The notes under the pieces are model-generated. The model was not told the origin of the DNA. It saw only the letters and a program-made list of their open reading frames with translations, and made no database searches. Shown here in pieces: positions 1 through 64,000 of a stretch of 64,000 nucleotides of DNA; within the stretch, counting starts at the first letter, position 1; each line of letters opens with the position of its first letter. Source of the DNA: Blastomussa wellsi (Eukaryota > Cnidaria > Anthozoa > Scleractinia > Plerogyridae); contig OX393565.1 of the NCBI GenBank assembly GCA_947652115.1, forward strand, positions 25,072,628 to 25,136,627, read 5' to 3'. The translations under genes were made by a program, and so were the position numbers.

Positions 1-423
1 CAGATTTCATTCGTTTCAACACCTCTATGAGATTCTAAAGTAACATTGCTCACTGTCACAGCTTTTAAGCCATCAGGAGAAAACACACAACACAAAGCTC
101 TCGACAGAAGGCTTCTGTCACCGTAACCGCCAGTGTCGCAGTCTATTTTGAAAGGCTCAAGAGTGCAGTCCGCGGTTCGCTCAGCCAAGATGATATGCCC
201 GTTTCCTGTGTTCAAAATAAACGATACGATCTCGCCGTTTGGAGAAAAACAACACACCGGGCGTGGTGAATACGTGAACAGGCTGTCATCATGAGTTTCT
301 TCGTTGTTCTGAAAGTCCCAACATTGAACAAATCCTGCTCGAAAATGCCTCAAAGGCAGTCCTGCGAACGTTGTCAGCGTCAACAAACTTGTGTCGTCGT
401 TTGGCGGAAAAGCCCAAGCCGTG
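1..423 (-). pseudogene. WD40-like repeat gene, exon part downstream of a transposon insertion
   Basis: The minus strand is open without a stop from position 423 to the window edge. It reads like WD40 blades, with CCFSPNGEIVSF and CCVFSPDGLKAVTV, each the typical strand ending in SPDG/SPNG. It opens with TAWAFPPNDDTSLLTL. The matching upstream piece lies beyond the 5.7 kb transposon at 6129-6349, which ends ...MKVTAWA in the same frame. Removing the element and one copy of the 14-bp duplication restores a continuous reading frame, so I read this as one exon split by the insertion. No catalytic domain is visible. WD repeats of this kind often follow NACHT or other STAND domains in cnidarians, but none is seen here. 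The gene continues off the left edge. Confidence 0.6.
410..423. repeat. Left target-site duplication
   Basis: The 14 bases aagcccaagccgtg recur exactly at 6115-6128 next to the other element end. They belong to the interrupted WD40-like exon, encoding part of ...TAWA. Confidence 0.85.
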
Positions 424-427
424 GAGT

Positions 428-444
428 AACTGCAGAATACCCTG
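428..444 (+). repeat. Left terminal inverted repeat of the transposon
   Basis: Seventeen bases matching the complement of 6098-6114 without mismatch. Four bases (424-427) separate it from the left target duplication, whereas the right copy abuts its duplication directly. Confidence 0.85.
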
Positions 445-481
445 TCACTGCAAAGGTGCTTTCCTGAAGGGTGCGGATACT

Positions 482-1185
482 TGGATACGCGGTGGCTAAC
501 ACCACCCCTCCCCTAGAAATAATCTAAGTATAGTGTGAAGTGGATACGCGGATACGTGGATACGCGGTGGCCAAGACCACCCCTCCCCTAGAAATAAACT
601 AAGTATAGTGTGAAGTGGATACGCGGATACGTGGATACGCGGTGGCTAAGACCACCCCTCCCCTAGAAATAATCTAAGTGTAGTGTGAAGTGGATACGCG
701 GATACGCGGATACGATGTGGCTTTGACCACCCCTCCCCTAGAAATAATGTAAGTGTAGTTTGAGGTGGATACGCGGATACGCGGATACGAAGTGGCTAGG
801 ACCATCCCTCCCCTAGAAATAATGTAAGTGTAGTTTGAGGTGGATACGCGGATACGCGGATAAGAAGTGGCTAGGACCATCCCTCCCATAGAAATAATGT
901 AAGTGTAGATTGGGGTGGATACGCGGATACGCGGATACGAAGTGGCTAGGACCACCCCTCCCCTAGAAATAATGTAAGTTAGTACCTCCGCCCCGAGATA
1001 TAATCGGAGTGTAGATTGTAGTGGATACGCGGTAGACTGCGAGCAGTCTCTCTTTTGCTCGAAAATCCGTTGGGAAACACGAAAGGAAGAACTCGAAACA
1101 ACATCTGGGTGCCAGCGTAATATGCGAAGCCGCGAGCCGTACGTAGCGCGGGCGTCGTAATACGTCGTAATACGCGGATACGAAA
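482..1185. repeat. Left subterminal tandem array (75-bp period)
   Basis: About seven units with a 75-bp period (starts near 541, 616, 691, 766, 841, 916), then decayed. Each unit carries two or three short GGATACGCG-type motifs followed by a conserved stretch around cacccctcccctagaaat. A long minus-strand open frame across the array is a by-product of the period being a multiple of three and is not a gene. Such arrays next to transposon ends are typical transposase binding regions; that role is inferred. Confidence 0.9.
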
Positions 1186-1285
1186 TGGCCAAGATCTCCA
1201 TTCCCCTGGCAATATTGTTATTTGACATTGAATTGGGCACCCTGAATTCTGTGAAGTTTCAAATTTAATTATTTATTATATTTGG

Positions 1286-1475
1286 AGTAAAATAGTAACC
1301 CGACTTACTGCGATTTACAAAGACAATGCTGTAATCATGACGAAGCATTGAATTTGAATTGTAATGTTTAATTCAAATAAAGTAAAATAGTAACCCGACT
1401 TACTGCGATTTACAAAGACAATACTGTAATCATGACGAAGCGTTGATTTGGAATTGTTATATTTAACAATTTGAG
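1286..1475. repeat. 95-bp tandem duplication inside the transposon
   Basis: Two copies starting at 1286 and 1381 share the stretch from agtaaaatagtaacccgac to atgacgaagc(a/g)ttg with few differences. They lie between the subterminal array and the 3' end of the ATPase gene, so may be its 3' UTR. Confidence 0.85.
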
Positions 1476-1567
1476 CCGGCGATTAGTGGTCAACAACAAA
1501 CAATGGAACAAGAAGATTCGATCAAAAAGATATGTAATTCAATTCTTATTAATTGGTAAAAATACTG

Positions 1568-3606
1568 TTAGTCAGTAAAGAAACCTGATGGTACATAGCC
1601 TTTTGACTCTAATTGTGTTTTGATGGCATTGGTTACACTGCGATGTGGCGGCAAATTGTATCTTTGGCGGAATTCTGCTTGTGAGCATAGGTTACTCGGC
1701 CATGTGATAGAATCTGGGTCTTTCTTGACAAAAACTGTAACGGGATTCGCCGTACGTGGGATCCTGAGGGAACATACTTTACCCAATCCGGAGTCCTCCA
1801 AAATCGTGATGGCATCTCGAAATTCTGCCTCTGCAATTGCACGTAAGCTCCGAGTGGCGCTCTGCTTAAAGGCTCGGAATGTAAAGACGGGTCCGGGGAA
1901 AAGAACGCATGCTGTCTTGATTGCAAACTTTGTTGGCTGTGGTTTTTCTTCGTCCAATGTTGGCGTTATCAACTCACTCAAAAACTAAAAAGGGAATAAA
2001 TGGCGATTAATGACCACGACAAGTTGAAGTAAATTAAAGAATTCAATCTTTTCAGTTGCTTAAAATCGTATGTGTATTATAAGAGCCAATTATATATTGT
2101 ACTTATCGCATTTTATTTTAATCGTCTGGAACATCATGTGCATTATATTTTGCAAGGAGGAGCATAAAAAAGGAAAAAAAATAGAATGTGTAATCTGTAA
2201 GCGTCGAACTAATGACCTCATGTGTACTTAATATGCGTTGTGAAGTCACCCACGCGAGAGAGCGTGTTCCCAATTGCATATTGGAAAGAATCCAACGTGT
2301 TACAAACATGTGATATAAGTCGACACAAATAGGTAATCATGAACTATTTTTATGAGGGAATAAGTGGAGTCTTGATAGTAAATTTGGGGTCTCTAAATTT
2401 TTGAAAACATGGATTTTAAACAATTACATAGTTATTTGTAGGCGAGGTTAAATTATCTGCAAATAAACGTTCTTTATATAAATTGATCGAAAACTGTTAC
2501 TTTACCTCAACAAAGATTTCCTTTTGGGATTCTGCCCAGGAAACGTAACTGATGGCCTTTTCAAGAGTTGCTTTCTCAATCTCTTCACCTGGCATTTCTG
2601 GTTCTTGCCCTTGTAGGAGTTGATCAATAACTGCATTAAGCACGTGTAGTGAAACAGCTACTCGTAGGACAATGTCAACCTTCTTGGTCTTTGGTGGAGT
2701 TCGACCTTCGCTGATGGCTGCGTTGACCTCAGTGATAAATTCCTCGTTGATGATATTTAATAGGTGTCTTGCTTCCTCGTTCAAGGAATAAGTTGCCCGA
2801 CTGGAGTGGAGCCTTGCGATTTCAACGAAGATGTCGTCGCAGCTAGCGAGAGGCAAATTCTTCAAATACTCAATGGCTTGTTCAGTTTCTTGTGGCTTTG
2901 GACGCAGACACTTAGGGAAAGTTATTAGGAACCTGTCCAGTAGGCCATGTCCTTGGTCAAGGACGGTAAATAGGCGTGCGGCAAAAGGTACTTGTGTTGA
3001 GCCAAGGATACAAAATGGAGTGTTTTCCGCGATTTCTCTTGAACTCTCGGTGGCGTAACGGTAGGACGTTTGTTCACCGGAAAACAGCTGACATAAAACT
3101 TGGACGTCTCCTGTAGCGTTTTCTTCATCTGATTTCAGTAACTTGAAAAGGACGTCGTAGATCTCGGCGGATAAGAGATATCCCTTCTCGTTCACAGCTA
3201 TAGTTTTTACTAGTCCAGAAGAAGTGCATTTGTTAATAACGCTGGACGAAGAATCCTGTTCCCTTGCCACGGCTGACATCGGGGAGACTGCACATTCTTT
3301 TAAGGCCTGTGATTTTCCTGTTGTCGGTGGTCCGACGAAAACGGAGTATAAGTTTAGCGGCATTTCCTGCGAGCCATTGACCAATGTTGTTTCCATTCCA
3401 GCAACAAATGCCGTGGTTGTCAGGAGGCTAGTCGCAACATATCCAGCGTTAGTACTAAGGGAAGCAGCTTTTTGTTCTACAAAGGACCATACGTTGTGTG
3501 GAAAAAGGCTTTCAAAAGGATCTGGCAACGAGATAAGACGTTTTTGAAGAAGTGACCAAGTGGCGTCGGGCTGTTTTCGCAGTTTCGCTAGCCTAGAATT
3601 CGACAT
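1568..3606 (-). CDS. DUF3987-like AAA ATPase / primase-helicase carried by the transposon
   Basis: Two exons: 2506-3606 (start ATG at 3606) and 1568-1984, giving 505 aa. The intron 1985-2505 has donor GAG|GTAAAG and acceptor TTTTTAG; the join is phase 0 (...EIFVE|FLSELIT). Exon 1 has a Walker A motif GPPTTGKS at residues 92-99 and a Walker B-like LLSAEI near 144-149. A sensor-like ILGSTQ lies near 200-205 and an arginine-finger-type GLLDRFL at 221-227, the signature order of the DUF3987 family (P-loop helicase half of primase-helicases). The C-terminal exon looks like a small wedge or winged-helix domain. It is divergently paired with the transposase gene 622 bp away and lies inside the terminal repeats, so I infer a role in transposition or element replication. 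No primase or polymerase domain is visible. Confidence 0.82.
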
Positions 3607-4228
3607 TTTGCGATTGAATGCTACTGTAGTAGATGAAATGTAGTAATGAAGCTCGTTTGGTAAGCGTAATTATTTAAGATTTCAAAGCTGCGTTAAGTTT
3701 ACGTCAACACATGCATTGTTTGGTCTAATAAATTCAAATGAAAAGTTCTGGCGGTATCTATTTGCTCAGTGAATTCCATTGTTTTGGGTGTTGTGATTTA
3801 GATGGGTGATGTGAATCAGAGGTGTTCAAATTGGCTGTGATATGAATAGCGTAATTAGTTCACGAGTAAACTGTAATACATCTGGTACCGTATTTTATAT
3901 AATAACTTAGGCCATTATAAGTATCGGCTATCACACATGAAAAGGTGTAATTTATAGTGTGTGCGGTTTCTTTTAAACAGCCTTTTCAATGCACTTTTTT
4001 TAAGCGGTATGTTTTTTGAAGCGGTATGTTTTGTTAAGTTGTTATTGAAATTTATTGAAATATTATAGACACATGAACAGGTAAAAATGTTCGTTTGCAT
4101 TGAAATTGGGCATTGTGCTTGTTTAGACTAACACAAGTAGCGCGTGCGAATGTTTGCGTTGTCATTTGGGGTGGCTAAAGCAAGAAAACTTGGTGACAAA
4201 GCATTGCATATAGGATAAAAAGTTGAAA
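3607..4228. promoter_or_regulatory. Divergent promoter region of the transposon
   Basis: AT-rich, 622 bp between the start codons of the ATPase (minus) and the transposase (plus). It must hold both promoters unless there are further upstream exons. A direct repeat around agcggtatgttttt occurs at about 4002 and 4020. No clear TATA assignment was made. Confidence 0.55.
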
Positions 4229-5248
4229 ATGTATTCAGTTAAACGTCGCCGGACAACTGGTGTACAAGTTGGTCGTTCATCTGCAGATCGTAAAGAGCAA
4301 GGAACTCAGTGTCGCGAATTCGAAGCAAGTTACAAGAGATCAGACAAGCAGGGCAATTTTACTAGTTATGACGACCTGATGAAAAAATATCTTTGGGACA
4401 AAGACTTTACTCTGTCGTGGCTAAAACAGGATGGTTTACTTGCCGCTAGCCGAGCCTGTAGTATTTGTGCATCAGACATGAAGTGGACGGAATGTATGGA
4501 TCGATCTGACGGATACTTATGGAAATGTCAGAAGCAGTTAAACGGTAAACGCCACCGAAGTGAAAAAAGTATCAGAGAAGGAAGCTGGTTTGAGAAGTCC
4601 AATTTGACGATCGAGGAGGTGTTGAAATTTACTTACTGGTGGTGCCAAGATATGAAACAGTGGCAGATTAAACAGCAACTTGGGCTAGGGTCTCACACTG
4701 CGGTGGATTGGGACATGTTCTGCCGGGAGGTTTGCGAGGTGGCATTGTTCCAAAGAAGGGAGAAAATTGGCGGACCAGGAAAGCTTGTTCAAATCGACGA
4801 GAGCAAGATAGGCAAGAGGAAATATCATCGCGGGCATGTGGTTGAGGGACAGTGGGTATTCGGAGGAATAGAAGAAGATTCACGAAAGTGTTTCATTGTG
4901 ACTGTAGAAGACAGAAGTGAAAGTACTTTGTTGGAAATAATAAAAGAATGGATTGAGCCCGGCACTACAATCGTGTCTGATTGCTGGAAAGCATATGTAA
5001 ACCTGGAAAAGCATGGATATCACCATAAGACAGTTAATCACTCTGTTGAGTTTGTTAATGAGGAGGGCTTTCACACGAACAAAATAGAAGGACATTGGAG
5101 ACAGATGAAAGCCAAGCTACCGACTCATGGAAGGAAAAAAGAACACTATTCGTCATATTTGGCAGAGTTCAAATGGAGATATATTCATCGGGGGAATGAT
5201 CTGTGGAAGGTGTTTTTAGAGGACATAAAAAAAATTTACGAGTTGTAA
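4229..5248 (+). CDS. ISXO2/IS1595-like (Merlin superfamily) DDE transposase
   Basis: Single-exon gene of 339 aa. I take the ATG at 4229; the frame opens two codons earlier with TTG only. The N-terminus is basic (VKRRRTTG). A zinc-ribbon-like set of cysteines follows (C77, C80, C89, C100), then a helical region. The catalytic core fits the ISXO2-like fold: LVQIDESKIGKRKY (D190), TTIVSDCWKAY (D251) and NKIEGHWRQMKAKLP (E287), with the N-x-x-E spacing usual for IS1595/Merlin. Its length is that of intact family members and no stop or frameshift is seen, so it may be active. A polyadenylation-type AATAAA follows at about 5271. It is expected to bind the element ends and cut and join DNA in the nucleus. 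Confidence 0.93.
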   Translation: MYSVKRRRTTGVQVGRSSADRKEQGTQCREFEASYKRSDKQGNFTSYDDLMKKYLWDKDFTLSWLKQDGLLAASRACSICASDMKWTECMDRSDGYLWKCQKQLNGKRHRSEKSIREGSWFEKSNLTIEEVLKFTYWWCQDMKQWQIKQQLGLGSHTAVDWDMFCREVCEVALFQRREKIGGPGKLVQIDESKIGKRKYHRGHVVEGQWVFGGIEEDSRKCFIVTVEDRSESTLLEIIKEWIEPGTTIVSDCWKAYVNLEKHGYHHKTVNHSVEFVNEEGFHTNKIEGHWRQMKAKLPTHGRKKEHYSSYLAEFKWRYIHRGNDLWKVFLEDIKKIYEL

Positions 5249-5700
5249 ATCATTAGAACAGTTAGGTAGCAATAAATTTTTGTCGGTAGAAAGCAACGCT
5301 GTCGTCAATGGACACTTGGAACGAGGTTGCAGCGCAGCTGTTTTAGTGTATACTTTTATAAAGAAGACTCAAATTTGTTGAATATGTTCGCTGGAGTTTT
5401 TTAACGCTTTTAGAACGAAGCATGTACATTGTGTTTTGGGTGTAAATGATGACGTCCACCACTGTGAGCTGTAAATAAGTAAAACAGTTATGATGTAGCA
5501 ATAAATGTTTGACGGTTCAAATCAACGCCGTCGCTAAAGGATACTGGGAACGAGCTTGCAGCGTAGCTGTATCAGTGTATACTTTCAGAAATAAGATGGT
5601 AGATATTGATCAACTATAATCGTGCTTTTCACGCTTTTAGAACGAAGGATATAAATTGGATTGGGGTGTACATTGTGATGACCAGGACCGCGGGAGTAAT
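5246..5700. repeat. About 225-bp tandem duplication downstream of the transposase
   Basis: Two diverged copies, starting near 5246 and 5470. Shared landmarks are aacagtta followed by a gtagcaataaat polyadenylation-like signal, caacgc(t/c)gtcg, ggaacgag(g/c)ttgcagcg, and acgcttttagaacgaag. The first copy supplies the likely polyA signal of the transposase mRNA. Confidence 0.8.
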
Positions 5701-5948
5701 ATCTTCAGTTGTGGGTGAATACTGTTTCTCACTTTAATAACGAAAAATACAAGTATATCCATCTCTAGCGATAGACATTATAGATTATTTTTATTCTTTC
5801 GCTAAGTTATCACGCCTTGGATCAACAAGAAATACACATCAATTAAAGAACGAGAAAAATACATATCACAGCATATAAATCTTCAGGCATAACTCATTAC
5901 TATTTCATGCAAATCTTTGGGCATAACTCATTACTAATTCATGTTGAC

Positions 5949-6045
5949 TGCGTATCCACGTATCCGCGTATCCACCCTCATGAGATTTACTCATTACTAA
6001 TTCATGTTAACTGCGTATCCACGTATCCGCGTATCCACCCTGATA
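5949..6045. repeat. Right subterminal repeats of the transposon
   Basis: Two copies of a 62-bp unit, each with gcgtatccacgtatccgcg, the inverse of the GGATACG motif of the left array, preceded by ctcattactaattcatgtt. Confidence 0.85.
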
Positions 6046-6097
6046 TATGCTTTATGACCTAGTATCCGGCCTTTTTAGGGGTATAACTTCAAAATGG

Positions 6098-6114
6098 CAG
6101 GGTATTCTGCAGTT
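6098..6114 (-). repeat. Right terminal inverted repeat of the transposon
   Basis: cagggtattctgcagtt, the exact inverse of 428-444, followed at once by the duplicated target. Confidence 0.85.
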
Positions 6115-6128
6115 AAGCCCAAGCCGTG
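6115..6128. repeat. Right target-site duplication
   Basis: Exact 14-bp copy of 410-423, directly abutting the right terminal inverted repeat of the element. Confidence 0.85.
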
Positions 6129-6349
6129 ACCTTCATGACTTGATCGAGTCCTAAAGGACCCGAATGCTTTAGTTCCTTTAGGACTGTGAATGGAGGAGGA
6201 ATGGTCTTGCCTTGCGGATGAAATGATCGATGCGTTGACGTACAAAGCGACAGGTCTCTTCTCGTCTGCAGATCTGTTACATTTGGCTTCGAGGAATCCA
6301 AACCCATGCTTGCACTCATTCTTAAGTCATACAGTTGCCTTCTGGGTAT
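6129..6349 (-). pseudogene. Upstream part of the split WD40-like exon
   Basis: Minus-strand reading frame of about 74 codons ending in LGLDQVMKVTAWA, directly in frame with the FPPNDD start of the segment at 1-423. An AG preceded by a weak pyrimidine tract at 6350-6351 may be the splice acceptor; the frame has a stop (TAG) at that point. A second frame is also nearly open here, so the exact exon limits are unsure. The evidence for a real exon is the frame continuity across the insertion. Confidence 0.45.
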
Positions 6350-6517
6350 CTAGCAGCCAAAGGTCCTTCGCAATCAAGAATAAAAGGAACAGGGCCAAAG
6401 ATTTGATGTACTTCGTAGACAGTGGCTTCCATATTGTTTTTGTTTTTTAGTACCCAGATCTCCCGAGCATTAGTGCTCAGTTTACTGGCCGCGAAATAGG
6501 TCAGACGCCTGCTCGCC

Positions 6518-6555
6518 CTAATCCCCTGAGGCGCGCCCGCGCCTCAAGGGATTAG
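6518..6555. repeat. GC-rich perfect hairpin
   Basis: ctaatcccctgaggcgcg and its near-exact inverse meet with almost no loop. It could be a MITE core; nothing else is recognised in 6450-6800. Confidence 0.7.
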
Positions 6556-6814
6556 GTCACTTCAGACTAGTGAAAATCCTGTGCGGTTTGTTAAATCCAT
6601 TACATATAACGTGGGGTTCTCTATATAACTGTTCCTTTTTCCCCTCTTAAAAACATTTCATTCTTACACGTCTTCTAAGAAAGCAAGAATTATTAAAAGT
6701 TCACCTGGTTTGAAAGAAATTCTGAAACGAAAGCTAGTCAAATCCTGCTTAGCAGCGTTTTGTCAATAACTTGTTGTTGATATGGATGAGAAAAAAATCC
6801 GAGTCCCAGTAAGT

Positions 6815-6872
6815 CCCCGATAGGATTGGAACCCATGACCTCTCAGATACTGGTCGAAACAACTGAGCTACA
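6815..6872 (-). repeat. tRNA-derived fragment (SINE-like)
   Basis: On the minus strand an A-box-like TAGCTCAGTTG and a B-box-like GGTCATGGGTTCCAATCC occur at tRNA spacing, but no clean cloverleaf forms. Best read as the head of a tRNA-derived SINE or a tRNA relic. Confidence 0.55.
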
Positions 6873-7022
6873 GAGATAGAGTAAAAGCCATTTACTAGCT
6901 ATAGGTTCATATGAGGCAGATTCTGTGACCGTAGTTATATGGTAACTCGTCTACCCGTCTACTCCTACTCGGGTAGGATCACATAAATAGTTGGAGGAAT
7001 TTTTCAACATTTTAGGGAAAAG

Positions 7023-7600
7023 TTAGCTCACCCAAGGTAACTCGGGGGAGGGTTGTCTCGGGTACCCGAGACCATATAAATGGGGCCTGTCGCAGGTGTT
7101 GCAAGTGAAGGAGTCATCTAGAGTCATCAGTCTGTGATGAGGCTTATTGTGCCCTCCCCTGGATGTGCTGTTTTTTCTCTTCTCACCATTCTGTTCTTTT
7201 CTGGTCGCTCTTGATGGCAAATAGCTAGGGTGACTTGCCTCCAGCTGTTGCGGTCTCCTGCCAGGGACTCCCAGTTTTCTGGCTCAGCCTCACCTGTACA
7301 CATGTCCCCAATCTCCCTTGCAGACAGACATCCATGTATCGTAGGGTAGCTCTCTATACAGCAACTTTTTAGGCCATCGTTCATGCGTCTGTCATGACTG
7401 AACCATCACAACCGACGTTGCGGACATCCTTGTTGGGTATCCGGTCCTGCCATGTTATCCCAAGGATTCCGTCGACGCAGCGGAGGTGGAGGAATTCCTA
7501 TTTGGCGTACGGTGACCAAGCCTTGCTGCCATACATAAGAGTGCTCAGAACACAGGCATGGTTAACCTTCATCGTTGTATTAATGGTTACCCGACTACCG
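7023..7600 (-). mobile_element. Decayed 3' end of a non-LTR retrotransposon (endonuclease/RT type)
   Basis: Minus-strand translation with several frame changes shows hallmarks of the C-terminal part of LINE polyproteins. They are STLMYGSKAWSPYAK, then LRCVDGILGITWQDRIPN, the RYMDVC block, the DRNSWRQV block, and a terminal zinc-knuckle start FTCNTCDR. Stops and frameshifts show it is dead and 5'-truncated. The RT core itself is not present. Confidence 0.7.
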
Positions 7601-8160
7601 AATTTTGGGTCATTCTACCGGGAAAAGGCTCGCTACAGTGCACTGAAATGTGGCATTTGCCTCAAAAATCTATCGAAGCCAAGGTTAGGCTAGACTGAAA
7701 AACTGTGTTCTTCAAGGCGCAAACAGAGGGCGTCATTTGTGATCTGTCGAGCTCCGCGAGGTAGATTTTCAGTTTATCTGCTTACATTGATAATGATGAA
7801 GATACTATACAAAGCAACCATGAGTGATTCATAGCAGGTCCAATAGGAGACAAGTTTTTACTTCATTTAATTTTTTGCATGCATACATTACATGTACACT
7901 CAATCAGTAGTAGTGATTTATTCACACTAAAGGTTTTCCAACCTTTTTGTCATCGTTTGAATACCATATTTAACTTCTAACTGTATACAGTTTCGGAATT
8001 CATATTTCATAACGCAATCCTAGTTAACAATACATCGTAACAATATCTTTCCAATATTCAACTATTTTAAATAGTCTATCGGTCGATTTTAAACACAACT
8101 GCTAATTACAAGTACAATAATAATCATGATTATCATACTTTAAATCATAATTTTTATTCT

Positions 8161-8346
8161 TATAGACCCTTTTCATAAATGGCTGTCAATTAAAAATTCT
8201 TTTGTATGCATTCAAATTAGCCTCACTAAACTCGTTTGGGAGTAAAAATTCTTTGAATTATCAACTCAAAAACGAGGTTAGTAAGGTTAATTTGAATACT
8301 TACAAAATAATTTATAATTGGCAGCCATTTATGAAAAGGGTCTATA
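8161..8346. mobile_element. MITE, 186 bp
   Basis: Terminal inverted repeats of 25 bp beginning tatagacccttttcat and ending atgaaaagggtctata. The TA at the edges could be a TA target duplication as in Tc1/mariner-type MITEs. Confidence 0.75.
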
Positions 8347-8370
8347 TTGTAGGTACTTTAAGATCGTCGC

Positions 8371-8538
8371 ACAAGCACGAGGAGTAAGTGCGAGTACGAC
8401 TTTTAAAACTTCCACACCAGTCTCCGACCGATAGTCTCCTGTCCAACTGATCAGAAACAGAGTTGAGCGAGGGATCTGGGACCGCAACTGGATTGATTGA
8501 AATTTAAAAGTCGCACTCGTACTCGATCTCGTGTTCGT
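8371..8538. mobile_element. Second MITE-like element with imperfect inverted ends
   Basis: gtgcgagtacgacttttaaa near the left end is inverted near the right end (tttaaaagtcgcactcgtac). It lies 25 bp from the previous MITE. Confidence 0.6.
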
Positions 8539-8540
8539 AA

Positions 8541-9281
8541 TGCTATAATGACTGTATAATTTGCACATTTAGAAGTCAATAAACACTGAAAGGAAATATT
8601 TTAACAACAAATAAATTAATATATATATATATAATATGTCACACTCGTGATTCGTTTAATTTATTAAATACTCTACACTTAATTTTGAGTCACATGCCTT
8701 GACAAAATATTGGTTATAAATGTGGTTACGAGGCCCATTTCTGCTAATCGATAAATGTCAGTGATAATAAATATTAAAGGTGAGCACACTAGCCGACAAG
8801 TCGCAGCGACAGGGACTCTACGACGAGTCGCTCCGTATGTACTGTGCCCAAAACAAGTCCTAGTCTAAACTCGCGCGACCAAATTCTGTCTCTGCGACAA
8901 AGATTTTCACGTCTTTCGAGGTAAATTGTTGTATAAACTTTCCCCGCGACGTGCTGCAGTGACTTGCCACTTAAAATAAATAAATGTTTCGAAGAATACT
9001 GAATGCTATAAGTTAGACGGAGTTTACGTTTATAAGCCAAAGAATGGTATCTATTAATTGCACGTCGCTACCGTAATTTCGCGTTTTGTAATTTAATTCC
9101 CTGAACATTTCAAGAGAAAAAATTAATTCATACGTTTTAACGCATATAGAGAATTCCAAGAATATCAACAAGAACAATAATATCGAGAAATGGGCTTTCA
9201 AAGTCACATGTATAGTCGCACTCTTTTTCCCGAACAATTTTCACAATACAAATGTAACTTCAGTGTTTCCAGTTTTAACAT
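8541..9281. other. No gene seen
   Basis: AT-rich 3' flank of the EGF receptor gene with a short TA microsatellite at 8617-8632. The 3' UTR of the minus-strand gene must lie here. Nothing else was recognised. Confidence 0.5.
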
Positions 9282-10584
9282 TTAAAGATATGTATCAAGC
9301 CATTCCCTGGAGCGCTTTATGTCCATAGCGACTAAACCACTTCGATTGTCGCTGCTATTTGTGCTCGTTCTCAAACACCGCGCTGCTCCCGTGGATCCCT
9401 GGGATAGATCATCCACTGAACACACGCTGCTTGTTTCCAAATCCGTGACAGTGACCTGTAAGTTGCGGAGGTCTGGGGCTGAAGTGCTTTTTCTGAGTTC
9501 TCTACGTCCCAGGCTTTCTCCTTCGCTTACGAAGGAGAGGTCGTGAAGCTCCTGGTCAATCTGTATTCTCAGAGCTTGCAGTGCATCGATATCATCACGG
9601 CATTCCACAGCGATTACTTTGTCACACGGCTATAAAAAGCGAACAAAACTTGATAATTTCATTGCTTAAACATTTTAAGACGGAATCCGTTAGGACTTCG
9701 AGCATTTATTGGACAAAATTATGTACCAAAATGATTTATACCTTATTGCAAGCTTTTGTGTTACTACTTCAAATATATTATCAAGAGAAATCTTTTCTAA
9801 CAACACCAAACATCGAAAACATGTTTCGAAGTTCCACTAAATCGCTTAAAGATGTGAGATTTTTCCTATAGTTTGCCAGCTTTGGAATTCATTTTCTCAG
9901 TCTCTGATGAGAAATTGTTGTACCAAAATTATTTACACCTTATTGCAAACTTTTGAGTTACTGCTTCAAATATCTTATCAAAAGAAATCTTTTCTAACAA
10001 CACCAAACATCGAAATACAAATTTCGAAGTTCCACTATAATTCCACTGAATCGCTTTAAGACGATTTTACAAAATGGCTACACGTTAGATTTTGCCTACA
10101 GCTTGTGATCTTTAAAATTCATTTTCTCGGGCTCTGATAAGAAATTGTTGTCGGTGTTATCACAAATAATTACTTACCTCTTTACCTTTTATTAGGGGTA
10201 AAAAATAACGCAATGTGATTTAAATTGTTCTAGTACTCGATTTTTGTCCAACTTAAATAAATATTACTCAACTTCCTGGTGGATTCCGTCTTAAATCTTA
10301 ATAGGTTCGCTTCGTGTGCCATCTCTTGCTCATCTATTTTATTATCTTCTGTTTTAAATTTCGTGTTTTAGATATTTTATAATTTCCCACTTGTGAGCTT
10401 TTTTACTTTTTACATGATTACTTATTTGATACATTGTTAATTTTGAGGGCCCCACTGAAAACCGCCTTGGTGAGTTGGGTTCCCTCTTTAAATATTGTTA
10501 TTATTATTATTCTTATTATTCTTATTCTTACTATTCTTATTCTTATTCTTATTCTTATTCTTATTCTTATTCTTATTCTTATTC

Positions 10585-10658
<74 letters not shown>

Positions 10659-13600
10659 GATAGGTCATTTCCGAGTTCCCTTTTGCCTCAGTATCAAAAT
10701 GAGTCTAAGTGCGAAACCATTCATATGCATGTTAATTTTCATGCAAAGCAAACTCATTTTCATACGAATGGTTTTGCACTTAGACTCGTTTTGAAACAGA
10801 GGTAAAAGGGACTCGGAAATGACCTCAACTGTGACATTAAATGGTACGGTATGTACGCCTAAATGAAAAATAGCGGAGGAGGTTACTAACTATCGCCCGT
10901 CAATAGACCTATTTGGCAAACGTGTTTACCTCCTTGTTGCTACCCAATTCAGATCATGTGATGATTCATTTGGGAGGTTACAATTGTTTTGTTCGTATAG
11001 TTGCATGCAATCAGTTGTGTATGACAAATAGACCAATTCCGATATATTAAAATTCTAACATGACGCCGAGGCTTGGGGGAATAAAACAAAAGAAATAATT
11101 TATTCATCCCTAAGCCTCGATGCAAAATCTTTTGTTTTGTTCCCCTAAGCCTCGGCGACATGTTAGAATATTAATATATCGGAATTGGTCTATTGCACAA
11201 TTTCAACCTCTCAAATGAATCATTACATGACCTGAATTGGGTGGCAACAAGGATGTAAACACGTTAGCCGAATTGGTCTATATATATAACGTAGGGACTG
11301 GCATGCTTAGCTTGGCGGACTGGAAACCAGTGATGGACAACTGGGTGAGGAGAAGGGAGGGGTGGGTAAGGAGATGGCACTACTGGCCTGCGCTTACCTG
11401 GTATATGGGGTTCTCAAAAGTTTTCTCCTCAGGGTAGGGGTTAGGCAGCGTGTCGGCATGATGATCGGTGAGTTTCATTCTCCCGTTTCTCTTCCTCTGG
11501 AATCTCGTTTTAAATACAAAAACACCAGTTGCAGCAAATATCACCAACACAACTGTTGCCACGACAACCGGGAGTAAATACGACGGCTTTGTGGAGGAAC
11601 CTGAGTATATTAAAACAGGATTGAGATTAGACTAAAGGAAACATCGAGAACAACTACTACAAGATACAAACGCTCCAGTACAACAAGTTTTATACAACTC
11701 TCTCTTAACGGACACTCTAATGACACATCTATGAGGAGGACAACTGGTGTTGGCGGATCAAGTTTACTGAAGGCAGTCTCGACAAGTATCGGAGAAGTAT
11801 CGGTGAATTATCGACGAAGTATCGGCGAAGTGTCGGCAAAATATCGGCCAAGTGTCGTCAAGGTATCGGTGAACTAAAAGCTATATCGACCGACATACAT
11901 CTCGACCACTCTAAGACGGCCACTGGAGTTGGTCCCTGTGCGCTGTTCGTTAGTCATTTTACTGACGTCAAGTATATGCAATAATCCATATTGAACTGCG
12001 TAATGCAGATGAATGCGAGAAATGATCATCGCAGTGAATTTCCAATTGAAGCAATTGGAATAAAGAAGCCCGGAGAACGGGATTCGAACCTGTTAACTCC
12101 GCGATACGGTGCGTCAGCGATGCTCTTCCAACTGAGCTATGAAGGTACACATTGGTAGCGAGGTCAATTTTGACAAGCCCGAAAGACGTTTGTGTATAAA
12201 GCGTGTTCACACACGTGACAAGCGGCCATATTGGATTACTGAAACAAAAGACGATGTTTTCATAAAAATAGAGTTCAATTCCCGGAGGATTGGTTTGGAA
12301 CATCAATATGGCCGCCATTTCTTTGTTATGGAACACCAATATGGCCGTGGTGATGTCATACGTAAACGCTCTATGGGAGGCTATCATGCATCCTGAACAA
12401 AGAACAAATTTATTTAGATTACAAAAGTTCTACGGTACATCCTACGAGCCATCAAGCTGAATTGGCATCCCACCTTTAAGCTGTGTATTGTTGGCAGCAC
12501 TGTTTGCACTAATAGGTTCGCAAGTGAACGTGTTTATTCCATCGATGCAGCTCGTGCCTTTCTCGCAAGGATTGGACAAACACTCATTAATTTCTAGAAC
12601 CAAGAACATCAATGGTAATTAATTTAAACAACTTAAACTACTTTTAGTAAGTTTCTAAGGGAGTGTTTACGTAATACCGGGGCAAAACGGTTTATGTAAA
12701 CACGGTACCATTTTGGTTGCACCATTGTTTTGTCTGAAGGCTGGATCAAAGAGTCACAAAAATTAAACTAGTGAGTATATGACGTCATTTTCGCTCTCGA
12801 TCCAGCTCTCTCAATGCAACTCGACTGAAGTCGAATCTGGTAATGGTGGACAGTTTCAACAAGAATTCGCCGTTCAAAAAAACGACTTATTTTGAAAATT
12901 GAGGCGCAATAATTGGCATGGTGCATTCTTGCCAAATATAAAATAGGAATCGAAAGCTTAAGACAACATGAAAAAAAATTTCATCGTAGTACCACTTTAA
13001 CACGAACTCTTGTCCAAGCTGGCCGTCGCAAACTTCCGTGTTCATGGTGATAAACTTACCATGACGACAGAGAAGGCCTGAGTATCCCGGATCACACGTG
13101 CACAAGAACCCGGTACGTCGACTTGCGCATGCTCCGTGAGGCCCACAGATGTTTGATGGAAACGTAAGGTTGCTATCGGCCACTCGAACTATGCAGTGAT
13201 CAAAAGCTGGAAACACAGATTGAACAAATTAATCATTAATTCGACATAAAATACGATGTCAGGATATCGACTAGCATCCTCTGAGACCCAGAGGCGAAAG
13301 TTTACAAGAAGTCACAAGAGTGCCCCTGGGATGCTACACTTAAACGACCAGTTCCACAACCTATACGAATGCTTGGCTCTGATTGGCCACAAAAATATTT
13401 GTGGCCAATCAAAGGCAAGCATTCGAATAGGTCTTGGAAATGGTCGTTGAAGTGTATCATACCTTAATGGATCATGAGAAATTCAACTTGAGCAATAACG
13501 AAATGATACATGTGGAGAGAACTCAGAAAGAATCAAAGTTCACCGACGGATGGGATTTGAACCGACAACTTTCCATACACAAGTAGCCTCAAACTTTCTG

Positions 13601-16600
13601 GGAATTCGATGCGAAAATGTGAAGGAACATGTTATAAAACTAGAACTGTGAAAGCATACAGCATACAAAGTAACTTTTCAGCAATCGTCTTAACTTTGAG
13701 TTTGAAAGCGAAGAGTTTCAGAAATTTGGGACGCTTGCAGGAGACAGTTTTGGCCCGCAGAACTGCGTAAGCGCGCCATATTTGACCTCTATGTAAGTCT
13801 TATGACAGCCATGAGACTCACTTACTGGAAGTGTGCAACAGCTGGGATTCAATTTCACTAACAAAAAGCTGCATGTTAAGAAATGCACCATTCTCACTCA
13901 CCATGTTCACAGTACTTCCCTATAAAACCTACAGCGCACTTGCAGAACATCACCTCACCATTGTCAACGCAAGTACCTCCATTACCACAAGTAGATGATT
14001 GACACCTGTCATTCTTAACTTCACAGTGTTGACCATGGTACCCCTCAGGGCATACGCACTCACTTAAATTTCCAATATGGCGACAGCTGCCACCATTTAA
14101 GCAAATTACACTATCACATCCATGCATGCTTGTTGTAATGTTACATGTTTCTCCTGTGAAACCCGTTAAACAGGTACAGTAGAAACCTCCTGGGGTGTCG
14201 ACACATCTTCCTGCATGTTGGCATGGAGATGAGTCACAATTGCTTTCCTTTACCTCACAGTAGCGACCTAAAAGTTAATAAAAGCATCTATAAGCATCTA
14301 TATATTACTATGCATTTATTCAATAAATTCCCTCCCAATACTGTCATCTGGACTATAAATAATGTCATAATTTAATTTAATGCCATCCCTCCAACAATCC
14401 TGAAGTTGAATGTTTTGGACTGACAGCACCATTCCCAGGGTCTGTCTAAAGCACAAAATAAATTATTTACATGTGTGGGGTTAAATGAAATTTTTCAGAC
14501 TGGTTTGGTCCTGCACAATACAGCTTGCAAAATGGGATCACATCAGTGGATCAGAGACATGTGGTGGTATGATAAAATGAATTTAATTTGTAGGCTTTTT
14601 CTCACCTGTGAAGTTTGGTGGACACCAGCATTTGATGGCAGATATTTCATTAGTGCAAGTTCCATTATTTTGGCAAGGTGATGGCACACACTCATTAACA
14701 TCAACAGAACAGTTGATGCCAGTATATCCTGGGGCACACACACAGCTAAAGGTATTCACGCCATCCACACATCTGCTGCCATTATGCTGGCAAGGCTGCA
14801 TAGAGCAATCATCAATGTTCACTCCACAAGTTCTTCCTTTGAATCCTGAAGGACATAGACAGTGAAAGTCATCCACCATGTCAAAACAGCTGCCGCCGTT
14901 TTGACAAGGAAGATTGGCACAATCATCCATATTCATTTCACAATTACTTCCATTGAAGCCAGTATGGCAGATGCATTCAAATCTGCCTTCTTTATCAAGG
15001 CATGTCCCATTGACACATGGCTGCAACTGACACTCATCTATGTCTGTCTCGCAATCTACACCAGTGTAGCCCACAGGACAGTTACAAATATAACCATTTA
15101 CTAGGTCAAGGCATGAGCCACCATGACGACATGGTTGATTGGCACAGTCATCAATGTCGACATCACATTGTCTTCCAGTGTAGCCAGGAGAGCATGTACA
15201 TTTGAAATTGTTTACATCATCAGTGCAGCTGCCAGAGTTTTTACAGGGCTGCCTTTCACAGTCATCAATGTTTATTTCACAGTGGCTGCCACCAAACCCA
15301 GGACTGCATAGACATTCATACTTATTGATGCCATCAAGACAAAAGGCACCATTTGAACAATTCTGTGACTTACATTCATCAACATTTGTTTCACATGTCT
15401 TGCCAGTAAAACCTGGCCTACAAGTACAGTTGAAGCCATTTACCAAATCTGTGCAAATCCCATCGTGATAACAAGGAAAGGAATAGCACTCATTGATGTC
15501 CACAGAGCATGTTCGTCCTTTGAAACCTGGGGCACATAAGCATTTGAAGTCATTTATCAAATCCTCACAAGTTGCTCCATTGTTGCAAGGATTGTCAAGA
15601 CAGTCACTGACATCTCTTTCACAGTAGTCGCCAGTATAACCCTTCAAGCAGAGACATGTATAGTTATTGACACCATCTAAACAAGTGGCATTATTTTGAC
15701 AGCTGTGTGATAGGCAATGATTAATATCTACCTCGCAGTCAATACCAGTAAAGCCCTCTGGACAAATACAGTGATATGAGGAATTAGTGGAGACGCACGT
15801 CCCTCCATTGCGACACGAAAATGTATTACATATATTAACTGGACCAGCGCAGGTTCTTCCAGTAATGCTGCCTGGACAGTCGCATTTAAAGTTATCAACG
15901 ACATCAATACATTTTCCACTATGGCAAGGATTAGGTGAACAGTCATTAACATTAACCATACATGCTGCATTTGTGAATCCGTTGGGGCAAAGGCAATCAT
16001 AACCTAGTCCATCTTCCCTGTTGATACAAGTTCCACCATTCAGACAAGGCTGATTAATACACTCATCAGTATTGATGTGGCAGTCTTTCCCAGTATAGCC
16101 TGTTGAACAAGTACAGTTATAATCATTCACTAGATCTATACATGTGGCATTATGGCGGCAAGGATCGTTTACGCAGTCGTCAATGTTAACTGAGCAGTCC
16201 TTCCCTGTGTACCCTGTGCGACAAACACATCTGAAGTCATTGACTGTGTCCACACACACTCCTTGGTTCTTGCAAGGTTGAGTAACACAGTCGTCAACAT
16301 CCACTTCACAGAATTGCCCTGTGAAACCAGGCTTGCAAACACACTTGTACGAGCTTGTTCTGTCAATACAAGCAGAATCATGAATGCACTTGTGGTCTTT
16401 GCATTCGTCTATATCAATCTCACATTTTTGTCCAGTAAACCCTGGTAAGCATGTGCAGGAGAATCCATCGAGTAAGTCAACACATGTGGCATTATTGTCA
16501 CATGGAGTGGATAAGCAGTCATCAATGTTTGCTTGACAAGTTGCACCTTGGAAGCCTGATGCACAGTCACAGTGGAAATCGTTGACAAGATCATGACAGG

Positions 16601-19068
16601 TTCCTGGCAGAAATATAGAAAAATATTAACAATTCAAATTACATTAAATTGTTGTAATCAACAAACTGAGCCACACTGTAGAAATGATTATTGATTCCTA
16701 TACTGCCAAGCTAAGAAAACCGTGATACAATGTAGTGACCTGAATCATAATTAAGTTTAGGGCACACAAGCAAACGTCAAAAACACAAACTAATTACTGT
16801 GAAGTATATATGAAATAATTCATATTTCAACTACGGATGTAGATGAAAGTGAAGAATGATCATCACAGGCTTCATAGCTCAGTTGGTAGAGCATTGCACC
16901 AGTATCTCGTGGAGGTCATGGGTTTGAATTCCACTGAAGCCCTGAGTTTTTTCAGGCTTCTTCTTTCCAATTGCTTAAATTGGAAATTTGCTGTGATGAA
17001 CATTCTTCACTATTTTTCAAACTAATAACTGTTGCTGGGTTTGCGGTTTAGTTTGCTCACAGCTCATTGGCTTTTCCTTTGTAACACAATAACATTCCAT
17101 AAATAATGTTCATGGTTTTCTTAGTTTCACCGTTACTGTAATTGTACTCGTAAGTAAGTAGTTGTCTTACCTCCATTTTTACAAGGTGTTTGTTTACAGT
17201 CATCAATATCCACTTCACAATTCTTTCCAGAAAAACCAGATTTGCACACGCAAAGGTAAGCATTCACCCCATCAGCACATATTCCTCCATTTTGACAAGG
17301 ACTACTACCACACTCATTGTAGTTTATTTGACAGAGGATTCCAGTATAGCCTGGCTTGCAAGTGCAGGAAAATCCATTCACCTTATCAATACAAGTGCTA
17401 CCATGATAACAAGGAAAACCAGCACAGTCATCGACATCAATCTCACAGGACTTTCCTGCAAAGCCAGGCTGGCAATGACAATGGAAATCTGAGACAAGGT
17501 CTTGACAAGTTGCACCATTTCTGCATGGGTTACCTTGGCAGTCATCAATGTTTGTCTCACAGATAATTCCGGTGTATCCTCTATGACATTGACAGTGAAA
17601 AGAGTTGATCTGAAAATCCAATAGTATTGAAATAACATTCAGCTACAACAATATTAGTCAAGTTTGAACTAATTTTCAGTTCCATTGGAGTTTGGGGAAT
17701 AAGTATCACGAAGTCTACCCTAAGTAAGTTGTACCTCTGTGTGTTTATTCATTATCCTCCTACAAAAAGATGACTGAAATCCTATACATTATCACGATGG
17801 GTTGTCATGTTACTTGGGTGCAAAAAGACAAAAGCAAGCAACAATTACACCTGTAACGAGAGACACTCCCGGTGGGACTCGCATATGAAAGGGGAGGGAA
17901 TGCTCATCAGGAATTTTGAATTAAACCCCTAAAGGAGACCGTCCTGGGCGTGGCCCAACCATTTTTTACCCCTAAAAGAGGCCATGTTAAAACGCAGGCA
18001 AATGAAAAATAAATAAAATTTAGTAAATAAAACAAATTAAAAATATACATATTAAATATATCTTTTTATATTTCTTCGTGTGCAACCCTAAATGAGACAT
18101 TCATGGTTCTGGAGTTTTACCCAGAACACCCTAAGTGAGACCAAAATCTGAAATATACACCCGTAAGCGAGACAACGAGCATCCCGCCCCTTTCATATGC
18201 GAGTCCCCCAGGGAGACATACCTGCCCATTAGTTAAGTAACTATGGAACTTTCTAAGTCAAATCTTGAACTAGCGAAAAACTGAATGCACGCACTTGTTT
18301 ATGCAGGTTGATTTGAGACTGCTATACCTGGTCAATGCATGTGCCATTGTTGTGGCAAGGGTGTGTGGCACATTCATCGATATTGACAGAACATTTGTTG
18401 CCGGTGTACCCTCCTGCACAGTGACAAAACTGTTGTCCAATGGCTGTTGTGACACAAGTTCCTCCATTTAAACAGGAGCTTGGTGAACAGGTGCTGTCGT
18501 AACCCTGGAAAATATGCCAAATATTTTTCAAAGTGTTCTCTCCTAGCAAGTACTGGTAAACGACTGGCCAGCAATATCCTTTAAAAATGGTGGGGATAAA
18601 TTTCCAGCATGTCACAGAAACTTTTTTAATGTGACTAAATGTAATTTAGGCGAAGTTAAAATCGAGACAATGCAAGCAGCGGTCTTCTTCATGGTGGCTC
18701 ATGTTGCTGTGGGGCAGCCTGGCAAGTCGCAGGGGTTTCAGTATTTACAGGGCTCAGGTTTCTGAGAATCATTGTGCATTCACTCTCACTTTGCGAAGCC
18801 TTTGTGCTGTTCTCCCCCGCCCTTCCCCTCCCTTTTCAGGTAGGTATCAACACTTCCACTGAATTGCTATTCAGTGTGACGGTGCTGGATGGTGGTTGCC
18901 GCTCACAGGGTTGCCATGGTTACCATGGCTCTCGGCTCGTACATTCACGGTCCCACCATCCGTATAAGCACCATCCCCCAACCTCATCTATAGTTGATGA
19001 GTTTTAATTACCTTGAGAACTCCACTCCATAGTAGAAAAAAAGCAACCACAACTCTTGTTGATATCAT
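9282..19068 (-). CDS. EGF-repeat type I transmembrane receptor (Notch-like ectodomain), 9 exons
   Basis: Exons, 5' to 3': 19012-19068, 18328-18504, 17171-17609, 14606-16603, 13902-14267, 13060-13206, 12474-12593, 11398-11600, 9282-9629. All joins are GT-AG and in phase (0,0,1,1,1,1,1,0), giving 1284 aa. Exon 1 is the signal peptide [19 protein letters not shown]. Then follow about 27 EGF modules, mostly of the calcium-binding (D-I/V-D-D/E-C) type, plus a last incomplete one with four cysteines. A transmembrane helix (about 1109-1131, [19 protein letters not shown]) leads to a basic stop-transfer and a 153-residue tail. The tail has an NPIY motif (1165-1168; NPxY-type adaptor/endocytic signal) and a Ser-rich RKSTSAPDL. 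There are no LNR, DSL, laminin-G or ankyrin repeats, so it is neither canonical Notch, Delta nor Crumbs. It probably acts at the cell surface in adhesion or signalling; the ligand is unknown. Confidence 0.9.
10495..10660. repeat. (TTA)n / (TTATTC)n microsatellite
   Basis: About 165 bp of TTATTC hexamers passing into pure TTA repeats. It lies in the last intron of the EGF receptor gene and produces spurious open frames. Confidence 0.97.
10662..10825. mobile_element. Palindromic MITE (family with aggtcatttccgag ends)
   Basis: Ends aggtcatttccgagt and actcggaaatgacct are inverted, and the arms stay complementary (gtctaagtgcgaaaccatt and its inverse) to a short centre. It abuts the TTA microsatellite. 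A relative lies at 37249-37425. Confidence 0.8.
10902..11281. mobile_element. Nested foldback element
   Basis: Long inverted arms (atagacc...aacgtgtttac(a/c)tcc and ttgttgc(c/t)acccaattcag) enclose a second inverted pair. The inner pair contains atagaccaattccgatatat and gccgaggctt. Outer and inner elements end in the same ATAGACC(A)A-type motif, so a related element may have inserted into its own kind. Confidence 0.75.
11780..11872. repeat. Short tandem array of a 12-bp motif
   Basis: Seven to eight diverged copies of aagtatcggcga in the intron upstream of the transmembrane exon. Confidence 0.7.
12066..12148 (-). repeat. tRNA-derived SINE head
   Basis: Minus strand: TAGCTCAGTTGGAAGAGC (A box) and GGTTCGAATCC (B box) at tRNA spacing. 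It is followed by a body (ccaattgcttcaattgga...) shared with the plus-strand copy at 16868-17010. It lies in an intron of the EGF receptor gene. Confidence 0.7.
13331..13460. mobile_element. Palindromic MITE, 130 bp
   Basis: Arms atg(a)tacacttaaacgacc... and ...ggtcgttgaagtgtatcat pair over nearly the whole length and meet at tggccacaaa / tttgtggcca. Intronic. Confidence 0.8.
14606..16603 (-). other. Giant EGF exon of the receptor gene
   Basis: One 1998-bp exon, phase 1 at both ends, encodes the end of EGF 6 and about 17 further EGF repeats in unbroken frame. The neighbouring exons encode from under one to five repeats each. Most repeats start with (I/V)(D/N)(D/E)C and carry the C-x-D/N-x4-Y/F-x-C consensus for Asp/Asn hydroxylation and calcium binding. 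Confidence 0.88.
16849..17010 (+). repeat. SINE with tRNA-like head and inverted flanks
   Basis: The tRNA-like part 16868-16941 has a perfect 7-bp acceptor stem (GGCTTCA / TGAAGCC), an A box TAGCTCAGTTGGTAGAGC and a B-like box. The anticodon arm is poor, so it is not called a tRNA gene. The whole unit is bracketed by gtgaagaatgatcatcaca and its near inverse at 16992-17010. It lies between exons 3 and 4 of the EGF receptor gene. Confidence 0.7.
17866..18215. mobile_element. About 350-bp MITE-like element
   Basis: Ends carry gggactcgcatatgaaaggg and its inverse ccctttcatatgcgagtccc. The interior is AT-rich with repeated cc(c)taa(a/g)(a/t)gaga-type phrases. Intronic. Confidence 0.75.
18625..19010 (+). 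repeat. Long direct repeat, copy 1
   Basis: 386 bp, about 93% similar by eye to 19277-19666. It ends in gatgagttttaatta, whose last bases form the intron side of the 5' splice site of exon 1 of the EGF receptor gene (donor AAG|GTAATT on the minus strand). Confidence 0.85.
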
Positions 19069-21563
19069 TTTTGTTCATAAACTGGTTGAAAACAGTCTTC
19101 CACCTTACTGTAAATGCTTTCTAAATCAGAACCTGAAGCAAATTAGAAACAGGTAATCAGACTATTTAGTTACACTCTTGCAACAGAATTACTGCTTGTT
19201 CACATAACATACACAGGCAGGTAACATAATTAAGACAACAAATTATTTCTTCATTTGTGAGCAAATTAAATCAGTGTTTTTAATGTGGCTAAATGTAATT
19301 TAGGCGAAGTTAAAATCGAGACAATGCAAGCAGCGGTCTTCTTTATGGCGGCTCGTGTTGTCGCGGGGTGGCCTGGTAAGTCGCAGGGGTTTTGGTATTT
19401 ACAGGGCTCAGGTTTCTGAGAATCATTGTGTATTCACTCTTTGAGTTTGCGAAGCCTTCGTGCTGCTCTCCCCCGCCCTTCCCCTTCCCTTTCAGGTAGG
19501 TATCATCACTTCCACTGAATTTCTATTCAGTGTGACGGTGCTGGATGGTGGTGGCCGCTCACAGGGTTGCCATGGTTACCATGGCTCTCGGCTCGTACGT
19601 TCTCGGTCCCACCATCCGTATAAGCACCATCCCCCAACCTCATCTATTGTTGATGAGTTTTAATTAGGGTTCTCTGCCCCGGCCCAAAGGGCCACAGAGC
19701 AGAGCTCCATAATGTAACCATATATAGAGATTGAGCATGCATAGAAATAGGAGTCAGCCATGCAGTTCATTTTTCGTTGTCAAAATGGCTAGCAGCATAG
19801 CTTGCGGGTGCATGTGCCATATGTACATACGATGACACTGCTCAGCATGGCGGTCATACTCTTGGAAATAGGTCGCCCTGGTTAAGGCTAGCTTACATCT
19901 TTGATATTGGGCATCCATGTTTTTTTTTGTCAATTGACAGCTGTCAAAACAAAGTATCTGCTGACCAGTATCACATGACCCTATGGAGGGCTCAGGTTTA
20001 GGACTCGTTAGTGTCATGGTTTTTTTTAAGTCGACCACTGGCCACAGGTAAGTGGTTTTCCCATTGGATCACAGGCTCAAGTTTGCATTTTGTAGTTTTT
20101 CAGCATCATCATTAGTGGAATTTGCAGGATTGGAGTTTTATTCTGATTTACTTTGGCTACGAAATCTTTCTTCAAGATTTGCTACCACTAGTATTTTAAT
20201 TGAGAGCATTTTCTAGAATTATTAAGAGCCAGCAAAAGATATGAAGCTCTGCTTTTTGGCTTGGCTAAATATGTATTTTATAGTTTCTGATGAACTCCAA
20301 AAAGACCTATGTACAAACATGCACTCTTCAAACAAAATAATAAATTATTATTCAAGTGAACTTAGCTGGCATGCTCTTGCATCTGATCAAGTACACACCT
20401 GATAAAAAATTAAAAAGTCCTTTCGTTTTCCTTATGAAAGAGCTTGTTCGCTGATCTTTCAATAAGCTTAAGCTTATATTTGATCACAAATTTCCAAATT
20501 GAGATGAATGATTTCTTAATTTAGTTGTTAGTGTAAGTCTTAATTAATAATACGTAAATTTTTGCAGTTTTAGTAACCCTAAAATTAAACTTACGAATAT
20601 GAGAAAAGAAAATCAAACCACCCAAGTTAGAATTATTTATGAGCTCCATTATGTACAAAACATAATGAACAGGCTTTATACAACCGTTTGTATATAGCAT
20701 GAAACGCAATCAATAAATTGCACATGGCGCGAAAACAGAGACTAAACTCCCACTCAGGCTCACGAATATGAAAATTTATAGTTGACTTACCAGATATATT
20801 TCCATTATTGGTTATCAACTGAAAGGAGGGAGCAGACCAAACGAACGGCGGAACGTGGAAGCAAAATTCCTCCACAACCACGCACTCGCCGTTTTAACCA
20901 CTGCTCGCACGAACGAGACGCTGTTTTCAAGACAACAAACCACCAGCCCAGAAAGACCGGACACGAGGGAGCAGGTTTTGGGGAGGGGTAAGCAAAGTTA
21001 CATGTGTTTTGCTTCAACGGTAGGTTGCAAAAGAAAATTCCTCCTAAAAATCAATAGTAAACTTAGAATTGTGCAATTTCACATTATTCTCTTTGAACTT
21101 TATTTCAGCTCATATTTTAAAATTTCATACCAAAGTCACGTTTTCCTTCCTACCCCTCCCCAGACGGATTTGGAATAACGTTTCTGTATATATTGGAAGA
21201 ATTTTACTTCGATCTTGGTTTCATTTGCGAGAGAAACAGATCCAATATCCAAAAAAATCCATATAAATAACAAAAAAAACAAATTATTACCATAGCTTAT
21301 GACATAGAATTCACTCTATTTTTAAATTATCGTTGCAAACAGTTCAGAATATTCTGTATGCAATTGTTTGCTTTTGATTAACCTGCACCTTCTTGGTACT
21401 CCAGGTAAAGTAGACCCAGTTCCCTGTAACGCGCTGAATACAAAACCGAAAGTGAAAACTCTGCCCTTAGGTCTTATTCAGAGGCTAAAGTTTGTGGTTT
21501 GTGGCAACAAAGGATATTTGTGAAAGGCCGTGATTTGTATACGACGAGGAACGCAATAAATAA
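19069..21563. promoter_or_regulatory. Shared 5' region of two head-to-head genes
   Basis: 2.5 kb between the start codons of the EGF receptor (minus) and the rhomboid gene (plus). It must contain both transcription starts and any 5' UTR exons. It holds repeat copy 2 (19277-19666) and other unannotated repeat-like sequence to about 20.1 kb. A candidate minus-strand donor (ATATCTG|GTAAGT near 20795) may mark a non-coding first exon of the EGF gene. No core promoter element was assigned. Confidence 0.5.
19277..19666 (+). repeat. Long direct repeat, copy 2
   Basis: Second copy of the repeat at 18625-19010. It lies upstream of the EGF receptor start codon, so copies flank exon 1. Open frames in it are non-coding by-products repeated in both copies. 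Confidence 0.85.
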
Positions 21564-24500
21564 ATGGAGAAGGAACCACTTCTTGGAGGAAAAAAATCAG
21601 GTATACGGGGAAAGTAGTCAGCTAAGTAAACTGGGGTTAACTGGGTTTGTAGCTAGCTAACTCGCTGGGAAAAACTTGTGATTGTTTTGTCTTAAAAGAT
21701 GAGCAAAGATTAATCGGCTCCTGCAAAAATTTGTTATTGCTAGCCAACTTTGCTTTGAAGCTTTCCAGAAGACTTAGTAGTCGTTTTGGAGAGCTGAAAT
21801 CAAGAAAAATCCGTTTTACTAGAACCCACCAGTAAGAACGACTTTGCCATCACCTTCAAAGAATTAATCAATATACAGTTGACTGATGCATTGTTTGAAG
21901 TTTTATAAGAAACTTATTGTCTAGGAACAAGTAGAGAATCGTTTTTACTCGATTCAACGAAGGGAAACAAAAGGTTATTTTATTTGTTTGAGTTCGCGTT
22001 ATTGTTCGCGTGACTACCAGTACTATGTCCTGTCTCGATCTCGTGACCAAGCGGTGATGATTACGTTTGCATTTTCTTGGTTTCCGGACGTTTCAGTTCA
22101 TGGCAGATCACATGTTTAGACGTTATTTGGGACTATTGAAGCTATCAGTAGCCAAAAATAACATATTTAAAATACTGGCCCAAAAAGATATTTAAAGAAA
22201 TTACCCACTCGGTATGTACTTGCGTGACTCTGCACTAGGTGATTTTGTTTCCATGTTTACGTGAAAATAATAAAGAATGATAATTAATTGGGGGCTTTAA
22301 TTTAGTTGCTTTATTATATTAAGAAGCCATTTGTCCATTAAATTTGGCATAATTTCCTTTTTAATAGTAACCTGTTTCAGTAAATTGTAAAGCAGGTGAC
22401 TAGCTTCTGTGTTTTGTCACTTTGAAAGATGTCCATACTCTGTAAAGTTTAAGGTAAGGGTGTGCCGACGGGACTTGTAGCATGATACCATGCAGGGGAG
22501 CAGAGATGGTGCAGTAGTGAAAGCTCTCAACCTTCCACCAATGTGGCCCAGGTTCGAGTCCCGGAACCAGCGTCATGTGGGTTGAGTTTTTTTATATTGG
22601 TTCTCTTCCCACTACGAGGGTTTTTCTCCTGGTTCGCCTTCTTTTCTCAAAAACCAACATTTTCAAATTCCAATTCGACCTGACCTGCTCACAGAAAACT
22701 CACACTTTTAGTCTAATTATTGTTAAGTATACCCCTCCGGGACCTAACAATTAAGCTGCAGAAGAAAATGTTAAGAATAGGAATAAATGCTAAATTGAAA
22801 TCTGTATTGTGTACGAATATTTATGATTATTAATCTTAATTTTACTGTAGGTCGCTCATCTGGTGATAGATTTGTACAATACCCGAGGACTCCAAGCAGT
22901 GAGGATAACATAGAAAACTCTGTATATAGTTACTGTGGCGATAACTATGTCATCCCACCTGACAGACGGAAACCAAGGTCAATAACTGTGGACACCCAAG
23001 CTAGTGTTGATGAATTACCAAGGAGATTTCATCGACCAATTTTCATATGCATTATGACTCTTGTCCACGTTGCACTTCTCCTGTTCATCTGTATTGCCGG
23101 TGGAGTAGAGACTGTTGGTTTTGAACCCAAGCTAGAGAACATATCAATTAATACATTTGGATACATAAAAATGCAAGAAGAAAATGATTCAACACATAAA
23201 CAAGACATTTCCAGATACTCTGGAGTCAATGGATTTATTGGTCCAAATTCATCCTTTCTGGTTCACGTAGGAGCTAAATTTGGACCAGTAAGTTAAAAGT
23301 TTTCGTCCTTGATGAATCATGTATTATAGAAAATTTATGTTTAACTTACATATTTTTTATGGTGTCCCCTCAGTGTATGAAGAAATTGACTGTCATAGAA
23401 GAGAGAATTGCTGCAATAGCAAAGAAGGAAGCTGATTTTGTGTGTTGTTCCTTTAAAGGGGAATGTGGTATGATGGCAAATGCAAGGTAAAAAAATTGTT
23501 TAACAAGGATAGCACTTGACAGTCTTTCGACGAACAAACTTGTGGACCTCTGATTCCCAATTGAATTGGAATTTAGACGCTTTTTTTATGGATAGAGAAA
23601 AACTGGAGGACCTGGAGAAAAACCCTTGGAGCAAGGACAAAAACCAATTACAACAAACTCAAATCCACATATGATGCCAGGTCCGGGAATCGAGCCCGGG
23701 CCACATTGGTGGGGGCGAGCACTCGTCACAGCCAGTGCCATTCCTGCTCCTTGTCTAGAATTATTTTTATTTTTTACTTTGATGCAGACTGTTCCAGATA
23801 CAAATAGGTACCTTGAAGGTGCTTAACGTCACAATATTTTGTGTTATTGCTTTGACAACCTCAATTACCCTAAAAATTTAGGAGAACTAAAAATAATAGT
23901 TTGCTAAGAAAGAAAAACACCAAAGGACTGATACTGAACCAAAAAGGAACAAGGATGGCTGAGGATGGGGAAGATTGAAACAGATTGGAAATGACGATTT
24001 TGAAAAATTTAGTCTAAATTTATAAAGTGCACGAAAGATAAACAAGCATAAAGGATGAACTGGTGGAGTCACAACTTTGAGAGTGTTCGCCACCTAGGAG
24101 GGAGGAAGGGTGGAAAGGGGAAGGAAAGTGGCACTGCAAAAAATATTCAAACAGATGTTTAACATTGCCCTGACATGATTCGGCTACCACTAAACTAAGT
24201 GATGATCTTTACTGCTAATTTCATAACTGTAAACTGATCTTGCTATCGTGCATTTTCCTAATTTCTGACAAACCTCCATTAAATAAAAATACCCAAAACC
24301 CATCATCATTGTCGCGACCACCACCACCATCATCATCATTGTCATTGTCACCAGTGAAATATGCTGTATGTGGCATTCCCTAAACATCCTGAATTACCTT
24401 GTAGCCTCTCCCACTCACCCCCTCCCCTCCAAAAAACAACATCTGTTCATCTCACATTAATCCTTAGACCCAGTCTTCCCGTTGTCAGCTAATGAAAACC

Positions 24501-27500
24501 AATGACTGCATCCATTAATGGTCATCTGATGTAGGTATATATCAACTAACCATGGCATATTTCTTTTAGTTGCCCAGGTGTTTGTGTTGATGATAGAAAC
24601 TGTAATTCCAAGAGTCTGAATTGTTCACATGGCATTACTGTGAGACCTTGTTGTCTTGGCCTCCACTCACAGTGTTTAGTGATTTCTGAGCAAAGTTGTA
24701 CATTTCAGGGAGGTCATTGGTACAAAGACAAGGTTAGTTATTTTTTGCCAAATGTCAATGATAATTTGCACCCCCCAAATTGATTGATTGAAATAATCAA
24801 TTCTGTGTCATGTTCATGTAATGTATAGGGTGAAGCTGTTGTTCAGAAAGTATTCATGCCCTCCATGGAGGTTTTTTTGGTTTGACACCCTTCTCCCCTC
24901 TAGAAATTCCAGTTTAGGTTATCATGCTTTCTTTCAAACATTTGGTCTTTAAAACCTCCCTACCCCTTGGAATTTTCAATTGTCCTCGGGCATGGGAAAG
25001 TAATGGCTATTTTCTGGAACTACACAATAAACAGAAACCTCTCTACATGCGCTTACTTCTGCCTTTACATTATTGTATTTCAGCAGATTGTGGCAACTAG
25101 CTATAGAATTCTCCGTGGATGCAAAATTTCTTTGCCAAAAAAGACTGGCTTTGACACCTGCATTTTCGTGTGGGTTTCACTATTTTTGCACATTAATGCA
25201 AACATTATCAGCAAAAATTGATCCAAAGGGTGTAAATGTCTTAGGTATTTTAATCCCTTTTGTAGCCATGATGCAAATGTAGGGCGGTAACTGCATGATT
25301 ACTCATTGTACGTACATGACAAGAAATTTTCTTTTTTAAACAACTCTTTAATTTATGCTGGATTAAACAGAAGTCACTGGGGACTTTTTTTAATTTTTCA
25401 TTGTTGTTAATTGGATTCTAGATGGTTTGTAGTGAAGTTAATTGCCTTGATAAGATTTGTGGAATGAGTGGAGTCAAAAACAAGACAGGTGGTCATCAGT
25501 GGTACAGATTAATCACTCCTATATTTTTGCACCTTGGTAAGTTTAAAAGATGACTTTGACTTTGTTCCCAAAGGTTTCATTGCAAACACCCTAAAATCTG
25601 TTAGTCTTGGTTAAGTGAACCAGCACTGAGGTGTGGTACTCAACTGAGACAATGCCCCACACTAAGCCAGATAAATTTTGAAACACTGTTTTCACCCAAA
25701 AAATAAATAAATGTTTCCTGTCCACGCTATACTGTTGTCAAATTATTTAACCATCGATATTGAGACTCTGTCTCACCAGAAATGCTTATTTCCACACCAG
25801 AGCTTGCATGCCTTACCGACATTAGCCAGTGTTAAGTCAACTGTGGTTATGTCAGCGTTTTCATAAGTTCTGATTTCATTGTTCACACTAATTAACACAC
25901 CTAGCCGGCGTTTTCAAATTTATCCACTTTGGAGTGAAAGTCATTTCTGTTTTTGTGACCAAAAACACTGTTTAGTGTGGTTGGAATGCCAATCCAGAGA
26001 AAAAAGTTCCGTTTTCAAATTATCCAGCTTAGATTCATTAGGGCCAAGGCGCGGTCAAGAGGTCCAATTTCTCACTTTTTTGTGTACCATTTACGACAGA
26101 AGAGATATCCCGCTAATATCTCCTGGTTATTTCTTGGCTTCTCACTGATCATGTTGCACTATACAAAACTCAAGGTTCTTAATTTTCATCAAAGTTTTTA
26201 GGAGACTCAAGCGTACGCACCACGATTTCCTGTCTGATGTTGATATTACTCGTGTGGACAAAACTTACAATGGGAACTCTGGAAACAACGAAAACTTAAA
26301 CCACTTTGATATACCAGAAAGAAATTTAATAAAATTAGTGCTTTCCGACATGTGCTTAAACCTAGCACATTCTCACAGCGGTCCAAGGTCTCTGTTACCC
26401 GCTCAAAACTGTAGTAAGCCACAAGGAAACGTCATGAGCAGGGCGCCCTGGTCATGAGTAACAACAGGGTTTTAGCGCCCTGGTAACAATGTGTCCTCGT
26501 TTGCCACGGCCTGGAATATCCTTGTCACTTGTTTTCTGAGTAGATATTTTTCTTCGTCTTAGGTGTCTTTCATCTGATTGCGAATCTCTGCTTCCAGATT
26601 CCTGTGGGAATTTTAATCGAGAGAGAGATAGGGTAGGTCTCAACAACGGATGCCATGAGATTAGTGAGGAGGCCTGGGATAAATTGACAGACTAGACACT
26701 TATTAATAATATAATTTGGTTTTATCAACTGGGTTGATAATGTGAATTGGCCACCGTAAAGAGATTCGAGTGCTGACGTTTCGAGCGTTAGCCCTTCGTC
26801 GGAGCTATTAGTAGAGCAATTCAGACCACCAGACTCTTGAGATATACTTGCAGTTGCTGGTGCCAAGAACAGCACCACGAAGTGCATACCTGTCAACATT
26901 TTCCGAGTCAAAGGCGTGAGAATGTTTATCACGGTTTTCGAAGATGACCCGACCATATCAAAAGTCATCCGAAGACGTTCCGAGCATTTCTGAAGTACTC
27001 CGAATATTTCCGGGTCCCAGTCCCAAGATGTGTTTCGTCAACTTTTTCTTCTAAAATCGCAGTGTGCCGGGGAAGCGCCGTCATTTACACGTACTTTTCT
27101 TTTCATTCGTTGCTTCTAGTTTTTATATTTTTAGAAAGAGTCTAGAAATCGTGCCAGTTTAGGCTGTAATAGCTCAAAGTTTCAGCTGGCGTGAGAAATT
27201 GATCCGCATAAGTAGTCGTGACATAGGCTATAGGCAGACATAGGCGTGAGTTTGAAGTTTTCTACCCACAGGCGCGAGTAATCACGCCTAAGGCGCAGAC
27301 ACGTACCCAGTCGCTCCGCGCGCCTCAATCTTCAGTGGCATCCAATCTTCTCTCGCCCCCAGAACTCGTAAATAGCGACTGGGCACGAGTCTTCCTAAGG
27401 CGTGTGAGTGAGAGTGGCTGGGTAGAGGGCTTAAATTTGGAACTTCCGGATCACAATACCATGGGCCATAAACCACTCTGCCAAGGTTCCCCCTTTGAAA

Positions 27501-29070
27501 GATTTAGTAGGTCATTGAAGATCCTTAACCTCACAAGGGCAGCCCATGAAACAGTAATTGCAGAAAGAAAACACTTTAAACGATATTTTGAGTCAAACGT
27601 ATTACAAATAACGAGTTTGAAAAATTTAGGCTAACTTTTTCAAAATGCACGAACCGTGACGCCTGAAGTTTTTTTTACAGGTTTGAAAACACAAATGTGT
27701 CTCTCTTTTTGGTTTTAGATCTGTGCGGATGGCTTTGATATACCTGTTAAGTGGTTTTGGCGGAAATTTGATCTGTGGACTGTTTACTCCACTTACTCCA
27801 CAGGTACGCGCACAGGTGTTATGCGTAAGGAGTCGGGGATACCTTATTGTACTACCAAGTTCTTAAAACTAACTTTCAAAGAAATGTGTTGGGATCATTA
27901 AGGAGAATTTTTATGTCAGTCTTGGAACTGGAAGAGCGGTGGTCAGGTGGTTCCGGTGTTGTCAAACAACGTTGCTCGATTTCTTTTGTTGTTGTTTTAC
28001 AGGCTGGCGCCTCGGGTGCACTGTTTGGTCTCATCGGGTTGCTGATAATTAAAATGCTTCAATTTCGACGCGAAGTCAAGCGACCTTGCTTAGAAGTTCT
28101 TATTTTGCTGGGCGTGGTGTTGGTTTGTTTTGGTAAGGCGTGCCATTAAAATACATATTAAACATAGTGCTATAATTGTCTTTTTTATTAGGATAAGTTG
28201 TGCAACAAACCACCCTAAGCAGGGCCATTACACCTGCCCCAAGGACAGATACTGCTGTCCATCAGATAAACGACTATTCAGTGGATGATATAATTTGGTT
28301 TTATCAACTGGGTTGATAATGTGAATTGGCCACCGTAAAGAGATTCAAGAGCTGACGTTTCGAGCGTTAGCCCTTCAGTGGATGATTGATGACGTTATCA
28401 AAAAGCAACCTCGTTCCCAGGGTCCTCTCCAGGGGACGGGAAGGAGAGGACCCTGGGAACGAGGTTTAAAAAAACCTTGCATCAGGGTGAAATTAGTGTT
28501 GATAAACTTGTAGGAAAATTTGACAAAACACTATGAGTAGATTGCCTCTTGCTATCAAAACCGGAATAAGCTCTACTGCGTTAATGTACCGTACCTTTCC
28601 TTGCATTATGAATAAAAGCGTAAAAGTTATTTCCGTTTAATGAGTAAAATGTTCCAGGCTTAAGTCTCCCGAGCCACAGGCCAAAAAACCATGTGCTTTA
28701 AAAATATCAGAGCGCTTCTTTTTATAATGAACTCATAATTATTATTCTTCTAATCTTTGTTTCAGCGCTGGGGACACTACCCTACATCGGAAACTTTGTA
28801 CATATTGGAGGTTTTATGTTTGGTTTGTTGGCTTCACTGGTGTTCCTTCCCCGCACAAACTTTCGCTGCCACAGCTTGGCACTGTACTCCTGTTTCAAGT
28901 TTGTTGCTTTCGCGGTCCTTATCGCGTTCATCGTCGTTACGTCTGTTGCGTTCTTCCTCGTTAAGAACTCTAGGTTCCGTTCGTGGTGTCAGTACATTGA
29001 TTGTGTACCATATACAAAACATTTTTGTCCAAACATGGACGAAGATGGATTTTTAAACGAGGGAAATTAA
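21564..29070 (+). CDS. Rhomboid-family intramembrane protein with iRhom architecture and intact catalytic dyad, 9 exons
   Basis: Exons: 21564-21600, 22851-23287, 23374-23486, 24570-24732, 25422-25536, 26563-26632, 27719-27803, 28003-28132, 28766-29070. All are GT-AG and phase-consistent, giving 484 aa. A short cytosolic N-terminus opens MEKEPLLGG (acidic dileucine type). TM1 lies near 75-96. A long luminal Cys-rich loop (about 100-275) resembles the iRhom homology domain. Then come WYR (277-279), TM2 with H292/N296, GASG with S344 (342-345) and the TM6-like H396 in NFVHIGGF, and a last hydrophobic segment (about 423-450). iRhoms lack the serine (GPxG-type motif). Here the rhomboid GxSG plus His dyad is present, so I infer an active protease cutting membrane proteins in the secretory pathway. 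The short N-terminus also differs from animal iRhoms. Confidence 0.92.
22490..22740 (+). repeat. tRNA-derived SINE (plus) in intron 1 of the rhomboid gene
   Basis: tRNA-like head with TGGTGCAGTAGTGAAAGC and GGTTCGAGTCCC, then a body with ttggttctcttcccactacg and ctcaaaaaccaacattttc. The same family appears inverted at 23580-23760. Confidence 0.75.
23580..23760 (-). repeat. tRNA-derived SINE (minus) in a rhomboid intron
   Basis: Minus strand: head with accaatgtggcccgggctcg and a body with gggtttttctccaggtcctc. Same family as 22490-22740. Confidence 0.7.
23895..24010. repeat. Dispersed repeat shared with 34565-34680
   Basis: Both segments share agtttgctaagaaagaaaaa-like and gatgg(g)gaaagattgaaacaga-like blocks in the same order and orientation. 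The element type is unknown. Confidence 0.6.
26711..26806 (-). mobile_element. Penelope-like element terminal fragment with hammerhead-like core
   Basis: Minus strand carries CCGACGAAGGGCTAACGCTC followed by GAAACGTCAGC, then a 70-bp tail ending ggttgataaaaccaaattat-like. The same tail ends the better preserved copy at 31224-31629. It lies in a rhomboid intron 78 bp after exon 6. Confidence 0.75.
28290..28373 (-). mobile_element. 84-bp Penelope-like terminal fragment with 13-bp target duplication
   Basis: Only the terminal sequence is present (ataatttggttttatcaac to gtttcgagcgttagcc on the plus strand). It is flanked by ttcagtggatgat at 28277-28289 and 28374-28386. Confidence 0.75.
28407..28466. 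repeat. Near-perfect hairpin, 60 bp
   Basis: aacctcgttcccagggtcct and its inverse with a short loop; probably a foldback MITE in the last rhomboid intron. Confidence 0.8.
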
Positions 29071-29212
29071 CGTATCGTCATTTGCAGCCATCTAAAAGTT
29101 ACTTTGTACTTAAATTAATTAGCCTAAACCAAAGTTATTACTTTGGTCAATCACGAAGGACGGAGACAATCCACTGAACAAATCAAAACTTGAAGTTATT
29201 ACACTTGGCTGA

Positions 29213-29677
29213 CGTTCATTTCCCTTTCGTAAACAAGCGATGCCATTTTTAACGGTCGATGCCATAATTGGTAACCAAGCTTTTCGGAATGGACGATGCT
29301 TATCTGCTCTAGTTTCGGCCTGGACTAGGTAGAAACTGGTTATAATTTGGTGATAGACTAATAAACACTCTCAAATTGCTTAATTGCTCACTTTCTAACT
29401 GGTTTGCTTGCGGTTAGCTTTTATTTGTTGGCTTTGGCAATAGTAAAGTAAAATAGATTAAGAAAGTCAGTTTCTATAATTAAATTTTGCGCGAATTTGG
29501 CGGATCAGCCTGGTAGTGTAGTGGTGAGATAAGAATGTAAGCACGTCAGAGGTTCAGGGTTCGAATCTGGTCATTGACGTACAATTTTCTTTCTTTTCTG
29601 TGGGAAAAAATTCGATGATAGCCAAAAATATGTCGTGTCGTTAAAATGGCATCGCTTGTTTACGAAAGGGAAACGTG
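29213..29677. mobile_element. Inverted-repeat element with a tRNA-like insert
   Basis: Arms of about 35 bp (cgttcatttccctttcgtaa...gcgatgccattt and its inverse) enclose 400 bp. Inside, at 29505-29580 on the plus strand, is a tRNA-like sequence (TGGTAGTGTAGTGGTGAG and GGGTTCGAATC). It begins 140 bp after the rhomboid stop codon, so may be within its 3' UTR. Confidence 0.7.
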
Positions 29678-30184
29678 AGTCGCTGACACAAAGCAAGGGA
29701 AAACGTTCACACGAGAGTCACGATTGGTTTTGGTTTTACCCCTGATTGGTTGAAAAAGTGGCGCGAGATTTTTAAACCAAACACTGAGCGTAGTAATGTG
29801 AAACCAAAGCAATTCGCTAATTACTTTCGACACTCAATTGAAAACCACTTTACTAGACTATAGTGTTCACCTTCACAGTGCCTCTCTTCACCCAGGAGTA
29901 GAAAACAGTCGGAGGAGCAAGCGCCAGTCGATGGCAAAGTCCCGCGGGACTGGACTCACGGGACTGAGCCCGCGGTGTTTGTTCCTGAAGTTGGTGCTAA
30001 GCAACATGACGTGTTTGCTCCCGCGATTAATTTCGGTGTATTCGCGAGCTCTCGCGCTAGTTTTTGATTGTATTGCATAAGTTGGAAACTCCTCGAGTGT
30101 TTCAACTTAGATCTGCCAAAACTGGCACTCCCCCCCCCCCCCGGCTGAACTGGGAAGCGACGAATTGTTGAGGCAACCTGACAG

Positions 30185-30535
30185 AATGCTGGGGGTAACC
30201 CTGCGATGGACTAGCATCCCGTCCAGGGGGGAGTAACCTGTGATGGACTAGCATCCCATCCAGGGGGGGAGTAAACTGCGATGGACTAGCATCCCATCCA
30301 GGGGGAAGTAACCTGTGATGGACTAGCATCCCATCCAGAGGGGAGTAACCTGTGATGGACTAGCATCCCATCCAGGGGGGAGTAACCTGTGATGGACTAG
30401 CATCCCAACCAGGGGGGAGTAACCTGTGATGGACTAGCATCCCAACCAGGGGGGAGTAACCTGCGATGGACTAGCATCACATCCAGGGGGAGTAACCTGC
30501 GATGGACTAGCATCCCATCCAGGGGGAGTAGAAAT
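30185..30535 (+). repeat. Minisatellite of about 37-bp units derived from a SINE
   Basis: About nine to ten units of the form gtaacctg(t/c)gatggactagc followed by atccca(t/a)ccagggggga. The same phrase occurs once inside the SINE copies at 45935-46170, 48058-48400 and 50020-50170, so the array is an expansion of that SINE segment. Confidence 0.92.
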
Positions 30536-31223
30536 ACTCCTAGCCCCTTCATGCTAAGGAAACCGCAGTTAGGCGCCGGCAGCTATTAGCTGGTTTTTAT
30601 TTCAGTGAGAAAGTTCAAACTCTAGGAGGGCTTACTACTTGAATAGAATTTTTTCGGTTATTGTTTTTACAACAACACTTGTTTTAGTGCTCGGTATTTA
30701 CATTTTGGTAGTTGCATTTTTTTGGGAATCGCACGTGGATCATACGTTATTATGTATATAAGTTGTTTTTTGCAGTTTCAACATAACTTATAGGTATTTA
30801 GTTACCTTTATATTAATGTCAGTACCTTGCTGTCTTTTAGCGAGTCCCTTTAACAATAGAAATGAGGATGAAATACTAAAATGTTGCCATGGCCGGCCGT
30901 GTACTTTGGGTCAAGCTATCAATAAAAGAAATACATTGTAATGATAATTCTTGTCTTCATTTTATATTTAGTTAATAGAGTAAAGAATATGATTTTATCT
31001 CATTTTACTGGTGAGCGTTTAGAGCACGCATAGTAAATCCTCTGATTAATACCCCTCTAACAATAGCCACCGACTGAGCTAACTCGGGCGGTTCATGAAC
31101 GTACTTTGCATAACTCAGTGTTTTACGGTACTGATTTCATTTCTCGGCAGGTTTTTGAAATGTGGGATGACAATGCGCACGCGTAGAGTTTTACAAAGAC
31201 GTCCTTGCAGGTTTTGAGACTTG

Positions 31224-31629
31224 CTCCTTCGTGACGTAGAGAAAGACGACAAAAATGCATCGAAACCGATCGCGAGACACTTCAATCTCCCAAATCATTC
31301 TAAGCAACATATGGCAGTCTGCGGCCTTTCCCTTCACCAAGGTAACACGGAAAGCCGCAAAACTCTAGAACAAAAATTTATTTTTCAAATCGGTACTCTT
31401 AATCCTCACGGTATCAACGAACGCTTTTCATTCAACTAATTTATTCCGTTGTTTTCACGTTACCAAGCACGAGCCAGTAGCGAAGCTCCATCTTTCTGTA
31501 TATAAAAAACACACGACCCACAATTCCTTGATTCGCTCCGACGAAGGGGTAACGCTCGAAACGTCAGCTCTTGAATCTCTTTACGGTGGCCAATTCACAT
31601 TATCAACCCAGTTGATAAAACCAAATTAT
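31224..31629 (+). mobile_element. 5'-truncated Penelope-like element (GIY-YIG end plus hammerhead-like motif)
   Basis: An open frame to 31439 ends ...VCGLSLHQGNTESRKTLEQ...FIFQIGTLNPHGINERFSFN, the C-terminal part of cnidarian Penelope-like RT/GIY-YIG proteins. Then come 100 bp of 3' UTR and, at 31534-31571, CCGACGAAGGGGTAACGCTC followed by GAAACGTCAGC. This is the core layout of the hammerhead ribozymes known in these elements (C-x-GANGA ... GAAA). The usual U of CUGANGA is C here, so self-cleavage is doubtful. It is inserted in the tRNA-containing tandem unit. Confidence 0.82.
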
Positions 31630-31785
31630 ATGGGTATATGACAGTACACGTAAGCAACAAATAGTCTGGCAAGGGATCTTTCTGCAATAGTTCTACTCAA
31701 CCGATGTAATATAATTTCCTTCTACTTTGCCTTTGCGTTAGTAGTTCGGGATTGTGATCGAGAATGGCAACAAAGATACATTGTT

Positions 31786-31858
31786 CGCCCAATATGGGAC
31801 TTGAACCCATAACCCTCAGATTAAAAGTCTGATGCTCTACCGACTGAGCTAACCGGGA
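31786..31858 (-). tRNA. tRNA-Lys (TTT), slightly degenerate
   Basis: 73 nt, minus strand, anticodon loop CTTTTAA. It differs from the copy at 32736-32808 at the first acceptor base (T for G) and the T-arm (GGGTTATGG). It may be a pseudogene, though arms and boxes are kept. Confidence 0.7.
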
Positions 31859-32309
31859 GGCTCATGCACGTACTTTTTATAACTCAGTTTTTTACGCTAC
31901 TGATTTCATTTCTCTTGCTTACAGGTCTTGAGACTTGCTATCATAATGAAACTTAAAGTCGTGGTTATAGAGTAATTCTTCTTTCCAAGTGCCAAAGTGG
32001 TTTCGTGAGGCTAGGTACTATATGACAGTGCTGGCAAAGAAAGTTTCTGTAATAGTTTTTAATTCTCAAAAGCTAACCCTCTATTTCGGCTTTGACATCG
32101 ATAACTCTATTTCAGTGTAACTGATTTCTCCCGGGACAGAGTTTTCTATCTCAATTTGGACACGTGTTCTCTGACATTTCTCCCACGTTCACCGACGAAC
32201 TGGCCACCAGTGTTACTAACAATTAAGGTGCATAAGTTGCTATTTGGACCTCCAGTTGCCTGTTCATCGCAGTCAGCAAAAACAATCCGTCTTTTTTCGA
32301 CCTGCAGGT

Positions 32310-32395
32310 GCCTCGTTAGCGGAGTAGGCAGCGCGTCAGTTTCATAATTTGCACCAGAAATCTGAAGGTCGTGAGTTCGATCCTCACACGGGGCA
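32310..32395 (+). tRNA. tRNA-Met (CAT, elongator type) with a 13-nt intron
   Basis: 86 nt: GCCTCGTTAGC... to ...CTCACACGGGGCA. The acceptor stem pairs as GCCTCGT/ACGGGGC with a wobble. The anticodon loop TTCATA is followed by 13 extra bases (about 32347-32359) before ATCTGA, exactly at the canonical position 37/38. Removing them leaves a standard 73-nt cloverleaf. The B box GAGTTCGATCC is intact. Confidence 0.85.
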
Positions 32396-32735
32396 GAGTT
32401 TTGAAAAGTTGTTTAGCTGTTTTCATAAAATCAAAATCTCTTCTGTCCATCGCAGTCAACGAAAGCAGTCTGTATTTTATGTTTATTTCGAATGCAGTTC
32501 TCTCTTTACATGTCAGTCAAGTTCTCTCTTTTGTGTCTACTTGCCTCCTTGAATTGTTTCTTGTTATGTCATATCAGCGAAAACATTGCGAATATGTGAT
32601 TGGACTCCCTTTGTTAGATTTCAGTCAATCAAATCATGTGTCCACAGAGCCACTTGTTCCTAGTGCACAGGCCCGGCCGGCTAAGAGGGACAAGTGGCTC
32701 TGGGACGAGAATGAATGGCAAAAAAGTGCATTGTT

Positions 32736-32808
32736 CGCCCGATATGGGACTTGAACCCATGACCCTCAGATTAAAAGTCTGATGCTCTACCGACTGAGCT
32801 AACCGGGC
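32736..32808 (-). tRNA. tRNA-Lys (TTT)
   Basis: 73 nt, minus strand. Acceptor GCCCGGT/ATCGGGC, D arm TAGCTCAGTCGGTAGAGC, anticodon loop CTTTTAA with stem TCAGA/TCTGA, T arm ATGGGTTCAAGTCCCAT. All features of a functional gene. Confidence 0.93.
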
Positions 32809-33088
32809 ATCTCATGCACACACCTTGCATAAGAGTTGAGTACTCATCTTGTTTCCAAGCCCCAAAGTGGTTTCGTGAGGCTGGGTATACGACACTGCAC
32901 GTACGCAACAGTCATATGTCTGGCAAAGAACTTTTCTGTAATAGTTCTTCTCAACAACTGTATACCTCTATTTTGCCTTTGACATCGATAGCTCCCCGGT
33001 GCTTTTTTGTTACATTTCTCCTACGTTCACTGACAACTGAGCCACCAGTGTTACTATCAAGATGCATAAGTTTCTGTTTGGATCTGCA

Positions 33089-33155
33089 GGTTCCTCGTTA
33101 GAGCACTAGGCAGCGCATCAGTGTCATAATCTGCACCAGAAATCATAAGTTCGTG
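33089..33155 (+). pseudogene. tRNA-Met relic
   Basis: Copy of the intron-bearing tRNA-Met (shares CTCGTTAG, GGCAGCGC, TCATAATCTGCACCAGAAATC) but with substitutions in the acceptor and D arm and a truncated T arm. It retains the intron-like insertion. Confidence 0.75.
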
Positions 33156-33444
33156 AGTTGTTTGACTGGTTTTATAAAATCAAAATCTTTTCTGTTCATC
33201 GAAGTCAGCGAAAACATCCCGTCTTTTATATTTATTTTGAATGTAGTTATCTTTTGCGTCAACATGTGAGTTCTCTCTTATAATCTACCTACCTCCTTGA
33301 AAGGTTTCTTATTATATCATATTTTTCTATTACTAATATTAGAATGCTCCAGGGATAAAATTATAACCTAGGGCGACACACCTCTGAGTTAGTAAGTTAG
33401 GAATTATAGATCAATTATCATAGTGGCAACAAAAATGTATTGGT

Positions 33445-33517
33445 CGCCCGATATGGGACTTGAACCCATGACCCTCAGATTAAAAGTCTGATGCTCTACC
33501 GACTTAGCTAACAGGGC
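33445..33517 (-). tRNA. tRNA-Lys (TTT), third copy
   Basis: 73 nt, minus strand, identical in anticodon and T arms to 32736-32808. It has one acceptor mismatch (GCCCTGT) and CTAAG instead of CTCAG in the D arm; possibly decaying. Confidence 0.75.
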
Positions 33518-34196
33518 GGCTCGTGAACGTATTTTGTATAATTATATAACTCAGTGTTTTACGCTACTGATTTCTTTTCTTTATTCACGGCAGGTTTTTC
33601 AACTGTGTGATGACAATGAGCGTTCAAAATAACAGTACAGATGTTTATAAAGACGGGCTCACAGATTTTGAGACTTGCTATCATAATCAAAGCCCCAAAG
33701 AGGTCTTCGTGAGGCTGGGTATACTGGACAGTGCACTTAAGCAACAGTCATAACTGTAGCTGATTTTATTCCTGTAGGATGAAAATTCGTGTTTAAAAAA
33801 CATCAGCGCCGATTTTTATAAAGAGTGACGTCTTTGCAGGTTTAGAGACTTTTTATCCGTGACCAGTAAAGAAAGTTAAAAACGTGATTATAGTGTGATT
33901 CTTGTTTATCAACTTCTGATTTATCAAATAAGGGATTTTACAGGAACGGTCATTAATCATAATAAACCGATATCAAACCCACCAATCGTAATTGCAAAGT
34001 TCTTGGGAAAGGTCACTTTCCCAGTATTGGGGAGTGTACGTAAGCAACAGGCATAAGTCTGGAAAAGAAGAGAACATCGTGCAGCTATTTCAGAAAATTC
34101 TATTATGGGAAGTGCGCGGCAACCTCCTGTAGCCACAGGAATCCCAAGCTCAAAATACGTGGTTAATGGGACTGCTTGTGTTTACAGAGAATTGTA

Positions 34197-34390
34197 TGGG
34201 AAAGTCACCGATCGTAAAAAACTCGTGTAAATAACTATCTTAGTTATCTCTCAAATAACTTCACTAAACGGCGTCAGAATGGGTTCAAAATCGTCACAAG
34301 AGACAAGTACGCCACACATTTGAGGCAGGAAAACTTTATTTCAGATTAGATAGTTATTTACACAATTTTTTTACGATCGATGACTTTCCA
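34197..34390. mobile_element. Inverted-repeat element, 194 bp
   Basis: Arms tgggaaagtcaccgatcgta...gtgtaaataactatct and inverse, separated by about 100 bp. Confidence 0.7.
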
Positions 34391-34894
34391 GAGCTTGGGA
34401 AGCCTGTGCTGTAGCTTCTTGTGTTTATCTGGATTTTGCGATCGGATAAGCAAAACACGAGATAGTAATTTTATTTTTGTATTAAATTAAAAGGGCTCCG
34501 TCACGATATTTTGAGTCATTTTTGCGACGAACCAAATACCCGTTAATATGAAGGAAACCTCAAAATAATAGTTTACTAAGGAAGAAGAAAACCAAAAACC
34601 AAGAGGTGATTCTAAATCAAAACGGCACAGCGATGGCCAAAGATGGGAAAGATTGAGACGGATTTGAAAACTACATTTTAAATTATTTTTTAAAGATCTT
34701 TTTAGCGGGAAAAATGAGCGGGAAACTGCGGTCGCCGTTCTATATCTGTCAACACGCTGCATCGTTTATCAGTCGATGAACCGATCTTGTGTTTTCTTCG
34801 ACTTCTTCGGCCGTATCCTGGGGCGTTTTTCTGATGTTATGTTCTAAACATGCTTCTCGGGTTTGTATGACAATAAGATGAATTGTCTTGGCAG

Positions 34895-35696
34895 GTTTTT
34901 TGTTCGGTTCGCGTTTTAAAAACGGGATAACAATTCGTAAGGTCAAATTTGACGATGCGAAGATCAGCGACTTCAATAACCAGACGCCTTACAGTTGCGT
35001 TTGGCCGTGCTTTCCCTCGATTTTTCCGGGTGATTTTTACATCCCAAACGATGAAAGAACGCTCAAAGACATACGACAATGGTAAGTTATAGTTCCCATA
35101 TTTTTAAATATACGGCGATGTGATTTGAGAGACCGAAAATGTCGAAATACAGACGAGCGTAAGCTTACTGGAAACGTGATACACAAAGGACCCTTGTAAA
35201 TAATGTTGAAACCATCCTTGAAGTCTACAAGGAAATAGCGTGTGACATAAAAGACAATCCTTTTCTTTTTACCCGCTGTAAGGTTTAATGTTTATCTGAA
35301 TGACATGTAGGTTGGAAAGTCTTCCACTTTAATCTGGCTCTTTGGCCGAATTTAATATGACTCAAAACCGTCTGGCCTGAAGGCGAATCAATCACGGTCG
35401 TCACGCAACGCTTCTTCTTACTGTAACGAGCGAACGAGCAGTCAAGGCTTCGCCGCTCGCTTGCGCGTGTTAAAACCCAACAGAACAGCCAGCTACGTAG
35501 GCTAACAGAAAGTTTCTCCATCAGTAGTGACGACCCATTGGATTGTAGACTGCAATCTCCAGATCTCTATTATCCATCCTTGTTTTGCGTTTGGGCTGCC
35601 TAAAGTTGCACATGGGACTTCCAAGAGCCACCCCCCCCCCCCCCACCCCGACGAAACTTTGTAACTTTAACCCTTTACTGCCCAAGGGGTCTCCCT

Positions 35697-35743
<47 letters not shown>

Positions 35744-35810
35744 CACGCTTGGGCAGGAAAGGGTTAAGGGAGATAGTTTTTTAACCCTTTACTGCCCAAG
35801 GGGTCTCCCT

Positions 35811-35857
<47 letters not shown>

Positions 35858-35924
35858 CACGCTTGGGCAGGAAAGGGTTAAGGGAGATAGTTTTTTAACC
35901 CTTTACTGCCCAAGGGGTCTCCCT

Positions 35925-35971
<47 letters not shown>

Positions 35972-36755
35972 CACGCTTCGGCAGGAAAGGGTTAAAGGGG
36001 CATTGTTACGGGGAGTTTTGCCGTTGGTGGGGGGGATCAATTCTGCCAAAATAAGATAAGATAACATTAAGCCTGTTATTGCCCACAAAATGCTCCAACA
36101 GACTAACCAAGATGAATTTAGATGAAATTTTAGGAGGGAAAGCAGACCATAATATTTTTTGGCGAATTTTTTTCAATGCATAGCTTTTCAAATTTTCAAA
36201 TTACGATCCATTTTCATCCTCGTCATCTGTATCAGCATAAAGAATCAATAGCTTCAAAAAAGTACTACAGTCTTCGACAACAAAATTAGACGATTATTGT
36301 TAGGTTTCCCTTGTTACATCGACAGTTTTAAGCTTTTTAAAAATACCCTTTAACAGCTTGACAATGCCCCTTTAACTTTCTCTCCATTGTCCTTCCACAA
36401 GTTACCTTTGGCCTAACCATCAACAATCTCCATCTTCTTATCGTCTTACTGGTGGATATTTCTCAGTCCATGATGTAATTGGTATCGCCTAAATGAACAA
36501 AAATAAAACTCAATTCATACATCCTCTCTTGCTCTTGGGTATATCTCGAGCAGTCCCACGTATTTTTGACCTCTTTTTAGCCATTCAAGTGTGTAGCGAA
36601 AAAAAGGCGAAAGGGGAAATTTCGCGCGGCTATTTTTAACTTTCGTCCTTTTATTATTTTATTTGTTTTATTTTCGCTTTAGGCTTGACAGTCTAAGAAC
36701 ACAAGGAGTCTGCTCGAAGCTTATCTCTCGGGATGGTGATGAGTGTAACGTGTGA
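34895..36755 (+). CDS. Last two exons of an unrecognised gene
   Basis: Exon 34895-35081 (acceptor TTGGCAG|GT, donor CAATG|GTAAGT) and exon 36683-36755 (acceptor CGCTTTAG, stop TGA at 36753-36755) join in phase 2. Together they encode 85 residues ending ...DERTLKDIRQW|LDSLRTQGVCSKLISRDGDECNV. The peptide is mixed hydrophilic, with the phrase DFNNQTPYSCVWPCFP. Five cysteines and no membrane segment are visible, so it may be the C-terminus of a secreted or luminal protein. The first exon starts in phase 1, so upstream exons must exist but none could be supported. I do not recognise the family. The evidence is splice-site quality and phase only. Confidence 0.45.
35667..35995. mobile_element. Palindromic-end MITE in three tandem copies
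   Basis: Units begin at 35667, 35781 and 35895 (period 114 bp) and are almost identical. Each unit is itself a complete element with inverted ends ttaaccctttactgcccaag and cttgggcaggaaagggttaa. Copy 3 has cttcggcag. The 14-bp spacer gggagatagttttt-like is repeated too. Confidence 0.93.
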
Positions 36756-36911
36756 AGAAAGACGTCAGCTCTTGCTTAGACTGGCGTCGAGATTGCTTAT
36801 ATCACTTTGGGCGGAGTCTGCGTCAGGCATACAGGTGAATTTATTAGCAGAAACTCAGCTGTGTTCTATTGTAAATCCGTGAATCTGACTGGTTCTACAA
36901 CTGTTTTCTAT

Positions 36912-37529
36912 TTAACAATTAGACTACGAGCCCGTGCCCGAGTTTTCTATAAGCGAACAGTCAAAGAGGCCGAGCCGAGTTGGTTATCACTCATAGAAAA
37001 TGAGAAAATAAAGGAAAATCGCACTTTCAACGAGCAATACGCGCGCGATCGTTTTCTATCAGCGAGCTATGTTTTATTGGAAGTCGTTGAATCTGATTTG
37101 TTCTCCGACTGTTTTCTCTTCGCCGATAGAAAACGATTGCGCGCACGTTGCTCTTTGAAGGCAAAGTTTTTCTTGTTTTTGGCTTAAAAATACATAACAC
37201 GGCAGCTTTTGGAATGCAATCCTTTTGAGTTTTTACTAAAACAATAAACCATTTCCGAGTTGCTTTCTACTTCCGTTGAGGTACGAGCCTTGGTGCACAA
37301 CCTTTCATATGGAAATGGTTTGATTTTCACGACAAAAGATGTGCGAGTAAAACTCATTTCCATATGAAATGTTGTGCACCAAGACTCGTCTTGAAACAGG
37401 GAAAAATAGAATCTTGGAAGTGGCCTATTAGACTTCTCGCCCTCGTTTTCTATGAGGAATAATGAACTCGGCGGTGCCTCGTTGACTATTCGCTCATAGA
37501 AAAACTCGGGCTCGTAGTAAAATTGTTAA
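36912..37529. mobile_element. Inverted-repeat element containing a nested MITE
   Basis: Ends ttaacaatt(a)gactacgagcc... and ...ggctcgtagtaaaattgttaa, with cccgagttttctat and its inverse. It encloses the MITE at 37249-37425. The interior is rich in ttttctat(a/c)agcgag-like phrases and holds spurious open frames. Confidence 0.75.
37249..37425. mobile_element. Palindromic MITE, same family as 10662-10825
   Basis: Ends ccatttccgag and ctt(g)gaagtggcc, with central arms ggtgcacaacctttcatatg and inverse. Layout and end motif match the copy in the EGF receptor intron. Confidence 0.7.
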
Positions 37530-40500
37530 TTAGAATTTTCACTTTCGACTGCTGTCCCTCCCCCGAGACCAAACTTCATATCAGCTCCGCCTCAAGCAAC
37601 TCCAAACATTCGCGTCTGCCTCTTCGGCCGGTGTTAGTATTAGCACGGTTTCACTGAAAATCGTAAGACAAATCTGGCAGTAACTGAGTAAAATTTATCA
37701 CACTGTGACATACGGATTTGGGATTGCCCTTTTAAGTTAAGGTAATATGTATACATGTATAAATCATACATGACAGATTTTTCTCTATGTTCGACAAAGT
37801 TATTTGCTAAGTAAATATTATACAGTTTAACATGGCGGTGAACTGGTTCTTGTTTTGACTAGGAATAAAACCAGAATTTTGTTTCAAAACTGCAGTTGGT
37901 AGCGGTGTTTAGTAAGTTATCTAAAATGAAAATTCCTCAATGCTTTACTAGTGGTACCCGGGCCGCTGTTTGCTGCTAAAATGGCATGCAGATATTTAAT
38001 CCACTGTAGAACAATGACCAGAAAAGGGGCAGTCGCTATCAGCAGGTACAAACTGGTTTACTCAGATAAATAAGTGTTTTTCTTTCTTTTTTTTTTTTGC
38101 TCTTAAAAATCATCAGGTAGACAGACACGAGGTTGTTGGCACTTGTCTTTCACTCCTGCAAAGAGAGGGCTTCTCGTGAAAGCAGCCCGCGGATGTTAGA
38201 CTTCGTCTTCCTAAACGCTCGTTTTAAGGTACGCTTATTGTAAATGTCCTCTTCAAGTGAAGCAACTGTCAGTTCACATTATTGTTACTGATTTTATTTG
38301 TTACTGATACACAAATGAGTACTTTGAACTTGTGATTACAGAACTAGGTTCCCTCTTTCAAGAACTCAAAAAAGAAATTAGTTAACACTGCTTGTATGGT
38401 ATATGCACGACTGTGGAGAAAACTGGAAATCCTCAATGAGCGATAACAATTTAGTAAATGATTGCCATGCACCTCAGTAAAATTCACTCACACTTCGAGG
38501 TTTAAATAACTACTTTGAATAAGAGACGCTCTAATATTTTTCAATATACGCTGTTCCTCCTCCTCTGCAAGACCTCCTCTGCACATACTAGTTGCCATCA
38601 TCCATCTATGAGCTTATCCGCGGGGGTTTTCTTGTTTTTAGTTTCTTTTCTTTCGCTTTTTACAACATGGATGTTCTGGAGTAAAGAATAAGCTGAATAA
38701 GAATCCAAGAAAGGGTGAACCATGAATCTTTTAGTGATTAACTCTAATAGCATGGAGATGCGAGTTTAGAAGTGTTACAGCGTGGCTGGAATCACAGCGA
38801 CTTATCAAAGTGCTTTCTTTTTAATTTCTTTCTCAGTGTTTTTGTAATATTCGTATATTCATAAATTAAAAATCTATCGTCAAGAACAGGTTGAAAACGC
38901 TGCGGTATTTGTTTCTTACAATTTCCTAGTTCTGGTTAATAAAACAGGTACGTTTCCTTAAAAAGTGCGCTTTAGGTGTTAAAAATGTAGTACGAAGAAA
39001 TACCGCGCCGGGTGATACAATAAAAGAAAGAAAAATGGCCACCTGAAACTGATTGAATCCTGCGCAGTAGACACAAACCGGCAGATGGACATTGACAAGG
39101 GACAATGAAGCACGTGGTACATTACTGCTCGCGTGCGACTCTCAAGCCGCGGATTAAAACGAAGAAACTTGACAGTGGATCACAGCCAAGCGCTAAAAGC
39201 ACGGCCGTCTCGAACTTTAATTACAACCAGTAATTGCAGAATCTCTATAATGTGCTTATATTGGTGTTTTATAAGTTGGGCTAAAGTAATGAATAGATTT
39301 ATAAGCTTTCTGTCACTTCGCTCCTCGTGTTTTGTCGTTTGTTCTTCGCGGGAAAACGATTTTAGTCTTAGTTAGGAGGAAAGCTAGAAGGGTGATGGGT
39401 TATTACAGTCCTGATCAAATCTAGGAAAGTATTCTCTCAGGTTGGTTAGTTTATTGATAATTTGTTAATGTAACGAGTTTCATTGCTATGGCAGATGGAA
39501 AAGTCGTGTTTATATTGCAGCGATGGAACTCATTACCAACTGGGTAAAGCTCTTGTTATTTTTCCACTCATAGACAAGACAATGAAAAACCTAAACAGGC
39601 ACCGAAGTAAGACAGTTCTTTATTTCTTGTGTGAAATGAAAACGTATTCTCATTCATTGGTCTTAGGAGAGTTTAGATTGGAGAAATCTCAACCATACTG
39701 TTAAAATACAATATCTAAAGAAAAGCGTGAACTGAAGAAAAAGAACAAGAACCCTATTGGAGTCATAAGCCGTGGTTTTCGTGTCTGCTCGTGCCCTTTT
39801 GTTTTTATTTCAGAGCGATACCACTATTATTGACTTGCCACTGGACTGGAATCACTGACAATGGTCTTTTATTTCGCTTAAAACATGTGTACAACAGGTT
39901 CCGTGCGCACACACTCGCGCCATCACATTTATTGTAATTACCATGATTGTGCTGATAATCTCCATTAAGCACTATATTCAAGAGCGAACTTTTCGCATCT
40001 AGACTGTTTGCATTTGTGAGATGGAAAACAATCCCTTTCCCTCCTTGAGTTGTGGCCGGGAATTGTGGATCGTCGTGTAGACAGCGAGAAAGGAATTCGC
40101 TCAATTTTTTCTCTTGTTATAAACTCAGCGAAACACCGACAAGGAAAACGGAATTGCTGGCTGGCAGTGTAGTATATGTTACTGCCTGGCTGGATCCTTT
40201 TCTAACAATGAATCGCCGCCGGAAGAAATTATCATTTTCCTGAAGAAGTTGTGCCATCTGCAAGAATGTTTATCTTGTCTTAATTTTGCTTTTTGAGTTT
40301 CATTACGGCTGATTTGTTGGACGAGTATGCCATATCCCACATCCATACTCTCGTGTCGTCCAAAACAGCTGCTATACATTATCTTAGATCCTTTATAACT
40401 CAAAGAAAAAAAACAATCTGAAGAAATAATTTCAGACGTCTTCAGGCCTCGTTGCGCGTTCGCTGAAGACATTAGCCTATATATTTTTAGAGTACTCTTT

Positions 40501-43500
40501 ACAATTGCCTTCCAATCCTTTGAACATAAATTAAAATTTTATGTCGTTTTGTGGCTATTTTTGAATATTTAGGTGTATGGCATGACCAGCTTTCTTGTGT
40601 TTTCCAAATGTGTCTATTTCAAATTGATCGCAAAGTCTCGATGGCCCTAATTTATTTTGTAAGCGTGGCTTTGCTATATTAACAGGCAGAAAAGTTCCAC
40701 GAAAATTCTGAACTTGTAGCAGTTCGTGAATTTGTCGGTAAGTTCTTTTGGATCAGTACAAAGACTGCACTAAAACAAGCAATTATCTCTTCGAAGGAGT
40801 TTAACAAAGCAACGAAATTGTTTCGTATAACAACCCTTTCGTATTGTGGCGGTTATATCTAAACAAGTGTTTATGTATCGCCGCAGGATTCCAAAATCAT
40901 CTTTGGGTCTCTTTGTTCGCTTTAAAGAATGAACTTTTCAACTGAGTAAATTAAACCAATTCATCTTGAATATTTAGCTATTTGTGGCACGTGGCTTAGT
41001 TTACAAGAGCCTCTGTTATTTTGTAAACTATCAGCACTCACAGTTTTCCTAAAGAAGATTCGAAACGTCTGTTGCTAGTCCAACCAAAGGCGTCGTGAGC
41101 TTTGCGCGAAGACAAGAGTTTCCCAAAGACATCTATCAGTCTTCTTTTGTTAGTTTCGCCCAAAGAGAACTCGCGGTAATGAAAACTATATCAACAAATG
41201 AATTAATTTAACTGCTTCGCTGATGGGCATATTGCAGAATTTAGCGAGAAATAAATTCCGCAAACACTCCTAATTTCGAAATTTAGTGCACGAGCGAAAT
41301 GGTTGTAATTCATCTGAACCGTGGTCACCACCGAGCCAACTTTAAACAGCTTTGATAATTGCTCTAATTAACAATTTTGATTACGTCTACGCCGTAAGAT
41401 TCCTTTTTGGATAATTGTCTGTGGCCATAAGTTTCGATATTGATGAACGGTCGTTTTAGCCAGTGACAAGTTGTAAAGGTTTGAATTGTTTTTGACAGTC
41501 TAAACCAATAAACACGTTAATTTGGCTGATGAAAATAATTACGACTGTCAATTAGACTCCAAGGAAAACCCATTTCTTACAGCTCGCCTCTGCACCTGCG
41601 AGATTTGCAAGTGAAATAAGGCATCATACAATGGCCAGGCTCAATTAGATATTGTTCCGGGGAGTCCTATCACGTTCACCTTCACAAGTCCGTCCACAAT
41701 AGAAGTAGCGGTTTGTTCCAAAGGGACGTAAAAGAAAAAACTCATTCTCTTGAATGAAACGTCCTTAGAATTTACGTGTTTCCTGCCATTCTCTCCGAGG
41801 GAAACTGCTATTTGGAAGGCTCGGGAAAAGAAGTTGGGAGAGGTTTCTTAATTTCCGGAATAGCTCGTGAAGTCCTAGGAAGGCTTGCTGGAACCGCCGC
41901 ACTACCTCACACACAGAAAGGTGGGTTATGGGTTTTAAGCTCAAGGATAGCATTCAAGATGTGGCAGTGAGATTTTCAGCTTGGTCAAACCCATGGCAAA
42001 CATGGTGGTTTGAACCTCAATCTATCGGCTTGTTTTTCGTTAAATGAATGTAATTCGAATTTATGTTAGCCGTCATGAATCATTAATTGAATTTAGCGAA
42101 ACAACGTACAACCTTGAGGTTCGACGTTTCCCCTCGATAAGATGCAAATGTCGATCGAATGCAAAACGATCGTTTTGTTTGGCTCGTACTTCCAGAGGAA
42201 CCTTCTCTGTGTCTTTTCGTGAATAAAACAAACGGATTCTTAGAAAAAAGGTGGCGTTCAAGTCAAATCAAATTAGTGTTATCTGAAGAATTCTTAATAA
42301 ATGAAACGTTTTCTGATTATTTGCAATCGAAAAAATGACAGCAAAATCATTTCGAAAAATTCCTTTAGAAAAATCACCTTTTATTGTTACAAATAAAGCT
42401 CAGAAAGTCGGAAATCAAAGTCTTAGGGTAGCACATACCGAGAAGGTGAATTTTCGCTTAGTTTCCGCAGGTAGAAAGTGTTTTCAGTAATTTTAAATTA
42501 ATTTTTTTCATTCAAACTCTCGTAATTATTACGATTTTAAAACCTTTTTTTTTCTGAATAGCGCATTTTAAACTGCACGAACTTGTCGTTCGTTTTCTTT
42601 GAGTGGCGCATCCAAACAATTATCACTTTTATTTTAGGCCAGCTTATAGACCATCATGTTTACGGCGCTGTAAGTTCTCCAGTATGGTTGATTTAAGGTG
42701 TCGGCTAGGGTATGTTGATATTTGGAACTTTTATAGTGCATAGTGTTTTCAAAGTGTATCGTTTTAAATGCCAACCGAGACGTTCAGAATTTTACTAAGA
42801 AAAACTTGAAAAATAGTGAGAGATATATGCACAAAGACACCTAAGTCATTGCTTGAAATGAAAACAGATGAATTGTGTGGCGATTGATGTTGCGGGTTTG
42901 TTAGTGCCTGTGTGGCTAGGTGCGGACTGATCTCACACCATCTGCAACCAACAAGCCGGACACTCGCTCGGGAGTCGCAAAACTCAACAAGGCGATATGT
43001 GGTTGAACTCATTGCACATGTTAATCTAGCGTGAATAAGAACAAATTAGTTCGATTTAAGGTTTAAATCTGATGTGAATAGAGTTTAATTCCTGTTCGGC
43101 GTTTTGCTGGTGAAAAACAAGCGCGCAGTAGGATTTTGTTTTGCGTTTATTAAAATTTTTGTCTAAATACAAAATAACACCGCAGCTGCGTGCGATTGTA
43201 TGTTGATTTTCAACCTCACTTTCTGCTCATCTATGGCATTCTTTTCCACTGTCCTGAAATCTATCTTTAGGCGGCTTCTCTTATATTATCACGCTTGCTA
43301 TTTAACTTTACACAAAAGGTCTTTACAAAAGTTGCAGATAAGCTGTGTTTCACTAAGTGCATTTATTCAAAACGTGCTAGGATTGTGCAGGTGAACAATT
43401 TCTTTCGTTTAGCTTTAACCGTTCTGGTTAGATTTTGAGAGCTGGGAAGTGTTTTCTGGCACTTGAAGATGCCGTAAATGTTTAAATTAGAACATTTGCC

Positions 43501-45934
43501 ACACTTTATGCAGAATAAACAGTTTATGGAATGACAGTGTCGCTCTTTTGAAGCCGTTTACTTAGTCGGAAAACAAGTAGCCGTTTCCTATTGTGGCACG
43601 TGCTGGGTTTACTGCCGTACCGAACCATTAAACAGAATTATTGTAATAACGCTAAGCCAGAGTTAGCTCTTTAAGTTAACGGAAAAACGTCCAGAATAAA
43701 GAAGAAGAAGCTTCGTTCGATAAATACCATATACTCTTTCACTTGTCTATCGCGCTTAGACTGAACAAAAGATTACTCGAATTTCGTAATCTTATTATCG
43801 TAATCTTCTCCATGGCAGTGATCAAAGTGAATACTGCTTCTTTTTACAGCGTACCTTCTTATTAATGCATTATGAATTTAATTGGAAATTTGATATATTG
43901 TCAGTTCGTGTGTTATTTGTGCGACATTTTCAGCCGATGCCATTTCGTGCACGGTTTTGCGGCTATAACCGGTACTTTTGTGGGGTTATCGTCAAACTGA
44001 CCCTTAAAAGCTGGATCATACTAAAGAAGAACTTAGCTCCATTTCGAATGTTATTTTTATACCAACAACAGCATGTTTTGGGCGCACTTTCACATATTCG
44101 TTCATAAAAAATGAGAAGTTTTTTTACATTCATTCATTCATCAATGCCGCCATGTCTCGCGTTTCTATTAATAAAGATTATATTCTTTTTGAAATTTTAC
44201 CTTATTGACTTTGCACTCTTTAAATCTTGTTTTAAAGAACAAAATACTTGTTAGGTCATAGTTTAATGGCAGTAAGTTAGAATACGCATTTGTGTTGCTG
44301 CTCAAATATGACGAACTGAAAAGCGGTCCTATTTCTCATACACGCGTGGTGTTGTCGGATCTCGATGTACGTTTAGTTTTAACATATCCGGCGTCGTATA
44401 AATAGACATTCAGTTCCATTTGGCAGAGATAAAACTTGCAAATGAGCCGAGCATTTTGTTCGATAAATTACGAAAAAACAACAACAGTTTAAGAAAGAAA
44501 TAATAAAATAACAATGATTTTGAAACTTAAAGGGGGGAAAACATTTCATAGTGCCCAAAGGGTCGTGGCCATCGTTCAAATCCAAGCGGATTGAATACAG
44601 ACGTTGGTTGAGACACTTGCTAGCCTGATTGAATTGAAGCCCGCCAATAAAAGCATTAAGTGCTCACCTTACCCGAGAGCTCAACAGTATGATGTAAGGG
44701 TTTGTAGTAAGGCTTTTAGCACTGACGTAGACTACCATGATTATTAACGCGACTGCACATGGAAGCTGATTTATTTCCGTACTAAAACGAAAACATTGAA
44801 CGCAAAATTCACCTGTGTTCACTGGTTGCGGTTTTCACCCCCTGGTGACTCCCTCTTAGCAAAGCACCTTGTGAAACCTTTTGACTTAGTAACGGCTTAA
44901 TCAGTCACAGGTACGTTCATAATATATTTTACGAACACCAGCTGACTTTTCACTGCCGAATTTAATTAATACCTTTCCCCTCGCACTAAACGACACCGCG
45001 CATTTTGATCTGTACGCAATTCTTGCAGCTACTGAGTTATAATTGTTAGGAAAAGATTCTGATCGGTTTCAGGTTTCAGGTTTCAGGTTCAGTTGCGCAC
45101 AGATGCCAGTATTTTAAGGCCTTTTTGTGAAAGAAGAAAATACTGAGAATAACCCCAATGTGCAACGACCAAAACGCGATATTTTTCACCCTAGTTACAA
45201 ATTATTTATCATGATTTCATTGTTGCAATGTAAACTTTGTTGTAATGTAAATCTAGCAACAATCTGGCCTAGCTCGATCTCTGGAGCTACAGCGACATAG
45301 CCAGCCATTTTTTTCATTTAAGCCCGAGCTGTACATCGTAAATCGAGTATACCTAAGTTTAAGTGCTTAATGGAGAAAATTCCGTGAGCTGTGTGGCATT
45401 TGTAGGTATAAACAATATAATGTTGATCAAAGTTCTCTTTGAAGAGTATTTAGTGTCATAAACAAAAACTTAAAGTTCCAAACGTTTCGGGTTTAGTCCT
45501 TGATCAGTAAAAAGTCACTGAATATTGAGCAACAAAACACTAGAAAGATAATGCGGCCTTTCAGCAACTGTAAAAGAAACTATTACGATCATTGCTGTTA
45601 AGCCCGGGCTTAAAGGCTAGCTACGCCCCTGAGCTGTGTTGTTGACTCGTAAACGAAGGACGATGTGCGCCTTTTCGTTTTATTTCAGTACTGAGTACAA
45701 CAACAGAGTACAGTGCAGCCATCACTTTTAGGGATCTGTCCGCAAGAAATTGCAACCATTATTACAGTAAACAGACGCGCGCTGTACTGTTCCAATACGT
45801 GTACTTTAGAGTGTTTTGTGTTCATAGTAATTTATCCCCGTGTACTAGTGTTTGTTTTACTTAAAAACACGTCACGTCTGGCCATGCACATTTAAGATAA
45901 GAGATTAAACATGTACTTACCAGGTAAACCTCGT
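37530..45934. other. Gene-poor stretch, no supported gene
   Basis: AT-rich unique-looking sequence. Open frames (for example 39805-40104 and 40179-40472 minus, 43865-44107 plus) show no recognisable domain or splice-supported continuation. No tRNA or clear repeat was found apart from a poly-T tract near 38085. Confidence 0.5.
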
Positions 45935-46170
45935 GCCTAGTGGCCCATACTGTCAGAGCTTATCCCGGTTTCCCTAGCATTAAGCAGCTAGGAATATTTC
46001 TACTTCCCCCTGGATGGGATGCTAGTCCATCACAGGGTTACCCCCAGCATCATTTCGCCGGTGCCCATTTATACACCCGGGTGCAGAGAGGCACTATGAG
46101 AGTAAGGTGTCTTGCCTAAGAACACAACGCAGTGCACCGGCCAAGAATCGGCTTTAAGTCCGATTTATAA
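45935..46170 (-). repeat. SINE copy (minus)
   Basis: Carries ggatgggatgctagtccatc, gcccatttatacacc and gcagagaggcactatgagag in the order of the family's complement; compare the plus copy at 48058-48400. Confidence 0.75.
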
Positions 46171-46617
46171 TTCCTAACAGTTTGTCGATGTCCACTCTTC
46201 CAGTATACTCCTGGGCAATATACACCGTGGCATGTACTGTGGGTCAATTTGGACCTGTCGATCCAAAGTCCAAATCAGTAGAGACCTTTGGATTCTAGAA
46301 CGACGTCGACTACAAGAGCAAGATTTGACTCCAAGATTTTGGCGCGTATAGTAATAAAATAGCGGTGTGCGACAAATGTAGACTGCAGAATTTTATAAAG
46401 TAAATGTCGTGTTATATTACCATTACCGTTACCATTATTGAGAGCTAACCGCAAGCAGTGCTGTTCATGTTAACCGGAGTACCAGTCTGCAGGTCTACAA
46501 TCTGAATGTGTTGCACACCCACTGCATAAAATGGTCTGTATAAGGAGCCGATATAATAGACACCCCGAAAACTTTCATTTTACTTTTATCAGCATCAATG
46601 TTAACACGGTTATATAG

Positions 46618-46728
46618 CAATTATTCCATGAGCCCGCGTTGGATATGAAGTGATAAAATAACCAACGAGCGCGTAGCGCGAGTTGGTTATAATCACTTCA
46701 TATCCAACAAGGGCGAATGGAATAATTG
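46618..46728. mobile_element. Foldback MITE, 111 bp
   Basis: caattattccatgagccc(g) and gggcgaatggaataattg form the outer arms; gttggatatgaagtgat and its inverse form the inner arms. The centre is gagcgcgtagcgcgagttgg. Confidence 0.85.
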
Positions 46729-46729
46729 T

Positions 46730-48057
46730 TTTAGTAAATTCTCAAACCGGGTTTTGCCGCCGATTTTTATTTCCACAATTTTACAAAGCGTAAAATAAAA
46801 ACTTGGCGCACTATTTTCTATATGACGTACAACTCCGACTATTGGCTCATAGTCGGAGTTTTTTAGCCAATCAAAAAGCTAGAAATGCAATAGTCGGAGC
46901 TGAGAATATACTAAAAAATGATAAGGCGACTAATATTTCGATAACTTGTTTTCGCCACTAAGACAATCTCACCAAAATGACACTGGCTCACGCGCGCGCA
47001 CTATTTTAGTATTGAAAAATCTCGTCCTCGTCTTGGAAGACGTCGTTTACCAATACAAACTACTGGTCAAGCAGGTTTTTGCTTGCCGTCTCGTCTTGTT
47101 TGTGGCTTTAGGGAAAGCTAAATCACATAAGAGGCCTAAAATGTCACAAAACCTTTGATTTAAGCCCTGGGCCTGCTTATGTTCTCAAAGGTTTTAAGTG
47201 GGCTGATAATCTAGGTACTTGTAATTACTGTCGCGGCTGGAAGGGGCTTAGGGAGTGTGCGAGGGATATGAATTTTCCGGTTTCCACTTTATATTTGAAA
47301 ATTTGTTGCAATTTTTTCAAGTTTGTTGATCATTAAATTGCCTAAAAGTTCCGTTAAACGGTTTACATCTGTATCTTCATGGTCTACACTCTTATCGATT
47401 ATAAGACTCGACAAATAAGCGCGCGAGAATTTTGCCAGTTATCGTAAAACGTTTTTTTTTTTCATTCATTGATCAACTAATTTTTTTTCAGTTGAAGAAA
47501 ACTTTGTATATCACAAAAAAGAATGGCCAATAAAATTATACCTCCAATAATAATTATATACAGTGACGTGTTGGCGTTTTGAAATTGCTGTAATGCATAA
47601 TTCCTGTTTAAGTTTTCTCTTTGGCTGTCATAATACTTTGTTTGATGCCTTCTTTTTCTTCCCTTATCTGGACCCTTCAAAGTACAATAGCACACATCTG
47701 TCTTATGTTCTGATAATCTTTTCATCCTCTTTCTTTTTCATATATCAGAATGTATCCCCTTTGGGATTATCATTCCTATTTTCATTTTTCCACAGCTCAT
47801 GAAAAGACGCTGTCTCTTCGCCACTGGAGCGCAGTCTGCTGTGTATCAGTGATTCTGTAGGATCTAGCTGTTGTTTCTCGACTGACGCAGGTTTGTATAA
47901 ACACTGTACTGATGGTGTTCTTGCTTATAATAATATCCAGCGAAAGAGCGGTACTATAAGGTTTGACTCTTCACAAGTGTGTAATCTTTTGGCAGACGTT
48001 AAACCAACCATTTATGGTTTGGGTATCTGGGGTGGGGGAAACTAGATATTGTCAGTG
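46730..48057. other. No gene seen
   Basis: Contains a small hairpin at about 46829-46870 (aactccgactattggctcat and inverse) and poly-T runs. Open frames on both strands at 47477-47802 lack recognisable content. Confidence 0.45.
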
Positions 48058-48400
48058 CATTTCGGTGGCGTGGTGACGTAATGGTTAGTGCACTGGGGGC
48101 GGTTTCTTTAAAGCCCCGGAAACCTTCGAGAAACGGGCTCCTGGACTCCGGATCGGACAGTCCGAATTTTAGCCCCGGCCGGGGCACTGCGGTGTGTTCT
48201 TGGGCAACACACTTTACTCCCACAGTGCCTCCCTTCACCCAGATGTATAAATGGGTACCGGCGAATTTACTGCTGGGGGAGGTAACCCTGCGATGGACTA
48301 GCATACCAACCAGGGGAGAGTAGAAATACTCTCTGTTGCTTCATACTAAGCAAACCGGAATTAGCTCCGGCCTGATGGGCCACTAGGCTAATATGCAGAC
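48058..48400 (+). repeat. Full-length-looking SINE copy (plus)
   Basis: Head tggtgacgtaatggttagtg, body with gggcactgcggtgtgttctt, ccagatgtataaatgggtac, the gtaaccctgcgatggactag segment that is expanded at 30185-30535, and the tail tgatgggccactaggcta. It is the reference copy for the truncated ones in this window. Confidence 0.8.
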
Positions 48401-50019
48401 TTTACCTTAGTGCATTTGAGTAAGCGCTCATCTTCCGCCACGTATGTGGGTTTCGTTCGTTGTTGGTTCTGTCCTCGCTCCAGTGGTTTTATTTATTTTT
48501 AATATTTTATACAGTTACCGAGAGAATTTTCGCGCGCTCATTGCTCGAGATCTATGGTGCATGAGAATATCGACGATGAAAATGAAGTAACATGTAATTT
48601 CGAAAACTAACTTAAGGAATTGGCCTCACTTTCAATGAAACAGAATCTGGTTAGCTAGTGAAAAGTAAACTGAAACATTTCGGACGAAATTTCCTGCACA
48701 TTCGGCGGCTTCAAGATCAAAAAATGAAAAATGCGTTCTTACGAGATGCGACGAGCGCTTGCAATTTGACACTGATTTTCTATGTAATTCGCTGGCAAAT
48801 TATTCACGTTATTGAATAAAATGAATCGATTTGTTGTCGATTTGTTAGATAGTTTACTCTCCTTTAAAAAATAAAAACAGACACAGGTCTACTCCATTTC
48901 TTAGTTCACATTGGGTCTGGCGTCTCAGGTTTCAGGTTTATCAGTCGCAAGAGTGCACGTGTCACCTCGTTTAACAATGGAGATATTTTAGCGTTATGAT
49001 AAGTGTGTTCTTGAGTACCTTAGAACTTTATCCGTTCCTTGTTACTTTTTTTCATTTAATCATTAAATTTGGAAAACGGGTGGAATGTTCGTTGGGGGAG
49101 GTATTTAGATATACAAGAGTTCATTTAGTTGCGTTTTCCAAAGCAGAGCAAACAATGGAAATCCAGCTTGTCGCTCAAACAAGCACCTGTCCAACTTAAC
49201 TTGCACAAGACAGTTTTATACTTCTCTTAGCTTGCCTGTGTTCGATTCGGAGGGGGTGGGGAAGGGAGGGAGGGGATATAACCGGGAGGATTTCTTTTGT
49301 CACCAGTCAAGATGCAGTTATAACCGGGGGGAGTTCTTCTTATGACCGGATACGGTATTCTTCTTTCACCGATTACACAACGCCAGATCTAGCATGAGCT
49401 TTTAACTGGTGGCCTATTCAAGTGAGAAATAAACATCCTGTGCTGAAACATATATGATTGCCAATATCCCTTATATCATTGAAATGAGCAATGACAACAT
49501 TTTAACAGTTAATTGATGTTGGTAAAACAAAACAGTAGATGACGAGTCCTTCCTTTTTCCTTAGTCCATTGAGCGTTAGACAAAAAAGAGAACTTCTCGC
49601 CCAGCAATTTCCCACGGCCACTTTTACGCTTACGCTTTCAATTTTTTCTCTTGATCACACTGGACGAACTTCCAAAACACGGACTGCTTGAAGTATACAC
49701 AAACAACCGCATAGGATGCAATGTCCAACTTTTCCAAGGTCGTCGTCAAAGCTCTTTAATTATTTACCAATGTCGGCGAAGACAAGTTGTTTTCATCGCC
49801 TTCTTTTATCCTGTGAGTCTTTTATGCTGGGTTTTTACGCTTATACCTCATGGTTCGTTCCAACGAGTAAATGTAACAATTCTGTCGGCTTACTTGTAAG
49901 GGTGCCTGTAAATTGGCATGCCACCTTTTTAAATCGCTCGCGATCCACGTTCGTAGACAAATGTTTGTATATTTGTTAGATAAAACATCAGTCTGTATAC
50001 GAGCATAGTGGCTCATCAG

Positions 50020-50410
50020 GCCGGAGATTGTCCCGATTTCCTTGGCAGGAAGCGACTTGGATGGAATGCTAGTCATCGCAGGGTTACCCCCCCCCCCCTC
50101 ACCCCTCCCCAGCATTAAATTTACAGGTACCCATTTATACACCTGGGTGGAGAGAGGCACTGTGAGAGCCTCCCAACTTAGATAAAGGGAATTGCGAAAT
50201 ATATCTCTCAGAATCAGTTTTGTCTATTAGCTCATTAGGCCGACGCTTAACACTAGCTTTTATGCCATGAACAGACAACGAATATTGCTCTACTCGCCCT
50301 AAATGGGATTCTAATCCATCGCAGTTCCCCCAGGATTATCATCAAGTCGCCCCAGCAATTCACCGGTGCCCATTTACACACTTCAGTGGATGGAGAGGGC
50401 ACTGTGAGAA
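50020..50410 (-). repeat. Two adjacent SINE fragments (minus)
   Basis: Segments 50020-50170 and 50225-50410 each carry the tggatggaatgctagtcatc / gggattctaatccatcgcag block and a cccattta(t/c)acac block followed by gagag(a/g)gcactgtgaga. They are tandem or successive insertions of one SINE family. Confidence 0.75.
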
Positions 50411-51306
50411 TGGACTGTCACAAATGAAAACAAAACTTGGCGACATCTCAAAAACGAGAACAAGGACTGAGCGCTTCAATGTTTAGGTTGTAATTTGCAC
50501 TGTTCAAAGTTCAATGTTTTAACGGCATCTCGCTGATTCACTAAATTTTTTGGAACTTTATAAACAGTTTTTTTTCATCGTGAATGAAAGCGCGCCGCGA
50601 AATTAAAATGAAAAACAGTCTTAGACGCATGACCGCAGTCAAGATCACAACAGAGTCTAAGCTTTGAACCCGGTCCTCCGTATCATTAGTCATTCCTATT
50701 TAGATATTAAACGGTAAACCGCTAAACATTTCTACCCAGGGGCCTACAGGACCCTTTTACGTTTCGTTTCAATATGTTTCTCAACGAGTTTGGAAAATAA
50801 GCCAGTTCGGAGTTAAAAAAACAACTTGCGCACGTCGGGATAAAATCAAGCATATATTAAAAATACAAAAGATTTTGAATTCAAATTCATGCAAGTATTT
50901 TGCATGACAAAAGAAGAAAATTATATGCCTCCCTTTTATCCCGACGCGCGCAAGTGTTCTTGAAACTCTGAATTGGCTTATAGAAATCGGCCAAGGCTAC
51001 AAAAAAAAGAATAATCAGTTTGTCACGTTTGAAATTAAAAAAAAGAAAAGCAGTTTATACGGTGTTTACTTGGAATGTTCTTTAAACGCAAAGCTGTTCA
51101 TATTCCAGCTTGTATTTGTAGCTGTTGATGATGACAGTAAACACGATATGAAGTGGTATGATTAGATCAGATTAGATTTTTGAAACATTTTATATACAAT
51201 TTATTTTATTATTTTTTCTTTTCTTTTTCTTTTTTATCCCTTTTTTTTACAGGACCCTCATTAATACCAGTGTTTGTTACACTGATGGGTTATCCTGTAT
51301 AAATAT

Positions 51307-51307
51307 T

Positions 51308-51358
<51 letters not shown>

Positions 51359-51380
51359 GGTAGTAGTGGTAGTGGTAGTG

Positions 51381-51429
<49 letters not shown>

Positions 51430-51474
51430 ATCATATATTGTAAATTTAAGATTGTTTAAGAATTTGTTAATAAA

Positions 51475-51513
<39 letters not shown>

Positions 51514-51654
51514 TTAATTCTTCTTCTTCTTATTGTTATTATTATTATTATTATTATTATAAATTAAATATAAATATATATATAAATATATTGAAAATAG
51601 AAAAAGACTACACTTTTATCCCGACAAGCCTATATTATAAATTAAAAAAGTATG

Positions 51655-51720
<66 letters not shown>
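51307..51720. repeat. Compound trinucleotide microsatellite
   Basis: Successive runs of TTA, TAG/TGG, ATT, and again ATT (51300-51358, 51359-51429, 51475-51513, 51537-51560, 51654-51720), broken by AT-rich spacers with a taaatatatata tract. Confidence 0.95.
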
Positions 51721-51725
<5 letters not shown>

Positions 51726-52551
51726 CGGTTTCTATTATACCTTTGAATCAACGTATCTCGCTGCGGCGCAGGTGCTCTTGTCCTCGGCCCTCATGAAATA
51801 TTAACTCCTTGCGTAATAAAACAACATTTTTAACTCACTGCCAAGTTTCTCACACGGTTTATATAAAGGTGTTACAATGTAACAAGCAGCTACTCTAACT
51901 GTCGTTGTAGCCCAATGGAAGTTTCAAAACTTTTACCTTGCGGTAAGAAACCGTTGAATTGGAATTATACATGTGTTATATGGGCCGGCTTATTGGCAAA
52001 AACCAGCAAGATCTTGATTTCACTTACTCAAAGAACGTTTCTTTTTTCGGGTCGGCATCGTTTACACTTGAACATGGACGTGCTATATGAAGCTTAAGAT
52101 AAACAAGCCACGTTCTACGTACGAGGCCTTGGTGAATTCGTAATTCCCCTGCGTTTGGTCAGTAACGCGTTACACCAGTTTGGATGTCAAAAGTCGCAAC
52201 TACTCATGTAAAACGTGGACGCCTCGTGTCATCTGGCTTTGCTCGGTTCAACTTTATAGTAATGATGGAGCGCTCTGGCTGAAAACCATCCAGTACTGTG
52301 AACTCCTCGCAGTATTTATTCGTGGAATAGTCAAAGTTAAAATGCAATGTTATTATGTTTATTACATAATGTGTTTGTTTTGAGTTTTTCCATTACACGA
52401 GGAGCCCGTGTCCTTTAGCTTTTTGCTGTTCATTTTTACCCGTACGAGATGCGGGGTAAATTCGCGTCTTTAAACGACAGCGTAATTCTTTACACAATGG
52501 AATATTTTCTCTCTTTTCCCCGCAGTTTGAGCTGATATCTACTTCGTAAAG

Positions 52552-55500
52552 ATGCTTCCAGGATGTTTAACAATGAAGAGGGCATTTGTTTTGGTTAGCA
52601 GTCTTTTCCTTTTTAAAACAGGTAAATGCATGTGAAAACTGTTAGAGATTTGCCTATCATTCCACCACGAATCACCGCAAGCAAGAGTTACTGCCATTGA
52701 GTCCTAGCCTTCAGTAGTCATTTCTCCATTGCATGTGTGTGTTGTATGCGTGAATCTTGCCTTGTAACAGGTCCGTAGCTTGTATGTGCCGCCATCTACA
52801 GGCCTCTACAGACTGTTTGTGATGGAAGCAAGTGTTCATACTCCTTATCCCTCCTTGGGTGACCCCAGGAAATTGTTTAACGTTTCGAACGATATATCAT
52901 CCACTCTAAAACTGACATTCTGCTGGACTGGAAGGTCGGGGTTACATCTTTTAGTATTATTTTCAGTTGAAACGGTGACAGACGCAATTTCTTTTATTCA
53001 TCTCCCACTTGACAACACATTAGGAAACGTTTTTGACGCAGGCTTTTTACTATACTTCACTTATGATAGGTGATCGATTTAAGTGTGGAGGAATTCGTAA
53101 ACCGCAGCAAATAAGCGACATAGCGCTGTATAGGAATTACACTGTTGCTAGTAGTTAGCCTAGAGACGGCGAATAGTCCCTGGCATGAGAGTGATGGCTA
53201 CGCCTCAAGAAAACCTGGTGGCTCTATAGACTAGGAACACGTGCTGGATTATTTACATGCTTGCTTGGTGCTGCTACAAAAGCCAAATCAACTTGTTTTT
53301 AATAACCTCAAAGAATAGCTCACAGACAGTGGAATTCGCGTTCCATCCTCGGCTGCTTGAAAAGTTTGTTTTTGGTCAACGTTTTGTTTTCGTGACGAAG
53401 TTCCTTTGTCCTTTTCTTCCCTATGAACGCATCTATTTGAACGTTTGCAAAACAGGTACAAGAGCAACACGTAGTTATGAATCTAGTACAGTGTATTTCG
53501 TGAAACATTCGTCCGACATTAACTTTGTCGAGAATTTTCAAGCTGACCGTTTTCGCAATTCAAAGATACGATGTTATGTTTAGGAATGACATAACTCATT
53601 ATCAGGTTTTAAACAAATTAGCACAGTTTGACAATAACTCATCAATCATTCAGCTGATTCGCCGAGTTTGGGTGGTAATAGAGCCGTGAGCTAGCTACTT
53701 CCTCGCAGTTGGGTTTAATCTAACGTCAGTCAACTTAATGCAGATGTCAAGTATTTTTTTACCATTTTCCTACAAACTAGTTCATTACTCAGTTCCGTCG
53801 TTGAAGGACCTTGAAGTCAGGTTTCTAGTACCTGACTTTATTCCCACCGGTCACCCTTGCGGCAAACATGTAGCTTTCCATTTTGCTTGTATTTTATCAC
53901 AACGCCTTTGGGTGTCTTAACATAAACTCATAAAAGTGTCTTGCAATGCATTTCGAAATACATTTTAAAAACAGCGTAGGGAAAAAGAAGCTATTCAGCA
54001 TGTCGTGAAACCTTGCAATTTCGACATATTTCCTTTAATTTTCCTTTTCCGTAATGTACTGTGTAATTGCTTGCTAAGTGGTTCAACAGCGTCTGTTGCT
54101 AATAAGACTATCGCGATTATCAGCATGGCATCTCTCCAAGATTCGATAACCCTGCGGTTCTTGTTTATTCAGTTTCTGCTAATTTCTGGCACACGAAAAT
54201 CTTTCAACAAAGTTAAATAAGTATCAGCCTCACTGCAAGACCGTTTGTCGTTAACAAGGCTCTTTCTTCTTTAGATGCCACTTTAAATCGGTGTGGAATG
54301 TTGTGCATTTGACTAAAACGTGCCGAAAAACGTCAATAAAATGAACCAAACGTCGTTCTTAGATTGTCACTCTCAAAAAGCGCGTTTTCTCAGTGCACGC
54401 CTCTCGTTCTCTTGTTCTTACATTCTGTCATTTCCTTAAAATCGGTATCGCTCACAAGCTCTCTCGTGCTCCCTTCCTGGGCGGTAAAAATTTGTCAAAT
54501 TCAGTTCAGTTTGCCCTAACTTCAGATTTAGATTTTCACTGTAATAATACTGCTTCTGTAAAAACTCGCATCTGATTGGTCGACAGCAGAACATGCACTG
54601 TATCTCAAAGTAGGGGTAATAAAATGGTGACGACTGAAATTAAGAAATGATTTCACGCGCGTTTTGTCTTTTGGCGAGAGAAATTACAAATTTTACCATA
54701 ACTGCAGAAATTCTCGCGCGCTCATTGGCTAATGTTCGCGGTCGAAAAATTCATCGAAACACGATGACGTAGAATGACGCCATCACGCGCGCTTGTTAAA
54801 AACAGAAGAATATTTCCATTGAAAAACTTCCATAGGTTAGACACTAAAGGTGGATTCCCACTGTCGCGTGTTTTTTACGTGCGTTTACGTGCGCAAAAAA
54901 ATTTAGAGACAATGTATGAACGGCTTGCGTAAACGTGTACGCAAGTTTTCCATACATCATCTGTAATTTTTTTACGCACGTAAAAAATTACGCGACAGTG
55001 GAAATCCACCTTAAGCGAGAAATTATCTCTACACGTTTGTTTGGACTCGTCGTTTCCTATTATCTATGTCTAAAAGACTAAGGATTGACATGTCAAGCAT
55101 TTAGCAGCGGGAATCTTCAAAACTTACAAACAGGAGAATAAAATTACGTTTTCTATCGCTCATTGCGAGTACGTTTATTACTCTTATTTTCACGGCTTAT
55201 ATTGAAATCTGTCGTCGTTGTCCTATTTTGAACGTTTATTTTTTGATCTTGCTATTTTTCTACGTGATGTGTATGTTTTCGTTCCGTTCCAAGCTCCTTT
55301 GGGAACGGCGTCAACATGACAGCGTAACAGTATGGGAATATAACCGTCGTACAAAATAGTTCAAAATAAGGAGAAAAATAATAATAAATCGACTTATCTG
55401 TCCTGCCATCTGCAGTGAGTTTCGCGCCACAAAAAACGCGGCTGCACTCGTGTTCATCTAAAACGATGAATTTTCACGGACATAATCGAAAAATTTCACC

Positions 55501-55944
55501 TGTAGCATTAAAGGAACGCATCTTCAATCGAAGGTAAGATGTTAGGTTGTCTTTTCAATAAAAAACCCCACCTTCATCAATTTTCAACTCGAAGATGTGC
55601 AAACAGCGCCAAAAGGATGTTCTCGAGTGAACATTTCGATTCAGAAGCTTGTATTTACGGAAGCATTGTTGATCTTCAAAACGTTCCAACGTTGACTGGC
55701 ATCAGTTTCTTGGATGCAATTTGAAACTGAAGATATTAAAGTTTTGCAAAATCTCCAACAGCGTGGGCCAAGTTTACCTTTTGGATAATAAAGCAAACCA
55801 AAAGATCGACAACTGATCGTTTGCTTCTCCGTCAGTAAAAAAGACTTAATTTGAACTGATTTTGTTTCCTCCCCGCTAGGTGTGGCTAGTATATGGGATG
55901 TTAAACACAAAGATCTTTCTCACAAGTCCCCAACAGAGGAGGAA
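52552..55944 (+). CDS. First two coding exons of a probable secreted-protein gene
   Basis: Exon 52552-52621 starts ATG and encodes a signal peptide (MLPGCLTMKRAFVLVSSLFLF then KT), ending phase 1 at ACAG|GTAAAT. A splice acceptor (TTTTCCCCGCAG) 26 bp upstream of the ATG suggests a non-coding exon before it. Exon 55880-55944 (acceptor TCCTCCCCGCTAG, donor GAA|GTAAGT) continues in phase as GVASIWDVKHKDLSHKSPTEEE. The charged segment after the signal would suit a propeptide. No family is recognisable from 45 residues. Further exons must lie downstream, inside or beyond the window. A 32-bp phase-0 candidate near 57756-57787 (TWRDNQQLHR) is too short to trust. Confidence 0.5.
54847..55012. mobile_element. 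MITE, 166 bp
   Basis: Inverted ends aaggtggattcccactgtcg and cgacagtggaaatccacctt. The inner arms contain tttttacgtgcg and cgcacgtaaaaaa. It lies in the intron of the candidate gene. Confidence 0.85.
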
Positions 55945-55984
55945 GTAAGTTGGTGGTTTATTTTATGTATGTAAATTATGTATT

Positions 55985-56110
55985 CGATCCTAGTGGCCCA
56001 TAGGTTCGCCGGCACCCGTTTATATCCCTCGGTTAAGACAGGAGCGAGGCCCCAAGACCACAACACAATGACCTCGACCTCCGGTCATATAAATCACAGG
56101 TTCAAACGAG
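55985..56110 (-). repeat. Truncated SINE copy
   Basis: tagtggcccataggttcgcc, cacccgtttatat and agaccacaacacaatgacct match the minus orientation of the family at 45935-46170. Confidence 0.6.
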
Positions 56111-56469
56111 AACATGATTAGACACCTGTTTCCATAGCTCTCGTTCCTGGTTGTACTCGAAGAACTAGAGTTACTTTTTATCCACTGATGAAGATGCAAC
56201 AGCCTCGAAACGCATGGAAGTTTACGTACTTTTCGCGCAATAAGTAATGGTAATATGATTGTAGTATACCATGGAAAATGTGATCGATTTGTTTAAATGA
56301 AACGATAACTGAATTAGTAACACGCCTGAATTTTTAACGGAGTTAAAATAAGCATTTGGTTCTTGGCGTGATAGTGGGCTAAATTCCGATGCATATCTCA
56401 TTGATCTGTAATCCATCGCTAATCAATAAACCGAATGAGCGGAGATTTTGTTGCACATGCATTGTAAGG

Positions 56470-56738
56470 CTATACACCCTTTTAATAAGTCGTGCGCCAT
56501 TTTGAATATTCAATTTATGACGTCATTCGCGGAAAGATACACATGGGTCAACAAGATACTTACCTTTCTTGGACTCTTCTTTTGACGATGACATTTGATG
56601 TCGGGCGATCAAACATGGATCCAACGAATTGAAATTAGCGCGGCAAAGATTAGCGCAAGATGACAGGTTACTTTCCGCGAATGACGTCATAAATTTAATA
56701 TTCAAAATGGCGCCGCGACTTATTAAAAGGGTATATAC
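56470..56738. mobile_element. Palindromic MITE with about 70-bp arms
   Basis: tatacacccttttaataagt...gacgtcattcgcggaaag and its inverse ctttccgcgaatgacgtc...cttattaaaagggtata. The central 130 bp is not palindromic. Confidence 0.85.
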
Positions 56739-56992
56739 TGACCGTGATAAAGGACAACTTTTGCAAAACTACACGGAACAACGAGCTCCACTTTTTCTGT
56801 CCATAAGTCAAAGGTATCAGCAATTAAACAGATTAGCGAGGACCACTTTAAGCTGCCTTTTGTTGGTTATTGTATGGCCGACTTACAGTGCATTAGAGTG
56901 CACGGCCAGTGATTGACTGTCGGTTCCTGCATCTGCCAATCAGACTATTTCATTACAGTTTTGAGGTGGAAAGTCCTTAATAGAATATTTTG

Positions 56993-57350
56993 TGAAAGAT
57001 TAATTAATCAACATGACACGAGCGTGGGACAAACTGAGAAAAATTCTGAGACCCCGTCAGGAATCGAACCAATGTCCTCCCGAACACCGGGCGGGCGCTC
57101 TATCCACTGAGCTACGAGAACTCATGGAGAGCTAGGTGACACGCGTCCCGCATACTGCTAGGATCAGCAATGTCGCTATCATCATGAGTTGTGGAAATGA
57201 GAGTGATGGCAAATTTTCAGCTCGGTAAATTTAATGTGAAAGATTAATTAATCAACATGACACGAGCATGGGACAAAGAAAAATTCTGAGTCCCCGACAA
57301 GAATCGAACCCATGACCTCCCGAACACCGGGCGGGCGCTCTATACCATTA
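56993..57350 (-). repeat. Two tandem tRNA-derived SINE copies
   Basis: Each copy shares gtgaaagattaattaatcaa, catgacacgagc(g/a)tgggac and, on the minus strand, TAGCTCAGTGGATAGAGCG (first copy) with GGTTCGATTC. The second copy is truncated before the A box. The tRNA-like head has the gagcgcccgcccggtgttcg anticodon region. Confidence 0.75.
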
Positions 57351-58702
57351 ATGTATGACAATCGCTGTTTCTCTTTCTTATACATGTGAGGCTCAGCAGG
57401 TGATGAAAAGTGCTCATCAGCTATGAATCGCTTCATTTAATTTCGTAGCTTTTTAACTTGCTTGCCAGGACCGCCAGCTATACGCTTGAGATGTCCTGCA
57501 TCAATATCAACAAGCTTTACAAACAAACATTTCACCATTGTAATTAAATTCCCAACAAGTCCCAATTAACATATTTATAAAGTCAATTTCGCCGCGGCTG
57601 CACCGTGAACGTAATTAGGTCGTCATACAGCCATCAAGAAAGCTTGTTGACAACGCTTCATCTTACTCTTACAAGCTTTTGCTGACTAAGAACCAAATAT
57701 TAAGTGGAGGAGTTCAATCATCAAAACGCCGATTGCCCCTTAGATTATATATCAGACATGGAGAGACAATCAACAGCTTCATAGAAGGTATTTTTTCACT
57801 AACTCTTTCCGTCATTTGTTAGCGAACTGCAAAGCAAAATTAGCAACGTATGACTCCAACATAAGAGTGCCTGCATAGGCCCCCCTGGGCGAAGTCAGCT
57901 GAGCTTTTCCGAACTGATTCCGGCCTTAACAACCGATAAATTTGATGTCAGCTACTTAACGATAAGTAAACGTCACTCATTTAAATCCAGGGTTTTGGAA
58001 GCCATATTGTATGATCTACTCGCGTGCCAATTATTCAACGGGTTTACATGTTGTGGGGCTAGCATTAGAACCATTGTTATGCTTTTCGCAATGAATTTTC
58101 ACCGAAGGCCTGACATTTCAGAAGTTAAGTTTATGCATGAACATTTTTCAGATTTTTTTTGCCTGGTTGGTAAGATCGCCGGATCTTATGTAACGTGTTG
58201 AAAAAGAACTCTGTTTATTCTATAACATTTCTTGGGTTACTCCACGCTTTAGGCAGATGTTTAAAAACCTCGTCTGTCTTCGTTTTTCCTCGGCCTATTG
58301 CAACCTTCCCATCAAGGAATGCTCGGGCATAGCTTATAATTAAATCGAAGACAGGGTCACACCTGATTGAGTCTTGGTATCACACAGCTTCTATCGCCAT
58401 CACTATCACGGGTCACTATTTTAAAAGCTGTACCACTGAGATTCTCATTCCATATTACTTGCTTTATTTCGAAGCCGTTTTAGATTCGATACTGGGACTG
58501 GACACTTTGCAATGCACTACGGAGTAATTGGAGTCCCGTATATGAATTCAGGGAGAAGCTTAATTCTCTCTTGTATTGTGCAATTATAAACAAAAAAACA
58601 TAAGAAACATTCCAACGTTACGGCTCACACTTCACACTATTTTTCACACTCTTGTATTTATTTGTCTTCAATTTACAACTATGAACGTCAATTTATAACT
58701 GA

Positions 58703-58845
58703 GTGCTGACTCGTCCCCAGTCGTCTTTTATGAAAAAAAAAAGGCGCGGGGAATGATGGGAAGGAGGCACAAAGGGTGAGAGACTTTCCTCCTTCCCATC
58801 ATCCATCGCGTCTTGCCATTTTCTCGACTGTGGACGAGTCAGTAC
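58703..58845. mobile_element. MITE-like inverted repeat
   Basis: gctgactcgtccccagtcg and cgactgtggacgagtcagta at the ends; gatgggaaggagg and cctccttcccatc in the inner arms. Confidence 0.7.
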
Positions 58846-59325
58846 AAAGTGTACGTTTATCAGAAGTGAACAACTTATTTTCGCACATACTGATAGTCAC
58901 TTTAATCAACACAAAACAAGTAAGCAATTTCTTAAAATGATACGTTGCTCTGATGTTTGCAAGGAGTATTTGTAGGCAAGAAGCGCGGAAGCTGGAAGGG
59001 CCGAATATTTGAACAAAGTAGGAGATGAAATTAGATATGGTTTATACCTGGTTTATAGCTAGATTCATGTCAAGGTATAAACTGTGTTGTAATGTGGATC
59101 AGGCGCCGTTCACATACGCTGCATTTAGACGTTGGGTAACTAGTGTCGCTCGAGTATAAAACATGTAATGTGTCAAGCGCGGGAAAAGCTTGTAGCCAGA
59201 AACGCAGGAAAACATGAAAAACGGTGGCAAGCACGGGAATTGACATGATTAACGGTGGCAAGGGTGAGAACACTGTACACGAAAGAGTCAGTGTATCAAA
59301 TCGGATTATTTCCGCGTAATTTTGA

Positions 59326-59500
59326 CCAAATGGGCCCTTTGCACGACCCAGTCACATGGTACAAAATAACACCCTGCTGGTGAGCAGGCTACGCGCTGGG
59401 ACATCCAAAACAAAGCAACTTCATGCCCCAGAGCGTAGCTTGCTCACCAGCAGGGTGTCATTTTGTACCATGTGACTGGGTCATGCAAAGGGCCTATTGG
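59326..59500. mobile_element. Palindromic MITE, 175 bp
   Basis: ccaaatgggccctttgcacg...cacatggtacaaaat and the inverse arms; inner arms aacaccctgctggtgagcag and ctgctcaccagcagggtgt (with one change). Confidence 0.88.
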
Positions 59501-59829
59501 CCAATAATGAAACCTTTGATTAGTCAGAGCATGTAGGGTTTTACAATGGCAGCAAATTACAACAAACGTTCTCCAATAATATTCACACTCATCGTGCCCG
59601 TGAGGACACTTAAGGCCGGCAAGAAAATCACGCCACCCATCCCGGTCTGACGCCAATGCAACAGTGGTACCCCATGAATGCCATCCGAGCTGGTTTCTCT
59701 AATAATATAACCACACCAAACTAATTAAAGCCGATCCATCAACCTATGTAATGTAATTGAATGGCCTACTTTACCCCAATTTTGCACCAATAATTGAACC
59801 TGTGCTTTTCCAGTAGCTCTGTCAACATT

Positions 59830-60125
59830 TAGGGGCGGGCCATTTGACTTCTGGGGGCGGCGAAGGGGGAGCTGGATGATATGGTACATGCGCAATTTTT
59901 TTTCAAAATCTTTCATGCACAGGAAAGTTTTTTTGTCGGTGTATGTGTGTGCATGATATTTTTTCTCCATGTAACAGGAATTTTTTAGGCTTGCTGAACA
60001 TGCGTGAATTTTTTTTCGGCACCTGTCGTGTGCACGAATTTTTTTCTTTAAGTTTGCTTGCAGGATATTTTTTGTCAAAATCACCCACTCCCCCTCCCCT
60101 TACAAGTTAAATGGTCTGCCCCTTA
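59830..60125. mobile_element. MITE-like element, 296 bp
   Basis: Imperfect inverted ends aggggcgggccatttgactt and aagttaaatggtctgcccct. The interior has four or five repeats of a (t)gcatgaatttttttt-like phrase, producing spurious lysine-rich open frames on the minus strand. Confidence 0.7.
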
Positions 60126-60237
60126 GTTAATATTCAAAATGGAAACCCGTATGGAAACGTCTGTCCCTCCCGTGTATTAAAGTTGTTTATCAAAGTACTA
60201 ACTTTAAATTGATTACGTCACAACTGGTTCTTTGTCT

Positions 60238-60303
60238 TCTCCAATTGTTGTCTGGGGACAACACTATCGCGCATAGTGTTGTTCCCAGACTATAATTGGA
60301 GGC
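60238..60303. repeat. Hairpin
   Basis: tctccaattgttgtctgggg and its near inverse around a short centre tatcgcgcata. Confidence 0.7.
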
Positions 60304-61139
60304 TTTCGAACAACCCTGCTCAAACTACTTCTACTGCTAACAAAATGAACGTTTGAATTATCAGTGTGCTGCCTGTTTTTAAGGCATACCGACCAGAATG
60401 TCTAGCTGTTCCTTTTTAGCAAGAAAAATGGAGAACTCCAGATACCTCGTTGCACCAGCCCTCAGTTCCTATCGTGTAACTTGAAAATTTTGCGGGTTTT
60501 AATTTTTTGAATTTTGCGGATTTCCCATAATCCGCAAAATAAAATCTCGCAGAAAACTCCCGCAAAATAAAATTAAAACGCCGTAAAAATTTACTACCTT
60601 CAGTCCAATAAAGAACTCAGTGTTGCATTATCGGGTGTAAACCACAACAACTCGAGCTTAGTTGCATATTATCCACCACAAACAAACTATTGCGTGAATA
60701 TTAAACACGTCTAAGCAATAAAAGTTGAAAATATAAGTTTTCATCCTTCTTAATGTTCTCCTGTAGCCTGCTGGAACAGAAAATCGCAAAAATTAGCTCC
60801 CAGCAGAGCTTTCAGTCATCTCGAGCCGCAAAAAATTTGTTCATGCTAAACACAAAAAAAATCACCAATCCGCAAAATAAAACTCGCACAAAACGTCGAC
60901 CGGCACAAACTATCCGTCTTAGAGAGGTGTCCTATTCATAGAGACTGAAATGTCCGGACAACGGCTGGTAGGGAACAACACCAGTTGTACCTCGTGAGAA
61001 GGTGTCCGTCTTATAGAGAGTTAACTCTACGCTTTTATACTCCTGGACACAGAAAAGTAAAATGTTTCAGTCAGGAACGCATTAGAGTAGACCAAGCTGG
61101 CGATCGAACCCGAGCTTCTCGATCATAAGCGTGCGGGTA

Positions 61140-61330
61140 ATTTTTTGTCCGGGGAGAGGGAGGGGGGGGGGCACGGTCAACCATTTGCCCAAAAAATTCT
61201 CCCAAGTTGCATTGCCCAGATTTCTCTTGTTGCTGCCAAAAAAATCTGAGTTGCCCAAAATTTTTTTTTTTTTTTTTTGGGGGGGGGGGGGGGCGGGAGC
61301 TGCAGCTTCCCCCAGCCCCCGGTACGCCTA
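61140..61330. repeat. Low-complexity dispersed repeat with poly-T/poly-G
   Basis: Repeated ttgccca(a)aaa(a)ttct / ttgcccagatttct phrases, then a T tract followed by a G tract (about 61260-61294). Confidence 0.7.
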
Positions 61331-64000
61331 TGTTCGCGATTCGGGTGCAAGTTTTAACCTTTTGAACACGACGTATTTCCCTCCCTACCCCCGACACAAC
61401 GTTTCGTGACTGTACGCATGGGTGCAAGACCTTAATTGATGATAAAAAATTAAAAAAAGGTATAGTAGTTAGGACGAGTCATAACAAAACCGCGTGCAGC
61501 TGGTCGTTCATTTTTTTGCTGATGTATTCTTTGTACATGTTGTATCGGAATTCTTTTGTCTTTAATCTTCTGGCACATGGCGTTTTTTGTGATCAAAAGT
61601 TGTTCATTTGAAAGTGCTGTTCAAGTGGTACCCTAACTTTTTAAACCACCAATTAACCCTGACGGATTCGATTTATTATTTTTATGTATGGTATAAAACA
61701 TTTCCTTGTTAAAAAATAGCTTAAACTGCATTCGATTAACAATTGTAACGCTTCGGTAGTTCTCAATGTCGTTTTTAAAACAACTTGAGTGTTTTCTTGG
61801 ACATATATTATTCCTGTCTATCATACAATTATAGTCAAAGACATTGAAAAAGAGTAATCTCAATAATAAAGTGAAGCATTCCTTTGCCCGACAGCTGTGA
61901 GTTGTCCAGGTGACCCGACTGTCAAATACCTATACAACACTCTGCCGCGGAGTTGGCGATTTCAATCAGACGCCGTGTAAGTCAGCACAGCGCGCCTGGA
62001 CACTTCAATAAGCCAAGCCAAGTTAGTATTGTTTAAAATGTTGGCGCTCACGAAGCCCCTTAACACGCCACGCAGTGGTTTTGCAGTCATTGTCAGCTGT
62101 ACAATAGTATTGTAATGACTCCGCCCAACACAGGTGTTCGTTAAGGCTTGCTTTGCATAACAATTTCACTCGACTTGATGGCACGCTTAGATCTTTTGTT
62201 CTCGAACAGCTGTGGCACGTGGTAGCACGTCTGTCGCATTCCGCCGCTGGATTATTTGACTTTATTAACGAGCGCGTGTCGTTTTACAAATATTCGCCAC
62301 TGAAAATTCTGATCTGACGAAGAAATAAGTGCTTTATCAGTTTTCAAGAGGAAACTATTTATCAAAATTGGCGTGAAACGCAGATAGAAATATATATATT
62401 TTTATGAACGCGGCATACTGAGTCACGCCGGTTACTGCACACGTGGTGTTCATAGTGTGCGTCCTTACAGACTCCAATCTCCCAATGCGTATGTAGCCTA
62501 GTTTGCTTTCCTCTCGAAGTTGTGCCTTTTCCGACTCATTTAGCGCTTTGTATTGTGTTCTAAATCAGCACTGATATCTGAGAAGCCAAAATGGCGCCAA
62601 ACTTGTCGTAAAATGTAGCGCGAGATAAACTTTGCGTGTCTTTAGGCATACTTCGTTATTCATACAGCTATTGTTTTAGAAGCCATGTGTGCGCTTTTGT
62701 TTGGAGACGAAAACTAATGTAAAGAGTATTAGTATTGATGGCTTTCCTTTTATATGCAAATTCAAACATCTCTTAATGAACTGAAAATGCTAATTTTCTT
62801 TATGGAGACCACGCTACTGGAAAAGTCTATTTTTTTGGCTCGTTATTGCAAAATAGACCCAAGATATTTGTTTATGTTGTCTTCAAACGTCTAGATCTCC
62901 CTTAAAAGACAGTCAGTCACAGTTCAGGGGTTTCTCTTTGCAATTTTTTTCAGGGATCCAAATTAACTGAAATGTTTTATTTTTTCTGTGCCGTATAGAC
63001 GCGTCGGTTTTATCTACTTAGCAGGTTTTTGTTTCAATGCATTACCTCTATTGCGTCTTGATTCTTACAAGAGCCCTAAGAGACACCGGAAAGTTGTCTG
63101 AATTACTTTTAGTTCGGCTAATATCTTGTGAAAAAATTAATAAAGAGGTTTTCCGTGTCATGGTTACGCATCACTTGATTGCCTCTGGCGATAGTTAAAG
63201 CTAACTTCGTGTCATTTATACTCGAGAGAATCAATGCACACATTTCACGGTGCTATACACGAGTGAACATTGTGTTTCTTTTTGTGAGATGTTTTCCCGC
63301 CTTTTTACAACAGATTACGGCGTCCGGCGCGTGGTGAAAACTTGATCGTGACACGCGTGAGGTTTTTGATAACAAATAAAAAGTGAGAAGTTTATTTTAT
63401 CAGCCCGTAAAAGCGTGCCGCTAGTTAAGCGTACGTGGTATTGTTAATTAATGTAGCAAAGCTGAAAATTAAATGCGGAGCAGATCTGAAAAACTAAGTT
63501 CTACTATGAAGACAATTTAATGCTCTCGGTTAAATATGAGGAGAAAGCATCTTGCAATATTCAAAACGAAACTTCCTCTAGTCTTTGTCTGTATGCTTCT
63601 CCTGGTCTGTAGTTATTGGGTGATTTAGGTTAACCGCTGTGACATTCGCTCTCTGGTTCAATCGAGGTTATCACAAATTGCTTTTATGAAAGCTAAATGT
63701 CGTCAAAACATCGTGGACATTTCCTAAATCTCGTGCTTGATCTTTTTTTGTGGTGAGTGATACGATCTTATCTACTCAAACAGAGAAATTTCGACCAAGA
63801 GGTCAGGTCACTTCTTCACGAGCTTTCACGAGTTGGTATTTGTACAGATCATTGACATACCACGTATTTGAGACGAGCGCGAACTTTGTCTGTTTCGTGC
63901 ATCAATGTTTGCAAACGTCCAAAGTGTTCTTGAGTGCAGGCTTAACATCGCTCATCACTTCCGCCTTGTAGCTCGTTCTAGATTTATGAATCTTGCAGCC
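61331..64000. other. No gene seen
   Basis: AT-rich intergenic or intronic sequence. The open frame 63750-63971 has no recognisable content. No RNA gene or clear repeat was found. Confidence 0.45.

Follow-up and report, generated by a model that had tools for sequence, protein, structure and literature searches.

The 64,000-nucleotide stretch of Blastomussa wellsi DNA analysed here (the window) contains a complete and apparently intact element of about 5.7 kb, which spans positions 423-6119 and holds two divergently transcribed genes (Table 1). The first encodes an intact DDE transposase, and the IS1595/Merlin signature ascribed to it in the initial annotation is borne out: the protein matches PF12762 (E 1.5e-24) and scores 102.7 bits against the NCBIfam IS1595 model NF033547 (cut-off 75), and its residues D190, D251 and E287 are invariant in all 31 aligned sequences, window included. 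Zinc-ribbon-like C77, C80 and C100 are likewise present in 31 of 31, and H109 in 30 of 31. By its sequence the element is classed as an autonomous DNA transposon of Merlin/IS1595 type with two genes; both promoters are presumed to lie in the intergenic region.

The second gene is spliced, and its predicted product reads through 505 residues without a stop; the splice sites are those suggested by consensus, by relatives and by a second element, L001, described below. Its identification as a P-loop ATPase of DUF3987 type transcribed away from the transposase agrees with a match of exon 1 to PF13148 (E 2.6e-19; 70.1 bits against a cut-off of 27), and a DUF3987 match at E ≤ 0.1 is found in 33 of 33 aligned ATPase sequences. 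Exon 2 (1984-1568), which had been omitted, is similar by eye to the C-terminal parts of the 502-residue relatives P0059 and P0099. The profiles of the two assigned families, DUF3987 and DDE_Tnp_IS1595, thus each recognize one gene. The count of exactly two genes between the ends also stands. Four more frames of at least 80 residues lie within the element, beyond the exons, on the strand opposite to them or in a different frame, and none of them scores above a Pfam cut-off.

Table 1. Features of the element and its insertion site (positions in the window).
Feature	Position	Strand	Basis or remark
Interrupted host open frame, downstream piece	3..422	-	about 140 codons; runs off the window
8-bp target duplication CAAGCCGT, left copy	415..422	.	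end position from L001 comparison
Left terminal inverted repeat GGAGTAACTGCAGAATACCCTG	423..444	+	identical 22 bases end L001
Left subterminal array, 75-bp unit x 6.8, clustered GGATACG	473..983	+	repeat finding; motif count
95-bp unit x 1.9, between array and ATPase gene	1286..1466	.	repeat finding
ATPase exon 2, C-terminal domain	1568..1984	-	stop codon included
ATPase intron, GT-AG (inferred)	1985..2505	-	same position in L001
ATPase exon 1, DUF3987 / MCM-like AAA+ domain	2506..3606	-	Walker A GPPTTGKS; PF13148; fold from relative P0099
Intergenic region between divergent genes	3607..4228	.	position only
IS1595/Merlin-type transposase, 339 aa	4229..5248	+	intact; PF12762
229-bp unit x 1.9, at and downstream of transposase end	5240..5670	.	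repeat finding
Right subterminal sites, two clusters of three CGTATCC	5947..6038	-	inverted relative to left array; motif count
Right terminal inverted repeat, minus strand GGCTTAACTGCAGAATACCCTG	6098..6119	-	outer 4 bases set by symmetry
8-bp target duplication CAAGCCGT, right copy	6120..6127	.	direct repeat beside element end
Interrupted host open frame, upstream piece	6122..6349	-	76 codons; in frame with downstream piece at empty site

The view that a Merlin/IS1595-type element carries a DUF3987 gene gains from a second occurrence of the same pair in the same layout. A scan of GTDB genome contigs with the ATPase alignment returned a single locus, L001, from 56 pattern matches: contig DDLT01000139.1, of 4,876 bp, filed under a Lentisphaeria metagenome-assembled genome (MAG), with a transposase at 38-1060 and, on the opposite strand and again divergent, an ATPase in two exons (1928-3028 and 3825-4241). 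Since a spliced gene sits there on a short contig in a bacterial bin, the locus is most simply explained as eukaryote contamination, which it probably is; the contig covers one element end. Identity to the window proteins is 70.8% for the transposase and 74.7% for the ATPase; the L001 transposase is in turn 93% identical to the environmental cluster P0126 and its ATPase 99% identical to P0011 over 367 residues. Recurrence in this one second, diverged element argues against a one-off capture. Two further contigs, of 1,000,656 and 301,463 bases, are each the longest contig of one cluster in both protein families. These are the two lengths common to 198 ATPase and 118 transposase longest-contig entries, which stand one per cluster and form no survey. 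A crude simulation of chance coincidences for contigs of at least 10 kb (89 and 49) gave a mean of 0.004, so that both genes are probably present on these two contigs, whether near each other or far apart. Within the rest of the window, blastn found no further copy at E 0.01, and no tblastn match of the proteins fell below E 0.82; viral contigs scanned with each protein, both alignments and the 18-base end yielded no confirmed relative.

Comparison with L001 also refined the ends. Inverted ends, a target duplication and subterminal arrays enclosing the two genes had all been described and are all present, but the edges lie at 423 and 6119 and the duplication measures 8 bp instead of 14. The 18-base ends TAACTGCAGAATACCCTG at 427-444 have a perfect inverted copy at 6098-6115. 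The L001 end reads GGAGTAACTGCAGAATACCCTG and similarity to the window begins at 423, for which reason the left end is placed there and not at 424 or 427; this adds four bases (GGAG) to the left end of the window element, and the right end was taken symmetrically. The resulting terminal inverted repeats (423-444 and 6098-6119) are identical at 20 of 22 positions and both start 5'-GG. With up to 3 mismatches, a 21-base end pattern has two matches in 64 kb, both of them the element ends (mean 0.00 in 100 shuffles). The direct repeat AAGCCCAAGCCGTG of 14 bases, which a repeat finder located on the flanks of the element, is best described from these comparisons as the 8-bp duplication followed by terminal right-end bases whose likeness to the target is due to chance. 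A duplication of 13-14 bp is a less likely reading, as GGAG is element sequence judging by L001; the same applies to the variant with a 13-bp duplication and a shortened right end.

In the reconstructed empty site, with a single duplication copy left, a minus-strand frame continues unbroken across the joint. This restored frame fits a precise and rather recent insertion into an exon. Two stretches of the host frame look by eye like a WD40 protein, yet neither piece has a Pfam match, and the host sequence is therefore termed an open frame only.

The motif GGATACG occurs 20 times in the left part of the element and six times, inverted, on the right; the remaining 58,303 bases of the window contain it once in each orientation. 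The corresponding end of L001 bears a 75-bp array of like kind, and this end region is 85% identical to that of the window over 326 bp. The coral MITEs with conserved 75-base interiors described in the available part of PMC2872659 have TTAA duplications, belong to piggyBac and are not this element.

Both proteins have many relatives. At E ≤ 0.001, single-sequence protein searches counted 186 for the ATPase and 617 for the transposase (120 listed in each case). An alignment search with the ATPase found 163 (120 listed). Among the matches listed, ATPase hosts include Stylophora, Exaiptasia, Actinostola, Porites, Dendronephthya, Pocillopora and Holothuria in the single-sequence search and Actinia, Desmophyllum, Nematostella and Paramuricea in the alignment search, while transposase hosts include Acropora, Montipora, Exaiptasia, Dendronephthya, Patiria and Lytechinus. 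Exaiptasia and Dendronephthya thus appear for both proteins, and the echinoderm species named differ among the matches listed.

Between the window and L001, the proportion of differing fourfold sites reaches 0.645 in the transposase (n = 76) and 0.579 in the ATPase (n = 178), compared with 0.153 and 0.115 at second codon positions. By the NG86 method, dN is 0.184 and dS 3.56 for the ATPase, a saturated value that makes the ratio rough, and dN is 0.209 for the transposase, with a dS that is not computable. Conserved proteins alongside saturated silent sites clearly point to selection keeping both genes. Moreover, the identities of transposase and ATPase drop roughly in step over four pairs, two of which are joined by shared length alone.

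The predicted model of the full-length relative P0099 matches MCM replicative helicases, and the best 50 VIA rows are all MCM-type entries. From this model the ATPase is inferred to be a DUF3987-type, MCM-like AAA+ ring helicase. There is no room for an MCM-like N-terminal region, because only some 33 residues precede the matched part in the model. No MCM family figures among the 14 Pfam families matched by the 33 ATPase members at E ≤ 0.1; weak matches to AAA_5 (2 members) and AAA_7 (5 members) show only that the ATPase is AAA+. Phage relatives that bear names are mostly primase-helicases, helicases or DUF3987 proteins. When the C-terminal domain was folded alone from two sequences, the pLDDT was 54.7, too poor for a fold search; the order of helices and strands of this domain in the full model would suit a winged helix, which is only suggestive.

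Taken together, we lean towards a reading in which the second gene encodes a helicase that assists the element in its own movement, and neither cargo nor a target selector. The transposase would bind the 22-bp ends and its DDE catalysis would cut and join DNA; the GGATACG arrays immediately internal to the two ends may be where the ATPase, or the transposase, is loaded; and the ATPase might then unwind the element or the strand-transfer product, thereby coupling transposition to copying or to a clean resolution. The initial annotation had also proposed an ATPase partner in transposition. That part is retained, with a role in replication or unwinding now the likelier one, but its analogy to bacterial target-selecting helpers is less supported given the MCM fold predicted for the relative.

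Among the alternatives, the one that survives best makes the ATPase a replication protein that lets the locus, or the element in excised or circular form, be copied extrachromosomally from the GGATACG arrays in the manner of an iteron plasmid, with the transposase alone sufficing for transposition. The MCM-like fold of the model and the iteron-like arrays at both ends speak for it, as do DUF3987 domains that accompany primases in mobile-element replication modules (available part of PMC5862659). However, the arrays could equally be transposase sites, and neither the two genes nor the four other frames of at least 80 residues have a Pfam match to a primase or polymerase; we regard this possibility as unlikely. 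Somewhat less plausible again is an AAA+ target selector or transposase activator that would coat the target, recruit the transposase and confer target immunity. An ATPase partner stands beside the DDE transposase in IS21 (IstB), Tn7 (TnsC) and Mu (MuB), and the P-loop ATPase adjoining the DDE transposase in the window would fit this two-protein bacterial logic, whereas the best 50 VIA rows, all of MCM type, and most of the named phage relatives point away from it; selectors may still stand among weaker VIA matches.

Passenger genes are known in bacterial IS1595-family elements, and the ATPase could by analogy be cargo that an ancestor picked up on one occasion and that plays no part in movement. 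This is improbable in view of its conservation: the gene is intact and conserved in two elements despite saturated silent sites, its divergence seems to track that of the transposase, and it looks like a DNA-processing enzyme, not a gene of benefit to the host. Finally, although published descriptions, as far as available, give one gene, a transposase-only Merlin beside an unrelated helicase gene, or two nested elements, is hardly credible, as both genes lie within a single pair of ends flanked by one duplication, and L001 repeats the layout.

Beyond the helicase helper favoured here, a more specific scenario can be put forward tentatively, as a possibility that we would not yet call probable: a Merlin-type lineage of anthozoans and echinoderms may have taken up an MCM-like DUF3987 replicative helicase, loaded at the arrays, for copying (replicative) movement. 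If true, this would be a eukaryotic DDE transposon equipped with a replication-type ring helicase of its own. A single enzyme is commonly taken to suffice for eukaryotic cut-and-paste elements. From a conserved pair of Merlin-type transposase and helicase, with arrays shared by the ends, it would follow that one more transposase superfamily has recruited helicases of the replication type. The window would provide a concrete, apparently intact element for testing whether eukaryotic DDE elements can move by copying and, should it function in cells, a tool that is new and unusual in design.

The available parts of the literature describe Merlin elements as related to IS1016, with 8-9 bp duplications, 5'-GG ends and terminal inverted repeats of 24-462 bp (PMC8101967), with 23-29 bp quoted for the families of one protist (PMC8101967); at 22 bp, the matching terminal stretch in the window falls slightly below the 24-462 bp range. 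The same source attributes to IS1595 elements a single transposase gene, which is usual but not diagnostic, and, in most groups, a zinc-ribbon-like N-terminus (PMC8101967). It already covers 10 cnidarian species with Merlin transposases, and microsporidian Merlin is represented by 84 complete consensus sequences with transposase coding sequence (PMC4202319). The statement that known Merlin elements encode a transposase only agrees with what these two descriptions contain in their available parts (PMC8101967, PMC4202319). Among the matches listed from open-licence full texts, no paper pairs a Merlin/IS1595 transposase with a DUF3987, MCM or other helicase protein; Repbase may have an entry.

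The window element shares with Merlin/IS1595 elements the DDE_Tnp_IS1595 domain, the 8-bp duplication, the 5'-GG ends and the zinc-ribbon-like N-terminus, but differs in its 5.7-kb length, its long subterminal arrays and a second, spliced helicase-like gene within the same ends, present in L001 as well, where the available descriptions give the transposase only. Helicase lineages are already known in Academ and Kolobok, and for Merlin none was found in the open-licence literature. KolobokH, with its RecQ helicase (available part of PMC9587614), and AcademH, a helicase-encoding lineage as cited in the available part of PMC10045372, are likewise eukaryotic DDD/E transposons with helicase coding capacity; the helicase gene of the window is in contrast DUF3987/MCM-like, separate and divergent, and accompanies a transposase of another superfamily. 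The DUF3987 primase-helicase modules of bacterial mobile elements and phages have the same ATPase family, predicted to be a helicase of mobile-element replication (available part of PMC5862659), and there the primase is fused to it, whereas the ATPase of the window has a DDE transposase as its partner and a primase is not seen. With MCM helicases the likeness lies in the MCM-type AAA+ fold, predicted for P0099 and not for the window protein itself, and the difference in the missing sequence-family match and in the absent Walker B aspartate. With IstB, TnsC and MuB, lastly, the element has in common an ATPase beside a DDE transposase, but the predicted fold of that ATPase points to the MCM type.

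The related element L001, which carries the same divergent gene pair, is filed under the genome record of a Lentisphaeria MAG. Because it is an animal-type transposon with an intron, contig DDLT01000139.1 is very probably eukaryote contamination in that record. Within the intron of the L001 ATPase gene lies a degenerate transposon end of the element's own kind, GGGTATTCTGCAATTTCTCC, shortly followed by an inverted piece, ATACCCTGCCAT; together they are perhaps the relic of a short non-autonomous copy.

Features of the window and of L001
Feature	Location	Strand	Details
ATPase exon 1	window 2506-3606	-	Walker B motif
Hairpin	window 6517-6556		19 bp, near-perfect, 95% complementary, 2-base loop; shortly outside the element
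Long open frames with EGF-like repeats	window 14583-17642	-	PF00008 and by-eye reading
tRNA cluster, 4 genes	window 31785-33518		3 Lys(ttt), 1 Met(cat) on the opposite strand
Animal-type transposon with intron	L001:1-4876		DDLT01000139.1
Degenerate end and inverted piece	L001:3273-3318		ATPase intron

Elsewhere in the window, the larger EGF-like frame holds 18 PF00008 stretches and the repeats of the smaller were recognised by eye; these frames belong to a gene for an animal extracellular protein.

In the ATPase family, the Walker B glutamate is kept throughout (33/33 aligned sequences) and the aspartate is substituted, the motif reading S-x-E in 31 of the 33. Such a Walker B motif, devoid of its aspartate, is atypical of an active AAA+ motor.
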